Below, one piece after another: positions 1 to 64,000 of a stretch of DNA of 64,000 nt. Below the pieces are notes generated by a model. The model was given only the letters and a program-made list of their open reading frames with translations, did no database searches and was not told the origin of the DNA. The stretch's first letter is position 1. Each line of letters starts with the position of its first letter. The stretch is from Lentisphaerota bacterium. Lineage in GTDB: Bacteria; Verrucomicrobiota; Kiritimatiellia; CAIQIC01; Lenti-01. The translations under genes were made by a program, and so were the position numbers. The DNA is taken from positions 1-64,000 of the forward strand of contig JAAZBB010000003.1 of NCBI GenBank assembly GCA_012514035.1. Direction: 5' to 3'.

Positions 1-750
1 AATGAGCCCGCGAGCAACCAACCGAACGACTCCGGGGTTGCATCGCCGACAACCGCCCCGATGGGTTCCGAACTGGATTTTTTGTCGGCCGTGGTGTGGG
101 ACCATCCTCATTTTCAGCAGGGAATCCGGCTGTTCAACCAGGCGTTGGACCGCTATCGCCAGTGGGCGACGAATCCGAAACCCGGCGAACTGGCCCGGCA
201 GATCGAAGACGGCGCGTTGCAGGCGGCCGTGGCCTTCAATGAACTCCGCGATGAGGCTCCCGCAACGGTTCCGCTGGCCGATTACATCGCCCGTTGCCAA
301 CAACTTGCCGTTACCACGCGGGAGCTTGTCCGTCCGGGCCTCGTACAGCCGGTCGCCCCCTCCCGCCCGGCAACACCCCCTCGCACCGAGGTGCCACCTT
401 ATCGTCCGGGCGAACCGTGGCAGCACCCCGACTATCTGGCAGGTGCAAAGCTCTTCAACCAGGCGCTGGAGCAATATCAGCTTTTCCTGAAGGACAAGTC
501 CCGCACGGAATTCCTCAAGCCCATCGAAGAGCTGGCCTTCCAGGCGGCCAAGAAATTCGAAGCGCTCAAGAGCGTGGCCCCCGAGGGCGTGCCCCTGGGC
601 GACCATATCACGCAATGCTACAAGCTCATCTCCGATTGCCGCCGCCAGCACCTCGAAGGCGGATCCGCTGAACCGGCGAATCCGTTCGACCGCGGCACGA
701 CCGGCCCCAGCCGCCGCCCTGCTCTCCCCGCCTACCAGCCTCCGCAATAA
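1..750 (+). CDS. 3' part of a protein with a duplicated ~76-residue module
   Basis: The reading frame is open from the first base of the window, so the gene starts upstream; an internal ATG at 61 is not needed as a start. The visible part holds two ungapped copies of one module, at 97-324 and 418-648. Both begin with a W-x-HP motif, share LFNQAL about ten residues later, an AP-x-x-VPL turn, and a conserved cysteine near the end. The linker and C-terminal tail are rich in proline and arginine. The helical, repeated pattern suggests a scaffold or binding module. I do not recognise the family, and no catalytic motif or membrane segment is visible. Confidence 0.7.
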   Translation, partial: NEPASNQPNDSGVASPTTAPMGSELDFLSAVVWDHPHFQQGIRLFNQALDRYRQWATNPKPGELARQIEDGALQAAVAFNELRDEAPATVPLADYIARCQQLAVTTRELVRPGLVQPVAPSRPATPPRTEVPPYRPGEPWQHPDYLAGAKLFNQALEQYQLFLKDKSRTEFLKPIEELAFQAAKKFEALKSVAPEGVPLGDHITQCYKLISDCRRQHLEGGSAEPANPFDRGTTGPSRRPALPAYQPPQ

Positions 751-821
751 CTGCCTGCCTCCCGCCCGTCGGGACCCTTCAGCCAGTCTCTCGCAGCAAT
801 TCCAGGGCATGAACATCGGAG

Positions 822-894
822 TCAGACCGTAAATATTCAGATTATCTGCCTTCCTTGTTCGGGATAAATTGAAGTGTGAATATTTACGGTCTGA
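822..894. repeat. 18-bp perfect inverted repeat with 37-bp loop
   Basis: The arms at 822-839 and 877-894 are exact reverse complements (left arm starts TCAGACCGTAAATATTCA). The arms are AT-richer than the flanking genes. No gene lies inside. The arrangement resembles the non-coding palindromes spread by REP-associated (IS200-like, Y1) transposases, but no transposase is present here, so the origin is inference. It could also act as a terminator for the upstream gene, although no T-tract follows. Confidence 0.7.
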
Positions 895-920
895 GCCCAT
901 GCGCACTGGAACAAGCCGCT

Positions 921-977
921 TCACCAACTGGCTTGCTGTCCGCAGGCTTCGCCTGTTACCGTCAAGCCAGTTAGTGA
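921..977. repeat. Imperfect inverted repeat between two genes
   Basis: The 15-bp arms at 921-935 and 963-977 match at 14 positions (left TCACCAACTGGCTTG). The loop contains a smaller CAGGC-TTC-GCCTG hairpin. Together with the 822-894 repeat it fills most of the 258-bp gap between the flanking genes, which otherwise shows nothing recognisable. It ends about 80 bp before the chosen start of the downstream gene. Confidence 0.55.
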
Positions 978-1056
978 GCGCAGCATTCGCAACTCGGAAA
1001 ATCGCTCGGTGAGAAGTTGGGGTTATCAGGACCAGAGCAGGATGAAAGGACAAATC

Positions 1057-2967
1057 GTGAAGAAGAATACCCGGTGGTGTGGATATCAAACGTTTCAGGT
1101 CGTCCCATTCATCTGTGCGTTGGTTTTGATGTTGTTTCCAGTTTCCGGAAGCGGCGTCGAGCTGGGAACGCGTCAACAAACGATCCTTCCGCGCGCTGTT
1201 CCGCCGGGTGCGGATCCGGTCGCCCCGTCCAACGTAGCCGCCTACCTGACCTCGCCCTACGGTCAATGGGACTGGGGGCCGGGGACGAACGAGGGCCGGC
1301 GGCTGACCTTGATGCCCGAAGGTTACACGGCCACGAACCATGCGGCGCGGCTTTTATCTTTCTTTTCCCTGGCCGACGTTCACATGACCGACAAAGAATC
1401 CCCGGCTCAGGTTCCCTACCTCGGCTGGAGCGCCGATTTTGGCGATCCCGGCATGGCCCAACTCAATCCGTCCGCGTATTCGCCGGTCATTTTGGCCACG
1501 ACCCATCGTCTCGATGCCGCCGTCAAGACCATCAATGCACTGCACCGGGTGACGCCCTTCGATTTCGGCATTATCCTCGGCGACATGTGCAATTCCGGTC
1601 AATACAATGAACTGCGCTGGTTTGTTGACGTGATGGACGGACAGCCCATTACACCCAGTTCGGGCGCCCATGCCGGAGCCGACACCATCGATTACCAGAA
1701 GCCCTATCAAGCCGCCGGGCTCGATCCCTCCATCCCATGGTACGCGGCCATCGGCAACCACGATCAGCTCTGGATGGGCATTGGTTATCCAAGCGAAAAA
1801 ATCCAGCAGGCCATGGTGGGCTCCAATGTGCTCAATATTGCACCCAACGGACCCTTGATTCCACCGGGCGCCGAGGGGACCGGCATGTATGTGGGGGTTG
1901 TGGATGGCAGCACCTCCAATGGCACCGTGATCAACTGGGGCGCGACGAACCTTTTTGAAATGCCTCCAACGGTCGCCGCGGATTCGAATCGCCGCATGCT
2001 TTCGACGCCGCTCGATTCGCCCACGAACTTCGTCAATGCGTTCTTTGACAGCACCTCGCTTCCGCTGGGGCATGGATTCATCCCCGGCGTCACCGGCAGC
2101 CTGGCGGCATGCTATTCGTTCGAGCCCGCGACGAATCTGCCGCTCAAGGTGATCGTGCTCGACAACACCTGCAAGGCGGACGTACCCGACCAAAACGCGC
2201 TTTTTTATGGTGGCGGATGGGTGGATGCCGCACGTTATAGCTGGCTGACCAACGAATTGCAGATGGGCCAGGATGCGGATCAACTCATGGTCCTTGCCTG
2301 CCACATCCCCATTCTGCCGCAAACGAGCGCTGCCGACACAAACAGATCTTCAACATTCCATGATACGGCATCCGAAAGCAACCTGGTCGCCACGCTTCAC
2401 AATTACCCGAATCTCCTCCTGGTCATGGCGGGTCATCGCCACCAGAACGTGGTGACGCCATTTCCTTCGCCGGACCCGGACCATCCGGAACGCGGCTTCT
2501 GGGAGGTCGAAACCGTCTCCTTGCGGGACTTTCCCCAGCAATTATGCGCCTGGGAGATACTTCGCAACAGCGACAACAGCATCTCCATCTTGACGACCAG
2601 TGTTGATCCCGTGATCGAAACAAATTCACCCGCGTGGAATTCGCGAACGTACGGTCTTGCCGCCGAGCGGATATTTGGACGAATAGCCTTCGACGACACG
2701 TCGTCGCGCACCTACAACGTGGAACTGGTCAAATATTTGAGTCCGGCCATGCAGGAGAAAATCGCCGACATCGGGGAGCCGCTGGGACATTCCATGCACA
2801 TCGAAAGCACTGACTCTGGCATGGCGATCGACTTTCTCGGTCAATTGCAGTCCAGCGTTGCCATGACCGAGCCCATCACATGGAACGACGTTTCCGCCGC
2901 CACCAGCAGTCCCTACTCCGTGTCTGCTCAGAACGGTCGGCAATTTTACCGCACGGTCGAGCCATAG
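1057..2967 (+). CDS. Exported calcineurin-like metallophosphoesterase
   Basis: A protein of about 636 residues with the ordered metal-binding motifs of the calcineurin-like phosphoesterase fold: ADVH near residue 107, GDM near 175, GNHD near 233, then CHIPI and GHRH further on. The family hydrolyses phosphomono- or diesters at a dinuclear metal centre; the substrate cannot be told. The N-terminus carries a basic stretch and a hydrophobic segment (about residues 10-30) typical of a signal peptide, so it probably acts in the periplasm or outside. I chose the GTG at 1057 because AAAGGA lies six bases upstream; ATG 1042 and GTG 1009 in the same frame are alternatives. The C-terminus ends in a QFYR-type strand, also seen in the repeat protein at 7258-9873. 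Confidence 0.85.
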   Translation: MKKNTRWCGYQTFQVVPFICALVLMLFPVSGSGVELGTRQQTILPRAVPPGADPVAPSNVAAYLTSPYGQWDWGPGTNEGRRLTLMPEGYTATNHAARLLSFFSLADVHMTDKESPAQVPYLGWSADFGDPGMAQLNPSAYSPVILATTHRLDAAVKTINALHRVTPFDFGIILGDMCNSGQYNELRWFVDVMDGQPITPSSGAHAGADTIDYQKPYQAAGLDPSIPWYAAIGNHDQLWMGIGYPSEKIQQAMVGSNVLNIAPNGPLIPPGAEGTGMYVGVVDGSTSNGTVINWGATNLFEMPPTVAADSNRRMLSTPLDSPTNFVNAFFDSTSLPLGHGFIPGVTGSLAACYSFEPATNLPLKVIVLDNTCKADVPDQNALFYGGGWVDAARYSWLTNELQMGQDADQLMVLACHIPILPQTSAADTNRSSTFHDTASESNLVATLHNYPNLLLVMAGHRHQNVVTPFPSPDPDHPERGFWEVETVSLRDFPQQLCAWEILRNSDNSISILTTSVDPVIETNSPAWNSRTYGLAAERIFGRIAFDDTSSRTYNVELVKYLSPAMQEKIADIGEPLGHSMHIESTDSGMAIDFLGQLQSSVAMTEPITWNDVSAATSSPYSVSAQNGRQFYRTVEP

Positions 2968-3285
2968 CGGTCTGGGAAGAGTGACGGTATCCGAGGAACG
3001 ATCTGCATCGGCGCGCCACACCAACAGCCCCGATCCCTTCATGTTCAGAGGTGATCAGGGAATGGCCAGGTGCGGTGTTGGAGGCGGAGAGAGGTATTGA
3101 TCTGCCGGAGAGTCACAGCATATGGAATGAACAGCACAAGGCATGCCGAATGGGGTCCCCGTGACTGACTGAGGGAAAAAGGGGGCACAAAAGGGTTCCG
3201 TCCGATGACCTCAATCTCCGTGCCCTGCTCAGGGCCTCTGTGGTGAGTCTGGATCTGTGCCTGCCTTGTGGCCTGGTTTTCCTGC
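2968..3285. other. Intergenic region without a convincing gene
   Basis: This 318-bp gap lies between a plus-strand gene end and a minus-strand gene end. It contains a short perfect stem (GCCCTG-CT-CAGGGC at 3222-3235) without a T-tract. A minus-strand frame of 100 codons crosses it but overlaps the tonB end and has no ribosome binding site or recognisable domain. I see nothing else. Confidence 0.5.
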
Positions 3286-3990
3286 TCAGTGATCTTCGAG
3301 CCTGTAGGTGATGGGCACGTCCACCTCGATGCTCGCCGGCAGCGCATTGGTTCCGAGCGGACGTTCCGCCGCGGAGCGGAGGATGCCCAGCGCGCCTTCC
3401 GCCAGCTTGGGGGACCCGGTGTTTTCCAGCACCTGCACAGCCCTGATTTCGGCCGCCGGGCTGATGGTCACGCGCAGCAGAACCTTCCCCGTTTCGCGGT
3501 AGTGACGGGCGACGCGGGGATAGTACTTGCCGTCTTCAACCCGTCGCCGCAGTTCTCCCAGCCATTCAGCACGAATGGCCTCTTCCGCCCCCCCTTCCCC
3601 TTCCTGATCCACCGTCGGTTGCGCGGCGACTGTCGGCGCCGCTTCCTCCATCGGTGGCGGCGGAGGTTCCGGCACCGGGTCTGGCTCGGGTAGAACCGCG
3701 GCTGCCGGTTCCGGCTCGGGGACCACCTCCGGCTCGGGGACGGGCTCGGATTCCGGAACCGGTTCCGGCTCGGGGGCCGCGATAATTTCCGGCATGGGTG
3801 CCAGAGCAATTTGCAGTACCGTTTCGGGCTGGATCCGCATTTCGCCGGGAGCGGGTGCCGGCGCGGGACGGGCGCCCAGCCACACAACCAGCCACGCAAC
3901 GCCCCCCAGCGCGGCCCAGCCCGCCACCGCCCCGATCCGGTCGCCGGCGTCCGCCGCCGGCCTACTCGCGTTTCGCAGTGATGAGCACAT
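3286..3990 (-). CDS. tonB: TonB-family energy transducer
   Basis: A protein of about 234 residues with the classic TonB layout: one membrane anchor (roughly residues 19-36), a long Pro/Glu-rich spacer (roughly 40-125) that can span the periplasm, and a C-terminal TonB domain containing YPRVARHYRETGKV followed by a terminal ITYRLE strand. TonB passes proton-motive energy from ExbB-ExbD to outer-membrane receptors. Its start overlaps the end of exbD by 29 bp, so the two are probably translationally coupled. It is last in a six-gene minus-strand run headed by a ModE-like regulator. No TonB-dependent receptor gene is visible in this window. Confidence 0.88.
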   Translation of the reverse strand: MCSSLRNASRPAADAGDRIGAVAGWAALGGVAWLVVWLGARPAPAPAPGEMRIQPETVLQIALAPMPEIIAAPEPEPVPESEPVPEPEVVPEPEPAAAVLPEPDPVPEPPPPPMEEAAPTVAAQPTVDQEGEGGAEEAIRAEWLGELRRRVEDGKYYPRVARHYRETGKVLLRVTISPAAEIRAVQVLENTGSPKLAEGALGILRSAAERPLGTNALPASIEVDVPITYRLEDH

Positions 3991-4354
3991 TGCTCCGCCC
4001 CGCTTCCCGCAGCGGATCCAGCGCCCCGATGAAGGCATCGAATGGCGCCGCCCGGTCCACCCGCAGTTCGACCGGCCCTTCCGGATGCGCCGCCAGCAGT
4101 CCCGGCAGGGATTCCGGCCCGACAACGTCGCCCCGGTGGTGCAACTGCCCTTCGGCATCGATGGCCAGCACCAGCCGCGCCGGATCATCCTCCGCCGGAG
4201 CGGCCGTCCGGGCTGTGGGCAGCGCCACCTGCAGAACCGGCGCGCTGAAACTCGCCGCGAGGATGAAGAACAACAGCAGCATGAACACCACATCGATCAG
4301 CGGCGTCAGGTCGATGTCCGCCCCGAATTCGTCGTCGAGGAATTTCGGTTCCAT
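3962..4354 (-). CDS. exbD: ExbD/TolR-family proton channel subunit
   Basis: A 130-residue protein with a short cytoplasmic N-terminus, one membrane helix near residues 20-40 that carries the family's conserved aspartate in DLTPLIDVVFMLLLFF, and a periplasmic domain ending in NVLITAKRE. With ExbB it forms the proton-driven motor that energises TonB. The start ATG lies 11 bp after the exbB stop, and the gene end overlaps the tonB start, which supports one transcript. ExbD and TolR are close relatives; the adjacent tonB, and the absence of tolA, tolB or pal, favour ExbD. Confidence 0.9.
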   Translation of the reverse strand: MEPKFLDDEFGADIDLTPLIDVVFMLLLFFILAASFSAPVLQVALPTARTAAPAEDDPARLVLAIDAEGQLHHRGDVVGPESLPGLLAAHPEGPVELRVDRAAPFDAFIGALDPLREAGRSNVLITAKRE

Positions 4355-4365
4355 GTCCCGCCCTT

Positions 4366-4968
4366 TCAGCGCCCGCCTGGCACGTCCGCGCCGAACCGCC
4401 CCGCGTATTCCATCAACTCCACCTGAAAGCCGCTGATCTGCATCCGGAAGAAATAGTAGAGGCACAGGACGGGGATCGTGATCGCCAGGCCGATGATCGT
4501 GGTGGTCAACGCCTCCCAGATGCCGTTGGCGAGCAGGGCCGGATCCACCAGGGTCTGGCCGGCTACCACCCGGAACACCTTCGAAATGCCCAGCACGGTC
4601 CCGAGCAGGCCCAGGAGGGGCGAGATCACGGAAATCAGACGCAGCAGCGTCATCGCCCGGTTGACCTTCCGAAAGTGCTTGTGGAACAGGAAGGCCAGCT
4701 CCGTGCGCAGGGCGTCGTGGTCCCGGCCTCCCCCGGCCCGCACCGCCTCCGAAAAGATGCGGATCAGCGGATTGCCGGACCGCGCCCCGGTCTCCGTGTC
4801 CAGCCGCGCCGGATCGCGCGTCAACGCCGCGATATGCCGGTGGAATCCCCAGCCCATCCAGCCCAGCGCCACCGCATTCTTCACGCACAGGTAGATGGCG
4901 GCGGCGGCCACGCCCACGAGGGCGACGCCAGCCGCGCCGATTGAATCATAAAGGCCTTGCAGGTCCAT
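4366..4968 (-). CDS. exbB: ExbB/TolQ/MotA-family proton channel
   Basis: A protein of about 200 residues with three predicted membrane helices (near the N-terminus, and two in the second half around SPLLGLLGTVLGISKVF and TTTIIGLAITIPVLCLYYF), matching the MotA/TolQ/ExbB family. It forms the proton channel with ExbD and powers TonB. I chose ATG 4968 because AAAGGAG sits nine bases upstream; ATG 4989 would place that ribosome binding site inside the gene. The start overlaps the end of the upstream membrane-protein gene by 23 bp, which suggests coupled translation. Confidence 0.9.
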   Translation of the reverse strand: MDLQGLYDSIGAAGVALVGVAAAAIYLCVKNAVALGWMGWGFHRHIAALTRDPARLDTETGARSGNPLIRIFSEAVRAGGGRDHDALRTELAFLFHKHFRKVNRAMTLLRLISVISPLLGLLGTVLGISKVFRVVAGQTLVDPALLANGIWEALTTTIIGLAITIPVLCLYYFFRMQISGFQVELMEYAGRFGADVPGGR

Positions 4969-6016
4969 CGGCAGATTCTCCTTTGTCATTGGAAGCGCCG
5001 GCCAGCGCCAAAACGATCAGTTCCATCAGGAATATTTTCCAGCGGCGGAAACTCCGGGCGCGGCGGCTCCGCCGCCAAGCCACTCCGGCCGCCTGGCGCA
5101 AGGCGGGGAATTGCGCCAGCGTCCGCGACACTTCCGCCCCGTAGACGGCCTGCTCGCGGCGGCGAAACCGCCGGAACAGCGCCCGGCCCAGCGGCCGCAA
5201 TATCCATATCCAGACCGCCAGCACCGTCAGCGCCCGCACGAACACCCGCAAGCCCTTGGCCCAGCCCTCCGGCCCAGGCTGCAGCCACATCGACGTTGCC
5301 AGCAGCACCAGCAGGACCACGCCCGCCTTGAACGGCGTACGCTGCCACCAGCGCTTGCGACCGCCCCCCAGCGCGGGCATGGCGGCTTCGGGCGCCGGTT
5401 CCGCCGGCAACGGATTCGCCAGCACGCGTGCGATCTCGCCGGGAATCGCCCCCGCCAGCCATCCGGTGATCAGGCCCGCGACCGTGTAGTAGCCCAGGTA
5501 GCAGAACAGGAACCAGGCCGTCGGCGATACCTCGCCGGGCCCGCCCCCCATTTTCTCCAGGATCCACCGGCCCACGGCATCCACGGCCTCCCACAGAGAC
5601 TTCCCGTAGAGAATGGTCATCACCAGCAGTTTTTGCGCCGCCCCCTGCCACAGCGCCAGCAAACCCAGCACCAGCGCGCCCAGCCGCACCGAGGGCAGCA
5701 ACCCGAACAGCAGCGCCCCGGCCAGCCCCTGGAAGGACACCGCCACATAGGCCGGCAGCGGCGTGTGCGGACTCGCCGCCGCCTTGACCAGCAACACGAT
5801 CACCGTCGCCTTGAAGATCGCTTTCGCCTTCCGCTCCGCGAAAAACGCGATCAGGGCAATCAACACCACCGCCGTCGAACCCACGACGATCCCGGTGAAC
5901 GGCACGCGCAGGGCATGGATCAATCCCCCCAGCCCCGCTTCGTTCAGGGCCCAGAGCGCGGTCAACTGCTCCACGGCCCGGTTCCGATCAATGCCGCCCA
6001 CGTCCGGGGAATTCAT
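4946..6016 (-). CDS. Multi-pass membrane protein of a ModE/TonB-linked operon
   Basis: A protein of about 356 residues with roughly eight hydrophobic segments. The first two thirds hold closely spaced helices with PxxP and glycine turns, loosely like the S components of ECF transporters. The last third has two more helices separated by arginine-rich stretches. I do not recognise a named family with confidence. Its ATG overlaps the methyltransferase stop as ATGA, and its end overlaps exbB, so it is embedded in the transport operon. The context suggests a small-molecule or metal-linked role at the inner membrane, perhaps a permease for cargo brought in by the TonB system. This is inference. Confidence 0.6.
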   Translation of the reverse strand: MNSPDVGGIDRNRAVEQLTALWALNEAGLGGLIHALRVPFTGIVVGSTAVVLIALIAFFAERKAKAIFKATVIVLLVKAAASPHTPLPAYVAVSFQGLAGALLFGLLPSVRLGALVLGLLALWQGAAQKLLVMTILYGKSLWEAVDAVGRWILEKMGGGPGEVSPTAWFLFCYLGYYTVAGLITGWLAGAIPGEIARVLANPLPAEPAPEAAMPALGGGRKRWWQRTPFKAGVVLLVLLATSMWLQPGPEGWAKGLRVFVRALTVLAVWIWILRPLGRALFRRFRRREQAVYGAEVSRTLAQFPALRQAAGVAWRRSRRARSFRRWKIFLMELIVLALAGASNDKGESADGPARPL

Positions 6017-6822
6017 CGCGAGGGGGGCTCCCACGCCAACAGCGCCCACTCGAAATCATGGCGGTAGAAGGCGCGGCCATCCGCCCCGTGCGGCAACGCC
6101 TGGAAATAGGCGCGCAGCCTTTTCTCTTCGGACGGGGTCAGGCGGCCCAGGCGCCAGCGGAGGCCTTCGACGAACTGGTCAGCGGAATCGTAGGCCAGGC
6201 CGCCGGTCGTGTGCAGGAAGTCCACGCGCGCGCGAATGCCCATTTGATACAGGATGTTGACGGCGTAGATGTAGCCGGGTCGCGGTATGATCGGGCGGCG
6301 GAGTACGCGATAGACTTCGGTGCTCAGGAAGGTTGGCCCGGCGTGCATCGTCAGGCAGCAGCGGCGGCGGGCATGGGCGTTCATTTTCGAGAGCGCGGCG
6401 CGGAGGTCGTCCACGGCCATGGCCCGCGAGCACAGGACCAAATCCGCGCGCGGGATGCGCCGCCAGTCGTCGGCCCACGCACGCCGGTAGGTCCGGATGT
6501 TGCGCACGCCCTCCGCGCGAGCGGCGGCGCGCAGCAGGCGGAGCATTTCGGCAGAAAAATCCAGCGCATGCACGCGCCGGACGCGGCGGGCCAAGGGGAT
6601 GGCTAAATTGCCACTGCCGCATCCGATGTCGAGCACGGTCTGCACGCCGGCGAGATCGAGGTGCCCAAGGAGTTGGCGTGCGTAGTCGCTGGTTTTTTCG
6701 CCGCGGCTGCGCGCCACGGCCCGTCTCCCCCAATCGGCGGAGCTGCGGGCCTGAAAAGAGGAGGCCCGCGCCTGGCGGCGGTAGAGCGCGGCAAAATCAA
6801 TGCGGGTCAGCAGATCCTTCAT
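6013..6822 (-). CDS. Class I SAM-dependent methyltransferase
   Basis: A protein of about 269 residues with the Rossmann-type SAM-binding motif I (VLDIGCGSGN near residues 63-72), an acidic end of strand 2 (VHALDFSAEML), and a motif near ADLVLCSRAMAV. The substrate cannot be deduced. I chose ATG 6822 because it begins the conserved-looking MKDLLTRIDF stretch and lies 28 bp after the preceding regulator gene; longer frames would overlap that gene. Its stop codon overlaps the next start as ATGA. It sits between a ModE-like regulator and a TonB-ExbBD set, so it may modify a transported ligand or a metal-binding small molecule, but the sequence does not prove this. Confidence 0.75.
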   Translation of the reverse strand: MKDLLTRIDFAALYRRQARASSFQARSSADWGRRAVARSRGEKTSDYARQLLGHLDLAGVQTVLDIGCGSGNLAIPLARRVRRVHALDFSAEMLRLLRAAARAEGVRNIRTYRRAWADDWRRIPRADLVLCSRAMAVDDLRAALSKMNAHARRRCCLTMHAGPTFLSTEVYRVLRRPIIPRPGYIYAVNILYQMGIRARVDFLHTTGGLAYDSADQFVEGLRWRLGRLTPSEEKRLRAYFQALPHGADGRAFYRHDFEWALLAWEPPSR

Positions 6823-6850
6823 GGACTCAAGGCCAACCAATGCCGGAAGA

Positions 6851-7231
6851 TCATTGGGCCTCTCCCGCGATTTTCCCGAGAAAAACAGCAAAGGCGGCAT
6901 CTGCGGAACGCCGGACCTTGCCGCACAAGGCGGCGTATTCGCGCATCAAGCGCCGGGCGAATGGGGTCAAGGCGGTGCTGCCGCGGGCCGCGCCGCCTTT
7001 GTGCCGCAGGAGCAGGGTCCGGCCCAGCCCCCGCTCCATGCGGTTCAGGATGCGCAGCGCCTTGACGTAGGACAGGGCCATCGCCCGGGCGGCTTGCTGG
7101 ATGGAACCGGTGCGTTCGATGCCTTCCAGCAACTGGATGACGCCCGGCCCGAGGTAATCCTCGTCGGCGTCCGTGGCCAGCGCCACCTTCACGTGCAGCT
7201 TCATCGGCGGCATCTTAGAATCCGAGGCCAT
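6851..7231 (-). CDS. ModE-type HTH transcriptional regulator (single domain)
   Basis: A protein of about 126 residues that matches the N-terminal winged-helix domain of ModE/LysR-type regulators: LLEGIERTGSIQQAARAMALSY is the helix-turn-helix, followed by an LNRMERGLGRTLLLRHKGG wing typical of ModE. The C-terminal molybdate-binding (MOP) domain is missing, as in many short ModE-like proteins. ModE relatives commonly control molybdate or tungstate uptake and cofactor genes. It is the first gene of a compact minus-strand operon with a methyltransferase, a membrane protein and ExbB-ExbD-TonB, so it may sense or control that system. The start could also be ATG 7213 or 7204; none has a strong ribosome binding site. 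Confidence 0.75.
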   Translation of the reverse strand: MASDSKMPPMKLHVKVALATDADEDYLGPGVIQLLEGIERTGSIQQAARAMALSYVKALRILNRMERGLGRTLLLRHKGGAARGSTALTPFARRLMREYAALCGKVRRSADAAFAVFLGKIAGEAQ

Positions 7232-7257
7232 TCAGGGCAATCCATTTTGGCCCGCGA

Positions 7258-9873
7258 CTACTTTTGCTGGATGCGGTAGAAACAGCCGACATTCGTTGTC
7301 GCTAGCGTGACGGTGGCGTCCGCGAGGTTCGTATAGAACTGCCAGCCGTTGGAGGCGGTCAGGTCGGTCGTCATCCAGACCTCGTAGTCGCAGAGCGGAT
7401 TCAAGCCGCTCACCTCCAGCACCAAACCGTCGTCGGTCGCCGTGGCCGCCACGGCTTCCAGTTCGGCCGGGACCTGCAGGATGACCGGCCGGCTGGCCGC
7501 TGCACCCAGCGGACCCACGCTGTTGGCCATCACCGAGCTGCCGACCGGGAAGTCCCCGGTCATGCGCAGGAGGACGCCGTTGCCGATGGCCCCGCGGCTG
7601 TCGGGATCCGCCAGCAGGCCGGCCAGGTCGAACGTGATCACTGATCCATCGGCATTGGGCGTGCCGACCGAACAGGTCGCCAGATAATCCCCGCCGGGCG
7701 TAATCCAGTCCACGCCGGCGGCCGCCTGGTTCCACGTGGCTTCGCCCACGCGGAACGGCGTGGTCACGGCATGGGCCACCACCGGATTGGCCGAAAGATC
7801 GGAACGGCTTCCGCTGCGCGCCAGCAGCAGGTTGAGGCGGCCGACCTGCAGCGGATCCACATCCAGCAGCGCGGAGGACAGTTTCATCAGGGTGCGACAT
7901 TCGGTGCCATCGCTGTTCAGCAGCACCTTCATGGTCGTCTTGGAAGAGAAATTGCTGTCCTGATATCCGACGCCACTGTCCACGTATGTCGCCGCCACGG
8001 GGTTTTCGGACACCACGACCTGCGCGCCGTTGCTGAACAGGTTCATGCGGGGGCTGCCGACGTAGGATCCGTTCGTGGCGACGGCCGAGTCCATGCGCAT
8101 AAGGAGGCCATGGGCCACGGCGCCGGCGTTCGTGAGCAGTGACCGGACGTCGAACGTCAGCGTCTTTTCCGTCGTCGCGTAAACGCCCGTCACCACGGTT
8201 CCCGCCTCGAAGTCGCCGCCTGCGGCGGCCCAATTCACCGCTCCGACGCCGGTCAAGGCGCTGTTCCAAGTGGCGGCGTCCTCGGGCACGGTTCCGAACG
8301 CGCGCGTCGTCGGATGCAGGAGAATCGGAATGGTCTCGCCACCGTCGCCGATGGTGTTCACGTTGAATTGCAGGGAAACGGAATCCACCGTCGGCAGGTC
8401 CAGATCCAGCGCCGCCGCCGGCAGGGTCAGCAAGGCGCGGGTTTCGGTGCCGCCGTCCAGGTTGACCAGCACCTTGACCGTGTTGCTGGCGAAGAAGGGA
8501 TCATCGGGCCAGGCGCTGTCCATGTAGTAGAACACCGGCAGTGCATAGCCGCCGGTTCCGCCGGCCAGGGCGGCATATTCCGTGATCCGGATCCAGGAGT
8601 GCTTGTTCCGCGTATCCACCACGAAATCGTCGGGACGGTACAGATTCACGCGCGGCATGGTTTGGGCATCCTCAATGGCTGGCCAATTGGAGGGATCCAT
8701 CACGGCGATGGCGCCGTTGGCAACCAGCATCTCCCGCGCTGCGGCATCCTTCCACAACGCCGTCAGGTCGAAGATCGCCGTCCTGGCGGTGTTGTCCACC
8801 GCGGCTTCCACGCGATAGGCTTCTGCCCAATCGCCGCCGCCGCCGGCATTCGTCCAGGCCGTGCGGACATAGGCCGCGTCACCGGCATCCACTGGCCCGT
8901 CGGCATAGGTCCAGGAGGGCCCGTTGGTCGGGTTCGGATCGGCGTACTGCAGTTTGCGCACCAGCTTGGTGGGGGTCGTGATGGGATACAGGAAAATTTT
9001 CTCGCCGCTCCAGGTGTTGATTTCCGCATCAAATTTGGCGACGACCGACTGGATGCGATCCGGATTCACGTTGGTCAGACTCGCGGGCATGGAGAGAATG
9101 GCGCGGCATTCGCTGCCATCCTGGCCGTTGAGCAGGATCTTGCCGACCGTGGACAACTCCTGTTCCCAGTACACGGTTTCCGAGTCCCGGCTGTCGATGT
9201 AGCTGACCGCGAAATCACGGGCGTTGGTATAGGCATCGATCAGAACGGCGGACACTGCGGGATGCTGGGCGACGTTGGTGCTGTTGGGATTCACCAGCGT
9301 CACGCGCAGGAAATTGCCGTCGGCGGGCCAGTTGTCGGCGTCCAGGCGGATCAACGCGCCGTTGGCCAGCAAGGCCGCGAACGTGTTGGTGTCAGCAAGC
9401 AGCGGCAGGAGATCCCACGTCACGGTGTTGGAGTTGGTGTCCACGCTGGCGGCCACGTTGTTGGTCAGGTAGTCGCCGCCGGGATTGGTCCACGACCCGC
9501 TCTTGGTGCGCTTGAGCCACGTGGCCCGGTCAGAGTAATAGGCGTTGGCCAGTGGATGGAGGCGCAGAACGCGGCCATCGTAGTTCTTGGTCGAGACGGA
9601 CACCGCCAACGTGGCTTTCGCCAGCCGGTTGGTGTCCAGGTTCGCCAGATCGGCCGGCAGCTTGAGCAGCACGCGCGTTTCGCTCGGCGCGCCGTCCAGC
9701 ACGAGCTTGGAGGACGTGGCGGCGCTGAAGTTGTTCGTCTGGTCTGCGCTATCCACGTGCGTCATTTCGGTGACGCCGTAGGAATGCCCTTGCGTGACGG
9801 CCCACGCTACGGGCGACCAAATCCAGACCATGGCCATCAGGCCCAGCCATCGTTTTGCGTTCATGTTCTTCAT
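7258..9873 (-). CDS. Exported protein with four DNRLRE-type repeats
   Basis: An exported protein of about 871 residues. The N-terminus (MKNMNAKRWLGLMAMVWIW and on to AWA) is a signal peptide; AAGGAAG lies just upstream of ATG 9873. Four copies of a ~200-residue beta-rich module follow, each with a Y-x-DS start, a KVLLN-DG strand, an ETR or ECR motif and a later W-N-x-A turn. This fits the DNRLRE (CBM96-like) domain family, which is found in cell-surface and carbohydrate-binding proteins. The C-terminus is a fibronectin-like segment closing in a CFYRI strand. It lies downstream of a prepilin gene on the same strand and may be exported with it. Confidence 0.75.
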   Translation of the reverse strand: MKNMNAKRWLGLMAMVWIWSPVAWAVTQGHSYGVTEMTHVDSADQTNNFSAATSSKLVLDGAPSETRVLLKLPADLANLDTNRLAKATLAVSVSTKNYDGRVLRLHPLANAYYSDRATWLKRTKSGSWTNPGGDYLTNNVAASVDTNSNTVTWDLLPLLADTNTFAALLANGALIRLDADNWPADGNFLRVTLVNPNSTNVAQHPAVSAVLIDAYTNARDFAVSYIDSRDSETVYWEQELSTVGKILLNGQDGSECRAILSMPASLTNVNPDRIQSVVAKFDAEINTWSGEKIFLYPITTPTKLVRKLQYADPNPTNGPSWTYADGPVDAGDAAYVRTAWTNAGGGGDWAEAYRVEAAVDNTARTAIFDLTALWKDAAAREMLVANGAIAVMDPSNWPAIEDAQTMPRVNLYRPDDFVVDTRNKHSWIRITEYAALAGGTGGYALPVFYYMDSAWPDDPFFASNTVKVLVNLDGGTETRALLTLPAAALDLDLPTVDSVSLQFNVNTIGDGGETIPILLHPTTRAFGTVPEDAATWNSALTGVGAVNWAAAGGDFEAGTVVTGVYATTEKTLTFDVRSLLTNAGAVAHGLLMRMDSAVATNGSYVGSPRMNLFSNGAQVVVSENPVAATYVDSGVGYQDSNFSSKTTMKVLLNSDGTECRTLMKLSSALLDVDPLQVGRLNLLLARSGSRSDLSANPVVAHAVTTPFRVGEATWNQAAAGVDWITPGGDYLATCSVGTPNADGSVITFDLAGLLADPDSRGAIGNGVLLRMTGDFPVGSSVMANSVGPLGAAASRPVILQVPAELEAVAATATDDGLVLEVSGLNPLCDYEVWMTTDLTASNGWQFYTNLADATVTLATTNVGCFYRIQQK

Positions 9874-9911
9874 TCTTCCTTGGCTTGTTCTTAAAATGAC
9901 CTCGCTCCGGT

Positions 9912-10688
9912 TTAATAAAGGTAGGGGTACCATTCCAGGTCATCGTAGGCGGGGACGTCGGAGCGGGTTCGCGCCCAGACGTCGTCGCGCCACTTCACGT
10001 GGCCGTCCAAAAAAAGCACGTTGCACCCCTCCCCCCCCATGAACCGCCAATGGCGTACGGAAAGGGCGGTGGCGTCTTCCGCCGTGTGGCGACCGGCTTC
10101 GGGGTTGGGATACTTGCCGCCGAAAACGCCGTCGCCGGGCTCCACGGCCTGCTCGAACATCAGGATGGTTTGGGCCGGGGCCGTGCAGTGCGGAAGAAAC
10201 AGATAGCTGGGCTGGTTGGGCCGGCCGCCAAGGCCATAATCAAAGTCCTGCTCCAGGTAGGAATTCATCGCGTAAGAGTGATAGCTCTTGCCTGGCCGCG
10301 CCTTGACGGACGGGCACTGCCAGAAGCCGCCAGTCGGTTTTTGGTCCTTGGGATAGTCGCGCCAGGCCTTTGAATCCATGTAATTGGGCGGCAATTCATC
10401 CACGTAGCTGTGGTCGTGCGGCGAATCGGCCAGCCCCGACTTGTCGCTGCGGCTGCGGTCGTCGCAATGCGGCAGGAATCCCTTGTGGTCGGCCGCGTAA
10501 GCCATGAAGGCAATCCCCCAGAGCCGCAGGTTGTTCCGGCAGGCCGCCGCCTGCGCCTGGCGCAGCGACTGGGTAAACGCCGGGGTTCCGATCACCGCCA
10601 GCAGGAGGATCACGGCGCAGACCACCAGCAATTCCAGCAGCGTGAATCCGCGGGAACGGGCTAAATCCTTTGACGGGCGGGGGCGCAA
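9912..10688 (-). CDS. Type II secretion/prepilin-like protein (H-x9-DG type)
   Basis: A 258-residue protein with a prepilin leader: short basic N-terminus, then GFTLLELLVV with cleavage expected after Gly14 and the conserved glutamate at mature position 5. A long hydrophobic helix follows. The soluble part has the NVLFLDGHVKW motif near the C-terminus, characteristic of the abundant pseudopilin-like proteins of Planctomycetes, Verrucomicrobia and Lentisphaerae. It is probably assembled by a type II secretion or pilus-like machine. The gene ends 38 bp before the start of the DNRLRE protein on the same strand, so the two may be cotranscribed. Confidence 0.88.
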   Translation of the reverse strand: MRPRPSKDLARSRGFTLLELLVVCAVILLLAVIGTPAFTQSLRQAQAAACRNNLRLWGIAFMAYAADHKGFLPHCDDRSRSDKSGLADSPHDHSYVDELPPNYMDSKAWRDYPKDQKPTGGFWQCPSVKARPGKSYHSYAMNSYLEQDFDYGLGGRPNQPSYLFLPHCTAPAQTILMFEQAVEPGDGVFGGKYPNPEAGRHTAEDATALSVRHWRFMGGEGCNVLFLDGHVKWRDDVWARTRSDVPAYDDLEWYPYLY

Positions 10689-10701
10689 CTTGCTAGCCTT
10701 T

Positions 10702-10727
10702 CCGATCTACACATTCATGTATATCGG
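10702..10727. promoter_or_regulatory. Operator-like inverted repeat between divergent genes
   Basis: The arms CCGATCTACA (10702-10711) and TGTATATCGG (10718-10727) pair at nine of ten positions around a six-base centre. The site lies between the minus-strand prepilin start (10688) and the plus-strand HIT gene start (10808), where an operator for either gene would be expected. No regulator is identified. Confidence 0.35.
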
Positions 10728-10807
10728 GCGCAGGTTACCGGCGGGCGGACCCTTTGTCAAGAAAGGTTGCCCCGTGTGGCAGTCGGATTGGTGAACGGAA
10801 AGAAAAT

Positions 10808-11251
10808 ATGAAACGCTGCTTGTTATCTGCCGGAACCGTCTGGGCACTCGCTTGCCTTCTCTGCGCCGCCACGGCCGCCCAACCGACGACCGACTGCCCC
10901 TTTTGCCATTTTGCCGCGGAGGAAATCGTGGCCGCTGACGGTCCCTGCGTGGCGTTCCGCGATGCCCATCCTGCCAGCCCCGGACATACGCTGATCATTC
11001 CCCGGCGGCATGTGGCCTCGTTCCGCGACCTGACGCCCAAGGAATCGGCCGCCATGGATCGCCTCGCCCGGAAGCTGGCCCGGGATTTGCAGGCCGCCGA
11101 TCCCGCCATCACCGGCTTCAACTACGGCGTGAACGACGGCGGGGCGGCGGGCCAATCCATTCTCCACTGCCACTTCCACCTGATTCCGCGCCGAACCGGA
11201 GACCACCCCAATCCCCGCGGCGGCATTCGTAAGGCCATTTCCGCCCAGTAG
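10808..11251 (+). CDS. HIT-family hydrolase with an apparent signal peptide
   Basis: A protein of about 147 residues. The C-terminal half carries the histidine triad motif HCHFHLIPR, and the start of the mature region has CPFC, the zinc-type pair common in HIT proteins. HIT proteins hydrolyse nucleotide conjugates and normally act in the cytoplasm. Here the first ~25 residues (MKRCLLSAGTVWALACLLC and on) form a convincing export signal ending in an Ala-x-Ala site. ATG 10808 is preceded by GGAAAG and fits this signal exactly; an upstream start would add only a short non-conserved stretch. Export of a HIT enzyme is unusual. Confidence 0.85.
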   Translation: MKRCLLSAGTVWALACLLCAATAAQPTTDCPFCHFAAEEIVAADGPCVAFRDAHPASPGHTLIIPRRHVASFRDLTPKESAAMDRLARKLARDLQAADPAITGFNYGVNDGGAAGQSILHCHFHLIPRRTGDHPNPRGGIRKAISAQ

Positions 11252-11358
11252 CCCCCGTTTCGATCTTCGAACATTTCCGGATTTTTTGACGCCGTGTCTC
11301 GGGGCGGGGACAGCTTTCGGCGCGGCTGTGTTCAGCCCGGAATGAGGGCGGCGGGGCG

Positions 11359-12300
11359 TCAGGCGCGGGAGGCGAACCAGTCCCAGGTGGTGCGCAGGCC
11401 GGCAGCGAAACAATGGGCAGGAGTCCAGCCGAGCACGCGGCGCGCCAAGGTGGAATCGGCTTGGGACTCGCGGATATCCCCTGGGCGCGCGGGGGCATAG
11501 GCCGGGGCAAAGGGCTGGCCGGCCAGGGCCGCTATCTGCCGAGCGAGGTCGTTGACCGAAACCCGTTCGCCGTAGGCGATGTTGTACACGCCACCGGCTG
11601 CGCTTTCCGGAGCAGACAGGCACGCGAGATTCGCGGCGACGACGTCCTCGACAAATGTGAAATCTCGGGTTTGTTCGCCATCGCCGAAAATCGTCGGCTG
11701 GCGGCCGGCGGCATACGCACGCAGAAACAGGGGAATGACGGCGGCATAGTGGGAGGCGGGATCCTGGCGCGGACCGAAGACGTTGAAATAGCGCAGGGCG
11801 AAAAACTTCAGGCCGTACAGCCCGTGGAAGATCCGGCCGTAATGCTCGCCGGCCAGCTTCGACAGCGCGTAGCCGGTCAGCGGCGCAGGCCGCATGTCTT
11901 CCCGCTTGGGCATCTCGGGGTCATCGCCGTAGATGGAGGCGGAGGAGGAAAAGACCACGCGTTCTGCGCCGGCCGCGCGCGCGGCCAGCAGGACGTTCAA
12001 GGTGCCGGTGATGTTGACCTCATGCGTGGCAAGCGGATCATCGACCGACGCCTGGACGGAGGCAATCGCTCCTGCGTGGAAGACATGGCGGATGCCGCGC
12101 AGGGCCGCGTGCACCGCGGAAGCGTCGCGCAAGTTCCCGCGCACGAATTCCACGGATGGCTCCAGGCCCGCCAGGTTCTCCAGGCGGCCCGACGAAAGAT
12201 CGTCAAAAACCCGGACCCGGCCGCCCTGTCCGGCCAGGCGGCGGACCAGGTTGGAACCGATGAAGCCAGCGCCGCCGGTGACCAGATATTCCGCGCCCAT
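11359..12300 (-). CDS. NAD-dependent epimerase/dehydratase (extended SDR)
   Basis: A 313-residue enzyme of the extended short-chain dehydrogenase family. The N-terminus has the NAD-binding GGAGFIGSN motif; the active site is SSSASIYG plus YALSK (Tyr and Lys four residues apart), as in UDP-glucose 4-epimerase and related sugar-nucleotide enzymes. RYFNVFGPRQDP and the TRDFTFVEDV motif also fit UDP-hexose epimerases. It probably makes a nucleotide-sugar precursor for envelope polysaccharide. It lies 9 bp beyond the end of lptD on the same strand and near three glycosyltransferase genes. The exact substrate is not determined. Confidence 0.85.
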   Translation of the reverse strand: MGAEYLVTGGAGFIGSNLVRRLAGQGGRVRVFDDLSSGRLENLAGLEPSVEFVRGNLRDASAVHAALRGIRHVFHAGAIASVQASVDDPLATHEVNITGTLNVLLAARAAGAERVVFSSSASIYGDDPEMPKREDMRPAPLTGYALSKLAGEHYGRIFHGLYGLKFFALRYFNVFGPRQDPASHYAAVIPLFLRAYAAGRQPTIFGDGEQTRDFTFVEDVVAANLACLSAPESAAGGVYNIAYGERVSVNDLARQIAALAGQPFAPAYAPARPGDIRESQADSTLARRVLGWTPAHCFAAGLRTTWDWFASRA

Positions 12301-12309
12301 GCCGGGACC

Positions 12310-14550
12310 TCAACCTCCGATGGAACTGGCGAATTGCGGCAGGGCCAGCGGCCAGATCCGGAACCAGACGGTATAGTCGTCATCCCCCTCCGATCCTTGC
12401 TCCGGCCGGATGCGCAGGCCGAGCCCGATGCCCAGACAACTGGTGCGGTGCACCAGGTAGTAGGAATGCTCTTCGACGTTGGACTCCTCCAGATCCATCC
12501 GGGCATAGACCCGCGCGGACCAGCGCTGCTCGGGGAACAGCGTCAGATCCCCGGCAATCGCCTGGCGGGAATCCCGCTTGTACCGGTAATCCAAGCCGAA
12601 AGTGTAAAGCTCCGGCTGGCTGATCTGGGCCTGGGTGGTGAAGGTGCGGATGCTGCTGTCCTGGGTATCATAGGCGCCGTCGAAATCCCACGCGAACCAG
12701 GACCACGGACGGAGCTCGAACTTGAAGCCAATGTCGTTCAAGGCCTCCTGATCATCTTCGGGATCGAGCAGCAAGGTGGTGAAGATATCGGCATAGACCA
12801 GGTTGTGCGGAACGCCCAGTCGCTTGGTTTGCAGATAGTTCCGCATGCCCAGCAACAGGTCGTCGCGCTGGTCGAGCCGGTCCACGGCATCAAACTGCCA
12901 AAGTTCCTCCGGCAAAACGTTGGGCTCAAGCCGGAGGGTGTAGTTTGCATAGGGTTCGGCGATGTGCCGCAAATCTTCATCCTCCTCGATGCCCGTCGGC
13001 CCGCGATACAGGTCGCCGAACGCCTTGAAAGATGTTTCCATGCCCAGTTCGGGCAGGTGACGCCATACGGCCTCCCCGTCCCGGACGAGGGTTTCGGCCA
13101 CATTCGTGGTGCCGATCACCAGTCCTTCTTCATTGGTGACGGCCACTACGTTGGTGACCGTGCTCGATTCCAGGGTCTTCGAATAATAGGTCCCGCGATA
13201 CCCCGCGCGGGGAATCAGGCTCAGGAATCCAAAGTGGCGGGTCGGCCAGAAGACCATGTGGCGGGTGTCGAACCGGAAGGCATTGTAGTCCTCCTGGGTG
13301 GAACCGTCCGGAAAGACCCGCGCCAGATACCCCAGCGTGTTCTCCCCTTCGTAGTAGAGCGGCGTTTCCAGGATCTGCTGGCGGTTGACATTGAAAAACA
13401 CTTCGGGCAGGCGGTTCACGTTTTCATAGAAGTCGTTCAACCGCAGGTTCAGCCCGACGCCGGCGGTGTAGCGTCCGCCCCGGTGGGAAAGGGTGATCCG
13501 GTTTTCGGGCTGGACGTTCTTCTGGTATTCATCGTCAAAAAAGTCGCTCAGCATCCACGGGTCGCTCAGATAGTTCAGGCCGGTGATGAGGTAATCCCGG
13601 TCGGTCAGGTTGCGGCGGTCCTTCAACTGGAGCCAGTAGCGGTTGCTGTCGATGAGTTCTTCGCGCTCCGCGCGTTGCTCGTCGTCGCGCCAGGGATTCC
13701 GGTCGTTGGCATAATACAGCCGCAGCCTGCCCGCATATTCGCCCGTCGGGGCCTTCCAGGCCAGGTCCTCGCCCACGGCCACGCCGCGCTTTTGGCGGAC
13801 ATCAAAATGCGTATGGGTCTTGAACACGTCGTTGAGCCGGTGGTTGTAGGCCGTGAGCAGGAACGGCCCCATCTCGGAGCTGGCCCCCGGGGTGAACTCG
13901 AAATTCGAGAAGGCATCCATGTCCGCCTTCACGTAGGGAAACCAGAAGAAGGGCACCGGCCCGAGGTGGAAGCGAACGTTTTTGGCGCGCAGCACCCGGT
14001 TGTCCTCCAGGGTGGCGGAACTGGCGCGGATGGAATACTCGGAATTGCCGGGTTCGCAGGTGCTGAGCGTCACGCCCGTCAGCTCGGTCAGGCGGGGCGA
14101 CAAGCGTCGTGAGTCGGCGGCAGTCACATAGTATGGCGGCGCGCTGGCCTCGAAAGCCCCGAAATCGCCCGCGCCCGTCTTGAAGTTATAGCTGGCCTCC
14201 CCACCTTCCCAAACGTTGCCCTGGTAATGGATGACGATGTTGCCCCGGGCATAGACCTGTTCAGTGGCGGTATCCACTTCGGCATAATCCGCGGCCACCG
14301 AATCCGTGCCGCGCGTCACCTTGACATTCCCCCGGGCAATCACCACGCGGCGGACCGCGTCATAGGACAAATCATCCGCCTGAATGTCGACAATGCCGGC
14401 CAGCGGATTCGAGGCCAGTTGGACTCCCGGCCGGGGTTGGGCCACCGGCTGCTGGCCCGGCGCCGCTGTGCCCCACGCCAGACCGCCAACAAGCACCCAG
14501 AGCAATCTCCGGTTTCGGCTGACCCTCGGCATTGGCAAATCGGTTTGCAT
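12310..14550 (-). CDS. lptD: LPS-assembly outer-membrane protein LptD
   Basis: A protein of about 746 residues with a signal peptide, an OstA-type N-terminal domain (IVDIQADDLSYD, IARGNVKV, and a second YARGNIVIHYQG strand), and a long beta-rich C-terminal part with many aromatic-ended strands expected of the LptD barrel. The stretch VPFFWFPYVKADMD is typical of the junction. LptD inserts lipopolysaccharide into the outer leaflet, so the cell has an LPS-type outer membrane. It clusters with an epimerase and glycosyltransferases. The start may instead be ATG 14532; neither has a clear ribosome binding site. The protein lacks an obvious pair of conserved LptD cysteines. Confidence 0.85.
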   Translation of the reverse strand: MQTDLPMPRVSRNRRLLWVLVGGLAWGTAAPGQQPVAQPRPGVQLASNPLAGIVDIQADDLSYDAVRRVVIARGNVKVTRGTDSVAADYAEVDTATEQVYARGNIVIHYQGNVWEGGEASYNFKTGAGDFGAFEASAPPYYVTAADSRRLSPRLTELTGVTLSTCEPGNSEYSIRASSATLEDNRVLRAKNVRFHLGPVPFFWFPYVKADMDAFSNFEFTPGASSEMGPFLLTAYNHRLNDVFKTHTHFDVRQKRGVAVGEDLAWKAPTGEYAGRLRLYYANDRNPWRDDEQRAEREELIDSNRYWLQLKDRRNLTDRDYLITGLNYLSDPWMLSDFFDDEYQKNVQPENRITLSHRGGRYTAGVGLNLRLNDFYENVNRLPEVFFNVNRQQILETPLYYEGENTLGYLARVFPDGSTQEDYNAFRFDTRHMVFWPTRHFGFLSLIPRAGYRGTYYSKTLESSTVTNVVAVTNEEGLVIGTTNVAETLVRDGEAVWRHLPELGMETSFKAFGDLYRGPTGIEEDEDLRHIAEPYANYTLRLEPNVLPEELWQFDAVDRLDQRDDLLLGMRNYLQTKRLGVPHNLVYADIFTTLLLDPEDDQEALNDIGFKFELRPWSWFAWDFDGAYDTQDSSIRTFTTQAQISQPELYTFGLDYRYKRDSRQAIAGDLTLFPEQRWSARVYARMDLEESNVEEHSYYLVHRTSCLGIGLGLRIRPEQGSEGDDDYTVWFRIWPLALPQFASSIGG

Positions 14551-14633
14551 GCGCGGCAATCTAACAGCCCGACATTCGGCCCGCCAAGTTCAATCTGCCC
14601 GGCTGTGCCCGGTCCGCCGCATGGATCCCGCCG

Positions 14634-15827
14634 CTATTTCTTCCACTTGGGTTCGTACCGGCCCGTCCCCGCGTCCCAGGCCGCCAACAGCAAGGCCCAA
14701 TTCACTCCCCAGAAGGCCCCCAACAGCCCCAACAGCCGGGATTGTACCCGCCGCCCGGCGGCATAGGCCAGGCCACTGAACCCCAGCAGGCCGATCATCC
14801 CCCAAAAGATGATTCCCGCCCTCCCCATCATCCCATCATTCCAGCATGCCATCAGCCCAACGCTTCCAACAGCCGCAAGCAGGAAAAACGGCGTCAGCAA
14901 CCTCAGAAACTTGTGCGAAATCCATTGAAACCAGATTGGATTGGCAAAAATGGAGAAAATTCGGGGCTCCAGCCGCCCGATTTGCCAAATTCCGGCCAAG
15001 GTGCGCCGTTTGCGGAGATTTTCCTGCCGAAAATCGGTTGTTGGCAGGTCGAAAACCCGTGCCGACGGCTCAAAAAGGCACCGAAAACCCTCTAAAACGG
15101 ACCGCATGGGGATCAAAACGTCATCCACGAGCGTATTTTCCGGAATTTTCCGGCAAAGTTCCTTGCGGATGGCATACAAGGCCCCAGTTGCGCCGGGAAC
15201 AGCCCAAAAACGGCTCTCGCACTCCCGGATGAATTTTTCATAGCCCCAGTACGACTCTGCCCCCTTTTGCACCCCGCCCGCCGCCGATTCATACACCAGC
15301 GCCCCGGAAACCACGCCAACCTGTTCGTCCGCGAAATTCTCCAACAGCCAGGTCATCGCCCCCGGCTCCACCCGTTGCCGGGCATCCATCATCACAAACA
15401 CCGGCTGTGTTGCCCTGCCCATCAAATCATTCAACACCGCCGCCTTCCCGCGGCGCTGTTCAAATTCAAGAACGTGAATGATGGATTCAGGGTGCAGGGT
15501 GCAGGGTGCAGGCTGTCTGCCTGTTCTCTGCCCTCTGCCCTCTGCCCTCTGCCCTTTGATCTTTTCTCCCGTCCCATCCGTACACCCGTCCAGCCCGACC
15601 CAGATTTCCCGGATGGGCTCGGTCTTCGCCAATTCCAGCAGGTTCTCCAGCTTCCGCGGCAGATTCTCTTCCTCATTATGCGCCGCAATCAGCACGGAAA
15701 CCCCGGCCGCGAACCGGTCCTTCTTCACCGACCGGCAGCGAATCCGCGACAGCCCCCAGATCAACAAAGGGTAACCGGCATAGGCATATCCCAGAAACCC
15801 AAGGGAAATGATCATGACCCACAACAT
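14634..15827 (-). CDS. Family 2 glycosyltransferase with an in-frame repeat insert
   Basis: A 397-residue membrane glycosyltransferase. One N-terminal membrane segment precedes a GT-A fold (VSVLIAAHNEEENLPRKLEN, DGCTDGTG, RRGKAAVLNDLM, MMDARQ, and a DDVLIP site); two or three helices form the C-terminus. It probably builds a surface polysaccharide. Between the DGCTDGTG strand and the RGKAAVLND helix lies an unusual stretch (KGQRAEGRGQ, then TGRQPAPCTLHPE) encoded by two heptanucleotide repeats at 15488-15554; family members normally have a short loop there. A gain or loss of one 7-bp unit would shift the frame before most of the catalytic domain. A short intergenic gap separates it from a divergent glycosyltransferase gene. 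Confidence 0.85.
   Translation of the reverse strand: MLWVMIISLGFLGYAYAGYPLLIWGLSRIRCRSVKKDRFAAGVSVLIAAHNEEENLPRKLENLLELAKTEPIREIWVGLDGCTDGTGEKIKGQRAEGRGQRTGRQPAPCTLHPESIIHVLEFEQRRGKAAVLNDLMGRATQPVFVMMDARQRVEPGAMTWLLENFADEQVGVVSGALVYESAAGGVQKGAESYWGYEKFIRECESRFWAVPGATGALYAIRKELCRKIPENTLVDDVLIPMRSVLEGFRCLFEPSARVFDLPTTDFRQENLRKRRTLAGIWQIGRLEPRIFSIFANPIWFQWISHKFLRLLTPFFLLAAVGSVGLMACWNDGMMGRAGIIFWGMIGLLGFSGLAYAAGRRVQSRLLGLLGAFWGVNWALLLAAWDAGTGRYEPKWKK
15488..15554. repeat. Paired heptanucleotide repeats inside a coding region
   Basis: Three and a half copies of CAGGGTG (15488-15512) are followed after 14 bases by four copies of TCTGCCC (15527-15554). The two tracts lie inside the family 2 glycosyltransferase gene and keep its reading frame. 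Related CAGGGTT-type tracts occur in gaps at 36957-37000, 50521-50555 and 60268-60298. The tract may be a small dispersed element that landed in the gene. Confidence 0.9.
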
Positions 15828-15891
15828 GGACCTTATCTAACCCTAATTCGCCGGATGCTTCAATCCGGGATAACCGCCAGAATAATGGATT

Positions 15892-16920
15892 GTGTCTTTT
15901 CCCTTTGTCTGCCGTCCTCGTTTTGCGGCATACTCCGGCCCAGTGAATTCCAGGCCTTCTATCCTGACCAACATGGCGTTTTGGCAAAGCCAGGTTTGGC
16001 GCGACGCCACGACATCCATTTGCCGAAAAGAGGAATCGCCCGACGAGCTCTGCCCGTGCCGACAGGCCTTTCGTCTGTGGCGGCTCCGTCCGCGCTTCGA
16101 CGTGGTGGTTACCATGGGCCCCCGCCCCTCCCTCGCCTATGGCCTGCTTTGCGCCCTGCTGCGTCTGCCGTCCAAGCAGGTCCTGACCGAGGTATTCCTG
16201 GACGAGGCCCGCCCCGCCGCCCCCCTTTGGCGCATGAAAACCGCCTTGTTCCGCTGGATTGCCCGCCGATCGCTGGGCGTCCTGACCAACAGCTCGGGCG
16301 AAGTCGGCCTGATGGCCCGACGCTTTGCGATTCCGGAAAGCAAGCTGCGCTTCGTTCCGATGTATACGACCATCGAAAGACCCGCAATTCGTGAAGAAAA
16401 CGACGGCTCGGTGGTCTCCATCGGCCGGACGCTGCGTGATGTGGACACGCTGCTTGCCGCGGCGCGACACATCCCTGCCCCCATCGTCATCGTGGCCGGC
16501 GCCCGGGACCGAATGCCCAAGGATCTTCCTGCCAACGTCACGGTCCATCGCGAACTCCCGCTGGAGAAAACCCACGAACTGCTGGCCAAAGCCGCCGTGG
16601 CCGTTGCGCCCCTGCAAGCCACGGAGCGCTCGACGGGCCAAGTGTTCATTTTCGAAGCCATGGCCATGGGCAAGCCCGTCGTCGCCACCCGCAGCATCGG
16701 CACCGTGGACTACATCCGCGACGGCGAAAACGGCCTGCTGGTGGAGCCCGGCGACGCACAGGGCCTGGCCGCCGCCGTCCACCGGCTTCTGGCGGATCCC
16801 GCGCTGGCCGCCCGTTTGGCTGCAGCGTCCTGGCGGGATTGCCAGTCCGAATTGAATGCGGATGTCCATGGCCAACGCAAGCTCAAGGCGATCAACAGCC
16901 TTTTGAATTGCGTGCAATGA
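15892..16920 (+). CDS. GT4-like glycosyltransferase
   Basis: A protein of up to 342 residues that matches GT-B type glycosyltransferases in its C-terminal half: VSIGRTLRDVDTLLAAA, then ELPLEKTHELLAKAAVAVAPL, STGQVFIFEAMAMGKPVVAT and DGENGLLVEPGD, the usual nucleotide-sugar binding signature. The N-terminal acceptor domain is short and poorly conserved. The start is uncertain: GTG 15892 gives the longest form, ATG 15973 would begin at MAFWQSQVWRD. It is divergent from the family 2 glycosyltransferase and 13 bp upstream of a GT-C membrane glycosyltransferase, with which it probably forms an operon for envelope glycan synthesis. Confidence 0.8.
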   Translation: MSFPFVCRPRFAAYSGPVNSRPSILTNMAFWQSQVWRDATTSICRKEESPDELCPCRQAFRLWRLRPRFDVVVTMGPRPSLAYGLLCALLRLPSKQVLTEVFLDEARPAAPLWRMKTALFRWIARRSLGVLTNSSGEVGLMARRFAIPESKLRFVPMYTTIERPAIREENDGSVVSIGRTLRDVDTLLAAARHIPAPIVIVAGARDRMPKDLPANVTVHRELPLEKTHELLAKAAVAVAPLQATERSTGQVFIFEAMAMGKPVVATRSIGTVDYIRDGENGLLVEPGDAQGLAAAVHRLLADPALAARLAAASWRDCQSELNADVHGQRKLKAINSLLNCVQ

Positions 16921-16933
16921 ATGATGAAATGAT

Positions 16934-18349
16934 ATGAAGAGATTCCGTTGTTGTAGCGCGCGGCTTTTTAGCATGATATTCCGCCTTGCCGCACTCGTGA
17001 CGCTGGGGATGGTGCTGTGTTTTCCGGCATGGAAGGGGGTCTGGACCGGCTATGTGGCTATCGCCATGGGGGCCTCTCTATATGTTTGTTTTACGCGCAC
17101 AATCCCGCGGTGGACTCCCTCGCTTTTACGCCTCCAGGAAGGATTCTATATCGCCATCCTGATCTTGCTGCCCACGGTGATCCAGCTTTCATTGATTTTT
17201 GCTTTCCGCTCAAAACCATCCCTGGACGGTTTATTCGTGTATCGAGAAGCCCTGACGCTTCTGGAAACCGGCCGGATGAATCCCCTGACCTATTATCCCC
17301 CCGCCCAAATCTGGTATTATGCTTTATTTTTCAAGCTGTTTGGGGCTTCCCCTCTCGTGGCACAATTGTGCCAGATACCGCTGATGGCAATGGTGCCGAT
17401 GCTTGTCTACCTCATCGGCCGAGACACGTGTTCCCTGGCCGCCGCGCGCTGGGCGGGAATCGGAACCGCATTCTATCCCGGACTTCTGTTCTACGTCCTG
17501 ACCACGCCCTATTACTTCAGCCTGTATGCGGTTTGCATGCTCTTGATGGTCTGGAGTTGGTTGCGCATGCAAACCAAAGCGCACTTTTGGATTCCTGCGC
17601 TCGCGGGAGGAGTGGCAGCCGGCTGTGGGGCCTTGGCCAAGGCGGTGCTTTTAATCGCCCCCGCGCAAACCCTGTTGTTTATGATTCTGACCGCCGGGAC
17701 GCTGCGCCGGTGGCGTCTGTGGTTGGCTTGGGGGGCATTTGTCTTCGCCATGATGGCAACCATTTCACCATGGGTCCTTCGAAATCAACGCGTATTCGGC
17801 AACCTGATTCCCGTGGCCACATCCGGTCCTTTGGTGTTCTACAGCGCAAACAATCCTGTTTCCAACGGTCTTTACTGCTCCCTGCCCGATGAAAAGTCCG
17901 TGACAACTCCTGCCGAAATGCTGGCGCATGGGAAATACTGCCGGCAACAGGCCTGGGAATTTATCCGGGGGCATCCCCGCAACTTCGCGCGGCTGATCTG
18001 GCTCAAGTGGCTGCACACCTGGGGCACCGAAACAACGTTTGTGGAGCTGATCAACATCAACGGACAGCCTCTGGGGAAATGGCATCAGGCCTTGCGGGCA
18101 ACCATGCTGACCGGATGGGCGACGCTGGCAATCGCCTGGGGCGTCACCGCCATCATGTCAATCTGCCGCCGCCTTCCGCCCACTCCACTGGAAACAGCTG
18201 TTGGCATCATTGTTCTGTCAAAATTTGTTATTTATGCGCTGTATGAAGGCGGAGCGCGTCACCATCTGCCTGGTGTCCCGCTTCTGATCCTGCTGGTCTT
18301 CTTCATGCCGAATCTGTTGCATCATCGTCAGGCCGGAGCTTCATCTTGA
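16934..18349 (+). CDS. GT-C (ArnT/GT39-like) membrane glycosyltransferase
   Basis: A 471-residue protein with about ten to eleven hydrophobic helices. The first large loop has SLDGLFVYREALTLLETG followed by PLTYYPPAQIWYYALFFKLFG, the layout of dolichyl-phosphate-mannose or ArnT-type transferases, where an acidic residue after helix 1 takes part in catalysis. It probably transfers a lipid-linked sugar on the outer face of the inner membrane. It starts 13 bp after the preceding glycosyltransferase gene. GC content is lower here than in neighbouring genes and the codon use is more relaxed, so a transferred polysaccharide gene is possible. Confidence 0.72.
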   Translation: MKRFRCCSARLFSMIFRLAALVTLGMVLCFPAWKGVWTGYVAIAMGASLYVCFTRTIPRWTPSLLRLQEGFYIAILILLPTVIQLSLIFAFRSKPSLDGLFVYREALTLLETGRMNPLTYYPPAQIWYYALFFKLFGASPLVAQLCQIPLMAMVPMLVYLIGRDTCSLAAARWAGIGTAFYPGLLFYVLTTPYYFSLYAVCMLLMVWSWLRMQTKAHFWIPALAGGVAAGCGALAKAVLLIAPAQTLLFMILTAGTLRRWRLWLAWGAFVFAMMATISPWVLRNQRVFGNLIPVATSGPLVFYSANNPVSNGLYCSLPDEKSVTTPAEMLAHGKYCRQQAWEFIRGHPRNFARLIWLKWLHTWGTETTFVELININGQPLGKWHQALRATMLTGWATLAIAWGVTAIMSICRRLPPTPLETAVGIIVLSKFVIYALYEGGARHHLPGVPLLILLVFFMPNLLHHRQAGASS

Positions 18350-18421
18350 TCCGGCGCCTCCGCCCGGCCCCCCTTGGCGCTCCATACCCCCTGATTCAGT
18401 GATCTCATGCCGTTTCTGCTA

Positions 18422-18450
18422 TTGCCCCTCTGCCGGAGCTTCGCTACTAT
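18422..18450 (+). promoter_or_regulatory. Sigma-70-type promoter for hisG
   Basis: TTGCCC at 18422-18427 and TACTAT at 18445-18450 are separated by 17 bp. The site lies 42 bp upstream of the hisG start, in a 143-bp gap that otherwise shows no clear feature. Confidence 0.5.
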
Positions 18451-18492
18451 CGTATGGTCGATGATTGAGTCATGAAAGGATAATTCGATCGC

Positions 18493-19365
18493 ATGAAAGC
18501 AATCAAACTGGGCCTGCCCAAAGGCAGCCTGCAGGACAGCACTTTTGCCCTGATGCGCAAGGCGGGCTGGAATTTCAAGCTGGGCTCCCGGTCTTATGTG
18601 CCCGTCTCGGACGATCCCGGGATTGCCGCGCGCTTGATCCGTCCCCAGGAAATCCCCCGCTACGTGGAACTGGGCCTGCTTGACGCCGGCCTCACCGGCT
18701 ACGACTGGATCTATGAGAACGGCGCCGACGTCGTCGAAGTCGCGGAATTATGCTACTCTAAAGCCACCAGCAACCCCGTGCGCTGGGTCGTCGCCGTCCC
18801 CAACGATTCGCCCATCCAGAACGTCAAGGACCTGCAGGGCAAGCGGATCGCCACCGAAGCCGTCGGTCTCACCAAGCGCTACCTGGCCGCCAACGGCGTA
18901 ACCGCCGAAGTCGAATTCTCCTGGGGCGCCACGGAGGTCAAGGCGCCTGAACTGGTGGATGCCATTGTGGAACTGACCGAGACCGGCTCCTCTCTGCGCG
19001 CCAACCAACTGCGTATCATTGACACGGTGCTGACTTCAACCACCCGCCTCATCGCCAACAAGGCCATCTGGGCCGATCCCGGCAAGCGGACCAAGATCGA
19101 GCAATTGGCGATGCTGCTGACGGGCGCCTTGAACGCCGAGAACAAAGTGCTGCTGAAAATGAACGCCAAGAAGGCCAACGTGGCCGCCATCTGCGGGGTA
19201 TTGCCGGCGCTCCACGCGCCGACCATCAATTCCCTGGGCGATCCGGAATGGGTGGCCATTGAAACGGTGGTGGAGGAGTCCGTGGTGCGCGAAATCATTC
19301 CTCCGCTCAAGGCCGCCGGCGCCTCGGGCATTATTGAACTTGCATTGAACAAGGTGGTGCCGTAA
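18493..19365 (+). CDS. hisG: ATP phosphoribosyltransferase, long form
   Basis: A 290-residue enzyme that catalyses the first step of histidine synthesis, joining ATP to PRPP. The N-terminus ([18 protein letters not shown]) is the family signature, and [12 protein letters not shown] holds the PRPP-binding loop. The extra C-terminal domain, ending in [19 protein letters not shown], marks the long regulated form that is inhibited by histidine and does not need HisZ. It begins after an AAAGGA site and is followed by a small ribosomal-type gene and a lipoprotein gene on the same strand. No other his genes are in the window. Confidence 0.95.
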
Positions 19366-19399
19366 AACGTCCCGCCAGGTTCCACCAGAAGGAGTATCC

Positions 19400-19489
19400 A
19401 TGGGTTCGGTCAAAAAGAAACGCCGTTTGAAGATGGCCAAGCACAAGCGTCGGAAACGTCTGCGCGCAGACCGTCACAAGAAGAAATAA
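19400..19489 (+). CDS. 29-residue bS22/AURKAIP1-COX24-like ribosomal protein
   Basis: A tiny, strongly basic protein starting MGSVKKKRRLKMAKHK and ending in RHKKK, with a near-ideal ribosome binding site (AGAAGGAG, six bases before the ATG). This composition and the MGSV-KKRR-KM-KHK order match the AURKAIP1/COX24 domain family, short bacterial relatives of mitochondrial mS38 that bind the small ribosomal subunit near the decoding region. It sits 34 bp after hisG and 16 bp before a TPR lipoprotein gene. Genes this small are often missed in annotation. Confidence 0.85.
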   Translation: MGSVKKKRRLKMAKHKRRKRLRADRHKKK

Positions 19490-19505
19490 AGGAGCCACAC
19501 ACGCC

Positions 19506-21425
19506 ATGCGCGGCACACGATGGTGTCAGCTTGCGCTCGGCTTGGTCCTGCTCGGCGCCGCGGCGGGCTGTCGCTCGCTGCCCAGCCCTCCGTCCCATCT
19601 GGACGGGGGGCTTGTTTCATCGCCGGTCCTTGCACCTGACCAGGAACAGGCGGCCGAAGCGCACGCCTGGTATGCACTCGGCATCCACCACGAGCTGAAG
19701 GACGAATACGACCTGGCCTACCAGGCCTATCGCCGGGCAGCCGAACGGGACCCGGCCAACGAACGGCTGGTTCTGCGCATGGCGTCGAATCTGATTCTGC
19801 AGCGCCAGACGGAGGAGGCCCTGCGCACGGTGGAGGATTTTTTGAAACGGCATCCCGACTCCGAAAACGCCCTCTTGTGGCTGGCCACGTTCTACGGCAC
19901 CACGGGCGATCACCTCCGCGTCATCCGGTTGTTCGAACAGATGACTCGGCAGTTTCCGGAGAAGCCGCTGGGCTGGCTGCAACTGGCCGCCGCGACCGCC
20001 CGGACCGGCGATACCAATGCCGTCGCCCAGATCCTGGAAACCGGCGCCGCCAAATCCCGGCCGCCGACCCCGCTGCGCCAGGAGCTCGTCCGACTGGAAC
20101 TCAACCGCATGCAATCCACCGACGACCCCGCGGTCCGGCGCGATGCCCGCCGGCGGGCCATTGGCCTTCTGGAGCAGATCGCCGAGGAAGTGCCCGGCGA
20201 CGTGGAAACCCTCTACGTCCTGGGGGATGTGCTCGTGGAGGACGACCAGTTGGAAGCCGCGGTCCGCATCTACCAGAAAATCGAACGGATCCAGCCTTCC
20301 GACCTGGAGGTCAAGCAACGGCTGGCCCGGACGTTTCTGGCCATGGATGACCAGCCCAAAGCCATCGCCGTCCTGGAGAAGCTGGCCCGCGAGGGCCGGG
20401 AACCGGGCAGCATGCACTACTATCTCGGCGAACTGTATCTGCAGGCCGGCGACAAGACCAACGCCACGGCCCACTTCCTCACCGCGGTGGAAACCACGCC
20501 GACGGATCCCGCCCCGTGGCTGAAACTGGCCGCCATCCAGGCCGAGAAAGACGATGAGGCCGCCATGGCCACCCTCACCCGGGCGCTCGAGGCCATGCCG
20601 GGCGACGCCAGACTTCTGGAAGTCCTCGCCCTGGTCCGCATGAACCAGAAGAAATTCTCCGAAGCCGCCGATCTCATGCAGCAAGCCTACGATACCGTTG
20701 TGGCAAAGAACCCCGACGACATCCCTTCCCGCCTGTTTTTCTACAACTATGCGGTCATCTGCACCCAGCTGCGGCGCATCCCGGACGCGGCCGGCTGGCT
20801 CCGGCGCGCCATGGAACTGGATCCCGACCTGCTGGCGGTCTATCTGCAACGCGCGCTGGCCGGCACCAAGCGGTTCCGAACCAGCGCCACGGAAGTGCTG
20901 CGTACGCTGGCCAAGCTGCCCAGCACGGAAGCCGCGGCCATTCACACCCACCTGGCCAGCCTCTATCTTGCCCAGGAGAAATCCGCCCGGGCCGTTGACG
21001 CATTCGAAACCGCCCTTGAAGCCGTGCGCGAAGACCCTTTGCAGGCGGGCGTGCTGACGCCCCGTTTCTATTTCTGGTTTGGCGTCGCCCTCGACCAGTC
21101 CAAACAGACCGCCCGGGCGGTCGAGATGTTCGAAACCTGCATCAAGCTCAATCCGCAATATGCCGACGCGTTGAACTATCTGGCCTATCTGTGGGCCGTG
21201 CGGGGCGAACGTCTGGATGAAGCCCTGCGCCACATCCAGGCCGCGCTGGCCCTGGATTCCGAAAATCCGGCCTACCTCGATACCCTCGGCTGGATCTATT
21301 ACCAGCAGGGCCGCTATGCCGAAGCCCTGGATCTGCTCGAGCAGGCCGATCAGTTGCGACCTGGCGATCCCGAAATCCTTGAGCACATCGAAAAGGTCCG
21401 CGAAAAGCTCCCGCTTGCGCCTTGA
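19506..21425 (+). CDS. TPR-repeat lipoprotein
   Basis: A 639-residue protein with a lipoprotein signal: hydrophobic stretch ending in LLGAAAGC, with Cys near residue 22 as the lipid attachment site. Nearly all the rest consists of tetratricopeptide repeats (for example YALGIHHELKDEYDLAYQAYRRA near the N-terminus, and ALNYLAYLWAVRGERLDEALRHIQAAL with YLDTLGWIYYQQGRYAEALDLLEQA at the C-terminus). Such proteins are envelope scaffolds, often for secretion, polysaccharide export or cell-wall complexes. The partner is not known. AAAGGAG lies 12 bases upstream of the ATG and overlaps the stop region of the small ribosomal gene, which suggests cotranscription. Confidence 0.88.
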   Translation: MRGTRWCQLALGLVLLGAAAGCRSLPSPPSHLDGGLVSSPVLAPDQEQAAEAHAWYALGIHHELKDEYDLAYQAYRRAAERDPANERLVLRMASNLILQRQTEEALRTVEDFLKRHPDSENALLWLATFYGTTGDHLRVIRLFEQMTRQFPEKPLGWLQLAAATARTGDTNAVAQILETGAAKSRPPTPLRQELVRLELNRMQSTDDPAVRRDARRRAIGLLEQIAEEVPGDVETLYVLGDVLVEDDQLEAAVRIYQKIERIQPSDLEVKQRLARTFLAMDDQPKAIAVLEKLAREGREPGSMHYYLGELYLQAGDKTNATAHFLTAVETTPTDPAPWLKLAAIQAEKDDEAAMATLTRALEAMPGDARLLEVLALVRMNQKKFSEAADLMQQAYDTVVAKNPDDIPSRLFFYNYAVICTQLRRIPDAAGWLRRAMELDPDLLAVYLQRALAGTKRFRTSATEVLRTLAKLPSTEAAAIHTHLASLYLAQEKSARAVDAFETALEAVREDPLQAGVLTPRFYFWFGVALDQSKQTARAVEMFETCIKLNPQYADALNYLAYLWAVRGERLDEALRHIQAALALDSENPAYLDTLGWIYYQQGRYAEALDLLEQADQLRPGDPEILEHIEKVREKLPLAP

Positions 21426-21454
21426 GCACTCTGTGGATGGACGGGCCGGCTTGA

Positions 21455-24400
21455 TCAGCCCGCCGGTGCGGGATCCGTCCCGGCGAGATATTCGGCCAGA
21501 TTCGTATTCCCGTCGCCATCGGAATCGCCATCGGCGGTTTCGCCCAAATGGCCGAAGCACTGCATTTCCCAGGCGTCTGGCAGACCATCGTCATCCACAT
21601 CGGGAAGCACCACGGCTGCGGGGGCGGAGGCCCAGGCCCCATGATACAGGTTGGTACCCGTCACGGATCCGTCATCGGCATAACTGTACACGTGGAAGAC
21701 GGCGCGAACGCGCCAGTGAAGCGGCAGGTTCGCGGGCATGGGAGCGGACTGCATGGACCAGACGAGATTCGTACTTGCCGTTTGGGCACGGCAAGCAATC
21801 GAGGCAAAGTCCGGCGCCGGGCTGAATTCCCATTCATAGGCCTGGGCTTGTTCCACCGGCATCCAGCAGAACCGGAGGGAAGTCTCCTGCGCCGGATCGC
21901 CCTGCACCGCGTGGCCCGCGAGCGGGCTCCACAACAGCCCGAACCGCGCCCGGCACCAGGCGTCCGCCGCTTCGGGAATGAAGTGGGCCTGCTGGAAATT
22001 GCTGGTATAGCCCGGGCGGTTGACCAGCAGATCCGAGGAATAGGTCACGATCAGATCGGATTGGAACTCCGGCGCCACGGCCTGCGCGATGTCCTGGGTC
22101 ATCCAGGTGAGGTTCCAAGTGGCATTGGTTATGCCGTTCGTGACGGTGGGATAGGGATAGGTGTGCACCATCACATAGCTGCCAAAACCCGTGTTGGTGG
22201 ACGTTGCCGCTTTCAGCCCGGCCAACTGCAGCCGGACTTCGTCTTCCAATCGTTCCGGAGAAGTGCCGTAGGAATTGCCCCGGCCGTTTTCCATGATCAG
22301 CCAATCGAGGCCCGGAACCTTGGCCAGCAGATCCAGATTGATGCCCGACTTCATCGACCAGGCACTGGCGGGCGAAATGAGCAACACCGTCCCGCGCCAA
22401 TGGTCATTGGTCTGATTAAGGTCCTGCAGATCCTGGACATAGCCGTGGATCAGGTTGGCGAAAACGACCTGCCGCCATTCCCACCACTTGGCCCAGTGGT
22501 CGGGATCGGTCGTGAACTCAACCCGGTCGGCCAGCGCGTCGTCCAGAACAAGGGTGCAGGGTGCTCCCTCCAGGCCCTCCACCACCCCCGCCGCGATCGG
22601 GCTGACGGGGAAGCGGATTTGACTGAAGTCCGGGCCGTATTTCTGGGCCGTGTATTCCCGAAACCAGGCCAATCCGTTGGTGCTGAATGTGGGACTGCTC
22701 AAATAGGTGCTGCCCCAGACCGATTGCAGCGCGTTTTCGTTGAAAAAGAGGTAGCTGTATCCGGAGAACCGGGCCAGGTCCTGCTTCCATGCGGAGACGA
22801 AGTTGCTGACCGTTGCGCGATCTGCCGGATCGAATTTCGCCTCCCGGCTTGCGCCGGTGAACTGCCACAGGGAATTGGTCAGCACCACCCGCGCCTCGTT
22901 CCCTTTCCTCACGACCGCCAGTTGTTCCGCCCGGTGTTGGATGGCCGCCGGAAACTGGCGGCAGATTTTGGCATCCCAGTGGTCTCCGATGCTGCTCAAC
23001 GCGATATCCAGTCCTTCCTGGTTGCCGACATCGATCGACGTCTGCAGGTGTTCGTCCAGGATATCCCAGAGATTGGGAGAAGAGTCCCCCCAGCCCATCC
23101 AGTGGATGCCTCGCTCCGCCGCATCTGCCACCTGGCGGTAGCGGCGGACCATCAGCCGGATCTTCTCAACGGAAATGAATTCTGCGATGTCATCCGGTCC
23201 GGTGATCGCCTGGATCAAGACACGCGGCCGGGGGCCGGTCGCGGGCGGTGTTTTCGGCTGTTCCGTGAAGGGCGCGACCGGATGGGTGGCGGCCATCCCG
23301 TAGGCCCGGGAATGGACATGACCGGCAACCAGGGTTCCCCGCAGGGGAAATGGCCCGTCGGGCAGGGCGCCGAAACAGGTATGATTGGATTGCACGGATG
23401 CCAGCCAGCTGCCCTGGACGAAGGCGGCGTTCCGATAACTGCCGCCGGCTTCCCAGTCATAGGCCGTCAGGCGGGGATTGTTGACGAAGCCCATGGTTTC
23501 CCGATAGTCCAGCCCATTGACATACAGCCGCATTTCGGCGCGCCCCGGCTCCCCGTTGAACCCACGCCAACTGGCCGTGATGCGGTTGGTCGCATCGGGC
23601 AGCAGGTATCTCCCGGCCACCAAATTCCGGTGCTGGATTTCATGGCGTTCGCCATTCGCGTCGATCAGCAGGAAATTCAGGGTGTCCTGTTCTACGAAGA
23701 GGTGAATCTCCCCTCCGGGATTGGGATCATCAAACTTGGCCAGGTATTGCAGGGGTTCGTTCGTGGTCCAAGCATCGGGTACAAACAAGACATCCAATGA
23801 ACCTTCGGTGGACACCGGGCCGGCCGGCGCGCGCGGATCCAGACCGGCCTGCCATGCGGCCAGGTTATCCATGCCGTCGCCATTGCTATCGCTCTGGGCG
23901 TCAAACAGGTCCTGCAACTGCGCCGTTGTCAGGGCAGTTCCATAGAGACGAACATCGTCCAGACGTCCGCGCCAGGCGGAATCGGGGGTGTTGATATGCC
24001 CCCGGCCGATCAGGATTTCCGGATTGCCGCCGGGGGCCCAAACGTTGGCCTTCTCGCTCCACAGGGAACCGTCGAGATACAGCCGGGTGGTGGTGCCATC
24101 ATGACTCAATGCCACATGGGTCCAGCGGCCTCGCCATCGCTGGGCCCACCAATTGGCCATGACTTCCTTGGAGGCATGGGTGGGATGGCCGACCATTCCA
24201 AGAATCCGGTTCTGCTCCCGGTTCACTCGCAACATGAATCCCGGCCAATACGACTCGCCGTCCCAGTGAATATCCGAAAAGATGGTCGGATACAACGCCA
24301 AGGCATCGGGCTGATGCCACACCCAGGCACAGACCGTAAAGGCGGGACCGGTGATGCCGCCTTCGGCCGGATAAAGGAGTCGCACAAAACTCGTGTTTCC

Positions 24401-26725
24401 ATCCAGCCACAAAGCCGTTCCGTTCACCCCGTTGGTCAAACGCCCCCCCCAGGCGTTCCGCAGTTCCGGCTGGTACCCGGTGCCCGCCGAATTGACGAGG
24501 TTGGTCCCGGCCTCCTCGTCAAATCGCAGCCAGCACTTCAGGTCCAGCTCGGCGCCCAGGCCGGAAAGCGGATTGTATCCATGGGCATCTTCCCACCCGT
24601 CCGGCAAACCGTCGGCGTCGGTATCCGCTGCCAGAGGATCTGTCCCCCGTTCCTCTTCCCGGCCGTCGTCCAGTCCGTCCGCATCCGTATCGGCCAGGCG
24701 CGGATGGGTGCCCAGGTGATATTCCTGAAGGTTGGTCAGTTGGTCCAGATCCGGGTCGCCGTCCGGGCCGCCATCTCCATCGCCCAGGAGAGGATCCAGG
24801 CCGACGGTCAATTCCCACGGATCGGGCAGGCCGTCCGCATCCGTATCCGCTGCATTGGGGTTGGTTTCATGAGTCACGATCTCGATGTAATCGCTCAACC
24901 CATCCCCATCGCTGTCCGGGTCGAATGGATTCGTGCCGTGGATGAGGACTTCGAGGCCATCGTTGAGTCCGTCGCCGTCCGGGTCGGGATCCAGGGGCGG
25001 GGTGCCGTACTCCTGTTCCTGCAGATTCGTCAAGCCATCGTGGTCATCGTCGTCTTCACCGTTGGCCGTCAAGGCACACAACCCGTTTGCCAGTTCCCAG
25101 GCGTCCAGCAGGCCATCCGCATCCGTATCGGCCGCCAAGGGATTCGTGCCGTGCTGCTCAACCTCATCGCGATCGCTCAGTTCGTCGCCGTCGGAGTCGG
25201 GTTCCCGCGGATTGGTTTTCAATTCCCATTCCCGTCCGTTGACAAGACCGTCCTGGTCGGTATCGGCAACCCAGTCGTTGACCTCGGCCAGTCCGTCCGC
25301 ATCCAAGGCGTCCCGGAAAATGCGGACATCGTCGATCTTGCCCAGCCAGAAAGACTCCATGGAGTTGACATGGCCGCCGCCAATGCGCATTTCCAGCTGC
25401 GAGCAGGCATCGAATCCATCGGCGACATAGGACGAAACGAGCCGGCCTTCCACGAACAGCCGGACGCGCGTGCCGTCGTGCGACATCGCCACGTCCACCC
25501 AACGGCCGAGGCATGTCCGGCTCCACTCCGGGGCGGCAACGGTCGCCGGGGACCGGTTGGTGGTTCCGGCGGTACCCACCAACTGATCCTGCGCCCGGAG
25601 ATAGCGCAGGGAAAATCCCGGCCAGGAATTGGTGGAGTAATACTGTCCGTCGGAAACCACGGTGGGATAATCGGTGGTCACAGCCGGATCCTGCCAGACC
25701 ACCGCCGTCACGGTAAACGGGGTTCCCGTCACCATCGGTTCGGCCAGCTGCCCGATGGCGACGTAATCATTACGCCCGTCGAAGAACAACGCCCCACCGC
25801 CGCGGCCGGCCACCCAATTGCTGGTGACCATGTAGCGCAGGACACCCGGCCAGTTGCTGGAAACCTGATTGGCAACCACGCCGCCTCCGCCTTCATCAAA
25901 CGTCCAGCGCGCCACCAGTTCCCGGGATAACCCGCCGTCCGACAGCGGATCGAACTGGTTGGCCACTTCCCAGCCATCCGGCAGGCCGTCACTGTCCGTG
26001 TCCGCCTTCCAAGGATGACTCCCCATCCGAAATTCCTCCTGATTGGTCAATCCATCTGCATCCGGATCTTCTTGCTCATCCGGCAGGAGCGGGTTCAGGC
26101 GGTTGGCCAGTTCCCAGGCGTCGGGCAGATTGTCATTGTCGGAATCCGCGGCATTCGGGTTCGTGCCATGAATCAGCAATTCGACATCATCAGTCAGACC
26201 ATCCGCATCGGTGTCGGCGTTATCCGGATCACATCCGAACACATATTCCTGCAGATTGTTCAAGCCATCGCCATCGGGATCCTGATCGGCATCGGCAGAC
26301 GACAGCGGATCCAGCAACCCGGAATGGCGCAGTTCATAGAGATCATCCAGCCCATCCGCGTCCGAATCGACCGGTTGGCTGAGAGGCCGGGACGCCACCT
26401 GATAAAACCGTTGGCTGACCGCCGTCACGGCCTTGGTGTCGCGCCATACCAGGGTTCCTTCGACCCCCAGCACCATGCCGGTCAAGCCCCAGGAGGAATC
26501 GGCCAGGGAATCCGTAACGCGAACCAGATAGTATTCCGACGTGACCGAGGGAAACACGAGACTGAAATTGAAATTGCTTTCCGTCTGGCTCGAAAGCCAC
26601 AGATTCCCGACATCCGAAGAGGGCCCGGAGGCCGCCATGCCCAACCAGATCGCCATGCCCCAGCTGGTTGCGCGCCTGACGACGGTCAGCCTCTTGGCGT
26701 TCCTGGTTTTTTTGCACCTCGCCAT
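21455..26725 (-). CDS. Giant surface protein: TSP3 repeats, LamG domains, glycosidase-like region
   Basis: A 1756-residue exported protein. After a signal segment and a beta domain ending in RFYQV (residues 1-118), there is a calcium-binding thrombospondin type 3 block (DSDADGLDDLYEL, DTDADGLTDD and similar, about 119-264), a LamG-like domain (about 265-493), a second TSP3 block (493-740), a second LamG domain (740-970), a further jelly-roll-like stretch, and a region around 1190-1600 with FNEN and WWEWRQVVFANLIHGY patterns that recalls TIM-barrel glycosidases such as GH42. It closes with another TSP3 unit (DVDDDGLPDAWEMQCFG). It is probably a secreted or surface polysaccharide-binding and perhaps polysaccharide-degrading protein. 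The enzyme assignment is weak. Confidence 0.8.
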   Translation of the reverse strand: MARCKKTRNAKRLTVVRRATSWGMAIWLGMAASGPSSDVGNLWLSSQTESNFNFSLVFPSVTSEYYLVRVTDSLADSSWGLTGMVLGVEGTLVWRDTKAVTAVSQRFYQVASRPLSQPVDSDADGLDDLYELRHSGLLDPLSSADADQDPDGDGLNNLQEYVFGCDPDNADTDADGLTDDVELLIHGTNPNAADSDNDNLPDAWELANRLNPLLPDEQEDPDADGLTNQEEFRMGSHPWKADTDSDGLPDGWEVANQFDPLSDGGLSRELVARWTFDEGGGGVVANQVSSNWPGVLRYMVTSNWVAGRGGGALFFDGRNDYVAIGQLAEPMVTGTPFTVTAVVWQDPAVTTDYPTVVSDGQYYSTNSWPGFSLRYLRAQDQLVGTAGTTNRSPATVAAPEWSRTCLGRWVDVAMSHDGTRVRLFVEGRLVSSYVADGFDACSQLEMRIGGGHVNSMESFWLGKIDDVRIFRDALDADGLAEVNDWVADTDQDGLVNGREWELKTNPREPDSDGDELSDRDEVEQHGTNPLAADTDADGLLDAWELANGLCALTANGEDDDDHDGLTNLQEQEYGTPPLDPDPDGDGLNDGLEVLIHGTNPFDPDSDGDGLSDYIEIVTHETNPNAADTDADGLPDPWELTVGLDPLLGDGDGGPDGDPDLDQLTNLQEYHLGTHPRLADTDADGLDDGREEERGTDPLAADTDADGLPDGWEDAHGYNPLSGLGAELDLKCWLRFDEEAGTNLVNSAGTGYQPELRNAWGGRLTNGVNGTALWLDGNTSFVRLLYPAEGGITGPAFTVCAWVWHQPDALALYPTIFSDIHWDGESYWPGFMLRVNREQNRILGMVGHPTHASKEVMANWWAQRWRGRWTHVALSHDGTTTRLYLDGSLWSEKANVWAPGGNPEILIGRGHINTPDSAWRGRLDDVRLYGTALTTAQLQDLFDAQSDSNGDGMDNLAAWQAGLDPRAPAGPVSTEGSLDVLFVPDAWTTNEPLQYLAKFDDPNPGGEIHLFVEQDTLNFLLIDANGERHEIQHRNLVAGRYLLPDATNRITASWRGFNGEPGRAEMRLYVNGLDYRETMGFVNNPRLTAYDWEAGGSYRNAAFVQGSWLASVQSNHTCFGALPDGPFPLRGTLVAGHVHSRAYGMAATHPVAPFTEQPKTPPATGPRPRVLIQAITGPDDIAEFISVEKIRLMVRRYRQVADAAERGIHWMGWGDSSPNLWDILDEHLQTSIDVGNQEGLDIALSSIGDHWDAKICRQFPAAIQHRAEQLAVVRKGNEARVVLTNSLWQFTGASREAKFDPADRATVSNFVSAWKQDLARFSGYSYLFFNENALQSVWGSTYLSSPTFSTNGLAWFREYTAQKYGPDFSQIRFPVSPIAAGVVEGLEGAPCTLVLDDALADRVEFTTDPDHWAKWWEWRQVVFANLIHGYVQDLQDLNQTNDHWRGTVLLISPASAWSMKSGINLDLLAKVPGLDWLIMENGRGNSYGTSPERLEDEVRLQLAGLKAATSTNTGFGSYVMVHTYPYPTVTNGITNATWNLTWMTQDIAQAVAPEFQSDLIVTYSSDLLVNRPGYTSNFQQAHFIPEAADAWCRARFGLLWSPLAGHAVQGDPAQETSLRFCWMPVEQAQAYEWEFSPAPDFASIACRAQTASTNLVWSMQSAPMPANLPLHWRVRAVFHVYSYADDGSVTGTNLYHGAWASAPAAVVLPDVDDDGLPDAWEMQCFGHLGETADGDSDGDGNTNLAEYLAGTDPAPAG

Positions 26726-27106
26726 TTACAGACTCATTTCCGAAACGGGATGATTCCGTGGAAGCAACCACAATTCCATGAAATCCGAAAATGCTTCGGT
26801 GGGATCTCCTGCCGCCAAATGCGGAAACAAAAACATTATATATTCCTAACTGTTTTTTAATATATCGGCATATTACGGCCTTGTCAATGGCAATATTCAT
26901 TTGTTTTCCCTTTCCGGTTTATCGGGGGCAATTGGATGTGAGAATATTTATAATATGTTATTTCACAATATATTACATCATAGATCATGGATTCGAATGC
27001 GTGCGAATTCCGGCGAAAAAAGCATTGGATTCGAAGAAATAGAATCGAAATAGAAGAAATGACAGGAGTCTGATCCGGAATCCCTGCCCGCCTGAATCAA
27101 CGGGTG
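26726..27106. other. AT-rich intergenic region
   Basis: About 380 bp between the giant surface protein (minus start) and rsmE (minus end). The stretch 26820-27060 is far more AT-rich than the rest of the window, with runs such as TTTTTTAATATAT and GAATATTTATAATATG. It probably contains the promoter of the giant gene and may reflect foreign DNA. Frames on the plus strand are short and have no ribosome binding site. I see no RNA gene. Confidence 0.5.
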
Positions 27107-27838
27107 TCAACCCAGTGCGATATGCAGGAATCCGAGCAACACAGAGCAAGCGGTATCAGTCCGCAAGGTGCGTGGCCCCCATGAAACGGGAGTGAAGCCA
27201 TGCGCGGCCAGCAATTCCAGTTCAGACGGGATCCAGCCGCCCTCGGGACCCACCGCCAGGAGAACCCGGCCGGCGGCCGGCAGCCCGGACAGCCAGTCGA
27301 TAGGAAAAAACCTGGGGCCCGGCTGGGCGACGAGACGGGCGGCATAGGACTCCAGGCCAGCCAACTCGTCCTCGATGAGCTTCTTGAACCGCCGATGCAC
27401 GCTGACCTGCGGCAAGCGCGTATCTTGCGCCTGCTGCAATCCCTCCATCAATCCCGCCCGGATCTGCGCCGGTTCCAGAACATGCGAATCAAAATAGCAC
27501 CGTTCCGTCTTCCAGGCATTGGAGATGAAAATCCTGCCCACCCCCAGCGAAGCCAGCACCGGCCACAGGCGATTCATCACCTTGGGACGCGGCAGCGCCA
27601 GCAGCAGATCCACGCGCGGAAGGGACGGAATTCCGCCGTTCAACTCGCATTGCAAACGGATTTCCTGCCCGTCCGCGATCACCGCGGCTGTTCCCTTCGG
27701 ACCGTCGATCACGCCAACGCGGATGGCTTGGCCCGGTGCCGCCTTGAGCACCTCCCGCACGTGCCGCGCGCGGGCGCCGGATAGGCGTGCGGTGCCATCG
27801 GCCTGGATTTCGTCCGGCTCCAACAAAATCAGGTTCAT
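27107..27838 (-). CDS. rsmE: 16S rRNA (uracil-1498-N3)-methyltransferase
   Basis: A protein of about 243 residues of the SPOUT family. The N-terminal PUA-like part contains RLSGARARHVREVLKAAPGQ; the C-terminal knot has LLAVGPEGGWIPSELELL and WGPRTLRTDTA, the SAM-binding motifs of RsmE. It methylates U1498 of 16S rRNA in the small subunit. ATG 27838 begins at the conserved MNLILLEPDE; an earlier frame start adds nine residues and is less likely. It is followed on the same strand, in the direction away from leuD, by the AT-rich gap. Confidence 0.9.
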   Translation of the reverse strand: MNLILLEPDEIQADGTARLSGARARHVREVLKAAPGQAIRVGVIDGPKGTAAVIADGQEIRLQCELNGGIPSLPRVDLLLALPRPKVMNRLWPVLASLGVGRIFISNAWKTERCYFDSHVLEPAQIRAGLMEGLQQAQDTRLPQVSVHRRFKKLIEDELAGLESYAARLVAQPGPRFFPIDWLSGLPAAGRVLLAVGPEGGWIPSELELLAAHGFTPVSWGPRTLRTDTACSVLLGFLHIALG

Positions 27839-27921
27839 TTCGGAACAGCCCGGACGGCGCGGCAAGCCGTCCCTACCTTTTCCGATCCCCTCATCTCCTC
27901 AGCGATCTCTGCGGCAAAGTG

Positions 27922-28554
27922 CTACCCCATCTGGACGTCGTGCCGGGCTTCAAACGCGGCGATTTCCGCCTCACGCGTCAGGGTGAGGCCGATGGCATCC
28001 AGGCCGCTGAGCAGTTTATCCTTCACGTCGGGCGTGATATCGAACCGAAACACACGCTCCTCGGCGGCGTGGACCGTCACCGCCTGCGCGGACAAATCCA
28101 CCGTGGCCTCGAGGCGGCCTCCCCGGGCGGCATCGAAGATCCACTGCACCTCGTCAGTCGACAGTTCGATCACCAGCAGCCCGTTGCCGTAAGCGTTGTT
28201 CCGGAAAATGTCGGCGAAGCCGGGAATGCGCTTCCCCTCGTCCCCGCGCCAGGGAGCGATCACCGCCTTGAACCCGTACTGCCGGACGGCCCAGACGGCG
28301 TGCTCGCGGCTGGAACCGCAGCCAAAGTTGTTGCCCGTGACCAGGATCGAGGCGCCCGCGCGCCGCGGATCGTTCAATTCGAACGCCGGATCGGGCAACC
28401 CGTCTTTCCGGTAGCGCCAGTCGAAGAACAGGGCCGGCCCGAATCCGGTTCGCTCGATGGATTTCAGGAATTGCTTGGGAATGATCTGGTCGGTATCGAC
28501 ATTGGCGCGCTCCAGCGTCGCCACCACGCCCCGGAATGTCTTGAACGCTTCCAT
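27922..28554 (-). CDS. leuD: 3-isopropylmalate dehydratase small subunit
   Basis: A protein of about 210 residues that forms the swivelling domain of isopropylmalate isomerase in leucine synthesis. Diagnostic motifs are NVDTDQIIPKQFL near the N-terminus, GNNFGCGSSREHAVWA, and the later FADIFRNNAYGNGLL. The start at 28554 gives the conserved MEAFKTFRGVVA and lies one base after the leuC stop, so the two subunits are translated as a pair. Confidence 0.95.
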   Translation of the reverse strand: MEAFKTFRGVVATLERANVDTDQIIPKQFLKSIERTGFGPALFFDWRYRKDGLPDPAFELNDPRRAGASILVTGNNFGCGSSREHAVWAVRQYGFKAVIAPWRGDEGKRIPGFADIFRNNAYGNGLLVIELSTDEVQWIFDAARGGRLEATVDLSAQAVTVHAAEERVFRFDITPDVKDKLLSGLDAIGLTLTREAEIAAFEARHDVQMG

Positions 28555-28555
28555 C

Positions 28556-29968
28556 TCAGTTGCCTCCTGCCAGGAACCGGCGCACATCCACGAAACGACC
28601 GGCTACCGCTGCGGCGGCCGCCATGACCGGGCTGACCAGGTGGGTGCGGCCGCCCTGTCCCTGTCGCCCTTCGAAATTGCGATTGGATGTCGACGCCGCC
28701 CGCTGCCCCGGCTGGAGCCGGTCCGGATTCATGGCCAGGCACATGCTGCAGCCCGGACTGCGCCATTCGGCCCCGGCCGCCAGGAACACCTTGTCCAGCC
28801 CCTCGGCCTCGGCCTGGGCCTTGACCCGAGCCGAGCCCGGCACCACCAGCGTCTGCACGTTTGGGGCGATCTTGCGGCCTTTGAGCACGCCGGCCGCCTC
28901 GCGCAGGTCTTCGATTCGCCCGTTGGTACAGCTGCCGATGAACACGACATCCACCGGAATCGAGGTCATCGGCGTGCCCGGCTTCAGGTCCATGTAGGCC
29001 AGCGCCTTTTCCACATCGCCCGGCTGCACTGTCGGCACGTCGTGCGGGCCGGGCACAACGCCATCGATGTCCACCACCATGCCCGGGCTGGTGCCCCAGG
29101 AGATCTGAGGCGCAAGCCGGGAGGTGTTGATCGTGACTTCGCGGTCAAAAGCCGCTCCGTCGTCGCTGGGCAGGGTTTTCCAGAACGCGATGGATTTCTC
29201 CAGGGCAGCCCCGCGGGGGGCATAGGGCTTCTCGCCTCTGGCAATGTATTCAAAGGTTGTGTCATCGGGCCCGATCAGTCCCGCGCGCGCACCCGCCTCG
29301 ATGGACATGTTGCAGATGGTCATGCGCCCGGACATGGGCAGGGCGCGGATGGCTTCGCCGGCATATTCCAAGACGCTGCCGGTGCCTCCGGCGGTGCCGA
29401 TCTCGCGGATCAGGCGCAGGATGAAGTCCTTGGCTGTGACTCCGGGACCCGGCCGGCCGGTGAAAGTCGCGCGCATCGCGCGGCTTTTGCGTTGCCACAG
29501 GGTTTGCGTGGCCAGCACGTGCTCAACCTCGCTGGTGCCGATGCCGAACGCCAGGGCGCCGAACGCGCCATGGGTCGCGGTATGCGAATCGCCGCATACG
29601 ATGGTCAGCCCCGGCAGGGTGAGCCCCAGTTCCGGCGCCATGATGTGCACAACGCCGGTGGAAGGATCGCCGATGCCGAACAGGGCCAGGCCGAACTCTG
29701 CGCAGTTTTTCTGCAGCGCTTCGATCTGGGCCTTGGCGATCCGGTCCATGATGTTGTGCGGATCCACGGTCGGCACATTGTGATCGATGGTCGCCACGTT
29801 CAGCTCCGGCCGGCGCACTTTACGCCCGGCCAGCCGGAGGCCTTCGAACGCCTGGGGGCTGGTCACCTCGTGCACCAGTTGGCGATCCACATAGAGCAGG
29901 GTGGCGCCACTGGCTTCTTCCCGGACCACGTGCCGGGCCCACACTTTGTCATACAGGGTTGTCTTCAT
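28556..29968 (-). CDS. leuC: 3-isopropylmalate dehydratase large subunit
   Basis: A 470-residue aconitase-family enzyme that, with LeuD, isomerises isopropylmalate in leucine synthesis. The [4Fe-4S] ligands are seen in [13 protein letters not shown] and in [11 protein letters not shown], and [14 protein letters not shown] is the family signature. The N-terminus [15 protein letters not shown] fits the family without extension. It is the first gene of a leuC-leuD unit on the minus strand and diverges from rpsB. A promoter-like sequence lies only about 12 bp upstream of the start, so the mRNA may have a very short leader. Confidence 0.95.
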
Positions 29969-29979
29969 GTTCGCCCCGG

Positions 29980-30009
29980 ACTATACGGGCCGGGCCCCGT
30001 GCCGCGCAA
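29980..30009 (-). promoter_or_regulatory. Sigma-70-type promoter for leuCD
   Basis: On the minus strand TTGCGC (30009-30004) and TATAGT (29985-29980) are separated by 18 bp. The expected transcription start is only about five bases before the leuC ATG, which implies a leaderless or near-leaderless message. The site lies 41 bp from the divergent rpsB promoter. Confidence 0.45.
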
Positions 30010-30050
30010 GCCCCGGTCGCCTCCTTATGCAAAAAACCGCTAAAATGCCC

Positions 30051-30079
30051 TTGCATTCCCGCGGGAAGCCCCGTAGATT
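30051..30079 (+). promoter_or_regulatory. Sigma-70-type promoter for rpsB-tsf
   Basis: TTGCAT at 30051-30056 and TAGATT at 30074-30079 are separated by 17 bp. It lies about 130 bp upstream of rpsB, so the transcript has a leader of about 120 bases. The argG promoter starts with the same CTTGCATTCC block. Confidence 0.55.
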
Positions 30080-30121
30080 GCGCGGCGAGTTTTGCGTGTG
30101 CAAAACCGGAAGCGAAGTTCT

Positions 30122-30139
30122 CCGGCGGTCCTCCGCCGG
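30122..30139 (+). promoter_or_regulatory. GC-rich hairpin in the rpsB leader
   Basis: CCGGCGG (30122-30128) and CCGCCGG (30133-30139) form a perfect 7-bp stem with a TCCT loop, between the rpsB promoter and its ribosome binding site. It is a candidate site for feedback control by S2, as known for rpsB leaders in other bacteria. The sequence does not match a leader class that I can name. Confidence 0.35.
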
Positions 30140-30206
30140 GGGCAAAAGCGGATTTTCCGGCCGAGAGCAAAGAAGGCTGGAACATGCCACAAGAGAGGAA
30201 CCCATC

Positions 30207-31172
30207 ATGGTCACCATGACGACCGCCAACGTCCGCCAGGACGTGAGCATCCAGGATCTGCTGGAAGCAGGCCTGCACTTCGGACACCGCACCAAGCGTT
30301 GGAATCCCAAGATGCGCAAGTATCTGTTCGGGCAGCGCAACGGCATCTACATCATCGACCTCGAACAGACCCTCGAAGGCCTGCAGCAGGCGCGCCAGTT
30401 CATTTACGATACGGTCGCGCGCGGCCGCCAGATTCTGTTCGTGGGCACGAAAAAGCAGGCGCAGGAGTCGCTCCGGGCCATTGCCACCCAGCACAAGCAG
30501 CCGTATGTCGTCAACCGCTGGCTTGGCGGCACGCTCACCAACAACGAAACGATCCGCAAGTCCATCGCCCGCATGCGCGAGATCGAGCAAATGGAGAAGG
30601 ACGGCAGCATCAATGCCTTGCCCAAGAAGGAAGTCGCCCGGCTCCGGCACGAGCTGGTCAAGCTGCAGTACAACCTCAGCGGCATCGCCGACATGGCCGG
30701 CAATCCCGGCGCCCTCTTCGTGGTGGACATCAATTGCGAAGCGATCGCGGTGGCCGAAGCCAACCGGCTGAACATCCCGGTCATCGCCCTGGTGGATGCC
30801 AACGTGGATCCCGATCCCGTCGACTATCCCATTCCGGCCAACGACGACGCCATCCGCGGCATCAAGCTGATTGCCGAACTGGTGGGCCTTACCATCCAGC
30901 AGGCGCAGGTGGAATATTCCAAGGTCGCCGCGGAGGAAGCCCGCAAGCGCGCGGCGGAAGAGGCGGCCGCCGCGGCCCGGGCCAAGGTCGAGAAAGAAGC
31001 CCGCGAGAAGGAAAAGGCCGAAAAGGCGGCGGAAGCTGCCCGGCTCAAGGCCGAACGGGAAGCCGCCGCCAAGGCCGCCAAGGCCGAAGCGGAAGCTGCC
31101 GCCAAGGCCGCGCCCGTAACGGAAGCCGCTCCGGCGGCCGCCCCGGACGCGGAACCGCCCCCGGCGGAATGA
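30207..31172 (+). CDS. rpsB: 30S ribosomal protein S2 with long acidic/basic tail
   Basis: The first ~235 residues are ordinary S2 ([42 protein letters not shown], and later [20 protein letters not shown]). The protein then continues for about 85 residues as an Ala/Lys/Glu-rich predicted helix and a proline-rich end, giving 321 residues against the usual 230-260. ATG 30207 follows AGAGGA by eight bases; ATG 30216 is also possible. It is followed by tsf, as in most bacteria. Confidence 0.95.
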
Positions 31173-31245
31173 GTCAACCCATCCACCCGGGGGCGCCCCG
31201 CGCCCCCCTGTTTACCCGATTGCACAACAAATAAGGATACTACCC

Positions 31246-32085
31246 ATGGCAGAAATCACCGCCTCAATGGTCAAGGAACTACGTGAAGAAACCGGCGTCG
31301 GCATGATGGAGTGCAAAAAAGCGCTCGTTGAAGCCAACGGCGACAAAGCCGCCGCCATCAAAATCCTGCGCGAATCCGGCATGGCCATCGCCGCCAAGAA
31401 AGCCTCCCGCACCGCCAAACAAGGCATCATCGCCGCGCAGATCGCCGCCGACGCCCAGTCCGGCGTCCTGGTCGAAGTCAACTGCGAAACAGACTTCGTC
31501 GCCAAAAACGAAAACTTCAAGGCGTTTGTCGCCGAGCTGCTCCGGGACGCCGCCGGGGCGGCGGACAACCAGCTGGGCGAAATCGCCAAGGCCAAAGTCG
31601 ATGCCAAGATCGCCGAAATCGGCGAAAACATCATCGCCCGCCGCAACGTCCGCTATCAGGTGCAAGGTCTGGGCGCCATTGCCGGCTACGTCCACCTGGG
31701 CGGCAAGCTGGGCGTCATGGTCGAGATCGGCTGCCAGAAACCCGCATCCCTCCAGAATCCGGCTGTCCAGGCGATGCTGGCGGATCTGACGCTGCACATC
31801 ACGGCCGTCAACCCCGTCTGCATCACCCGCGACCAGGTGCCGGCGGAGACCGTCCAGGCCGAAAAGGACATCTACGCCAAGCAGGTTGCAGGCAAGCCCG
31901 CCAACATCATCGACAAGATCGTGGCCGGCAAGCTGGAGAAGTACTACGGCCAGATCTGCCTGCTGGAACAGGCGTTCGTGAAGGACCAGGACAAGACCGT
32001 GGGCGCCGTTCTCGCCGAGACGGGCAAGGCGGCCGGCGACGAATTCACCATTCGCCGCTTCGTCCGCTGGCAACTGGGCGCCTGA
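31246..32085 (+). CDS. tsf: Elongation factor Ts
   Basis: A 279-residue nucleotide exchange factor for EF-Tu. The N-terminal UBA-like domain (MVKELREETGVGMMECKKAL) and the core motif NCETDFVAKNENF are diagnostic; the C-terminus has LLEQAFVKDQDKTV, also typical. AAGGAT lies upstream of the ATG. The gene is 73 bp after rpsB and ends in a strong terminator. Confidence 0.97.
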   Translation: MAEITASMVKELREETGVGMMECKKALVEANGDKAAAIKILRESGMAIAAKKASRTAKQGIIAAQIAADAQSGVLVEVNCETDFVAKNENFKAFVAELLRDAAGAADNQLGEIAKAKVDAKIAEIGENIIARRNVRYQVQGLGAIAGYVHLGGKLGVMVEIGCQKPASLQNPAVQAMLADLTLHITAVNPVCITRDQVPAETVQAEKDIYAKQVAGKPANIIDKIVAGKLEKYYGQICLLEQAFVKDQDKTVGAVLAETGKAAGDEFTIRRFVRWQLGA

Positions 32086-32103
32086 TCCCCCCTGACGGAA
32101 ACA

Positions 32104-32133
32104 GGCGGCGGACCAACCCGGTCCGCCGCCTTT
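32104..32133 (+). terminator. Rho-independent terminator after tsf
   Basis: An 11-bp perfect GC-rich stem (GGCGGCGGACC at 32104-32114 and its complement at 32120-32130) with a five-base loop, followed by TTT. It lies 18 bp after the tsf stop and 50 bp from the end of the convergent serA-like gene, so it may serve both. Confidence 0.85.
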
Positions 32134-32179
32134 AACTCTGGCCCCGATTCCTTCCGCCCGGCTCCGGGCGGCGGAGAAC

Positions 32180-33115
32180 CTAACGGTTCACCACGGCGTT
32201 GCCAATGCCGCGATCGTCCAGATCGATCAGTTGCCGCGCGGCCAGTTCGGCGGCCTTGCAGTTTGCTTCGCGGGTGCTGGCCCCCAGGTGCGGCACCATG
32301 ATGTCGGCGATGTCCGCCACGCTCTTGGGCCCTTCTTCGTCCTTGGGATAGACATCGTTGAGGAAGCGGATCTTCTTTTCGGCCTTGAGGGCGCGCAGAT
32401 CGTCTTCGTTCACGATGCCGGCGCGGGCGCAGTTGATCAGCACAGCGCCCGGTTTCATCCGGCCGAGCAGGTCCCGGTTGACCATGCCCTTGGTCTCCGC
32501 GTTCTCCGGCAAATGCAAGGTCACGTAGTCCGACCGGGCGAACAGATCGGTCAACGCCGCCAGTTCCACGCCCAGGGCCTGCGCCTGTTCGGGCTTGACG
32601 TTCGGATCGTAGCCCAGCAGTTTCGGCTCGAAGCCAGACAACCGCTTGGCCACCAGCCGGCCGATGTAGCCCAGGCCCACGATGCCGATCGTCTTGCCGG
32701 TGATTTCAGTGCCCATGAAGGTGGTCTTCTCCCACTTGCCGGCGCGGCAGGAAGGGTCGGCGGCAATCAGATGGCGCGCGTCGGCCAGCATCAGGGCAAT
32801 GACCTCCTCGGCCACGCCGTTGGAGTTGGCGCCGGGGGTGTTCATCACGTCCACGCCCTTCGCCCGGGCGTGCTGGATGTCGATTGTGTTGTAGCCGGCT
32901 CCGGCGCGAATGATCACCTTGAGCGCGGGCGCCGCGTCGATGATTTCCGCCGTGATTTTCTCGCTCCGCACGATGAGGGCGTGCAGATCGGCATTCTCGC
33001 GCGCGAACTGGAGAATGTCGCACTTGGGAATCTGCACCACCGTGTAGCCGCCATGAGCCTCCAGGATGTCCTTGGCCACGGAATCCAACGCCGTCGGAAT
33101 CAATACCTTTTTCAT
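32180..33115 (-). CDS. D-2-hydroxyacid dehydrogenase (3-phosphoglycerate dehydrogenase-like)
   Basis: A protein of about 311 residues of the D-isomer 2-hydroxyacid dehydrogenase family. It has [16 protein letters not shown] (NAD binding), [13 protein letters not shown] (catalytic Arg) and [11 protein letters not shown] (catalytic His). The HLGASTREA sequence and the [10 protein letters not shown] block resemble phosphoglycerate dehydrogenase, the first step of serine synthesis, but the regulatory ACT and intervening domains of longer SerA proteins are absent. ATG 33115 follows AAGGGA. It diverges from argG across a 185-bp gap. Confidence 0.85.
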
Positions 33116-33217
33116 CGTTTTCCCTTTCGTCGTGTCAAAACCGGTATGGAATGCAGGCACTGTATCCCGCCCGGCGGACGCGCGCAAGCCCTTCCCCGCC
33201 TGCCGCCTTCCCGCCGC

Positions 33218-33245
33218 TTGCATTCCGGCCGAAACCTCTTATTAT
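33218..33245 (+). promoter_or_regulatory. Sigma-70-type promoter for argG
   Basis: TTGCAT at 33218-33223 and TATTAT at 33240-33245 are separated by 16 bp. The site is 55 bp upstream of argG. No ArgR-type operator is evident. Confidence 0.5.
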
Positions 33246-33300
33246 CCCGGTTTGCGCCTTGTGGGACGCACCCGCGGCGCATCAAGACAAGGATCTGCTG

Positions 33301-34524
33301 ATGAAAATCGTGCTGGCATACTCGGGCGGACTGGACACCACCGTCATCCTCCAATGGCTCAAAGAACACTATCAGGCCGAAATCATCGCCTTCGCCGCCG
33401 ACGTAGGCCAGGGCGAAGAACTCAAGGGCCTGCGGCGGAAAGCGCTGGCGACCGGCGCCCGCAAGGTATACATCGACGACCTGCAGGCCGAATTCGCCCG
33501 CGATTTCATCTATCCCATGCTCCGGGCCAACGCCATCTACGAGGGCCAGTACTTTCTCGGCACCGCCATCGCCCGGCCGTTGATCGCCAAGCGCATGGTC
33601 GAGATCGCGCGGAAGGAAGGCGCGGACGCCATCGCTCACGGCGCAACGGGCAAGGGCAATGACCAGGTGCGGTTCGAACTGACCGCGGCGGCCTTGCATC
33701 CCGATCTGCAGGTCATCGCGCCGTGGCGCCTCGACGACTATCGCCGCCAGTTCCCCGGCCGCCGGGAAATGATCGCCTACTGCGCCAAGCACCGCATCCC
33801 GGTGCAGGCCTCCGCCAAGAAGCCGTATTCGATGGACCGCAACCTCCTGCACATCTCCTACGAAGCGGGCATTCTCGAAGATCCCTGGTTCGATGCCTTC
33901 GCCCCCGGCAACAAGGACATGTTCCGCCTGACGCGCGATCCCGCCGACGCGCCCGACCGGGCCCAGATCGTCGAGCTGGAATTCCGGCGGGGCGACTGCG
34001 TGGCCGTCAACGGCCAGAAGCTCTCGCCGCTCGAGGTCATGCGCAAGCTCAATGCCTTGGCCGGCCGGCACGGCGTCGGCCGAGTGGACATGGTCGAGAA
34101 CCGGTTTGTCGGCATGAAGAGCCGCGGCGTCTACGAAACGCCCGGCGGTACCATTCTGCAGTTCGCCCATCGCCAGATGGAGTCGCTGACGATGGACCGC
34201 GAAACCATGCATCTGCGCGATGGATTCATCCCGCGCTATGCCGAGATGATCTATAACGGATTCTGGTTTTCCCCCGAGCGCCTCGCCTTGCAGGCCCTGA
34301 TCGAGGAAACGCAGCGGAATGTCACCGGCACCGTCCGCGTGAAGCTCTATAAGGGGGGCCTGTACGTCGCCGGCCGCAAGAGCCCCGTGTCGCTCTACAA
34401 CCCCCGCCTCGCCACGATGGACGCCGATCCCACCCAGGCCTACAATCAGAACGACGCCACCGGCTTCATCCGGCTCAACGCCCTGCGTCTCAAGGTGGCC
34501 GCCAAGGTCCGGCGCAAACGGTGA
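33301..34524 (+). CDS. argG: Argininosuccinate synthase
   Basis: A 407-residue enzyme joining citrulline and aspartate with ATP in arginine synthesis. The N-terminal PP-loop [16 protein letters not shown] binds ATP, and [13 protein letters not shown] is the second family signature. The length is normal. ATG 33301 follows AAGGAT at a usual distance. The gene is 45 bp upstream of a coiled-coil TPR protein on the same strand; no other arginine genes are present. Confidence 0.97.
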
Positions 34525-34569
34525 TCGCCGGCCCGCCCCTGCAACCCGCCCGTGATGGAAGGAAATGAC

Positions 34570-36072
34570 GTGAGCATCCACCCCGCCCCGCCCTCGAAGA
34601 CCACCGCCGCCCTCCTGCTGGCCCTCCTCGCCGGACTGGCAGCCGGTCCGGCGCCCGCCGCCCTCACCGATCCCGCCCAGATCACCACCGAGGCCTATGT
34701 GAACCTCGTCCAAGGCGACCAGAGCCTCGACGCCGGTCGCTTGGAAGAATCCCTGGCGTTGTACAAAACCGCCCGTGACTATTACCTCCAACTCTCCCGG
34801 GATTTTCCGGACTGGGAACCGCGCGTCATTCAATACCGCCTGACTTATTGCGAAAACCAGATCATCGATGTTGAACGCCGCTTGACCCAGGGCGGGCCGC
34901 AGGTGCCGCCGCCAGCCGCGCCGCCGGCCACTGAGCCCCCGGCTCCCGCCGCGGCCCCCCAACCGGCCGGCCCGGGCGCCGCCGAGCCCTCGGTCGAAAT
35001 CGACTATCTCAAAAGCCGCATTGCCAGCCTGGAAACCGAATTGGCTGAATTCGATACCCTCCAGGAGGAATGGGAGGCCCTCTCCGCTGCTCATGCCCGC
35101 CTGCAGCAGGAACTCGTAGCCGCCAACCAGCGGCTCGATGCCGCCGCCGGCCAGGATCAAACCGCCCTCGCAGAGCTGCGCGCCGAACTGGCGGCTAAAG
35201 ACGAACAAATCCGAACTCTGCAGGCGGATGCTGAGGTGGCCCGGCAGCGCGAACAGGCTATCCGCGAATTGGAAGCCAAGGTTGGCGAACTGACCGTCCG
35301 GAATGAGCGCCTCCAACAGGAAGTCACAACCCTTGATGAGGAACTTGATGACGCCGAACAACGCGCGGACCAGGCCGAAGAACAACTGCGGCTGGCGACA
35401 TCCCGCGCACACCAGGCACAGGCCGACCTGGAACCGGTCCGCGCAGCCCAGGACACCGCCCGGCCGGATCCGGCCCCATTCGCCACTCGGGCACCGCAAG
35501 CCTCCCCGCCCATGCCTGCACCCGATGTGGCCGCTCCAAAAGCTTTGCCGGAGCAGCAGCCGGAGGCCGCCGCCGCAGTCTCCCCGGCCCCTTCGCCCGC
35601 CACCGCTGCCCCCTTGCCGGTGCCGGATCATCTGTCTCCCGCGGAATTCATCCGCCAATTGCTGAAGGACGGCCGCAATGATGTCGCGCTGGCCACCGTC
35701 CGGCAGGCCCGCCAACCCGCGCCGGATGACATGAACCTGACGCTTCTCGAAGGCGTCGCGCTGATCCGCCTGCAGCGTTATGCCGAGGCCGCCGCCATGC
35801 TGGTGGAACTGGCCCGCCACAACCCCAAGAACGCGGAAATCCATGCCACCCTGGGTGCCGCCATGATGGGCGCCGGCTTCTATGAAGAAGCCCGCGAAAC
35901 CCTCCAAATGGCCATCAAGCTCGACAAACAGCTCCCCGAATGCCTGTACAACCTGGCTCAACTCCATGCCTTCATCGATCCCATCGACCTGAAGGCCGCC
36001 CGCCGCTTCTATAAGCAAGCCCTGAACCTCGGGCTTGCCGTCGATCCCCAGCTCGAAGCCGTGTTGAAGTAG
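34570..36072 (+). CDS. Exported coiled-coil/TPR protein
   Basis: A protein of about 500 residues. It begins with a signal-peptide-like stretch (LLLALLAGLAAGPAPAAL), then a TPR-like helical pair, a proline-rich linker, a long coiled coil of about 150 residues (for example ELRAELAAKDEQIRTLQAD), a second Pro/Ala linker, and two or three C-terminal TPR units (YAEAAAMLVELARHNPKNAEIH and following). It is probably an envelope scaffold. I chose GTG 34570 because AAGGAAA lies upstream; GTG 34552 and ATG 34555 are alternatives. The function is not known. Confidence 0.75.
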   Translation: MSIHPAPPSKTTAALLLALLAGLAAGPAPAALTDPAQITTEAYVNLVQGDQSLDAGRLEESLALYKTARDYYLQLSRDFPDWEPRVIQYRLTYCENQIIDVERRLTQGGPQVPPPAAPPATEPPAPAAAPQPAGPGAAEPSVEIDYLKSRIASLETELAEFDTLQEEWEALSAAHARLQQELVAANQRLDAAAGQDQTALAELRAELAAKDEQIRTLQADAEVARQREQAIRELEAKVGELTVRNERLQQEVTTLDEELDDAEQRADQAEEQLRLATSRAHQAQADLEPVRAAQDTARPDPAPFATRAPQASPPMPAPDVAAPKALPEQQPEAAAAVSPAPSPATAAPLPVPDHLSPAEFIRQLLKDGRNDVALATVRQARQPAPDDMNLTLLEGVALIRLQRYAEAAAMLVELARHNPKNAEIHATLGAAMMGAGFYEEARETLQMAIKLDKQLPECLYNLAQLHAFIDPIDLKAARRFYKQALNLGLAVDPQLEAVLK

Positions 36073-36177
36073 GAACACCGGATACCGGGAGCTGGGAGCC
36101 AGGCCCGGCCCCTCGGGGGTGGATGACGGGTTGGGAGTATCCCTGGCCCGGCCGCTCGTGCTATTCTTTCCGACGCC

Positions 36178-36948
36178 ATGAGAATCGCCACTTTCAATTG
36201 CAACTCCATCCGTTCGCGCCTCGATGCCGTCCTGCGCTGGCTGGCCGACAACTCCCCCGACATTCTGTGCCTCCAGGAAACGAAGGTCCAGGATGCCGAA
36301 TTTCCCGCCGACGCATTCCGCCTCGCCGGCTGGCAAATCGCCTTCCGAGGAGAAAAGTCCTACAACGGGGTGGCCATCGTTTCCCGCCGGAAAGCCGACG
36401 AAGTGTCCTTCGGGCTGGATTCGGAACCCGCAGACGCGCCCCGGCTGGTTCACGCCCGCTTTGGCAAGCTTCATGTCGTCAACACCTACGTGCCCCAGGG
36501 CCGCGAAATCGAACACGCCATGTACGCCTACAAACTGGCATGGTTCGCGCGCCTCAAAACATACTTTCAGAAGCGGTTCACCACCGCCACGCCGCTGCTG
36601 TGGTGCGGCGATCTGAATGTCGCCCGCCACCCCATCGATGTCTCCAACCCCGAGACGAAGACCCATCATGTCTGCTACCACCAGGCCGTCCGCGACGCCT
36701 TCGAAGACATCCTGGCGTTTGGCTTCACCGACCTCTTCCGCCGACACAACCCGGATCTGGTGGACTACTCGTTCTACGACTACCGCGCGCCGTTCAACCC
36801 GGACCAGAAACGCGGCTGGCGCATCGACTACGTCCTGGCCACCCCGCCCCTCGCCAGCAAATCCGCGGCCGCCGCCATCGATCTCGCGCCCCGCACCCGG
36901 CCCAAGCCTTCCGATCACTGCCCGCTATATGCAGATATCAAGGAATGA
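36178..36948 (+). CDS. xth: Exodeoxyribonuclease III
   Basis: A 256-residue AP endonuclease / 3'-5' exonuclease of the EEP fold. MRIATFNCNSIRSRL, the metal-binding glutamate in CLQETKVQD, NTYVPQG, CGDLNVA, and the C-terminal WRIDYVL with SDHCPLYADI contain the catalytic residues in the right order. It repairs abasic sites in DNA. A GGGTTCAGG-type repeat tract begins nine bases after its stop. Confidence 0.95.
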   Translation: MRIATFNCNSIRSRLDAVLRWLADNSPDILCLQETKVQDAEFPADAFRLAGWQIAFRGEKSYNGVAIVSRRKADEVSFGLDSEPADAPRLVHARFGKLHVVNTYVPQGREIEHAMYAYKLAWFARLKTYFQKRFTTATPLLWCGDLNVARHPIDVSNPETKTHHVCYHQAVRDAFEDILAFGFTDLFRRHNPDLVDYSFYDYRAPFNPDQKRGWRIDYVLATPPLASKSAAAAIDLAPRTRPKPSDHCPLYADIKE

Positions 36949-36956
36949 AGAGTGAG

Positions 36957-37000
36957 GGTTCAGGATTCAGGGTTCAGGTGGGCGGTCAGAAGTCAGAGGC
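36957..37000. repeat. GGTTCAGG-type tract between xth and cca
   Basis: The gap holds GGGTTCAGGATTCAGG followed by further GGGTTCAGG and TCAGAAGTCAGAGG variants, a loose heptamer series. The same type of tract occurs near 50.5 and 60.3 kb and, as CAGGGTG, inside the glycosyltransferase at 15.5 kb. It ends about 40 bp before the cca start. Confidence 0.8.
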
Positions 37001-37037
37001 CAGATTCAGAATCCCGTGATTTGAAAATACTTCATTG

Positions 37038-38375
37038 ATGTCTGCTCCCGTTCCATCTGCGCCGCTTGATATTCTGCACACCCTGCGGGCCAAGGGTCAT
37101 GAAGCATATTTGGTCGGCGGTTGCGTCCGCGACCTCCTGCTGGGCCGTGAACCCCAGGACTGGGATGTCGCCACCGATGCCCGGCCCGAACAGATCGAGG
37201 CGCTCTTTCCCAAGACCCTCGCCGTCGGCAAGGCGTTCGGCATCATTACCGTCGTGCCCGACGTAGGCCAACCCGTCGAAGTCGCCAGCTATCGCGCCGA
37301 CTCGCCTTACGCCGACGGGCGCCGTCCCGAAACCGTCACGTTCACCGACGCCCGCGCAGACGCCCTCCGCCGCGACTTCACCGTCAACGCGCTGTTCCTC
37401 GATCCGGATACCGGGGAAATCCGAGATTTCGTCCACGGGCGGGCGGATTTGGAGGCCCGGATCATCCGCGCCATCGGCGACCCGGCCCGGCGTTTTGCCG
37501 AGGACCACCTGCGCCTGCTGCGGGCGGTCCGGTTCGCCGCCACCCTCGGCTGTGCCCTCGAACCGGCCACCTTCACCGCGATCCAACAACTGGCCCCGCA
37601 GATCCGCCGCATCAGCGCCGAACGCATCCGCGATGAACTGTTCCGCCTGCTGACCGAATCGCCCCAGGCTGGACAAGCCCTCCAACTCCTGCGCGATTCC
37701 GGACTTTTGAAGGAAATCCTGCCCGAGGTCGAGGGCATGGCCGGCGTCGAACAGCCGCCCGAGTTCCATCCCGAAGGCGATGTCTTCACCCATACGAAGC
37801 TCATGCTCAACGCCCTGCCGCCCCGCCCTTCGCTGCGCCTGGCGCTGGCCGTCCTGCTGCACGATGTCGGCAAACCGTCCACCGCCCAGTACACCACCCT
37901 GCCCGATGGCACGCAACGTTGGCGCTTTGAAAACCATGCGGCCATCGGGGCCGACATCGCCCGCGCCATCCTCGAACGCCTCCGCGCGCCGACCGACCTG
38001 ATCAACGATGTCTGCGCCATCATTGCCGGCCACATGCGCCTGGCCGACGCACCCCGGATGCGGACCTCCAAACTGCGCCGCCTGCTCGGCGGGCCGACCT
38101 TCCCCGACGAACTCGAACTGCACCGGCTCGATTGCGAATCTTCCCACGCGCTGCTGGATGTTTATGATTTCCTGAAAGCCAAGCAGGCCGAATTCGCCGC
38201 AGAGCCCGTCCTGCCCCCGCCGCTCGTCACCGGCCGCGACCTCATCGCCCTCGGCCACGTGCCCGGCCCTCCTTTCGCGAAATACCTGCGGGCGTGCTAT
38301 GACCGCCAGCTCGAAGGCGAAACCGACAAGGCCGCCCTCCTCGCCGCCGTGCCCCCGCCGCCGGCCGCCCGCTGA
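37038..38375 (+). CDS. cca: CCA tRNA nucleotidyltransferase / poly(A) polymerase family with HD domain
   Basis: A protein of about 445 residues of the class II nucleotidyltransferase family. The head has YLVGGCVRDLLLGREPQDWDVATDA, including the catalytic DxD, then RRDFTVNALFLDP and the RRFAEDHLRLLRAVRFAATLG neck, and an HD-type phosphohydrolase motif HDVGKP further on. It adds CCA to tRNA 3' ends, or polymerises poly(A); I favour CCA addition because no other candidate is seen here. The start ATG is at 37038. Confidence 0.9.
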   Translation: MSAPVPSAPLDILHTLRAKGHEAYLVGGCVRDLLLGREPQDWDVATDARPEQIEALFPKTLAVGKAFGIITVVPDVGQPVEVASYRADSPYADGRRPETVTFTDARADALRRDFTVNALFLDPDTGEIRDFVHGRADLEARIIRAIGDPARRFAEDHLRLLRAVRFAATLGCALEPATFTAIQQLAPQIRRISAERIRDELFRLLTESPQAGQALQLLRDSGLLKEILPEVEGMAGVEQPPEFHPEGDVFTHTKLMLNALPPRPSLRLALAVLLHDVGKPSTAQYTTLPDGTQRWRFENHAAIGADIARAILERLRAPTDLINDVCAIIAGHMRLADAPRMRTSKLRRLLGGPTFPDELELHRLDCESSHALLDVYDFLKAKQAEFAAEPVLPPPLVTGRDLIALGHVPGPPFAKYLRACYDRQLEGETDKAALLAAVPPPPAAR

Positions 38376-38472
38376 TTCCCCGCACCCCCGCCGGGTTTTC
38401 GCGCTTTTCCGGAACTTCCCCGGATGCTAGATTGTCTGTCTGATTGCGCCGACCCCCCAACCGGATCTGTCC

Positions 38473-40257
38473 ATGAAAAAACTGCTTTCCGCCAACCAAG
38501 CCATCGCCTGGGCCGCCAATCGCGCCGGCTGCCGCGTAGCCGCCGCCTATCCCGGCACGCCCTCCACCGAAATCCTCGAAAACATCGTCCAGTTCAAGGA
38601 CGTGATCAACTGCGAGTGGTCGGTCAATGAGAAAGTTGCCCTTGAAATCGGCATCGGCGCCTCGCTGGCGGGCGTGCGCGCACTGGTGGCCATGAAGCAC
38701 GTCGGTCTGAACGTGGCCATGGACGCGCTGATGACCTTCACCCACATCGGGGCCATCGGCGGCCTGGTGCTGGTCAACGCCGACGACCCCAGCATGCACT
38801 CCTCGCAGAACGAACAGGACAACCGTTCGCTGGCGAAATTCGCCCGCTGCCTGTTGTTTGAGCCCGCCGACTCGCAGGAAGCCTACGACATGGTCGTGGC
38901 CGGCTTTGAATTGAGCGAACAACACCAGGTGCCCGTCATCGTCCGCATCACCACCCGCACCGCGCACACCTCCACCATCGTGGACCTCGGAGCCGGCGAA
39001 CGGATCGAAGCGCCCGCCATCCCCTACGTCAAGAACGCCCAACGCAACGTCGCCATGCCCGCCCACGGCCGGCTGATGCGCTTTGCCGTCGAGAAGCGCA
39101 CTGCCGCCCTGCGCGCCTTGACGGAAGAATCCCCCTTCAACCGCGCCGAGGCGGGCACGGGCGACCTGGGCATCGTGGCCGCCGGGGTGGCCTACCAGTA
39201 CGTAAAGGAAATCTTTCCGGACGCGCCGGTTTTCAAGGTGGGGCTCTCCTTTCCCCCGCCTATCGAAAAGATCCGCGCCTTCGCGGCGGGCGTGAAGCGC
39301 CTGGTGGTGATCGAGGAATCCGATCCCGTGCTGGCCGACCAGATCCGCGCCGCGGGCATACCCGTCATGGAGCCGCACATGGAATTGCACATGATGGAGC
39401 TGAATCCGGCGCGACTGGCCGCGCTGCGCGCCGAACTGCTGGGCACGCCCGCGCCGGAAACGCCCAAGCCCGAAGCAGGCATTCCCGTGCGGCCCCCGGT
39501 GCTGTGCTCCGGCTGCTCCCATCGCGGCCCGTTTTACATCCTCGGCAAGCTCAAGGCCACGGTCTGCGGCGACATCGGCTGTTACACCCTCGGCTCGGCC
39601 CCGCCGCTGTCCGCAATGGATACCTGCGTATGCATGGGCGCGGCCATCCCCGTCGCCATCGGCATGCGCAAGGCCGGGCTTGCCAACCGGCGCATCGCGG
39701 CGGTCATGGGTGACTCCACCTTCTTCCACGCCGGCATGACCGGCCTGCTCGATGTGGCCTATAACAACATTCCCATCACCGTCATGGTCTTCGACAACCG
39801 CATCACCGCCATGACCGGCCACCAGGAAAATCCCGGCAGCGGCCACACCCTGACCGGCGAGACCGCCCCGGCGGCGCGGGTGGCCGACATCGCCCGAGCC
39901 TTTGGAATCCAACGGGTCCATGAAGTCGAGCCCTACGACCTCGCCCGTCTGGAGCAGGTGTTCACGGAATGCCTCGACAGCGGCGAACCCGCCGTCGTGG
40001 TCGTCCGCGGCCCCTGCGTGCTGCATGAAAAATGGGCCGGCAAGTTCATCAACGCCGTGGATGCGGACCAATGCACCGCGTGCGGCGCCTGCTTCCGCCT
40101 CGGCTGCCCCGCCATCGTCCGCGGTGAACCCAAGGATCCCGAAGGCAAGCGGTTCAAGTCGCGGATCGATCCCCAGTTTTGCACTGGCTGCAACCTGTGC
40201 GCCCAGGTTTGCCGGTTCGGCGCCATCGCCCCGGCCCAAGGAAGGAATGCGTCATGA
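38473..40257 (+). CDS. iorA: Indolepyruvate:ferredoxin oxidoreductase, alpha subunit
   Basis: A 594-residue enzyme that oxidatively decarboxylates aryl-2-keto acids and reduces ferredoxin. It has the N-terminal pyruvate-ferredoxin-type domain (AYPGTPSTEILE), the TPP-binding core (CGDIGCYTLGSAPPL, and a GDSTFFHAG motif), and two C-terminal ferredoxin clusters, CTACGACFRLGCP and CTGCNLCAQVC. Such enzymes act in anaerobic amino-acid fermentation or the reverse reaction. It overlaps iorB by four bases. A possible promoter with TAGATT lies at 38428-38433. Confidence 0.95.
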   Translation: MKKLLSANQAIAWAANRAGCRVAAAYPGTPSTEILENIVQFKDVINCEWSVNEKVALEIGIGASLAGVRALVAMKHVGLNVAMDALMTFTHIGAIGGLVLVNADDPSMHSSQNEQDNRSLAKFARCLLFEPADSQEAYDMVVAGFELSEQHQVPVIVRITTRTAHTSTIVDLGAGERIEAPAIPYVKNAQRNVAMPAHGRLMRFAVEKRTAALRALTEESPFNRAEAGTGDLGIVAAGVAYQYVKEIFPDAPVFKVGLSFPPPIEKIRAFAAGVKRLVVIEESDPVLADQIRAAGIPVMEPHMELHMMELNPARLAALRAELLGTPAPETPKPEAGIPVRPPVLCSGCSHRGPFYILGKLKATVCGDIGCYTLGSAPPLSAMDTCVCMGAAIPVAIGMRKAGLANRRIAAVMGDSTFFHAGMTGLLDVAYNNIPITVMVFDNRITAMTGHQENPGSGHTLTGETAPAARVADIARAFGIQRVHEVEPYDLARLEQVFTECLDSGEPAVVVVRGPCVLHEKWAGKFINAVDADQCTACGACFRLGCPAIVRGEPKDPEGKRFKSRIDPQFCTGCNLCAQVCRFGAIAPAQGRNAS

Positions 40258-40850
40258 CTCCCCTCGCGTCTCTGTTCAACGTCTCCCTGGTCGGTGTTGG
40301 CGGGCAGGGCATTGTGCTCACCTCCGACCTCCTCGCGCTGGCCGCCGTGCAGGCGGGCTGCGATGTCAAGAAGTCCGAAATCCACGGCATGTCGCAGCGC
40401 GGCGGCTCGGTGATCAGCCAGGTCCGCTTCGGCGCGAAGGTGTTCTCCCCCATCATTCCCGACGGCCAGTCCGACGTGCTCGTGTCCTTCGAGCGCACCG
40501 AAGCCCTGCGCTGGGCCCATCTGGCCAAGCCCGGTGCGCGGATCCTGGTCAACGACATGGAGCGCATTCCGGTCACCGTTTCCAGTGGCCTGCAGGCCCC
40601 GCTGCGGGACGCGGATCAACGCCTGGCCGCCTATCCCGGCCTGATGCTCCTGGCCGCCAATCCGCTGGCCGAGCAGGCCGGCAACCTGCGCACCGCCAAT
40701 GTAGTGCTCATGGGGGCGCTCTCGACGCTGATCCCGTTCGCCGAAGCGCACTGGCAGGCCGCCATGCGCGAACGCATCCCCGCCCGGTTGCTCGAGGTGA
40801 ATCTCCGCGCCTTCGCCCTCGGCCGCCACGCCGTCGGGGTCAGCCCTTAA
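40254..40850 (+). CDS. iorB: Indolepyruvate:ferredoxin oxidoreductase, beta subunit
   Basis: A protein of about 198 residues matching the gamma-type domain of 2-oxoacid:ferredoxin oxidoreductases: VSLVGVGGQGIVLTSDLLA and KKSEIHGMSQRGGSVISQVRFG. It is the partner of IorA. The start overlaps the iorA stop as ATGA, and AAGGAAGG lies upstream, consistent with coupled translation and a 1:1 complex. Confidence 0.95.
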   Translation: MTPLASLFNVSLVGVGGQGIVLTSDLLALAAVQAGCDVKKSEIHGMSQRGGSVISQVRFGAKVFSPIIPDGQSDVLVSFERTEALRWAHLAKPGARILVNDMERIPVTVSSGLQAPLRDADQRLAAYPGLMLLAANPLAEQAGNLRTANVVLMGALSTLIPFAEAHWQAAMRERIPARLLEVNLRAFALGRHAVGVSP

Positions 40851-40894
40851 GACTTAAGAGATCCATATACTGATCCGCAACCCTGGCTAACCGC

Positions 40895-41731
40895 ATGAAA
40901 TCAAAAATCCGGCTCATGAATCTGGTGGTTTCCTGCACCTTGATTCTCCTGGCAATCGGCGCGACGCTGGTGGTGCTGGGCGTGTTCAACGCCCTGCTCA
41001 ACTGGGATATTTTCGGTCCGCGGCTGGAAGCCGTGCTCTACGGCTTGTTCGGCTCGTGCATGGCGCTGGCGGCCTTTGGGACCGCCATGACCATCATCCT
41101 CGCCCTGCAGGAATCCGTGCGAGACTTCAAGAAATTCGTCCAGGCCCGCACGAACCAGGCCGAAATTCCCGACGCTCCGAAACGGGCCTATGCCGCCCGC
41201 ATGATGTCCCTTCTTCTGGCCATGGTCGGTCTGATTGCCCTGTGCAACGGCATCAACTACGTCGTATTGGCGAAGCGCTGCGCGGTGTTCAAGCAATTGG
41301 CGGCCGAGCAGGTCGGCAATTTCCAGGACAAGATCGCGGGACTTGTCGCCGGTTTCCAGGCTCCGCCGCGGGACCACGTGCCGCGGGATCTCTACGAGGT
41401 CCTTCGTTCCGTGAGCAGTCTCGCATTCGTCCAGACCGCCACGCTGTACCTGCCCGATCCGGAGGAGGGCGGCGCGATGTGGGGTTATACCGCCTGGCGC
41501 AACAGCTACAGTAACGAGGATGGTTTTGCGCGCTTCTACGTCGCCAAGGACTTTGAGCGGGCGATGCGCCAGGCGGTGGACGGAGATCCTGCGGACCTGG
41601 AGGACATCAACCGCCGCAACGAATTCATCTGGTACCGAACCCTGGCGGGCCCGGCGGGACGGCCCGCCTCCGTGATTCGCATAGACGGCAACCCCCGCCA
41701 CAGCTTCCGCGAATACCGCCTGGGCCAATAA
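40895..41731 (+). CDS. Unknown membrane protein
   Basis: A 278-residue protein with three predicted membrane helices (about residues 10-30, 45-70 and 105-125) and a soluble C-terminal part of about 150 residues rich in aromatic and acidic residues (for example SSLAFVQTATLYLPDPEEGG). I do not recognise the family. It lies 44 bp after iorB and 6 bp before the YdcF-like gene, so it may belong to either unit. Confidence 0.7.
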   Translation: MKSKIRLMNLVVSCTLILLAIGATLVVLGVFNALLNWDIFGPRLEAVLYGLFGSCMALAAFGTAMTIILALQESVRDFKKFVQARTNQAEIPDAPKRAYAARMMSLLLAMVGLIALCNGINYVVLAKRCAVFKQLAAEQVGNFQDKIAGLVAGFQAPPRDHVPRDLYEVLRSVSSLAFVQTATLYLPDPEEGGAMWGYTAWRNSYSNEDGFARFYVAKDFERAMRQAVDGDPADLEDINRRNEFIWYRTLAGPAGRPASVIRIDGNPRHSFREYRLGQ

Positions 41732-41737
41732 CCTGCC

Positions 41738-42343
41738 GTGCCCGCGGGTGCCGACGTGATTCGTTTCATTCTCAAGTCACTGGGCTGGATCGCCGGAGCG
41801 CTGCTGGTCTGGCTGCTGCTGCTGGGAATCGTCATTTGGAACTACGGACGGCAGGACCAGGCCGCCCCCGCCGATTGCGCCATTGTGCTGGGCGCGGCCG
41901 CCTACGGCGCCCGCCCCTCCCCGGTCTTCGAAGAACGCATCCGCCACGGGCTTGCCCTTTACCGAACCGGCCTTGTCTCCAAACTCATCTTTACGGGCGG
42001 CTACGGCGATGGCGCGTCGCATGCGGAGAGCGAAGTGGCCGCCGCCTATGCCCGGCGCCACGGCGTGCCGGAGGCGGATATCCTGATCGAGACCCGGTCC
42101 CGCACTACCCAGCAGAACCTGACCGAGGCGCGGGCCCTGATGAAGGCGCAGGGGCTGCGCACGGCGATTCTCGTCAGCGATCCCTTGCACATGCGCCGCG
42201 CCATGTGGATGGCCCGCGACCTCGACATCCCCGCCGTCTCCTCGCCCACGCCCACCTCCCGCTACCGCTCGCTGAAGACCAAATGGCGCTTTCTGCGCCG
42301 CGAACTGCATTACTGGCACGTCTATCTGTTCACCGGAACCTGA
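41738..42343 (+). CDS. YdcF/SanA-like (DUF218) membrane protein
   Basis: A protein of about 200 residues with an N-terminal membrane helix and a DUF218 domain: CAIVLGAAAYG, FEERIRHGLALYRTGLVSKLIFTGG, SEVAAAYARRHGVPEADI, ETRSRTTQQNLTEA and VSDPLHMRRAMWMA. Members such as SanA and YdcF are linked to envelope integrity and vancomycin tolerance in E. coli, but their reaction is not settled. GTG 41738 is the longest start; GTG 41756 is an alternative. Confidence 0.88.
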   Translation: MPAGADVIRFILKSLGWIAGALLVWLLLLGIVIWNYGRQDQAAPADCAIVLGAAAYGARPSPVFEERIRHGLALYRTGLVSKLIFTGGYGDGASHAESEVAAAYARRHGVPEADILIETRSRTTQQNLTEARALMKAQGLRTAILVSDPLHMRRAMWMARDLDIPAVSSPTPTSRYRSLKTKWRFLRRELHYWHVYLFTGT

Positions 42344-42365
42344 TCTGGTCCGTTCCGCTCGCACA

Positions 42366-42398
42366 CAAAAAGAAACCCCGGGCGGGAGCGTCCGGGGT
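42366..42398 (-). terminator. Terminator for the hsp20 cluster
   Basis: On the minus strand ACCCCGG and CCGGGGT (42398-42392 and 42381-42375) form a 7-bp stem with a ten-base loop, followed by a run of T residues. It lies 25 bp beyond the stop of the last hsp20 gene. Confidence 0.7.
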
Positions 42399-42422
42399 CT
42401 TGTCGTCGCGCCGGGGCGACGG

Positions 42423-42929
42423 TCATTCCGTCTGGATGGGCACGGTCTTGCGTTTGGCCTGCTCTTCCGGGCGTTTGGGCGCGGTGAAGGACAGCACGCC
42501 TTTCTTGAACTTGGCGGTGGCCTTCGCAGCATCCACGCCGGCGGGCAGATCAATGACGCGGTGGAACGCGCCCCAGGACTGTTCCCGGCGGAACCAGTTT
42601 TTGCCCTTCTCCTCCTGTTCGCATTTCTTCTCGCCCCGGAGAGTCAAGACGTCATCCTGCAGCTCCACGGAGATGTCCTTCTCGTCCATCCCCGGCAGCT
42701 CGGCCGACACCTTGACTTCCGTGTCGGTTTCGGAAACATCCACGCGCGGACAGAACACCGTCGGGGCCCATTCGGGCACCCGTTCGGTTTCCGCCAGCGG
42801 GAAATCGCCGAAGAAGTCGTCGAACAGCCGGTTCATCTGCCGCTGGAAATCCCGGAAGGGATCGATGTCTTCCTTGCGGGCGGGCACATGCTTGCGACCG
42901 ATACGGGGGATCAGGTTTTTCATGCTCAT
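42423..42929 (-). CDS. Hsp20-family small heat-shock protein (third in cluster)
   Basis: A 168-residue chaperone. The alpha-crystallin domain runs from VFCPRVDVSETDTEVKVSAELPGM to the KKGVLSF strand, with DLPAGVDAAKATA before it. The N-terminal FRDFQRQMNRLFDDFF is typical of class A Hsp20 proteins. It holds unfolding proteins under stress. The start follows AAGGAGG by seven bases. It is the last of three Hsp20 genes that differ strongly from each other. Confidence 0.93.
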   Translation of the reverse strand: MSMKNLIPRIGRKHVPARKEDIDPFRDFQRQMNRLFDDFFGDFPLAETERVPEWAPTVFCPRVDVSETDTEVKVSAELPGMDEKDISVELQDDVLTLRGEKKCEQEEKGKNWFRREQSWGAFHRVIDLPAGVDAAKATAKFKKGVLSFTAPKRPEEQAKRKTVPIQTE

Positions 42930-42990
42930 GTTTGCGCCTCCTTCCTTTTTTTTGTTGGCAGCGGGTTGTGAGTCGTCAAACGCGGACCGG

Positions 42991-43374
42991 TCAACCGGTG
43001 ATCTGGATCTTCCGGGGTTTGACTTCCTCCTTCTTGGGGATGGACACGCTCAGCACGCCGTTCTTCACGCGGGCCTGTATGCGGTCGGGATCCACGGCGT
43101 CCGGCAGGGTGAAATCGCGGCGGTAGCGGCCGCAACCGAACTCCTGACCGAGCGTCTCGCAGCCCTCCGGCCGCGCGGGGCGGCTCCAGCCTTCGAGGGT
43201 CAGCACCCGGTTCTGGACCGTGGCTTCGACGGACTTCTCGTCAACGCCGGGCATGTCAGCCACAACGGTGAACTTTTCCGCATCTTCTCGGATATCCACG
43301 CGCGGCACAAAGACCGGCTCGTTTTCCGGCGTCTGGACCGGATCATTCTTCTGGATGGTTTTCTGATCGTTCAT
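42991..43374 (-). CDS. Hsp20-family small heat-shock protein (second in cluster)
   Basis: A 127-residue Hsp20 relative with a short N-terminus and a complete alpha-crystallin domain (FVPRVDIREDAEKFTVVADM, QNRVLTLEG, then NGVLSVSIPKKEE). It ends in PRKIQITG, an I-x-I-type motif used for oligomer assembly. AAAGGAGG lies nine bases upstream of the start. It lies between the other two hsp20 genes with short gaps and is probably cotranscribed with them. Confidence 0.93.
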   Translation of the reverse strand: MNDQKTIQKNDPVQTPENEPVFVPRVDIREDAEKFTVVADMPGVDEKSVEATVQNRVLTLEGWSRPARPEGCETLGQEFGCGRYRRDFTLPDAVDPDRIQARVKNGVLSVSIPKKEEVKPRKIQITG

Positions 43375-43390
43375 GGGGATATGCCTCCTT

Positions 43391-43849
43391 TCAGGTCGCT
43401 TCGATGGCGATCTTGCGGGGTTTCTCCTCCTCCGCCCTCGGCAGGGAGATACGGAGCAGGCCGTTTTTGAATGTCGCCTTTACGGCGCCTGGATTGGCGC
43501 GGAAGGGCAGTTGCAGCGTGCGCTGGAATTCACCGGCGGGCCGCTCGCGTCGCAGAACAGTCTCGCCTGCGGCCGGATCCTCGGCATTCACCTTGCCGTG
43601 CAACGTCAGCATGTCACCGTCCACGGAGATTTCGACGTCCTTGGGGTCCACGCCCGGCATCTCGGCGTCGATGACCAGGCCATCCGCCGACGACCAGACA
43701 TTCATGGGCGGATAGACCGCCCGCAGGCGGCGACCAAACCTTGGGGCCTCCGGAGCGGATAAAATCCGGTTCATGTCTTCTTGAAGCGATTCCAATTCGT
43801 CGAAGATCGTCCAGGGACTCCGCGGTCCAATTGTCAAGAGTTCCAACAT
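43391..43849 (-). CDS. Hsp20-family small heat-shock protein (first in cluster)
   Basis: A 152-residue Hsp20 protein with a longer N-terminus (WTIFDELESLQEDMNRIL), the alpha-crystallin domain (VIDAEMPGVDPKDVEISVDGD, then FKNGLLRISLPRAEEE), and the C-terminal PRKIAIEA assembly motif. It is the promoter-proximal gene of the hsp20 cluster. AAAGGAG precedes the start, and a good sigma-70-type promoter lies just upstream. Confidence 0.93.
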   Translation of the reverse strand: MLELLTIGPRSPWTIFDELESLQEDMNRILSAPEAPRFGRRLRAVYPPMNVWSSADGLVIDAEMPGVDPKDVEISVDGDMLTLHGKVNAEDPAAGETVLRRERPAGEFQRTLQLPFRANPGAVKATFKNGLLRISLPRAEEEKPRKIAIEAT

Positions 43850-43878
43850 GGCTTCTGCTCTCCTTTCTTACCAGTGTT

Positions 43879-43907
43879 AGTATACTTCAATCTTTTTGAA
43901 AGCACAA
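43879..43907 (-). promoter_or_regulatory. Promoter of the hsp20 cluster
   Basis: On the minus strand TTGTGC (43907-43902) and TATACT (43884-43879) are separated by 17 bp. The spacer contains an imperfect inverted repeat (CTTTCAA and TTGAAG), a possible operator. It does not look like a CIRCE element or a typical sigma-32 promoter. Confidence 0.5.
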
Positions 43908-44230
43908 CCCGTGCCAAATAGAAACTAAAAACAATGCTATTCATATATCTTATTGCATATCATCATATTATCGAAATTGTCGGACTGAAATACGCTTCAT
44001 ATTCTATATAATATATGCGCCATATTGACACACCGCGAAGAAATGCAAATGCAATAATGTCCCATAATCCCATGCGACGATTGCACCCTCTGTGCGAGCG
44101 GATTTCCTGGAGCCTGAATCCAAACTGATTTATGGAGTTTATAAACTCCATAATTGGGGTCCGCAGAAGCAGGGTCAGGCCTGTAGTGTTATATACAGTC
44201 GGGAGAAAGTGATGGCCTGCAGTTGTCTGG
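43908..44230. other. AT-rich intergenic region
   Basis: About 320 bp between the hsp20 promoter and the end of the vWA gene. It is much more AT-rich than its surroundings and contains a 24-bp perfect palindrome (44130-44153) and a GGGTCAGGCCTGTAGTG segment. A minus-strand frame of 62 codons starts in the palindrome and has no ribosome binding site; I do not call it a gene. Confidence 0.5.
44130..44153. repeat. 24-bp perfect palindrome
   Basis: TTATGGAGTTTA (44130-44141) is followed directly by its exact reverse complement (44142-44153). It is AT-rich in a GC-rich genome and lies in a non-coding island near a possible mobile-element relic. Confidence 0.85.
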
Positions 44231-46006
44231 TTAGAGTGGGAAATCGGCGCCGTAGGGCAACGGGACGTTGTGACGGATCGACAAGTCGCGGATTTCCCGC
44301 AGGGTATCGTCGCGGCCGCTGGTCAGATGGTCGTTGATGAGCTTATAGATTTTCTGGGCGACCCATTCGCGGCGGAGGCCTTCGCCGCCATCTTCGGCTT
44401 CTTCAAGATCGATCGCAAAGACCATGTCGCGTTTGGCGGGACCGGATTCGCCGACAATCTGCAGCACGGCGGATTTCTGATCGGCGGGGCAGCGGCCGAC
44501 GAGGCGCAGGGGCCGGTCGAGATAGAGGTGCGTGAGGGTGCGGGGATAAACTTCGGCCGCGGAATCCGACGAGAAGCGGTACGCGAGGTTGGCGAGAACA
44601 GGCCGGGACAATTCACGGGCTGCGCGGCGTACGGCATCGGGAATCTGTTCGCGCAGGGGCATGATCCAGGAGCCGCCCCGGTTGTTGTGGCCGAGCAGGT
44701 CGAGCAGGAAGGTATTGACCCGGTCCCCCGCCCCGACCGTGAAGATCGATACCTTGCCCTGATTGGCCTTGCTGAAGCGGGCGATGATATCGGAACTGTC
44801 GATCGTGCCCATAGTCGGCCGCCCATCGGTCATCAGCACCACGACCATGGGCCGGTCCGGCCGGCGGGGAATCCGGAGCACCTGCTGCAGGGGAGAAAAG
44901 AGGTCGGTCTGGCCGCGCGCCCGCAGCTCCTCCACAAACTGCGCGGCCGCCTGCAGCGTATCGGCGGTGACCGGCTGCCAGTCCTTGAAACAGAGCTCCG
45001 GCGACTCGCTGTAGCGCATCAGATTGAGGCGATCCGCGGTGGTGAGGGTGCGCAGGTATTCGATCAGGCCGGCCTTGAAGAAATCCAGCTTGGTGCGGGT
45101 GATGCTCTCGGAGGAATCCTGAACCAGGAGGACATCCTTGGGCAGCACGGGCAGCGCTTCAACCCCCGCGCGGCTGATGGCCAGTTCAAAATAAAGCGCG
45201 TTTTCGCTGGCGGCCTTGTAGGTGGAAACCGCCACGGACAGGAAGCGCTCGATCGGCTCCACGTCGGTCACGTCGGCGATTGTTTCATCCAGCATCCGGC
45301 CCTGGGCGGCCTGGCGTTCGGCCTCGGCGGGGGCGTTTCGGTCGGCGGCGGCCAGCATGGCGGCGGCCGGCGGCTGGGCGGCCGACAGCACATCCAGGGG
45401 GCGAATGGAGGCATCGCCGGGGCGATCGCCGGCGGCGGCCGCCGCAGCGGCGATCGCGGCCTCATCGGCGGGCAGGCTGATATCGGGCGCGCCGGAACGG
45501 CGTGCCAAGGCCGGTTCAATGCGGCGTGGCAGGGCGGCCAGTTCGTCCGCCGCCGCCTTGTGCTCGATTTGGAGGATCTCCTGGCGAAGATCCAGGGAGG
45601 CGGCCGCCGCGGAGGAAGCCGGCGGGGGCACCGCGGCCTCGGCGGGCGGCGGCGGCGTGAATTCCAGCTCCTCGGCCCCGGCACGCAGGTTTTCCAACAA
45701 CTCTTCCTGCAAGGGAGCGACCTCGGCAAACGCCTCGGGATTCTCCGGCCGGAATTTTTCGGGTTGCAGGAAGCCGGCGAGATCGGGCACGGGACGCACT
45801 TCGCCCATGACCAGGGGCCGGCGCGGGACGGTGCTGGGCCAGGCCCCGGGCCTCCGCATGGGAATCACCGGGAACTGGAACAGCAGCACCGCGTGCAGGG
45901 CGAGCGAAACGGCCAGCGTGGCGGCGAACAGCCCGGCCCGCAGCCAAGGCTGCCGTGCTTCGCGCCCCGTCGGGATCTGCCTGCCGATCGCGGCCATGTC
46001 CCCCAT
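44231..46006 (-). CDS. Membrane-anchored von Willebrand factor A protein
   Basis: A 591-residue protein. The N-terminus has a single hydrophobic anchor (AATLAVSLALHAVLLFQFPV) like that of TonB/TolA proteins, then a long Pro/Ala/Glu-rich stretch, and a vWA domain with a DSSES-type MIDAS (DVLLVQDSSESI), DGRPTMG and a FTVGAG strand. Such domains bind protein partners through a metal ion. The start codon overlaps the rho stop as TAATG, so it is translated with rho. The function is not known. Its start fixes the vWA protein as anchored in the inner membrane and facing the periplasm. Confidence 0.85.
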   Translation of the reverse strand: MGDMAAIGRQIPTGREARQPWLRAGLFAATLAVSLALHAVLLFQFPVIPMRRPGAWPSTVPRRPLVMGEVRPVPDLAGFLQPEKFRPENPEAFAEVAPLQEELLENLRAGAEELEFTPPPPAEAAVPPPASSAAAASLDLRQEILQIEHKAAADELAALPRRIEPALARRSGAPDISLPADEAAIAAAAAAAGDRPGDASIRPLDVLSAAQPPAAAMLAAADRNAPAEAERQAAQGRMLDETIADVTDVEPIERFLSVAVSTYKAASENALYFELAISRAGVEALPVLPKDVLLVQDSSESITRTKLDFFKAGLIEYLRTLTTADRLNLMRYSESPELCFKDWQPVTADTLQAAAQFVEELRARGQTDLFSPLQQVLRIPRRPDRPMVVVLMTDGRPTMGTIDSSDIIARFSKANQGKVSIFTVGAGDRVNTFLLDLLGHNNRGGSWIMPLREQIPDAVRRAARELSRPVLANLAYRFSSDSAAEVYPRTLTHLYLDRPLRLVGRCPADQKSAVLQIVGESGPAKRDMVFAIDLEEAEDGGEGLRREWVAQKIYKLINDHLTSGRDDTLREIRDLSIRHNVPLPYGADFPL

Positions 46007-47835
46007 TATCCCTGCAGGGTCATCAGGAATTCAAGGTTGGTCTTTGTTTTTTTCAGGCGCCCAATGAGCAGTTCCATAGCTTCGACGGGAGGCACGCCAT
46101 TGAGGGCCTTGCGTAAAATCCAGACGCGGCTGAGCTCGTCGGGATGCATGAGCAGCTCCTCCTTGCGGGTGCCGGATTTCTCGATGTTGATGGCCGGGAA
46201 GATGCGCTTGTCCACCAGGTAGCGGTCCAAACAGATCTCCATGTTGCCCGTGCCCTTGAATTCCTCGAAGATGACCTCATCCATGCGGCTGCCGGTGTCG
46301 ACCAGCGCGGTGGCGATGATGGTCAGGCTGCCGCCGCCCTCGATGTTGCGGGCGGCGCCGAAGAAGCGCTTGGGCTTGTGCAGGGCGTTGGCATCCACGC
46401 CGCCCGAGAGGATCTTGCCGCTGTGCGGCTGGAGGGTGTTGTAGGCCCGCGCCAGGCGCGTGATCGAGTCGAGCAGGATCACGACATGCTTGCCGGCCTC
46501 GACCTGGCGTTTGGCCATCTCGATCACGATGTCGGCGATCTGCACATGGCGTTCCGGCGGCTCGTCGAAGGTGGAAGCGATGACCTCGGCCTTTGTGTTG
46601 CGTTCCATGTCCGTGACTTCCTCGGGACGTTCGTCGATCAGCAGGATGATCAGCTTCACCTCCGGGTTGTTCTCGGAGATGCTGTTGGCCATCATCTGCA
46701 TCAGGACGGTCTTGCCGGTGCGCGGCGGGGCCACGATGAGCCCGCGCTGGCCCTTGCCGATGGGCGTGAGCAGGTCCATGACCCGCATGTTGACGTTGTT
46801 CTGGCTCTTGGTCTCGAGCACCAGCCGCTGATTGGGAAACAGCGGTGTCAGGTTTTCGAAGGGGATGATGCCGCGCTGGCCCTCGGGCGGGCCGTCGTTG
46901 ATGCTGTTGACCTTCTGGAGGGCGAAAAACCGCTCCTTGTCCTTGGGCGAGCGAATCTCGCCCTCGACCAGATCGCCGGTACGCAGGGCAAAGCGGCGGA
47001 CCTGCGAGGGCGACACATAGATGTCGTCGGGGCACGGCAGGTAGTCGTTGTTGGGTGAGCGCAGGAATCCGAAGTTGTCGGGCAGGATTTCCAGCACGCC
47101 GCGGACGAACATGGTGCCGTTGCAACGGGCGTTAGCCTTGAGGATTTCAAAGATCAGCTCGTGCTTCTTGAGGGCGCCGAGATCCACGAGCTGATAGCTG
47201 TCGGCCAGTTCCTTGAGCTGGGGCACGGTGAGCTGCTGCAGTTCGTTGAGCTTGAGCACGCGGGCCATCTTGGCGCGTTCCGCGGCGGCGGCTTCGGCGG
47301 CGGCGCGCTGGGCGGCGATCTGGGCGGCGCGGGCGGCCTCCTCTTCGGGGGTCAGGGGCGTCCGGGGCCGGTTGTCGTGAAAGGGCTGGCCGCCGTGGCG
47401 CCGGTCGCGGTTGCGGTCGAAATGACGATCATGGCGACCGCCCTGGTGTTGCGGATAGGGCGGCCGGTTGAAGCCTCCGTTCGGATAGGGCCCGCGGGGG
47501 CCTGGCGCGGCCGCGGCGGGAGAAGCGGGTGGGGCAGGCGGCGGGGCGGTCTCGTCTGCGCGCGGCGTTTCCGGCGCCGTCACGGGGGGGGCGTTGCCAT
47601 TGATTTCCGGGGGAGTCGGCGGGGCCTGCGGAGGAGTCGGGTCGGCGGCCGGGCCACCCGAACCCGGACGGTATTCTTCGCCATCGGCAATGGTGGTATC
47701 CAGCAGGGAGGACGGCAAGGGCATGTCGGCGCGTTTCTTCGGATCGGCTTCTGGATTCTTGCGGGGGCGGCCGCGGCGGGCGCCGGCGGCGGAAGGCTTG
47801 CGGGATTGACGGGGTTGCTTGGGGTTTGTTGCCAT
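46006..47835 (-). CDS. rho: Transcription termination factor Rho with long N-terminal extension
   Basis: A protein of about 609 residues, roughly 190 longer than E. coli Rho. The extension is disordered, with RGRPRKNP-type basic motifs, Pro/Ala blocks and a [18 protein letters not shown]-like stretch. It is followed by a normal Rho core: [12 protein letters not shown], the RNA-binding [14 protein letters not shown], the P-loop [12 protein letters not shown], and [13 protein letters not shown]. Long insertions of this kind occur in Rho of Actinobacteria and PVC bacteria and can alter RNA binding. ATG 47835 follows AAGGAG by nine bases and lies 4 bp after the coaE stop. Confidence 0.95.
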
Positions 47836-47839
47836 GGGA

Positions 47840-48445
47840 TCAGTCTCCTTGTTCAAATAAATCCTGCCAGACGGCCCGGCTGCGGGCTTCCAGTTCTTCT
47901 AGCGTGCCATTGTTTTCGATCACCCGGTCGGCCAGCGCCATTTTCCGGGCCACGGGCCATTGGCTGGCCATGCGCGCCCGGGCCTCTTCGACCGTGAGGC
48001 CACGGTGCATGAGCCGCTGCACCATCACCGGCTCATCGGAGGCCACGCAGACGACGGCGTCCCATTCCTGTTGCATGCCGGTTTCAAACAACAGGGGAAT
48101 CAACGCCACGCCGGCGAGTCCTTCCCGCCGGATGCCCTCGGCCCAGACCCGCATGCGACGGATCACCGGGGGGTGGAGCATCTGGTTCAGGCGTTCCCGG
48201 GCGGCGGCGTCGGCAAACACGATCGCGGCCAGGCGGGTGCGGTCGATGCCGCCATCCGGCGCCCAGACCCGCGGACCAAAGGCCTGTTGGATTTCTTCCA
48301 CGCACACCCCGCCAGGAGCGATCAACCGGTGCGCAATTTCATCGGCATCGATCATTTCGGCGCCCCAGCGCCGCCAGAAACCGGCCACGGTGCTTTTGCC
48401 GCAGGCGATTCCGCCGGTTAAAGCCACGCAATACCCTTTTTTCAT
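47840..48445 (-). CDS. coaE: Dephospho-CoA kinase
   Basis: A protein of about 201 residues with a P-loop ([12 protein letters not shown]), the DADEIAHRL motif, and LIPLLFETG typical of CoaE. It makes coenzyme A from dephospho-CoA in the last step of the pathway. ATG 48445 begins at MKKGYCVAL; an earlier ATG at 48457 overlaps the preceding gene's stop. The end overlaps the ribosome binding site of rho. Confidence 0.93.
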
Positions 48446-48450
48446 TTCTT

Positions 48451-50517
48451 TCACCATGGTCGGGCCGGCGCCAGGGGGGGCGCTTCGCTGATGGCGCCGC
48501 CCTGTTCATCCGCGCGAAATCCGGCGGCCAGCAGGGCGCCCGCGAGCCGCAGAACCTCCTGGGCTTCCTCGTTCCCGGCGTCCATGCGCAGGGCATGGGC
48601 TGCGCGGGTCTGGGCCAGATCCGCCTCGCCGCTTTCCAGGGCGGAGCGAGCCTCTTCCGCCAGGGTCTCCGCCAGCCGGGCGGCGACGGGACTTTGCGTC
48701 AGCCGGAAGACCCGGAACTTGCGATTGGCGAACTGCGGCTCGAAATGCCGCAATTCCTCCGGCCGCTGCTCGAACAGGCGGGCCGCGGCATTCGTTGACG
48801 GCTCCAGCGCGTCCACCATGTAGCGCATCTGGAGGCCGGGCTGGATGTCGGAAAACTCGCCCATGGCATGCACGTAAATCGTGGCGCCGTGCGCCTCCAT
48901 CCAGGTACGGAACTGATCTTCGTCGCCTTTGAACAGCACCTCGCCATAGTCCTGCACCCGGGCGCGGATTTCCGGGGCTTCAAACTTCGGGTGCAGCACA
49001 ACGGGACAGCCGCCGTAGGTGGCGATGGCGGCGCTGATGCCGAAATTCGCCAGCACGGGCTCCGGGGCCGCGTATGTTCGTAAATGCTTCATCAAGGCTT
49101 CTGTTTCACCGGCATAGACGTTGGGGCGTCCCCAGCGCAAAGGTTCCCGCCAGGTTTGGCCCGCTTCCACCAGCCAACCCAAGATCAACCCGGCCGCGAC
49201 GATCCCGCGGCTCCACCGCCCGCTGGCCGCCAGCCACCGGCCGGCCCCCAGGCCGACCAGGCCGCAGGCAAATACCGCCAGCCAGGCATGAAACCGGAAA
49301 AACAGGATGAAAGCAGCCAACGACGCCAGGAAATAGAAAAACAGGAGGGGAAAATCGGCGCAGGGTGGCCTGTCGCGTAATCTGGCCGGAATCAAACCCC
49401 AAACGGCCAGCGCCGTCAACACCAAAAGCGCAGGAAACCACTCCCCCACCATGCGCCAGGAGGTGGAGTGCAGCGCCGGCGCCCACAGGATGCGCTGATC
49501 GAAGGTCAGCATGGCCGGATCGTCCGGACGGATGTTGAAACACCGCAGCTTGGCCCACAGCAGGGAAGCGAAATGGCCGTAGGCCGGCACATAATGCCGG
49601 GACAGCGCGAGATACAGCAGCAACGGGGCAACGGCCAGCACCAGGCGGGTGGCCAACCGCCGGTGCTGCGCGACCGGCGCGCCGGCCAGCAGCAGCCCCC
49701 ACCCCAGCGCCATGACCGGCGAGCCCGCAAAACCGTGCGCGGCCAGATAGGGATTGCGCAGTCCCGCCGCCAGCAGGACCGCCATCAGCGGCACTGCCAC
49801 CGTCCACAATTCCTCTTTCGCCAGCCGTCCGCGCACGGCCTGGACCCACCCCCAGGCCATGAACAGCAGCAGATAAAACTGCACCAGGTCCCATGCGCAG
49901 AGCGCGAGCCCCGCCAGCACGGCCGCGAGCCCGCCCGCCACCAGCCGGCCGCGCCAAGAACCGGCGCGGCGGCGGGCCCAGGTCACCGCCGCCAGATGCC
50001 CCAGCAGCAGCGGCAGCGCATGGTTTTCGTGCGACAATTCCTGGCCCGTCGAACGCGCCACGGCGCTGATGGCCACGGCATAGAAGGCCGCCGCCCAGAA
50101 GCCGCCCGCGAGCCCCCCGCCCATCCATTTGACCCAGAAAAACATCCCGGGAATCGCCAGACAGAACCAGGCCAGATGGAGCCAGCGGATTTTTTCGGCA
50201 AGATTCAAGGTGCCGGGCCAAAGCTTCGCGGCGCGCACATAGGCGTACTCCGCGCCGACCGTATCCGTCACCTGGGGGTCCACGCCGTGCGGATACTGGA
50301 TGCCCTGATCCAGCCGCGGCAGCTCCCCGTCGCGATACACCATCTGAATGCGCCGGAACGCCAGCGCGCTTTCCAGGGTGAACGGGATCGTACCGTCCGG
50401 CGTCAATACGCGCTGCGCGTCCAGCACGTGCCGACGGGTTCCGACCGCCAGCAACACCAGCAGAACCAGCAGCAGCGCCTGCAGCGGGATTTGGAAAGAT
50501 TTGGCGGGAAGGGTCAC
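48451..50517 (-). CDS. STT3-like GT-C membrane protein (possible oligosaccharyltransferase)
   Basis: A 688-residue protein with about twelve to thirteen hydrophobic helices followed by a soluble C-terminal domain. Residues 39-57 (LTPDGTIPFTLESALAFRR) and 155-165 (RSTGQELSHEN) resemble the first acidic loop and the S-R-S-x-x-G-x-x-D-N-E type segment of STT3/AglB/PglB oligosaccharyltransferases. The C-terminal part has an HPKFEAPEIRARVQDYGE region and FRTWMEAHGATIYVHAM, analogous in position to the soluble domain. The WWDYG motif is not obvious. GTG 50517 is the chosen start. It ends against coaE. A polysaccharide or protein glycosyltransferase is likely; the exact role is inference. Confidence 0.55.
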   Translation of the reverse strand: MTLPAKSFQIPLQALLLVLLVLLAVGTRRHVLDAQRVLTPDGTIPFTLESALAFRRIQMVYRDGELPRLDQGIQYPHGVDPQVTDTVGAEYAYVRAAKLWPGTLNLAEKIRWLHLAWFCLAIPGMFFWVKWMGGGLAGGFWAAAFYAVAISAVARSTGQELSHENHALPLLLGHLAAVTWARRRAGSWRGRLVAGGLAAVLAGLALCAWDLVQFYLLLFMAWGWVQAVRGRLAKEELWTVAVPLMAVLLAAGLRNPYLAAHGFAGSPVMALGWGLLLAGAPVAQHRRLATRLVLAVAPLLLYLALSRHYVPAYGHFASLLWAKLRCFNIRPDDPAMLTFDQRILWAPALHSTSWRMVGEWFPALLVLTALAVWGLIPARLRDRPPCADFPLLFFYFLASLAAFILFFRFHAWLAVFACGLVGLGAGRWLAASGRWSRGIVAAGLILGWLVEAGQTWREPLRWGRPNVYAGETEALMKHLRTYAAPEPVLANFGISAAIATYGGCPVVLHPKFEAPEIRARVQDYGEVLFKGDEDQFRTWMEAHGATIYVHAMGEFSDIQPGLQMRYMVDALEPSTNAAARLFEQRPEELRHFEPQFANRKFRVFRLTQSPVAARLAETLAEEARSALESGEADLAQTRAAHALRMDAGNEEAQEVLRLAGALLAAGFRADEQGGAISEAPPLAPARPW

Positions 50518-50520
50518 GGG

Positions 50521-50555
50521 AATCAGGGTTCAGGGTTCGGGGTTCGGGGAAAACC
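50521..50555. repeat. GGTTC tract next to palindrome array A
   Basis: A series of CAGGGTTCAGGGTTCGGGG-type heptamers begins four bases upstream of the start of the STT3-like gene. A related tract lies at 60268-60298 beside the second palindrome array, with the same placement relative to the adjacent gene. Confidence 0.8.
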
Positions 50556-50570
50556 GACTGCAGGCAAATA

Positions 50571-50672
50571 TTCCACACTCTGGAAAGCAGTTTTCCACGG
50601 TGTGGAAAAAAAGGCCGATTTTTTCCACACAATGGAAAAAGTTTTCGGCGTTTTTCCACACAATGGAAAAAA
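50571..50672. repeat. Palindrome array A (four TTCCA-N5-TGGAA units)
   Basis: Four inverted repeats with centres at 50578, 50600, 50630 and 50661. Arms are TTTTCCA and TGGAAAA (shorter in the first unit), loops are CACTC, CGGTG, CACAA and CACAA. The third and fourth are separated by GTTTTCGGCG, and TTTTCGGCGG follows the fourth, giving a tandem unit of about 31 bp. The array lies 54-155 bases upstream of the start of the STT3-like gene and just beyond the exonuclease stop. A homologous array occurs at 60339-60440. Confidence 0.92.
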
Positions 50673-50697
50673 TTTTCGGCGGATATTCATGAGGGGA

Positions 50698-51606
50698 TCA
50701 GAACAGGTTCATCTGCCCGTCGGCGGGGGGCCGGGGGGCGGATTTCAGCGCGGGGGGCGCGGCAGGTCCGGCATCGAGTTCGGCGGCGAACTGGTGCAGC
50801 TCGTATTGTTCAAAGAAGGTCTTGAGCTTGGCGGGATCGGGGGCGGGCGCGGGCAGTTCCGCCCACCCCGGGACGCCGGGCACGTTCTTATCCAGGGTCA
50901 TCAGCTCTACGTTGGTTTCCGCGATGGCCTGCCCGGCCTGGACTTTGGCGCGGAGGGTTTCCGATTCGATCTCCCCGGCGCGGGCCAGGCATTCCGCAAG
51001 CGACCCGAACTGCGCGAGAAGCCTGGTGGCGGTCTTGGGTCCGACGCCGTTGATGCCGGGGATGTTGTCGGAGACATCGCCGATGAGGGCGAGCCAGTCC
51101 ACAATCTGTTCCGGTTTGACGCCGGTCTTGGCTTCGACGCCGGCCGGGCCCATTTCCTCGCTGGTCTTGGTGGGCGGGACGATGCGGATGCGGTCGCTCA
51201 CAAGCTGCATCAGGTCCTTGTCGCTCGTAGCCAGGCGGACGGTGGCGCCGGCCAGCGCGGCGCGGTCCGCCAGCGTGGCGATGACATCGTCGGCCTCCTG
51301 GCCCTCGATGAGCAGCATCGGAATGCCGGCGGCGGCGAGGTACTCATTGATCAGTGGAAGCTGGCCGCGCAGGTCGTCGGGCATCGGCGCGCGCTGGGCC
51401 TTGTAGTCCGGGCATTTTTCGAGGCGGTGGGCGGGCGACCCGCCGTCGAAGGCCACGACCAGGCGGTCGGGATGCCACTGCTTCTGGAGCTGGCGGATCA
51501 TGCGGATGAAGCCAAACAGGGCGTTGGTGGGCCGGCCGGCGCGGGTGGTGAGGCCGCGTACGGCGTAGAACGCACGGTAGGCGACCGCGGTGCCGTCCAC
51601 GATCAC
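50698..51606 (-). CDS. Stand-alone 5'-3' exonuclease (PolA N-terminal domain type)
   Basis: A protein of about 302 residues equal to the 5' nuclease domain of DNA polymerase I: VIVDGTAVAYRAFYAVRG, FDGGSPAHRLEKCPDYKAQR, EGQEADDVIATLA, TSDKDLMQLV, and the helix-hairpin-helix GDVSDNIPGINGVGPKTATRLL. It removes RNA primers or flaps. No polymerase domain follows. The start is uncertain because a degenerate GTTCAG repeat tract lies just upstream; GTG 51606 gives the normal family N-terminus, while a TTG at 51669 would include repeat-derived sequence. Confidence 0.85.
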   Translation of the reverse strand: MIVDGTAVAYRAFYAVRGLTTRAGRPTNALFGFIRMIRQLQKQWHPDRLVVAFDGGSPAHRLEKCPDYKAQRAPMPDDLRGQLPLINEYLAAAGIPMLLIEGQEADDVIATLADRAALAGATVRLATSDKDLMQLVSDRIRIVPPTKTSEEMGPAGVEAKTGVKPEQIVDWLALIGDVSDNIPGINGVGPKTATRLLAQFGSLAECLARAGEIESETLRAKVQAGQAIAETNVELMTLDKNVPGVPGWAELPAPAPDPAKLKTFFEQYELHQFAAELDAGPAAPPALKSAPRPPADGQMNLF

Positions 51607-51737
51607 GACAGAATGGAGCAGTTCAGTGTTCAGAGGTCTGATATCAGGGGGTATGCCCAATACATTCAACCCGAATCACAGGCACGGACAGCGCGGCGGC
51701 GCCGTCCATGCCATTTTTCGTGTGGAAGGAAAATCGG
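51607..51737. other. Gap between secretin end and exonuclease start
   Basis: Holds a loose GTTCAG-type tract (GTTCAGTGTTCAGAGG and ATATCAGGGGG, about 51620-51655) directly upstream of the exonuclease coding start. No gene or clear terminator is seen in the remainder. Confidence 0.5.
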
Positions 51738-54700
51738 TTACGGCACCAGGGCGGCGGCCTCGGGCTCCGCTTCGATGCCGGTGCCGGGCATGGCCATCGC
51801 GCCTTCGCGGTGAATCGGGCGGCCGGCCGGATCGACCAAGCGGGCGGTCACGAAGATCAGCAGATTCATCTTGCGGCTGTTCTGGCCTTCCGAACGGAAC
51901 AGCCAACCCAGCAGCGGAATGTCGCCCAGGATCGGAATCTTGTCGCGGATGGTGGTCAGTTCCTCGCGGATCAGGCCGCCCATCACGACGGTCTGGCCGT
52001 CCCAGATGACGATGGAGGTGGTGACGTTGCGGCTGGTGAAGACCGGCTGGGGCATGTTGAAGAAGTAGACATCGCTGCCGCTGATGGTGATGCTGGAGCC
52101 GTATTGGATCCAGTCCACCAGTTCGGCGACTTCGGGGGCCATGACCAGGTCGATGGTGTAGCCGTCGGGGCCAACGGTCGGAGTGACGTTGAGGATCACG
52201 CCCGTCTCGCGGGTTTCGAAGGTTCCGGGGGTCACGATCGGCGCCATGGTCACGTTGCCGTCGGAATCCACCGTGGGCTGCGTCAGGTCGAACTCGGTCG
52301 GATAGATGATTTCCTTGACGACCTGGATCTGGGCGTTGACGCCGCTGCGGGTGGTGACGCGCGGGGCGGAGAGCAGATCGGTGCCGCCGTGCTGCGAGAG
52401 GGCCTGAAGGACCACGGTGACCTCGGGATTGGTCAGCACGCTGGACGCGCTGAGGATGCTGCCGAGCGGCACCTGGCCAGCGGCGCGGGTGATGGTGGAC
52501 GCGGGCGAAGTCAGCATGTTGTCGATGCTGTAGTTGAAGAACCGGTTGCCCTGGGTCATGCCGGCGCTGTTGGCGTTGACCTGCATGCGGCCGGGGCCGT
52601 CCCGCTCGGTGGCGAATTCATAGTTGTCGTTCAGAATCCATTGCAGGCCGAGTTCCTCCAGATCGCCCTGGGCCACCTCGATGAAGCGGGCTTCGATCTC
52701 AACCTGGTTGGGGACGACGTTGAGCTGCTGGAGAATGCGCTCGAAGGTCTCGAGATTGTCGGCCGTGTTGGCGACGATGAGCTGGCTGATGGCGGCGTTG
52801 TAGGTGATCGAGGCGCCGGCGGGGAACTTGACGCCGGTCTTCTCGAAGAACTCCTTCACGTCGGACTTGGTCATGGTGACCCGGCCGCTCATGGAGACGA
52901 ATTCCGATTCGCGTTCTTCTTCGGAACTGGCCTGGCGTTCGACGATGACATCCATGAACGACGGCTGGACGGGATACATGCGGGTGATGATGTTGCCGGT
53001 GGGCGCGTCGATGGGTGTGATGATGACGGCGGCCTCTTCGACGCGGTATTTCAGACCGGCGACTTCGGTGATGTACTTGATGGCATCCAGCATGCTGATG
53101 CGGCGGAGATTGAGGGTGATGTCGCGCACGCCGGGGGCGGCGCCGGCGGCCGGCAGTCCGGCGTCGAAACCCGCATCCGCGCCAAAATCGCCCCACTCAT
53201 CCGCGGCCGGCAGGGCCTCCGGGATGGCGGGAGCAGTCCCGCCGCCGCCGGGCCCTAGGTTGAGGATGATGTTGACGCCTTCCTTTTCGGTATCGGCGGC
53301 GATGCTGGCTTCGACCAGGAAATTGACCACGTCATTGATGTTGGCCTGGCGGAATTCGACAGCGGGAATGATGATGGTGCGCATCTTTTCCTGGAGGCGG
53401 GCGGCGCCGGTGCGGCTGTCCACGCCGCCGGCTTTGGCGATGTCTTCCGGCACTTCGATCTGGGCGCGGATGGGCGGGCTCCAGCTGCGGCGGACATCGG
53501 TCATCATGCCCTGCACGCGGGCTTCGCGTTCGTAGGTGGCGAGTTTGTACTTGTCGGACTCTATCTTCCGCAGGTAGCGCATGGCGCTCTTGTGGTAAGG
53601 ATCGCGCAGGAGGATCTGTTCGAAGAGCGCGTTGGCGCGGTCATAATCCTTGAGCAGGTACCATTGGCGGGCTTCGTCGTAGAGTTGTTCGATGGTCGCG
53701 GCCTTTTCGATCGTGGCGGGCTGGTCGCCCGGCTCTTTGGGCAGGGCTTCCAAGGTCTCCAGACGGGTCAGGCGTTTGTTCAGGGCGAGGGCCCCGCGGT
53801 GATCCGGGGAGGCGGCGAGCGCGGCATCGACGAGCTTGCGAGCCTCCTCCAGCCGCTCCTGTTTCTGGACCATGGCGCGGGCGCGCAGGTACTGGGCCTC
53901 GGACAGCCCCCAGGCAATCTGCTTGCGCAGGTCGGCGGTCTGGGGCCGATCCGGCAAGGTATTCAAGGCGGAAGAAAAGGCGTTCTCGGCCGCGATGAGG
54001 TCATTCCCGCTCAGGGCCTTGAACCCGGCTTCGGCGCTTTGGCGGGCGGTGGCCTCGGCGGCCTGACGGCGAATTTCCTCCTGCTGGGCCGCCTCCTTGG
54101 CGATCTTCTTGAGTTCCTTGGGCGACAGTTTGTCGGCCTCGGCGGACGGTGACTCTTCGGCCGCAAGGTCAGATCCGGCTTCCTCAACCGCCGGGGCCGG
54201 TTCTTCCGGCATTTCAGCAAAATCTTCCTCACCAAAGGCAACCGGGGCGACTTCTTCGGCCGGCGCCTCGAGATCCTCGGCAAACAGATCGCCCAACAAG
54301 TCCTCTTCCTCCGGTACCGGGGCTTCTGCCACGGGCGCGGCTGATTCTTCGGGGGCGGCTTCCATTGCGGGGGCGGGTTCTTCCGCGGCCAAGTCGGCAA
54401 AGGGATCGGCGACCTCGGCGGCCGGAGCGGCAACTTCGGCTCCAACCGCTTCCGGCAACGGGGCGGCAATGTCTTCCGCTGCGGCCGGGGCTTCCTGCAC
54501 CAAGGCATCGGCAGCATACTCCGCTTGCTCCGCAACCGCTTCCACGGCGGCCGGCACTTCTTCCGCCAGCGCGGGGGGTTCCTCCGCCAGGATTTCCGCG
54601 GCTGGCGCGGCCTCCGCCGGGATAGCCTCATCCACTGGGACAGCTTCGGCGGCCGGCGCAAATTCTTCTGCCGCGGCTTCCGCGGCCGGAACCGCTTCCG

Positions 54701-54827
54701 CGGCTGGCGCATCGGCGGTCTCGAAATCGCCCAGCAGGGCATCCAGATCGAAATCATCCTCCTGAGCCAAAGCGACACCGCCGCACAGGAGAGACACCGC
54801 CATTGCCGCGACCATGCACCATTTCAT
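51738..54827 (-). CDS. Secretin of a type IV pilus-like system (Amuc_1098-like)
   Basis: A protein of about 1029 residues. It has a signal peptide (MKWCMVAAMAVSLLCGGVAL), a long acidic Ala/Glu/Pro-rich region, a coiled-coil and TPR-like part, N-domains, and a complete C-terminal secretin domain (VEIEARFIEVAQGDLEELG, LLSAPRVTTRSG, VVMGGLIREELTTIRDKIP, LGDIPLLGWLFRS). It forms the outer-membrane gate of type II secretion or type IV pilus systems. A good ribosome binding site (GGAGGAG) precedes ATG 54827. It is the last gene of the five-gene operon from 59343. The position and domain pattern match Akkermansia Amuc_1098. Confidence 0.93.
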   Translation of the reverse strand: MKWCMVAAMAVSLLCGGVALAQEDDFDLDALLGDFETADAPAAEAVPAAEAAAEEFAPAAEAVPVDEAIPAEAAPAAEILAEEPPALAEEVPAAVEAVAEQAEYAADALVQEAPAAAEDIAAPLPEAVGAEVAAPAAEVADPFADLAAEEPAPAMEAAPEESAAPVAEAPVPEEEDLLGDLFAEDLEAPAEEVAPVAFGEEDFAEMPEEPAPAVEEAGSDLAAEESPSAEADKLSPKELKKIAKEAAQQEEIRRQAAEATARQSAEAGFKALSGNDLIAAENAFSSALNTLPDRPQTADLRKQIAWGLSEAQYLRARAMVQKQERLEEARKLVDAALAASPDHRGALALNKRLTRLETLEALPKEPGDQPATIEKAATIEQLYDEARQWYLLKDYDRANALFEQILLRDPYHKSAMRYLRKIESDKYKLATYEREARVQGMMTDVRRSWSPPIRAQIEVPEDIAKAGGVDSRTGAARLQEKMRTIIIPAVEFRQANINDVVNFLVEASIAADTEKEGVNIILNLGPGGGGTAPAIPEALPAADEWGDFGADAGFDAGLPAAGAAPGVRDITLNLRRISMLDAIKYITEVAGLKYRVEEAAVIITPIDAPTGNIITRMYPVQPSFMDVIVERQASSEEERESEFVSMSGRVTMTKSDVKEFFEKTGVKFPAGASITYNAAISQLIVANTADNLETFERILQQLNVVPNQVEIEARFIEVAQGDLEELGLQWILNDNYEFATERDGPGRMQVNANSAGMTQGNRFFNYSIDNMLTSPASTITRAAGQVPLGSILSASSVLTNPEVTVVLQALSQHGGTDLLSAPRVTTRSGVNAQIQVVKEIIYPTEFDLTQPTVDSDGNVTMAPIVTPGTFETRETGVILNVTPTVGPDGYTIDLVMAPEVAELVDWIQYGSSITISGSDVYFFNMPQPVFTSRNVTTSIVIWDGQTVVMGGLIREELTTIRDKIPILGDIPLLGWLFRSEGQNSRKMNLLIFVTARLVDPAGRPIHREGAMAMPGTGIEAEPEAAALVP

Positions 54828-54915
54828 CGGGAACTCCTCCTTGGAACTGAAACGAGGACGAAGTTGCGTCCTCGTCCCACCCAACCTCTGCTTCTTGACA
54901 TTCATTCGACGCACA

Positions 54916-55995
54916 TCACCGGACCGGAGATGCCGCCGCCGCGGGGGCGGCGGCCGGCGGCGCGGTTTCCGCAGAGGCAGCAGGGCCAGCCCGCTCTTCG
55001 GCGCTCAACAGGGGAACCGTGACTTTTTCGCCGGTTTTTATGTTCTGAATTATCACGCTTTCGCGTTGGATGTCAACGACCTTGTATTCCACGCCGCGCA
55101 GCGCGAACACGTCGTTGAGCCGCTGAACCGGCAGCCGGCTGCGGTCGATCATGTAGACGAATAGAATGGCCAATTCCTGTTCCGTGACGGGCCGGCCCTT
55201 GACCAGCACGACGGGGCGCTTGTCGGACTGGCGGACCATGGTGAGGGTCTCGCCCAGCCGGCCGGCGGGATCGTGCTTTTCGACTTTGTAGCCGAGCACC
55301 ACGTCCCCCAGTTTGGCGAAATAGGTGCGCTGGAGGGTTTGCAGGTTGAGCTGATAGCGCAGGGAGCCGTCCCCGAGTTCGGACGTGGTGACGAACCGCA
55401 GGTAGAACGGGACGGGGCGGATGGCCGCGACGCGGAGCTTGACGATGGGATCGGGAGAATCCCGGGAATTCCGGGGATCGGTGCCGGCGCCAAACTCCTC
55501 CAGGTTAGTGAAGCCGTCGCCGTCGAGATCACCGGAGGCATCGGCGGGATTTTGCGGATCGAGGCCCCAGGCCAGCTCCATCTTGTCGGGAATGCCGTCT
55601 TCGTCCGTGTCGAGGGTTTCGATGTTGATAGCCTTCGGCTGGGCGGCGAGGCAGAAGGGGCATTCCTCAGCCTCGTAGGCGATAGGCTTGCCGCATTTGA
55701 CGCAGGCCACCCGGGTTTCGCTGATGGCCATGCGCGGGTTCTGGGGCAAGGCGTTGGTGGCGGCGGCGCGGGCAGCGGCAATCTGGTTGTCGAACGGCAC
55801 GGTGTCGACCAGGGCGACAGGCGCTCCTTTCCAGCCGAGGCGCGCCAGGCTGGGTTTGGCCCGGTCCTTGTCAATCTGGATCCACTGCACCAGCAGCGCG
55901 CAGGACACCAGCAGCGCGATCAGCACAATCAGCAGGATCGCCTTTTCATAGTGGTCGCGAAACCAATCATATTTTCCACGGGGGGCTTGGCTCAC
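54916..55995 (-). CDS. Pilus-locus membrane protein with zinc ribbon and TSP3 motif (Amuc_1099 position)
   Basis: A protein of about 359 residues. One membrane helix lies near residues 20-40 (AILLIVLIALLVSCALLVQW), then a CxxC ... CxxC zinc ribbon (CVKCGKPIAYEAEECPFC), a calcium-binding TSP3 pair (DTDEDGIPDKMEL and GDLDGDGFTNLEEF), a beta-rich domain, and an Ala/Pro tail. GTG 55995 overlaps the preceding stop as GTGA; the longer frame upstream lies over the neighbouring gene. It occupies the place of Amuc_1099 between the Amuc_1100-like gene and the secretin. The combination of a zinc ribbon and TSP3 in this position is striking. Confidence 0.8.
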   Translation of the reverse strand: MSQAPRGKYDWFRDHYEKAILLIVLIALLVSCALLVQWIQIDKDRAKPSLARLGWKGAPVALVDTVPFDNQIAAARAAATNALPQNPRMAISETRVACVKCGKPIAYEAEECPFCLAAQPKAINIETLDTDEDGIPDKMELAWGLDPQNPADASGDLDGDGFTNLEEFGAGTDPRNSRDSPDPIVKLRVAAIRPVPFYLRFVTTSELGDGSLRYQLNLQTLQRTYFAKLGDVVLGYKVEKHDPAGRLGETLTMVRQSDKRPVVLVKGRPVTEQELAILFVYMIDRSRLPVQRLNDVFALRGVEYKVVDIQRESVIIQNIKTGEKVTVPLLSAEERAGPAASAETAPPAAAPAAAASPVR

Positions 55996-57014
55996 GGATT
56001 CTCCTCCCCTTGTTCGGCGGCGGCGGCCGGCTCGGCAAACCGATACAGATCCAGTTCCAGGCGGACGAGCGGCAGTTCCTGGCCGGCGACCACGCGCAGG
56101 TCGCGCGGCAGGATTTCGGGCTCCGGAGTGGCCGGAGACTGGCCAGGAGCCAGCCCTCCGGTCTGCCAACCGACGGGCGCGGCCGGGCGCAGCGGCTCTT
56201 TCGGAGTCTCGCTGGTTTTGGGGGCAACCACGGCGGGCCGGGCTGAGTTGACGATCTCCGTTTTTGTCAGGACCACGAAGGGCGTGCCCTGGGCAAAGCG
56301 GTCGAGCACCTTCCAGAACGCTTTGCCCGCGGTACGGAAGGACAGGACATAGTGTTCCTTGGTAAACAGTCCGTCCGGATCCCGGTACAGTTCGGTGCTG
56401 ATGACCGGCTGTTCCGGAGTCTCGGCGCTGCGCCGCGAGCTGCGCCGGCTGTATTCCTCCTCGACCGGCAAGACCTGGGCATCCTTTTCAAAGATGGTAC
56501 GGTCCACGGACAGGAGTTCGGCAATGCCGGCCTCGAACAGGATGTTGCACAGGGCTGCGACGGACCGCACCTGGATGACCAGCCGTTCCACTTCCTCTTC
56601 GGCGGGCAGGTTGCCGGCGGTGTAGCGCTGGAAGCCGAACGAAAAATCGGCCGGCAGCACCACGCGCTGGGCCTCGGCAAGGCGGACGAGGTCGCCGAGT
56701 ACTTCTTCGAGCACCAGGGGGAAGCGGGCGCGGCCAACCTCTTCCGTCGGGAACTGTCCGGCGCGCATGGCCCCATAAAGCCCGTTGAGGTATTCCTCAT
56801 AAATGCCCGTCTGTTTTTCAAGAGTCTGGACGTTTTCCTGCGCGGGGAAAACAGGTCGACTGGTCAGGCGCGTCAGGCGGTTCTGGGTCGCGGACAGGGC
56901 GGAAATCTTCTCCTGATAGCGGCTCCGAGCGGTGAAAAGCAGATAGACCAGGGCGCCGGCCACCAGCAGCACCACCAGCCCGCCGATCAACAACGGCATG
57001 TGTTTGCGGTTCAT
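55992..57014 (-). CDS. Amuc_1100-like pilus-locus protein (PilO-like)
   Basis: A protein of about 340 residues: one N-terminal helix (LLIGGLVVLLVAGALVYLLF), a coiled coil, then a domain with VLPADFSFGFQRYTAGNLP and QVRSVAALCNILFEAGIAEL, which aligns by eye with the core of Akkermansia Amuc_1100 (the DTSSWLGFQVYSTQAP and NSLVNKLAECGLSKF region). PilO proteins of type IV pili have the same layout. It probably sits in the periplasm anchored to the inner membrane and links PilM/PilN to the secretin. ATG 57014 overlaps the pilM stop as ATGA. The Amuc match is from memory and not a search result. Confidence 0.75.
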   Translation of the reverse strand: MNRKHMPLLIGGLVVLLVAGALVYLLFTARSRYQEKISALSATQNRLTRLTSRPVFPAQENVQTLEKQTGIYEEYLNGLYGAMRAGQFPTEEVGRARFPLVLEEVLGDLVRLAEAQRVVLPADFSFGFQRYTAGNLPAEEEVERLVIQVRSVAALCNILFEAGIAELLSVDRTIFEKDAQVLPVEEEYSRRSSRRSAETPEQPVISTELYRDPDGLFTKEHYVLSFRTAGKAFWKVLDRFAQGTPFVVLTKTEIVNSARPAVVAPKTSETPKEPLRPAAPVGWQTGGLAPGQSPATPEPEILPRDLRVVAGQELPLVRLELDLYRFAEPAAAAEQGEENP

Positions 57015-58696
57015 AATTCCTGCGGCTCCTTCAGGACAGCCAGGATCTTGAATTCCAGGGTGGCGGCATCGGGCCGGGCGGGAGGCTGCCAAACGATCTC
57101 GCTCTTGTCCGAGAACCATGCGGATTCGCGCAGCTTGTCGCGGAACCGGCCGATTTCTTCGCTGGATTTGATTCGGTCGAGATAGCCCATGCCTTCGATT
57201 TCAAGGCCGGCGAGGGTGGTCGGCGGCGGGGGCGCGGCCGGGTCGGCCGGAGGCGCGGCCGGGGCCGTGCCGGGCAGGGCGGCCACGGGGGTCACACGGG
57301 TGGCCCACATGCCGTTGGTCTGTGCCGCGGCCAGCTCGCCCAGCAGGCTCCGCCAGACGCCGCGACGCTGCTCCAGAGCGGTCAGCTTGGCAATCTTGCT
57401 TTCCACGGAGGCAACCTGCGCTTCGGCCTCGGCCAATTGCTGTTCCACGCCGGTCAGTTCATTGGCCCGGCGGTCAATCTGCTCGCGGATGTTGTCGGTG
57501 ACGCCCGCCATGCGCACGTAGAAGGCGATCCAAGCGAGGAGGGTCAGCAGCGCCGCCGCGGCGGCCAGCGCGAAGACCGGCTGCTTGCGCTTGAACTTCT
57601 TCTCCTCCTCCGCCTTGGGCGGGAGCAGGTTGATTTCGATCGGGCAGGTATGCAACTGGCGCAGGGCCAGGCCCACCAGCTGGCCCATTTCGCAGGCATG
57701 GGCACCCACTTGTTCGGCCGGAATCTGTTCGGCCACCGCCACGTTGTTGAAGGGATTGAAGTAGTCGGTTTCGACACCGAGCTTCTCCCGCAAAAAGGTG
57801 TCGGTGTAGGGAATGACCGAGCTGCCGCCCGTGAGCAGCAGCAGCGCCGGCTGCTGGCCGCCCTGCTGGCTGCGGTAGAAATTGATCGAGCGGTTGAGCT
57901 CCTGGTGCAGGCGCGTCATCATGCTGCGCACGCTTTTGGAGACCTTGTCGACCGTTTCGCTCTGCGGCCCCTCGTAGGCGCCGCCGAAGGCCACGTAGGC
58001 GTGGGCTTTCTTCATGGCCTCGGCATCGTCGAAGGAGATGCCGAACTCGCTCATGATCAACTGGGTGATCTGGTTGCCGGCCACGGGCACGCTGCGGCTG
58101 AAGATGCGGCCGGCCTCGAGGAAGACCAGATCGGTCGAGCGCGCGCCGATGTCCACCACCAGCGTGCAGGGCGGCAGGTGGTCGTAATTGTAGCGCACGG
58201 CGTTGTAGAGGGCCATGGGCGCCACGTCCACCAGGTTCGGCTCCAGCCCTGTGAACTTGATGCAGTCCACGATGCCGGCCATGATGTCGGACTTGATGGC
58301 GGCCAGCATCACGTCCACTTCGCCGGTGGCCCCGCTGATGAGCTGGTAGTCCCAGACCACCTCGTTCATCGGGAACGGCACGTTCTGCTGCGCCTCGTAC
58401 TGGATGATCTGATAGACCTTCTCGGGCTCCACCGGCGGCAGTTTCACGAAACGCGAGAAGACCGAATGCCCCGAGATGCAGACCTGCACGGGACCGGGCT
58501 TGCAGCCGGATTCGCGGATCAAATCGTGAATGGTGGTAATGATGAACTGCGAGCGGTCGGCATCGCTCTGGGGATCCACGCCCAGATCGCTCACGGCGTA
58601 GCGGGTCATCTCCAGCCCGCCCTTGACGTCAACGAACTCGGCCAGCTTGAGGCTGTGCGACCCGATGTCCAGCGTCAGTATCGGATTCTTGGCCAT
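57011..58696 (-). CDS. pilM: PilM-PilN fusion (type IV pilus inner-membrane platform)
   Basis: A 561-residue protein. Residues 1-360 are an actin-like PilM ATPase (LTLDIGSHSLKLAEF, VVDIGARSTDLVFLEAG, LLLLTGGSSVIPY). A basic segment and a membrane helix near 375-395 (KRKQPVFALAAAAALLTLLA) then lead into a periplasmic PilN-like coiled coil and ferredoxin-like region. In most bacteria PilM and PilN are separate; here, as in Akkermansia, they are one protein. It couples cytoplasmic and periplasmic parts of the pilus machine. Confidence 0.9.
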   Translation of the reverse strand: MAKNPILTLDIGSHSLKLAEFVDVKGGLEMTRYAVSDLGVDPQSDADRSQFIITTIHDLIRESGCKPGPVQVCISGHSVFSRFVKLPPVEPEKVYQIIQYEAQQNVPFPMNEVVWDYQLISGATGEVDVMLAAIKSDIMAGIVDCIKFTGLEPNLVDVAPMALYNAVRYNYDHLPPCTLVVDIGARSTDLVFLEAGRIFSRSVPVAGNQITQLIMSEFGISFDDAEAMKKAHAYVAFGGAYEGPQSETVDKVSKSVRSMMTRLHQELNRSINFYRSQQGGQQPALLLLTGGSSVIPYTDTFLREKLGVETDYFNPFNNVAVAEQIPAEQVGAHACEMGQLVGLALRQLHTCPIEINLLPPKAEEEKKFKRKQPVFALAAAAALLTLLAWIAFYVRMAGVTDNIREQIDRRANELTGVEQQLAEAEAQVASVESKIAKLTALEQRRGVWRSLLGELAAAQTNGMWATRVTPVAALPGTAPAAPPADPAAPPPPTTLAGLEIEGMGYLDRIKSSEEIGRFRDKLRESAWFSDKSEIVWQPPARPDAATLEFKILAVLKEPQEL

Positions 58697-58719
58697 GGAA
58701 CAGTGTCCTCGGGAGGGGG

Positions 58720-59343
58720 TTACCGGCTGGCGGCGGCCGGCTTGATCGCGTTATAGGAATCGTAATCGATCAGGAAGAACGGGGTTTGCGACCGGTTGAG
58801 CAGAACTCCCGGCACGGGGCTGAACTGGGTCCACCAGTTCGGGGTCTGGGCCGTGGATTCGGTGGCCAGCACGGCCCCGCGGTGCTTGATCTCCACCGCC
58901 ACGAACTTCGGCGGCCCCACCCGGGCGATGGTGTTGGGATGCAGGAACATGTCCCCGACGTGCCGGCCCGCCGGCACGTTCACATAGGTGACCGCGCTCG
59001 AATACATCGTCGGGGCTTTTTTGTTGCTCATGTCTTCGACAAACACATACCAGGTCAGTTCCAGCTCGTCGATCCAGTCCGGCTTGGTTTCGAATTCAAC
59101 GCCCACCCGCCACCAGTCCGTTTGCCGGCCCGTGGTTTGGGTGCGCACCGAGGTCTGGTAGATCGGCGTCTTTTCCTTGGTCGGCGCCAGGATTTTGCGG
59201 ATGCGGAGAATGTCGTCCGCTCCCCGGGGCGCCACCGCGGCACCCGGGGCCGGCATCTGCGCCGCTCCCCGCCCCGCTCCCAGGCACAGCCCGAGGAAAA
59301 ACACCGCCCCGATCACCGCCGCGGAACGAACTGGATACTTCAT
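58720..59343 (-). CDS. Exported protein at the head of the pilus-like operon (Amuc_1102 position)
   Basis: A protein of about 207 residues with a signal peptide (MKYPVRSAAVIGAVFFLGLC and on to AAAQ) and a beta-rich mature part with the strand pairs WWRVGVEFETKPDWIDELELTWYVFVED and FVAVEIKHRGAVLATES. I do not know its function. Its position and size equal Amuc_1102. AGGAGG precedes ATG 59343, and a strong promoter lies upstream, so it is the first gene of the operon. Confidence 0.75.
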   Translation of the reverse strand: MKYPVRSAAVIGAVFFLGLCLGAGRGAAQMPAPGAAVAPRGADDILRIRKILAPTKEKTPIYQTSVRTQTTGRQTDWWRVGVEFETKPDWIDELELTWYVFVEDMSNKKAPTMYSSAVTYVNVPAGRHVGDMFLHPNTIARVGPPKFVAVEIKHRGAVLATESTAQTPNWWTQFSPVPGVLLNRSQTPFFLIDYDSYNAIKPAAASR

Positions 59344-59410
59344 ATTCCTGCCTCCTGCGCACCGATTCCGGGCCCGCCAAAGCCCCAGGCCCGCCTGCAC
59401 AATTTTCGGA

Positions 59411-59440
59411 AGTATAGGCGTACCCCGGGGGTTCCGTCAA
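59411..59440 (-). promoter_or_regulatory. Sigma-70-type promoter of the pilus-like operon
   Basis: On the minus strand TTGACG (59440-59435) and TATACT (59416-59411) are separated by 18 bp, about 70 bp upstream of the first gene's start. This is the best match to the consensus in the window. Confidence 0.65.
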
Positions 59441-59493
59441 TTGCCATTTCCCGCCCCCCCTGGTCCATTTGGGCCTGGTCGTCTGGACATCGC

Positions 59494-60267
59494 TCAATCC
59501 AGACGGTTGAAAACCCGCGCGCGGGGGCGATGGGCCAGCAAGGCGCAAGTGCTCATTTCAGGCGCCAGCATGTCCGAGTCGGTCACGGTCACGCCGATGC
59601 GCCCGGCCTCGGTCCATTCGCAGATCCGGCGACTGAGGGTCATGTCCGGACAGGATGGATAGCCCGGTCCGAAACGCGCGCCGCGCTTGCCGCCCAGCGG
59701 GTCCAGCATCCGGCGGTGGGTCCATTCCGCCACCGCATCGGCGTATTCCGCCGCAAACCCGTTCCAGAAGAAGTATTCCTGATATTCCCCGGCCTCCTGC
59801 AGCCGGGTCATTTCCGCCGAGGCTTCCGGACTGCCAACCGTGACGGTAAAACAACCCAGGATGTCCCCTTCCCGCCGGAAGAAATCCGGAATGCTCAGTT
59901 GCTCGCCGATCCGCTGCCGGGGAAACACCAGCACGACCGGCTCCCCTCCCCCGGGCGGCGACACGATCAGGGTATCCCCGTCCGGCCGGCACGTGAGCCA
60001 TGCCACGGCGGCCTGCGGGACGAACAGGCGGCGCTTCAGGTTCTCCTTTTGCAGCCGCTCATAATGCCCCTGCGCCTCGCCTTCGAGGATCTGCCGGTAC
60101 TCCCCTTCCGACAGGTTGCCCTTCTTGTAGCCCCAGCGCCCCACCAGCAGGGACATCCGTTCGATGAAAGGATTGACTTCCTCCATCGGCGGCTCCCAGA
60201 CCTGCGCGCCCCGAAAGGGCGGCGTGAGGGGTTCATCGACGGGCAGCGATTGGGGTGCGGAGTTCAT
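59494..60267 (-). CDS. Methionine synthase activation domain, separate gene
   Basis: A 257-residue protein that matches the C-terminal SAM-binding (reactivation) domain of cobalamin-dependent methionine synthase: YQEYFFWNGFAAEYADAVAEWTH, GARFGPGYPSCPDMTLSRRICEW and IGVTVTDSDMLAPEMSTCALL. In MetH this domain donates a methyl group from SAM when cob(II)alamin forms. Here it is encoded on its own, 208 bp after the gene for the rest of MetH on the same strand, and the gap is filled by a GGTTC tract and a palindrome array. Confidence 0.9.
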   Translation of the reverse strand: MNSAPQSLPVDEPLTPPFRGAQVWEPPMEEVNPFIERMSLLVGRWGYKKGNLSEGEYRQILEGEAQGHYERLQKENLKRRLFVPQAAVAWLTCRPDGDTLIVSPPGGGEPVVLVFPRQRIGEQLSIPDFFRREGDILGCFTVTVGSPEASAEMTRLQEAGEYQEYFFWNGFAAEYADAVAEWTHRRMLDPLGGKRGARFGPGYPSCPDMTLSRRICEWTEAGRIGVTVTDSDMLAPEMSTCALLAHRPRARVFNRLD

Positions 60268-60298
60268 GGGGGTCAGGGTTCGGCGTTCAGGGGTCTTG
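60268..60298. repeat. GGTTC tract next to palindrome array B
   Basis: GGGGGTCAGGGTTCGGCGTTCAGGGG-like sequence begins directly before the start of the activation-domain gene, as the related tract does before the STT3-like gene at 50.5 kb. Confidence 0.75.
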
Positions 60299-60338
60299 TC
60301 TCACATTTCAAACTTTAATTTTCTACTGGCCGATCCGG

Positions 60339-60440
60339 TTTTCCACACTGTGGAAACATTTTTTCCATTGTGTGGAAAATCCGCGAAACTTTTTTCCATT
60401 GTGTGGAAAAAACAGCCCGATTTTTCCACAGTGTGGAAAA
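60339..60440. repeat. Palindrome array B (four TTTTCCA-N5-TGGAAAA units)
   Basis: Centres at 60348, 60370, 60401 and 60431; loops CACTG, TTGTG, TTGTG and CAGTG. Units two and three are the reverse complement of units three and four of array A, and the intervening CCGCGAAACT matches its spacer, so the two arrays are homologous but inverted. It fills the gap between metH and the activation-domain gene. A tract of TTTCCAGTTTCCAG follows near 60460. Confidence 0.92.
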
Positions 60441-60475
60441 CTTTCCCCTCCACTCCAAGTTTCCAGTTTCCAGTT

Positions 60476-63031
60476 TTACGTTGTTGACCTCGGCGGCGGC
60501 GAAGGCGCCAGCGTTCCGGTTTCCTCCAGCTCGCGGAAGGCCGTCAGGCTGTCGAAGGCATCCTTGCAGTAGCGCACCGGACCCGAATAGACCGGCTGGC
60601 AGTCCTGGCGCACGAACGGCTCGGTCAAGGCCGCCCCGCCCAGCAGCACGGGGATCTTCAGGCCGGCGGTCTCCAGCACCTTGAGATTCTCGCGCATGAC
60701 CTGGACCGATTTCACCAGCAGGCCGCTCATCCCCAGCATGTCGGCCTGCGATTCCCGGACGGCCTCCAGCATCTTTTCAACCGGCACCTTCACGCCCAGG
60801 TTCACCACCCGGTAACCGTTGTTTGAGAGGATGATGTCCACCAGGTTCTTGCCGATATCGTGCACGTCGCCCGCCACGGTCCCGATCACCAGGGTGCCGG
60901 CGGCCTTGGCCTGCCCAGCCTTCAGGTGCGGCTTGATCAGGGCCACGGCCTTCTTCATCACCTCCGCCGACTTCAACACGAAGGGCAGTTGCAAAATGCC
61001 GTCGTTGAAGAGCCGGCCCACTTCCTTCATCGCGGGAATCAAGTGGCCGTTGAGGACATCCTCCGCCGCCATTTTCGCCAGCAGCGCCGGAATGGCCGTT
61101 TCCAGCAGCGCCGCCTTGCCCTTGACCAGGGCCGCGGCGACCTGTTCCTCCGGCGTCTGCGCCGCGACGGCCGCGCCGGCCTCGGCTTCCGGCTCGGCCG
61201 CCTCGAAGTGCTGGATGAACAGCTCCAGCGGATCGCCCTCCGCCACATCGTTGTCGAGCAGCTTTTCGGCGAGTTGGATCGCCGCCGGCGCCAGTTCCGT
61301 CAGCGGAACCAGCCCGGCGGTGTTGATGATGCACGCATCCATCCCCGCCTTGATGCAGCGGTCCAAAAACACCGTGTTGAGCACCTTGCGCGCCGCCGGC
61401 TTCAAGCCGAACGACACGTTCGACAGCCCCAGGATCGTCCGCACGCCGGGAAATTCCTGTTTGATCCGCCGGATGGCCGCGATGGTTTCCTTGGCCGCGT
61501 CGCGCAGCGCGCCGTCGCCGCTGCACACCGTGAAGGTCAGCGCGTCGATCAGCAGATCCCCCCGCCGCAGGCCGCGCTTTTCGCAGAACTCGATCAGGCG
61601 CTTGGCGATCTCCACCTTGCGGTCCGCCGTCATGGCCATGCCGGTTTCGTCGATGGTCAGCGCCACCAGCCCCGCGCCAAACTGCCGGGCCAGCGCTACG
61701 AGCTTTTCGGCCTTCTCCTCGCCGGACTCGAAATTGATCGAATTGACGAGCATCCGCCCGCCGTAGAGCTTCAGCGCCGCTTCGACCACGTCGAGCTGGG
61801 TACTGTCCACCATCAGCGGCAGTCGGCATTCGCGCGCCGCGCGCGCCACCAGCGTCGTCATGTCGGCGATTTCGTCGCGGCCCGCATAGGCCACGCTCAA
61901 ATCCAGCACATGCGCCACGCCCTCGTCCTGCTCGACGAGCAGGTCGAACGCCGCATCGAGCTTCTCGGCCAGCAGCGTGTCGCGGAATTTCTTCGAACCG
62001 GTGGCATTGGCACGCTCGCCGACATACAGCGGCGGGGGGTCCTGCGTCAGATCCACCGGCGCGAACAGGCTGGTCACCTGCTCCGGCGCCTGCCCCTGGC
62101 GCGGCGGCGGGGCCTTGGCCTCCCCGAGCGCCTGCCGCAATTCACGGATATGCTCCGGCGTGGTTCCGCAGCAGCCGCCGATCACATGCAAGCCCACGGC
62201 CTTGGCCATGGGGGCAAACACCTGCGTGAATTCAGCCGGCCCCAGCGGATAATGCACTTGGCCGTCCTGCAGCGTCGGCAGGCCGGCATTCGGCATGCAG
62301 CCGATGAAACCGCGCCACTGGCGGGCGATGGCCTCCAGATGCCGCTGCATCGCCTCCGGCCCCGTCGCGCAGTTCATGCCCAGCACATCAATCGGATACG
62401 GCTCCAGCGAGGCCAGCACCGCCCAGATGGACGAGCCCACCAGCAGCGTGCCGGTCGTTTCCACCGTCACCGACACGTAGAGCAGTTTGTCCGACCGCGA
62501 CCCCAGCACCTGCATCGCTGCCGCAACCGCCGCCTTGATCTGCAACAGATCTTGACAGGTCTCGACGATGATTCCGTCCGCGCCGCCTTCGAGCAGCCCG
62601 CCCATCTGCTCCTGGCAGCCGCCGTAGAGATCGTCGAACGAAACTTGTCCCAGCGTCGCCAACTTCGTCCCCGGCCCCACCGAACCCAGTACGAAGCGCG
62701 GCCGGCCGTCCTTGGCCGCCGCCGCAACCGCCGCACCGCGGGCGATCTGCGCCGCCGCGTGTGAAATCTCCCGCGCTTTTTCCGCCAGCCCATATTCCCC
62801 GAGCGTGATCGGCGATGCCCCGAAGCTGTTCGTCTCCACCGCATCGCTGCCCGCCGCAAAGTAGGCCGCGTGGATGTCGCGGATAATCTCCGGCGCGGAC
62901 AGGTTCAGCCACTCGTTGCAGCCTTCGTATTTTCCCCAGGCCGCGGCCCCCGGCTGCCGAAGTTGGATCTGGGTGCCCATGGCCCCGTCGGCCAGCAACA
63001 GATGCCGCGCTAGATATTCCTTGATGCCCAT
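60476..63031 (-). CDS. metH: Cobalamin-dependent methionine synthase without activation domain
   Basis: An 851-residue enzyme that transfers a methyl group from methyltetrahydrofolate to homocysteine. Domains in order: homocysteine-binding barrel (about 1-310; zinc ligands in GMNCATGP and GGCCGTTP), pterin-binding barrel (about 330-600; GERANATGSKKFR and DETGMAMTADRKVE), B12-binding cap and Rossmann domain (about 640-851; DVHDIGKN with the cobalt-binding His, and MSGLLVKSV). The ~330-residue activation domain of full MetH is missing and is encoded by the next gene. The stop comes just before the repeat array. Canonical MetH has about 1200 residues. Confidence 0.95.
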   Translation of the reverse strand: MGIKEYLARHLLLADGAMGTQIQLRQPGAAAWGKYEGCNEWLNLSAPEIIRDIHAAYFAAGSDAVETNSFGASPITLGEYGLAEKAREISHAAAQIARGAAVAAAAKDGRPRFVLGSVGPGTKLATLGQVSFDDLYGGCQEQMGGLLEGGADGIIVETCQDLLQIKAAVAAAMQVLGSRSDKLLYVSVTVETTGTLLVGSSIWAVLASLEPYPIDVLGMNCATGPEAMQRHLEAIARQWRGFIGCMPNAGLPTLQDGQVHYPLGPAEFTQVFAPMAKAVGLHVIGGCCGTTPEHIRELRQALGEAKAPPPRQGQAPEQVTSLFAPVDLTQDPPPLYVGERANATGSKKFRDTLLAEKLDAAFDLLVEQDEGVAHVLDLSVAYAGRDEIADMTTLVARAARECRLPLMVDSTQLDVVEAALKLYGGRMLVNSINFESGEEKAEKLVALARQFGAGLVALTIDETGMAMTADRKVEIAKRLIEFCEKRGLRRGDLLIDALTFTVCSGDGALRDAAKETIAAIRRIKQEFPGVRTILGLSNVSFGLKPAARKVLNTVFLDRCIKAGMDACIINTAGLVPLTELAPAAIQLAEKLLDNDVAEGDPLELFIQHFEAAEPEAEAGAAVAAQTPEEQVAAALVKGKAALLETAIPALLAKMAAEDVLNGHLIPAMKEVGRLFNDGILQLPFVLKSAEVMKKAVALIKPHLKAGQAKAAGTLVIGTVAGDVHDIGKNLVDIILSNNGYRVVNLGVKVPVEKMLEAVRESQADMLGMSGLLVKSVQVMRENLKVLETAGLKIPVLLGGAALTEPFVRQDCQPVYSGPVRYCKDAFDSLTAFRELEETGTLAPSPPPRSTT

Positions 63032-63061
63032 GTCGCCGTTTCTTTCCGCTATCGGGGGCCC

Positions 63062-63090
63062 ACTCTACACGGCCGCCCGGCCGTTCTCAA
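63062..63090 (-). promoter_or_regulatory. Promoter of metH with a palindrome in the spacer
   Basis: On the minus strand TTGAGA (63090-63085) and TAGAGT (63067-63062) are separated by 17 bp. The spacer is almost entirely an inverted repeat (ACGGCCG-CC-CGGCCGT at 63069-63084), so a repressor there could block RNA polymerase. No cobalamin or SAM riboswitch pattern is evident. Confidence 0.4.
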
Positions 63091-63107
63091 CGGCAAAGAA
63101 GCCGCGG

Positions 63108-64000
63108 TCAGGGCCGGAATCCGGGCGCGCGATAGCGCCGAAAGGCGTGGGTGTAGTTGCGCAGGAAAAACCGGCGCAGCCCCGGCCGCGCGGCCAGCCA
63201 CTGCAGCAGGGCATCGAACGCCGAGAGTTGGAGCAGGGTCAGCACGGCGAACACGGCGATGGCCCAAAGGACCGCCAGGCCAAACCCGTAGGCGCCCGGA
63301 AGCGGCACGACCTGGCGGTAGAGCCAGCCGACCCAATAGAACCACCACACCGTCAATCCAAGGTTCAGCGCCAAGTGGATGGCCAGCCGCGCAATCGAAA
63401 TCTGGATGGCCCGGGCCGGGCACAAATTGATGCAGCGGTAGCAGCCCGCGCAAACCGCGCTCCAGCGCGGCCGGGCCGGCGCCCCTTCCATCCGGATCGC
63501 GCGCACGGGACACTGGGCCGCGCATTGGCCGCACGAAGTGCAGGCGTCGTCGGCCATGAAAAACTTGCCCATGAACCGGCGGCCAAAGGTCCGGAACAGC
63601 CTGGCCATGGGCCACGACCAGAGCACGTGCACGAACGCACACGCAAAGCGCACCGGTTTTGAGGCAAGTATAATATTTGCAAATATTATAGTTTCCACGT
63701 CGCCCTTGGCCAGCGCCTGCGCCAGTTCCTCGCCCGCCGGCGGATTCACGGCCAGCGTCCAACTGTCGGGATAGACCGCCTCGCCGCTGCCCACGAGCCG
63801 ATAGCCCCGACGGCGCAGAATCCGCGCCGCTTCGCCGACACCCTGGGCCCCGAAGCCGCCGCAAGTGGCCCAAATCGCCGCCCGGGCGCCCTGGGCGCGC
63901 GGCAACCGCCGGGCGTAGTCCAGAACGAAATGCGGCGCCGCCCACGCCCAGATCGGAAACGCCAGCACGGTCAGATCCGGAATATCCGCCGTCGGTTGAC
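63108..64000 (-). CDS. EFR1-type flavodoxin/ferredoxin membrane protein (5' end outside)
   Basis: The frame runs to the window edge, so the gene starts beyond it. The N-terminal part is flavodoxin-like (DLTVLAFPIWAWAAPHF, WATCGGFGAQGVGEAARIL). It is followed by two [4Fe-4S] motifs, CTSCGQCAAQCP and CAGCYRCINLCP, and two C-terminal hydrophobic helices, the layout of the EFR1 family of ferredoxin-type proteins. It probably moves electrons at the membrane. A 22-bp AT-rich palindrome at 63669-63690 lies inside the gene and encodes IIFANII without breaking the frame. Confidence 0.85.
   Translation of the reverse strand, partial: QPTADIPDLTVLAFPIWAWAAPHFVLDYARRLPRAQGARAAIWATCGGFGAQGVGEAARILRRRGYRLVGSGEAVYPDSWTLAVNPPAGEELAQALAKGDVETIIFANIILASKPVRFACAFVHVLWSWPMARLFRTFGRRFMGKFFMADDACTSCGQCAAQCPVRAIRMEGAPARPRWSAVCAGCYRCINLCPARAIQISIARLAIHLALNLGLTVWWFYWVGWLYRQVVPLPGAYGFGLAVLWAIAVFAVLTLLQLSAFDALLQWLAARPGLRRFFLRNYTHAFRRYRAPGFRP
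63669..63690. repeat. 22-bp perfect palindrome inside a coding sequence
   Basis: TATAATATTTG (63669-63679) is followed at once by its reverse complement (63680-63690). It is pure A/T except for the central GC, in a gene that is otherwise about 65% GC. The coding frame is kept. Confidence 0.9.

Follow-up and report, generated by a model that had tools for sequence, protein, structure and literature searches.

A putative TonB-type uptake operon with a ModE-type operator and a methyltransferase of a candidate importer-associated family in a Lentisphaerota bacterium

The stretch of Lentisphaerota DNA analysed here (the window, 64,000 nucleotides) carries six minus-strand open reading frames that a preliminary description took to overlap or nearly touch, an arrangement confirmed by the reading frames, their junctions and their domain matches. 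In order, they encode a ModE-type helix-turn-helix (HTH) regulator of 126 amino acids (6851..7231), a class I SAM methyltransferase (MT; 6013..6822; Methyltransf_25, 1e-14), a membrane protein (MP; 4946..6016) with about 8 transmembrane helices, ExbB (4366..4968; PF01618, MotA_ExbB, E 3e-21), ExbD (3962..4354; PF02472, E 2e-20) and TonB (3286..3990), which combines a proline/glutamate-rich linker with a TonB_C domain (PF03544, E 2e-11; TIGR01352 above its cut-off). The Pfam matches of ExbB, ExbD and TonB exceed their gathering cut-offs. The HTH gene is separated by 28 bp from the MT start at 6822, MT and MP share an ATGA (6013-6016), MP and ExbB overlap by 23 bp (ExbB ATG 4968, MP stop 4946), the ExbD ATG lies 11 bp downstream of the ExbB stop, and ExbD and TonB overlap by 29 bp (TonB ATG 3990, ExbD stop 3962).

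The unit is longer than these six genes. Upstream of the HTH gene and in the same orientation, with gaps of 26-38 bp, lie genes for a pseudopilin-like protein (9912..10688; 258 aa, N_methyl motif, Pfam N_methyl 5e-6, DUF1559-like, TTG start) and for a DNRLRE-domain secreted or surface protein (7258..9933, with the ATG likely at 9873; NF033679, E 3e-19), the stop of the latter falling 26 bp upstream of the HTH start. The order HTH-receptor-MT-MP-ExbB-ExbD, where the receptor is TonB-dependent, is kept in seven relatives (G001, G004, G005, G006, G009, G013 and G022), so that the six-gene arrangement is not a product of chance; the proposal of a single functional unit is borne out, with the unit now extended upstream.

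Ahead of the pseudopilin, DNRLRE and HTH genes and the rest of the unit lies a ModE-type operator (10702..10727, minus strand), a 26-bp dyad, CCGATATACATGAATGTGTAGATCGG, in which two 9-bp half-sites flank a 6-bp spacer and which has one mismatch to CCGATATACA-N6-TGTATATCGG. It is the sole match at up to 3 mismatches in the window (0 in 100 shuffles) and the one site in the window genome. Across 56 genomes the operator was found in 17, comprising 16 of the 20 MT-positive and 1 of the 36 MT-negative genomes, and a reversed control gave 0 matches; its frequency is about one per genome, and it is almost confined to MT-positive genomes. In G010, a single box sits between divergent PBP-FecCD-ABC and pseudopilin-DNRLRE operons. 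TTGACA (10755-10760), a 17-bp spacer and TAACCT together form a probable promoter (10732..10760, minus strand), to judge from the sequence, and TTGAC(A) is equally far from the box in four other DNRLRE loci; a consensus scan returned 0 promoters at a score of at least 9/12, missing this one because its -10 hexamer is weak. Given the position of the dyad, overlapping the operon start, the HTH protein may bind it and repress the operon.

The HTH protein, which we aligned with 12 orthologues, matches TIGR00637 over residues 28-112 (E 7.2e-18) at 64.5 bits, below that model's 98.5-bit curated cut-off; HTH_1 was the sole Pfam domain found, with no TOBE/Mop molybdate-binding domain. It is thus like ModE (E. 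coli, Geobacter) in the N-terminal HTH domain and in its operator, with two 9-bp half-sites and a 6-bp spacer, but differs in lacking TOBE/Mop, in having about one operator per genome, and in a host without MoeA, MoaC or nif. The preliminary description had read the ModE-type domain as a pointer to molybdate or tungstate. Were this so, the domain would report Mo/W and the system would import the oxyanion or its chelate, a reading with which several observations agree: 7 of the 9 operator half-site bases match the E. coli ModE consensus (PMC2700814), ModD adjoins MT in Enterobacteria (TIGR01334, 391 bits), and the binding proteins of MT-linked importers are distantly related to MolA, which binds molybdate with low affinity (PMC4031551). 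However, MoeA, MoaC and nitrogenase (Oxidored_nitro) were found in 0 of the 20 MT-positive genomes, the window genome included and 13 of them at least 90% complete, whereas 16 of the 36 MT-negative genomes have MoeA and 14 have MoaC. Since the regulator also amounts to the DNA-binding part of ModE, without the molybdate-binding domain, molybdate or tungstate is unlikely to be involved here; following the MoeA, MoaC and nif searches we rejected their uptake as the best reading and consider it very improbable. ModE-type sites do occur alongside MT, in the window as elsewhere, but a link to molybdate or tungstate is unsupported.

Comparisons of binding proteins likewise led us to reject identity with MolABC (HI1470-1472), the H. 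influenzae molybdate importer. With its FecCD-type permease and cluster-A binding protein it is broadly akin to the MT-linked importers, but the MT-linked binding proteins form a separate subfamily (PDB 4PAG) and are not MolA orthologues: they are nearer 4PAG/4OVK than MolA, as in Spirabiliibacterium (4PAG 1.6e-53 vs MolA 7.5e-12). Neither an importer nor a binding protein of this kind is present in the window unit.

Turning to the outer membrane, a TonB receptor lies within the operon, between HTH and MT, in ten relatives (54-100% identity to the query), which sustains the earlier suggestion of TonB-energised uptake. Thirteen genomes have the receptor, always alongside MP. As had been noted, the window has no receptor; the window genome too has none of this type at E<=1e-20, and its ExbBD-TonB is left with no recognisable partner receptor. 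Among strong matches, the TonB receptor and the DNRLRE protein are mutually exclusive (13 vs 5 genomes): DNRLRE orthologues (E<=1e-40) occur only in G000 (the window genome), G008, G010, G011 and G014, all without the receptor, and pseudopilin homologues adjoin DNRLRE in L112, L128, L155 and L185. This pattern could mean that DNRLRE and the pseudopilin replace the receptor, with one regulator and operator driving either and both feeding one MT-dependent ligand-processing step, a possibility that we entertain with considerable doubt. It might instead reflect decay, the receptor having been lost in the window's species and the remainder persisting as a relic behind another promoter. The sister genome, G002, does retain the receptor, and in the window the HTH gene abuts MT at the position that the receptor occupies in relatives. 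All reading frames are nevertheless intact, however, with their overlaps preserved, MP is 85% identical to its G003 counterpart, the operator is retained with 1 mismatch, and the DNRLRE-operator arrangement is repeated in G008, G010, G011 and G014; decay is, in our judgement, unlikely.

The signature of the methyltransferase in the window, PGYIYAVNILYQMGI (P-x-YIY-x-x-NILYQMGI), includes DYIYxxNILYQMGI, which is near-invariant in a family alignment (n=30) and in Clostridial members, and the protein also has the SAM motif DxGxGxG, nearly invariant in the same alignment. The fold predicted by AlphaFold 2 (pLDDT 92) most resembles those of methyltransferases acting on carboxyl and thiol groups of small molecules (trans-aconitate MT, GtmA and TmtA), a fold-level likeness that is common to very many methyltransferases, and profile searches gave weak similarity to CpaM and CbiT. 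In Enterobacteria, Shewanella, Campylobacterota, Desulfospira and archaea, MT homologues lie next to ABC importers and receptors, which upholds the assignment of the methyltransferase to an uptake system. Homologues that keep NILYQMGI also stand at the end of Nik/Opp-type importer operons in Clostridia, and some of these are fused to a full LysR regulator. FecCD, Nik or TonB-dependent receptor genes lie near most high-similarity homologues; the Campylobacterota/Deltaproteobacteria members L034, L046 and L072 had no importer or receptor gene in the stretch read. Genes found near MT encode FecCD and Nik/Cnt-like importers, ModD, DUF364 and FmdE; in the window, MT adjoins MP-ExbBD-TonB. Since MT is common to two unrelated importer classes, its target is probably the imported ligand, or the control of that ligand, and not one transporter. 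By the SAM motif, the signature and adjacency to importer or receptor genes we define a candidate family of importer-associated methyltransferases (the NILYQMG family). Literature searches found no description of an MT-receptor-importer system and no ligand, metal or activity for any of its members, and neither MT nor MP falls in a family whose established function lies elsewhere. With the gene order conserved as well, neither of the outcomes that the preliminary description named as refuting it was observed.

That MT might be part of a sensor, binding or modifying the ligand and signalling to the adjacent regulator, is suggested by L066, L067 and L071, in which HTH_1, LysR_substrate and methyltransferase domains form one chain, by the adjacency of HTH and MT in the window, G010 and G011, and by the lack of an effector domain in the HTH protein itself. 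Outside the lineage, however, the MT gene of most loci lies beside transport genes with no regulator detected alongside, and the near-invariant SAM motif argues for catalysis, leaving a sensor role with a low probability. MT might also make the ligand, completing a small metallophore pathway whose product MP would export. The two genes are translationally coupled through their ATGA, MP occurs in 16 MT-positive genomes and as a fragment in G024, and the modelled fold is consistent with a small-molecule substrate; yet no further biosynthetic gene was seen in the operon at any locus read, not every MT gene is accompanied by MP, and those of archaea and Firmicutes have importers only as neighbours, so we think synthesis improbable.

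MP itself had no match in Pfam, NCBIfam, PDB sequences, PDB folds or viral folds, and no detectable relative outside the lineage. Its AlphaFold 2 model (pLDDT 75, pTM 0.73) gave no Foldseek match at E<=0.001. His34 and His84 are invariant. MP accompanies all 13 receptors and is missing from G008, G010, G011 and G014. Helix spacing had raised the suspicion of an ECF S-component, which found no support.

Several known systems share parts of this machinery. TonB-ExbB-ExbD metal uptake (siderophore, haem, B12) draws its energy from the same complex and pairs it with a dedicated receptor, as do the window's relatives, whereas the window unit lacks the receptor and has, in addition, a methyltransferase and a novel membrane protein. 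The E. coli 'iron ABC'-ModD-methyltransferase-TonB receptor locus (Nissle CIW80_RS24590-24615) has a homologous MT and a homologous TonB-dependent receptor, but uses PBP-FecCD-ATPase and ModD where the window unit has MP-ExbB-ExbD-TonB; this six-gene locus is present in 2,122 of 5,426 complete E. coli genomes. Receptors homologous to that of L121 stand beside MT family members and PBP-FecCD-ABC in Shewanella, Raoultella, E. albertii and Campylobacterota (E 1e-61 to 1e-135). NikABCDE and CntABCDF, importers of nickel and staphylopine-metal complexes, are type I ABC importers absent from the window unit, although distant MT homologues close such operons in Clostridia. The E. coli fit system for iron transport (PMC2593036) resembles the present one in combining a receptor, a binding protein, an ABC importer and a small HTH regulator; identity with fit was rejected, as it has two permeases, no methyltransferase or ModD described, and a different locus.

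Taken together, these observations lead us to favour, tentatively, an operon that regulates itself and serves the TonB-type uptake of a small molecule in short supply. This would most likely be a complex of a metal with a ligand, molybdate and tungstate excepted, and MT would modify the ligand in the cytoplasm; the reading as a whole seems to us plausible while falling somewhat short of probable. The ModE-type HTH protein would repress from its dyad; in most relatives the ligand would pass the outer membrane via the dedicated receptor, powered by ExbB-ExbD-TonB, and a FecCD-type ABC importer (in the same regulon in G010 and the same island in G002), MP as a putative permease, or both would carry it across the inner membrane. 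In the cytoplasm, MT would cap one of the ligand's donor groups, so that the ligand binds less tightly and the metal or cargo is freed. In the window genome the receptor would have been lost, with the DNRLRE surface protein and pseudopilin now operator-proximal. The proposal of a chelate draws on the genes that accompany MT and on fold-level similarity. Against this reading, the single FecCD gene of the window genome lies outside operator control and has no adjoining binding-protein gene. A large cofactor (corrinoid, haem or similar) might be taken up in place of a metal chelate: the receptor resembles BtuB, siderophore and haem receptors (TIGR01779, E 2e-22; TIGR01783, E 4e-31), the best named matches of FecCD are BtuC and F420-0 permeases, and the CpaM and CbiT similarities of MT point the same way. 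All these similarities are, however, far under equivalog cut-offs, and Rfam searches of the window and nine relative loci found no regulatory element, cobalamin riboswitches included, so a cofactor has only a small chance of being the substrate.

MT appears to be a widespread, uncharacterised accessory of metal-type importers, found from bacteria to archaea and in about 39% of complete E. coli genomes, and the homologous loci of E. coli Nissle and Shewanella make the questions of import and methylation tractable there. A ModE-type switch need not signal molybdenum, which bears on routine genome annotation. The putative natural receptor swap under one operator is testable and, if true, would amount to outer-membrane capture of a metal-type ligand without a beta-barrel receptor.

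Reading of the ORFs and junctions bore out the six minus-strand genes of the operon proposed at 3286-7231 in the preliminary description, with their positions and overlaps, and its domain calls also agreed: a ModE-type HTH regulator (6851-7231), a SAM methyltransferase (MT, 6013-6822), ExbB, ExbD and TonB. The regulator matched TIGR00637 (E 7e-18), yet fell under the cut-off of that model, and the membrane protein (MP, 4946-6016) had no family match in domain searches. The unit reaches further upstream of the HTH gene, where a pseudopilin-like gene (9912-10688) and a gene for a secreted or surface DNRLRE-domain protein (7258-9933) run toward it on the same strand, with gaps of 26-38 bp. DNRLRE and pseudopilin genes therefore stand together with MP and ExbBD-TonB in the window, and the receptor is missing.

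Upstream of the HTH gene of relatives we found a 26-bp dyad, CCGATATACA-N6-TGTATATCGG, whose architecture matches that of the E. coli ModE box (9-bp half-sites, N6; as quoted in PMC2700814). The sole site in the window (10702-10727, 1 mismatch) lies before the pseudopilin gene, and the pattern, built from eight sites, had 0 matches in 100 shuffles. Across 56 relatives (≤3 mismatches), among which genus and family members are non-independent, the dyad was present in 16 of 20 MT-positive genomes versus 1 of 36 others (G024, which carries an MP fragment), nearly always as one copy per genome, and a reversed control pattern had no matches in the same scan. Sites outside pattern building occurred in G008, G010 (two), G011, G013, G014, G015, G016, G022 and G024, and G043 has a second, weak site. 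Those inspected for context (G008, G010, G011, G013, G014, G015 and G022) lie ahead of the HTH gene or of DNRLRE, or separate divergent operons for a binding protein-FecCD permease-ABC ATPase importer and for pseudopilin-DNRLRE. At DNRLRE loci a promoter-like stretch based on TTGAC(A) immediately precedes the box, whose position suggests repression; a consensus promoter scanner did not list this stretch in the window. G008 has a second DNRLRE copy (L186:8487-10715), and a poorer match to the box (5 mismatches) overlaps the start region of this gene. In a same-genus genome, a second ModE-type HTH gene (L112:5340-5813; TIGR00637 E 8e-23) adjoins the receptor. Divergent DNRLRE/MT intergenic regions hold another inverted repeat, GTTATGTCCG..CGGACATAAC (L128:1420-1600), or its half-site (L112:15100-15240), possibly the site of this second ModE-like regulator.

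The neighbourhood of MT and MP with ExbB proved conserved: the order HTH-TonB-dependent receptor-MT-MP-ExbB-ExbD recurs in G001, G004, G005, G006, G009, G013 and G022, and shorter contigs agree. G002, of the window's genus, holds nearly the whole set inside 16 kb (HTH, receptor, second ModE-type HTH, importer, pseudopilin, two DNRLRE genes, MT, MP, ExbB, ExbD). Under strict thresholds, 13 MT-positive genomes had the receptor (E≤1e-20) and five others a DNRLRE orthologue (E≤1e-40), with zero overlap (P 0.0014), although such P values overstate the case for a swap because the MT tree, in which one clade holds most DNRLRE-type genomes, needs only about three label changes, that is, few independent events. 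No MT-negative genome had a DNRLRE orthologue at this threshold. In G003, DNRLRE and pseudopilin lie at a contig edge, and in G002 the receptor occurs together with weak DNRLRE relatives. The genomes compared are drafts, and the receptor is probably absent from the window's own, which is 94% complete.

MP occurred in 17 of the 56 relatives (one a fragment) and in 8 of 388 genomes sampled from the phylum; apart from the G024 fragment, every carrier was MT-positive. Receptor co-occurrence, a check raised earlier, was complete, MP accompanying 13/13 receptors; it was absent in G008, G010, G011 and G014. Sequence and fold searches with MP (model pLDDT 75, pTM 0.73) gave no match.

The window genome's only FecCD gene, paired with an ATPase (L135:9119-10887, contig C7), has no operator and no adjoining binding-protein gene; the pair is a possible inner-membrane partner of the unit. 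Elsewhere, related receptors adjoin MT family members and the importer in Shewanella, Raoultella, E. albertii and Campylobacterota; the loci in Enterobacteria also carry ModD (TIGR01334, 391 bits). A homologous six-gene locus is found in 2,122 of 5,426 complete E. coli genomes; in Nissle (L159, 4854943-4869376) it reads PBP-FecCD-ATPase-MT-ModD-TonB receptor, with generic annotation only. A Desulfospira locus (L064:5953-13180) holds a TonB receptor, MT, two binding proteins, FecCD and ABC genes, with ExbB/ExbD upstream; its binding proteins start with dockerin-like repeats, similar to those in archaeal L063 and L068. Comparison of binding proteins ruled out MolA orthology for those linked to MT elsewhere.

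The proposed molybdate or tungstate link was not supported. MoeA, MoaC and nitrogenase were found in 0 of 20 MT-positive genomes, versus MoeA in 16 and MoaC in 14 of the remaining 36 (hypergeometric P 2e-4 and 7e-4, kinship ignored), and the window's regulator has no molybdate-binding domain.

In the METHYLTRANSFERASE (MT) family, DYIYxxNILYQMGI is kept across Verrucomicrobiota, archaea and Clostridia. In Clostridia, MT is the last gene of Nik/Opp-type importer operons, and three such operons, in Lachnospiraceae-like genomes, end in a gene that joins an entire LysR regulator and MT in one protein (L066 6792-8645, L067 7077-8849, L071 7071-8840). DUF364 (‘putative heavy-metal chelation’) neighbours MT in L055 and L056, and an FmdE-type gene lies nearby in L062 (Dehalococcoidia, by Pfam) and, by eye, in L059 (Spirochaetia) and L070 (Methanolobus). 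Since the folds nearest to the MT model (pLDDT 92), trans-aconitate MT, BioC, GtmA and TmtA, are small-molecule carboxyl- and thiol-methyltransferases, it is plausible at the level of fold that MT caps a donor atom and so releases cargo. We tentatively favour, at somewhat short of even chances, an autoregulated module in which the unit's own regulator would control uptake of a metal-chelate-like ligand, which would be imported and then methylated in the cytoplasm.
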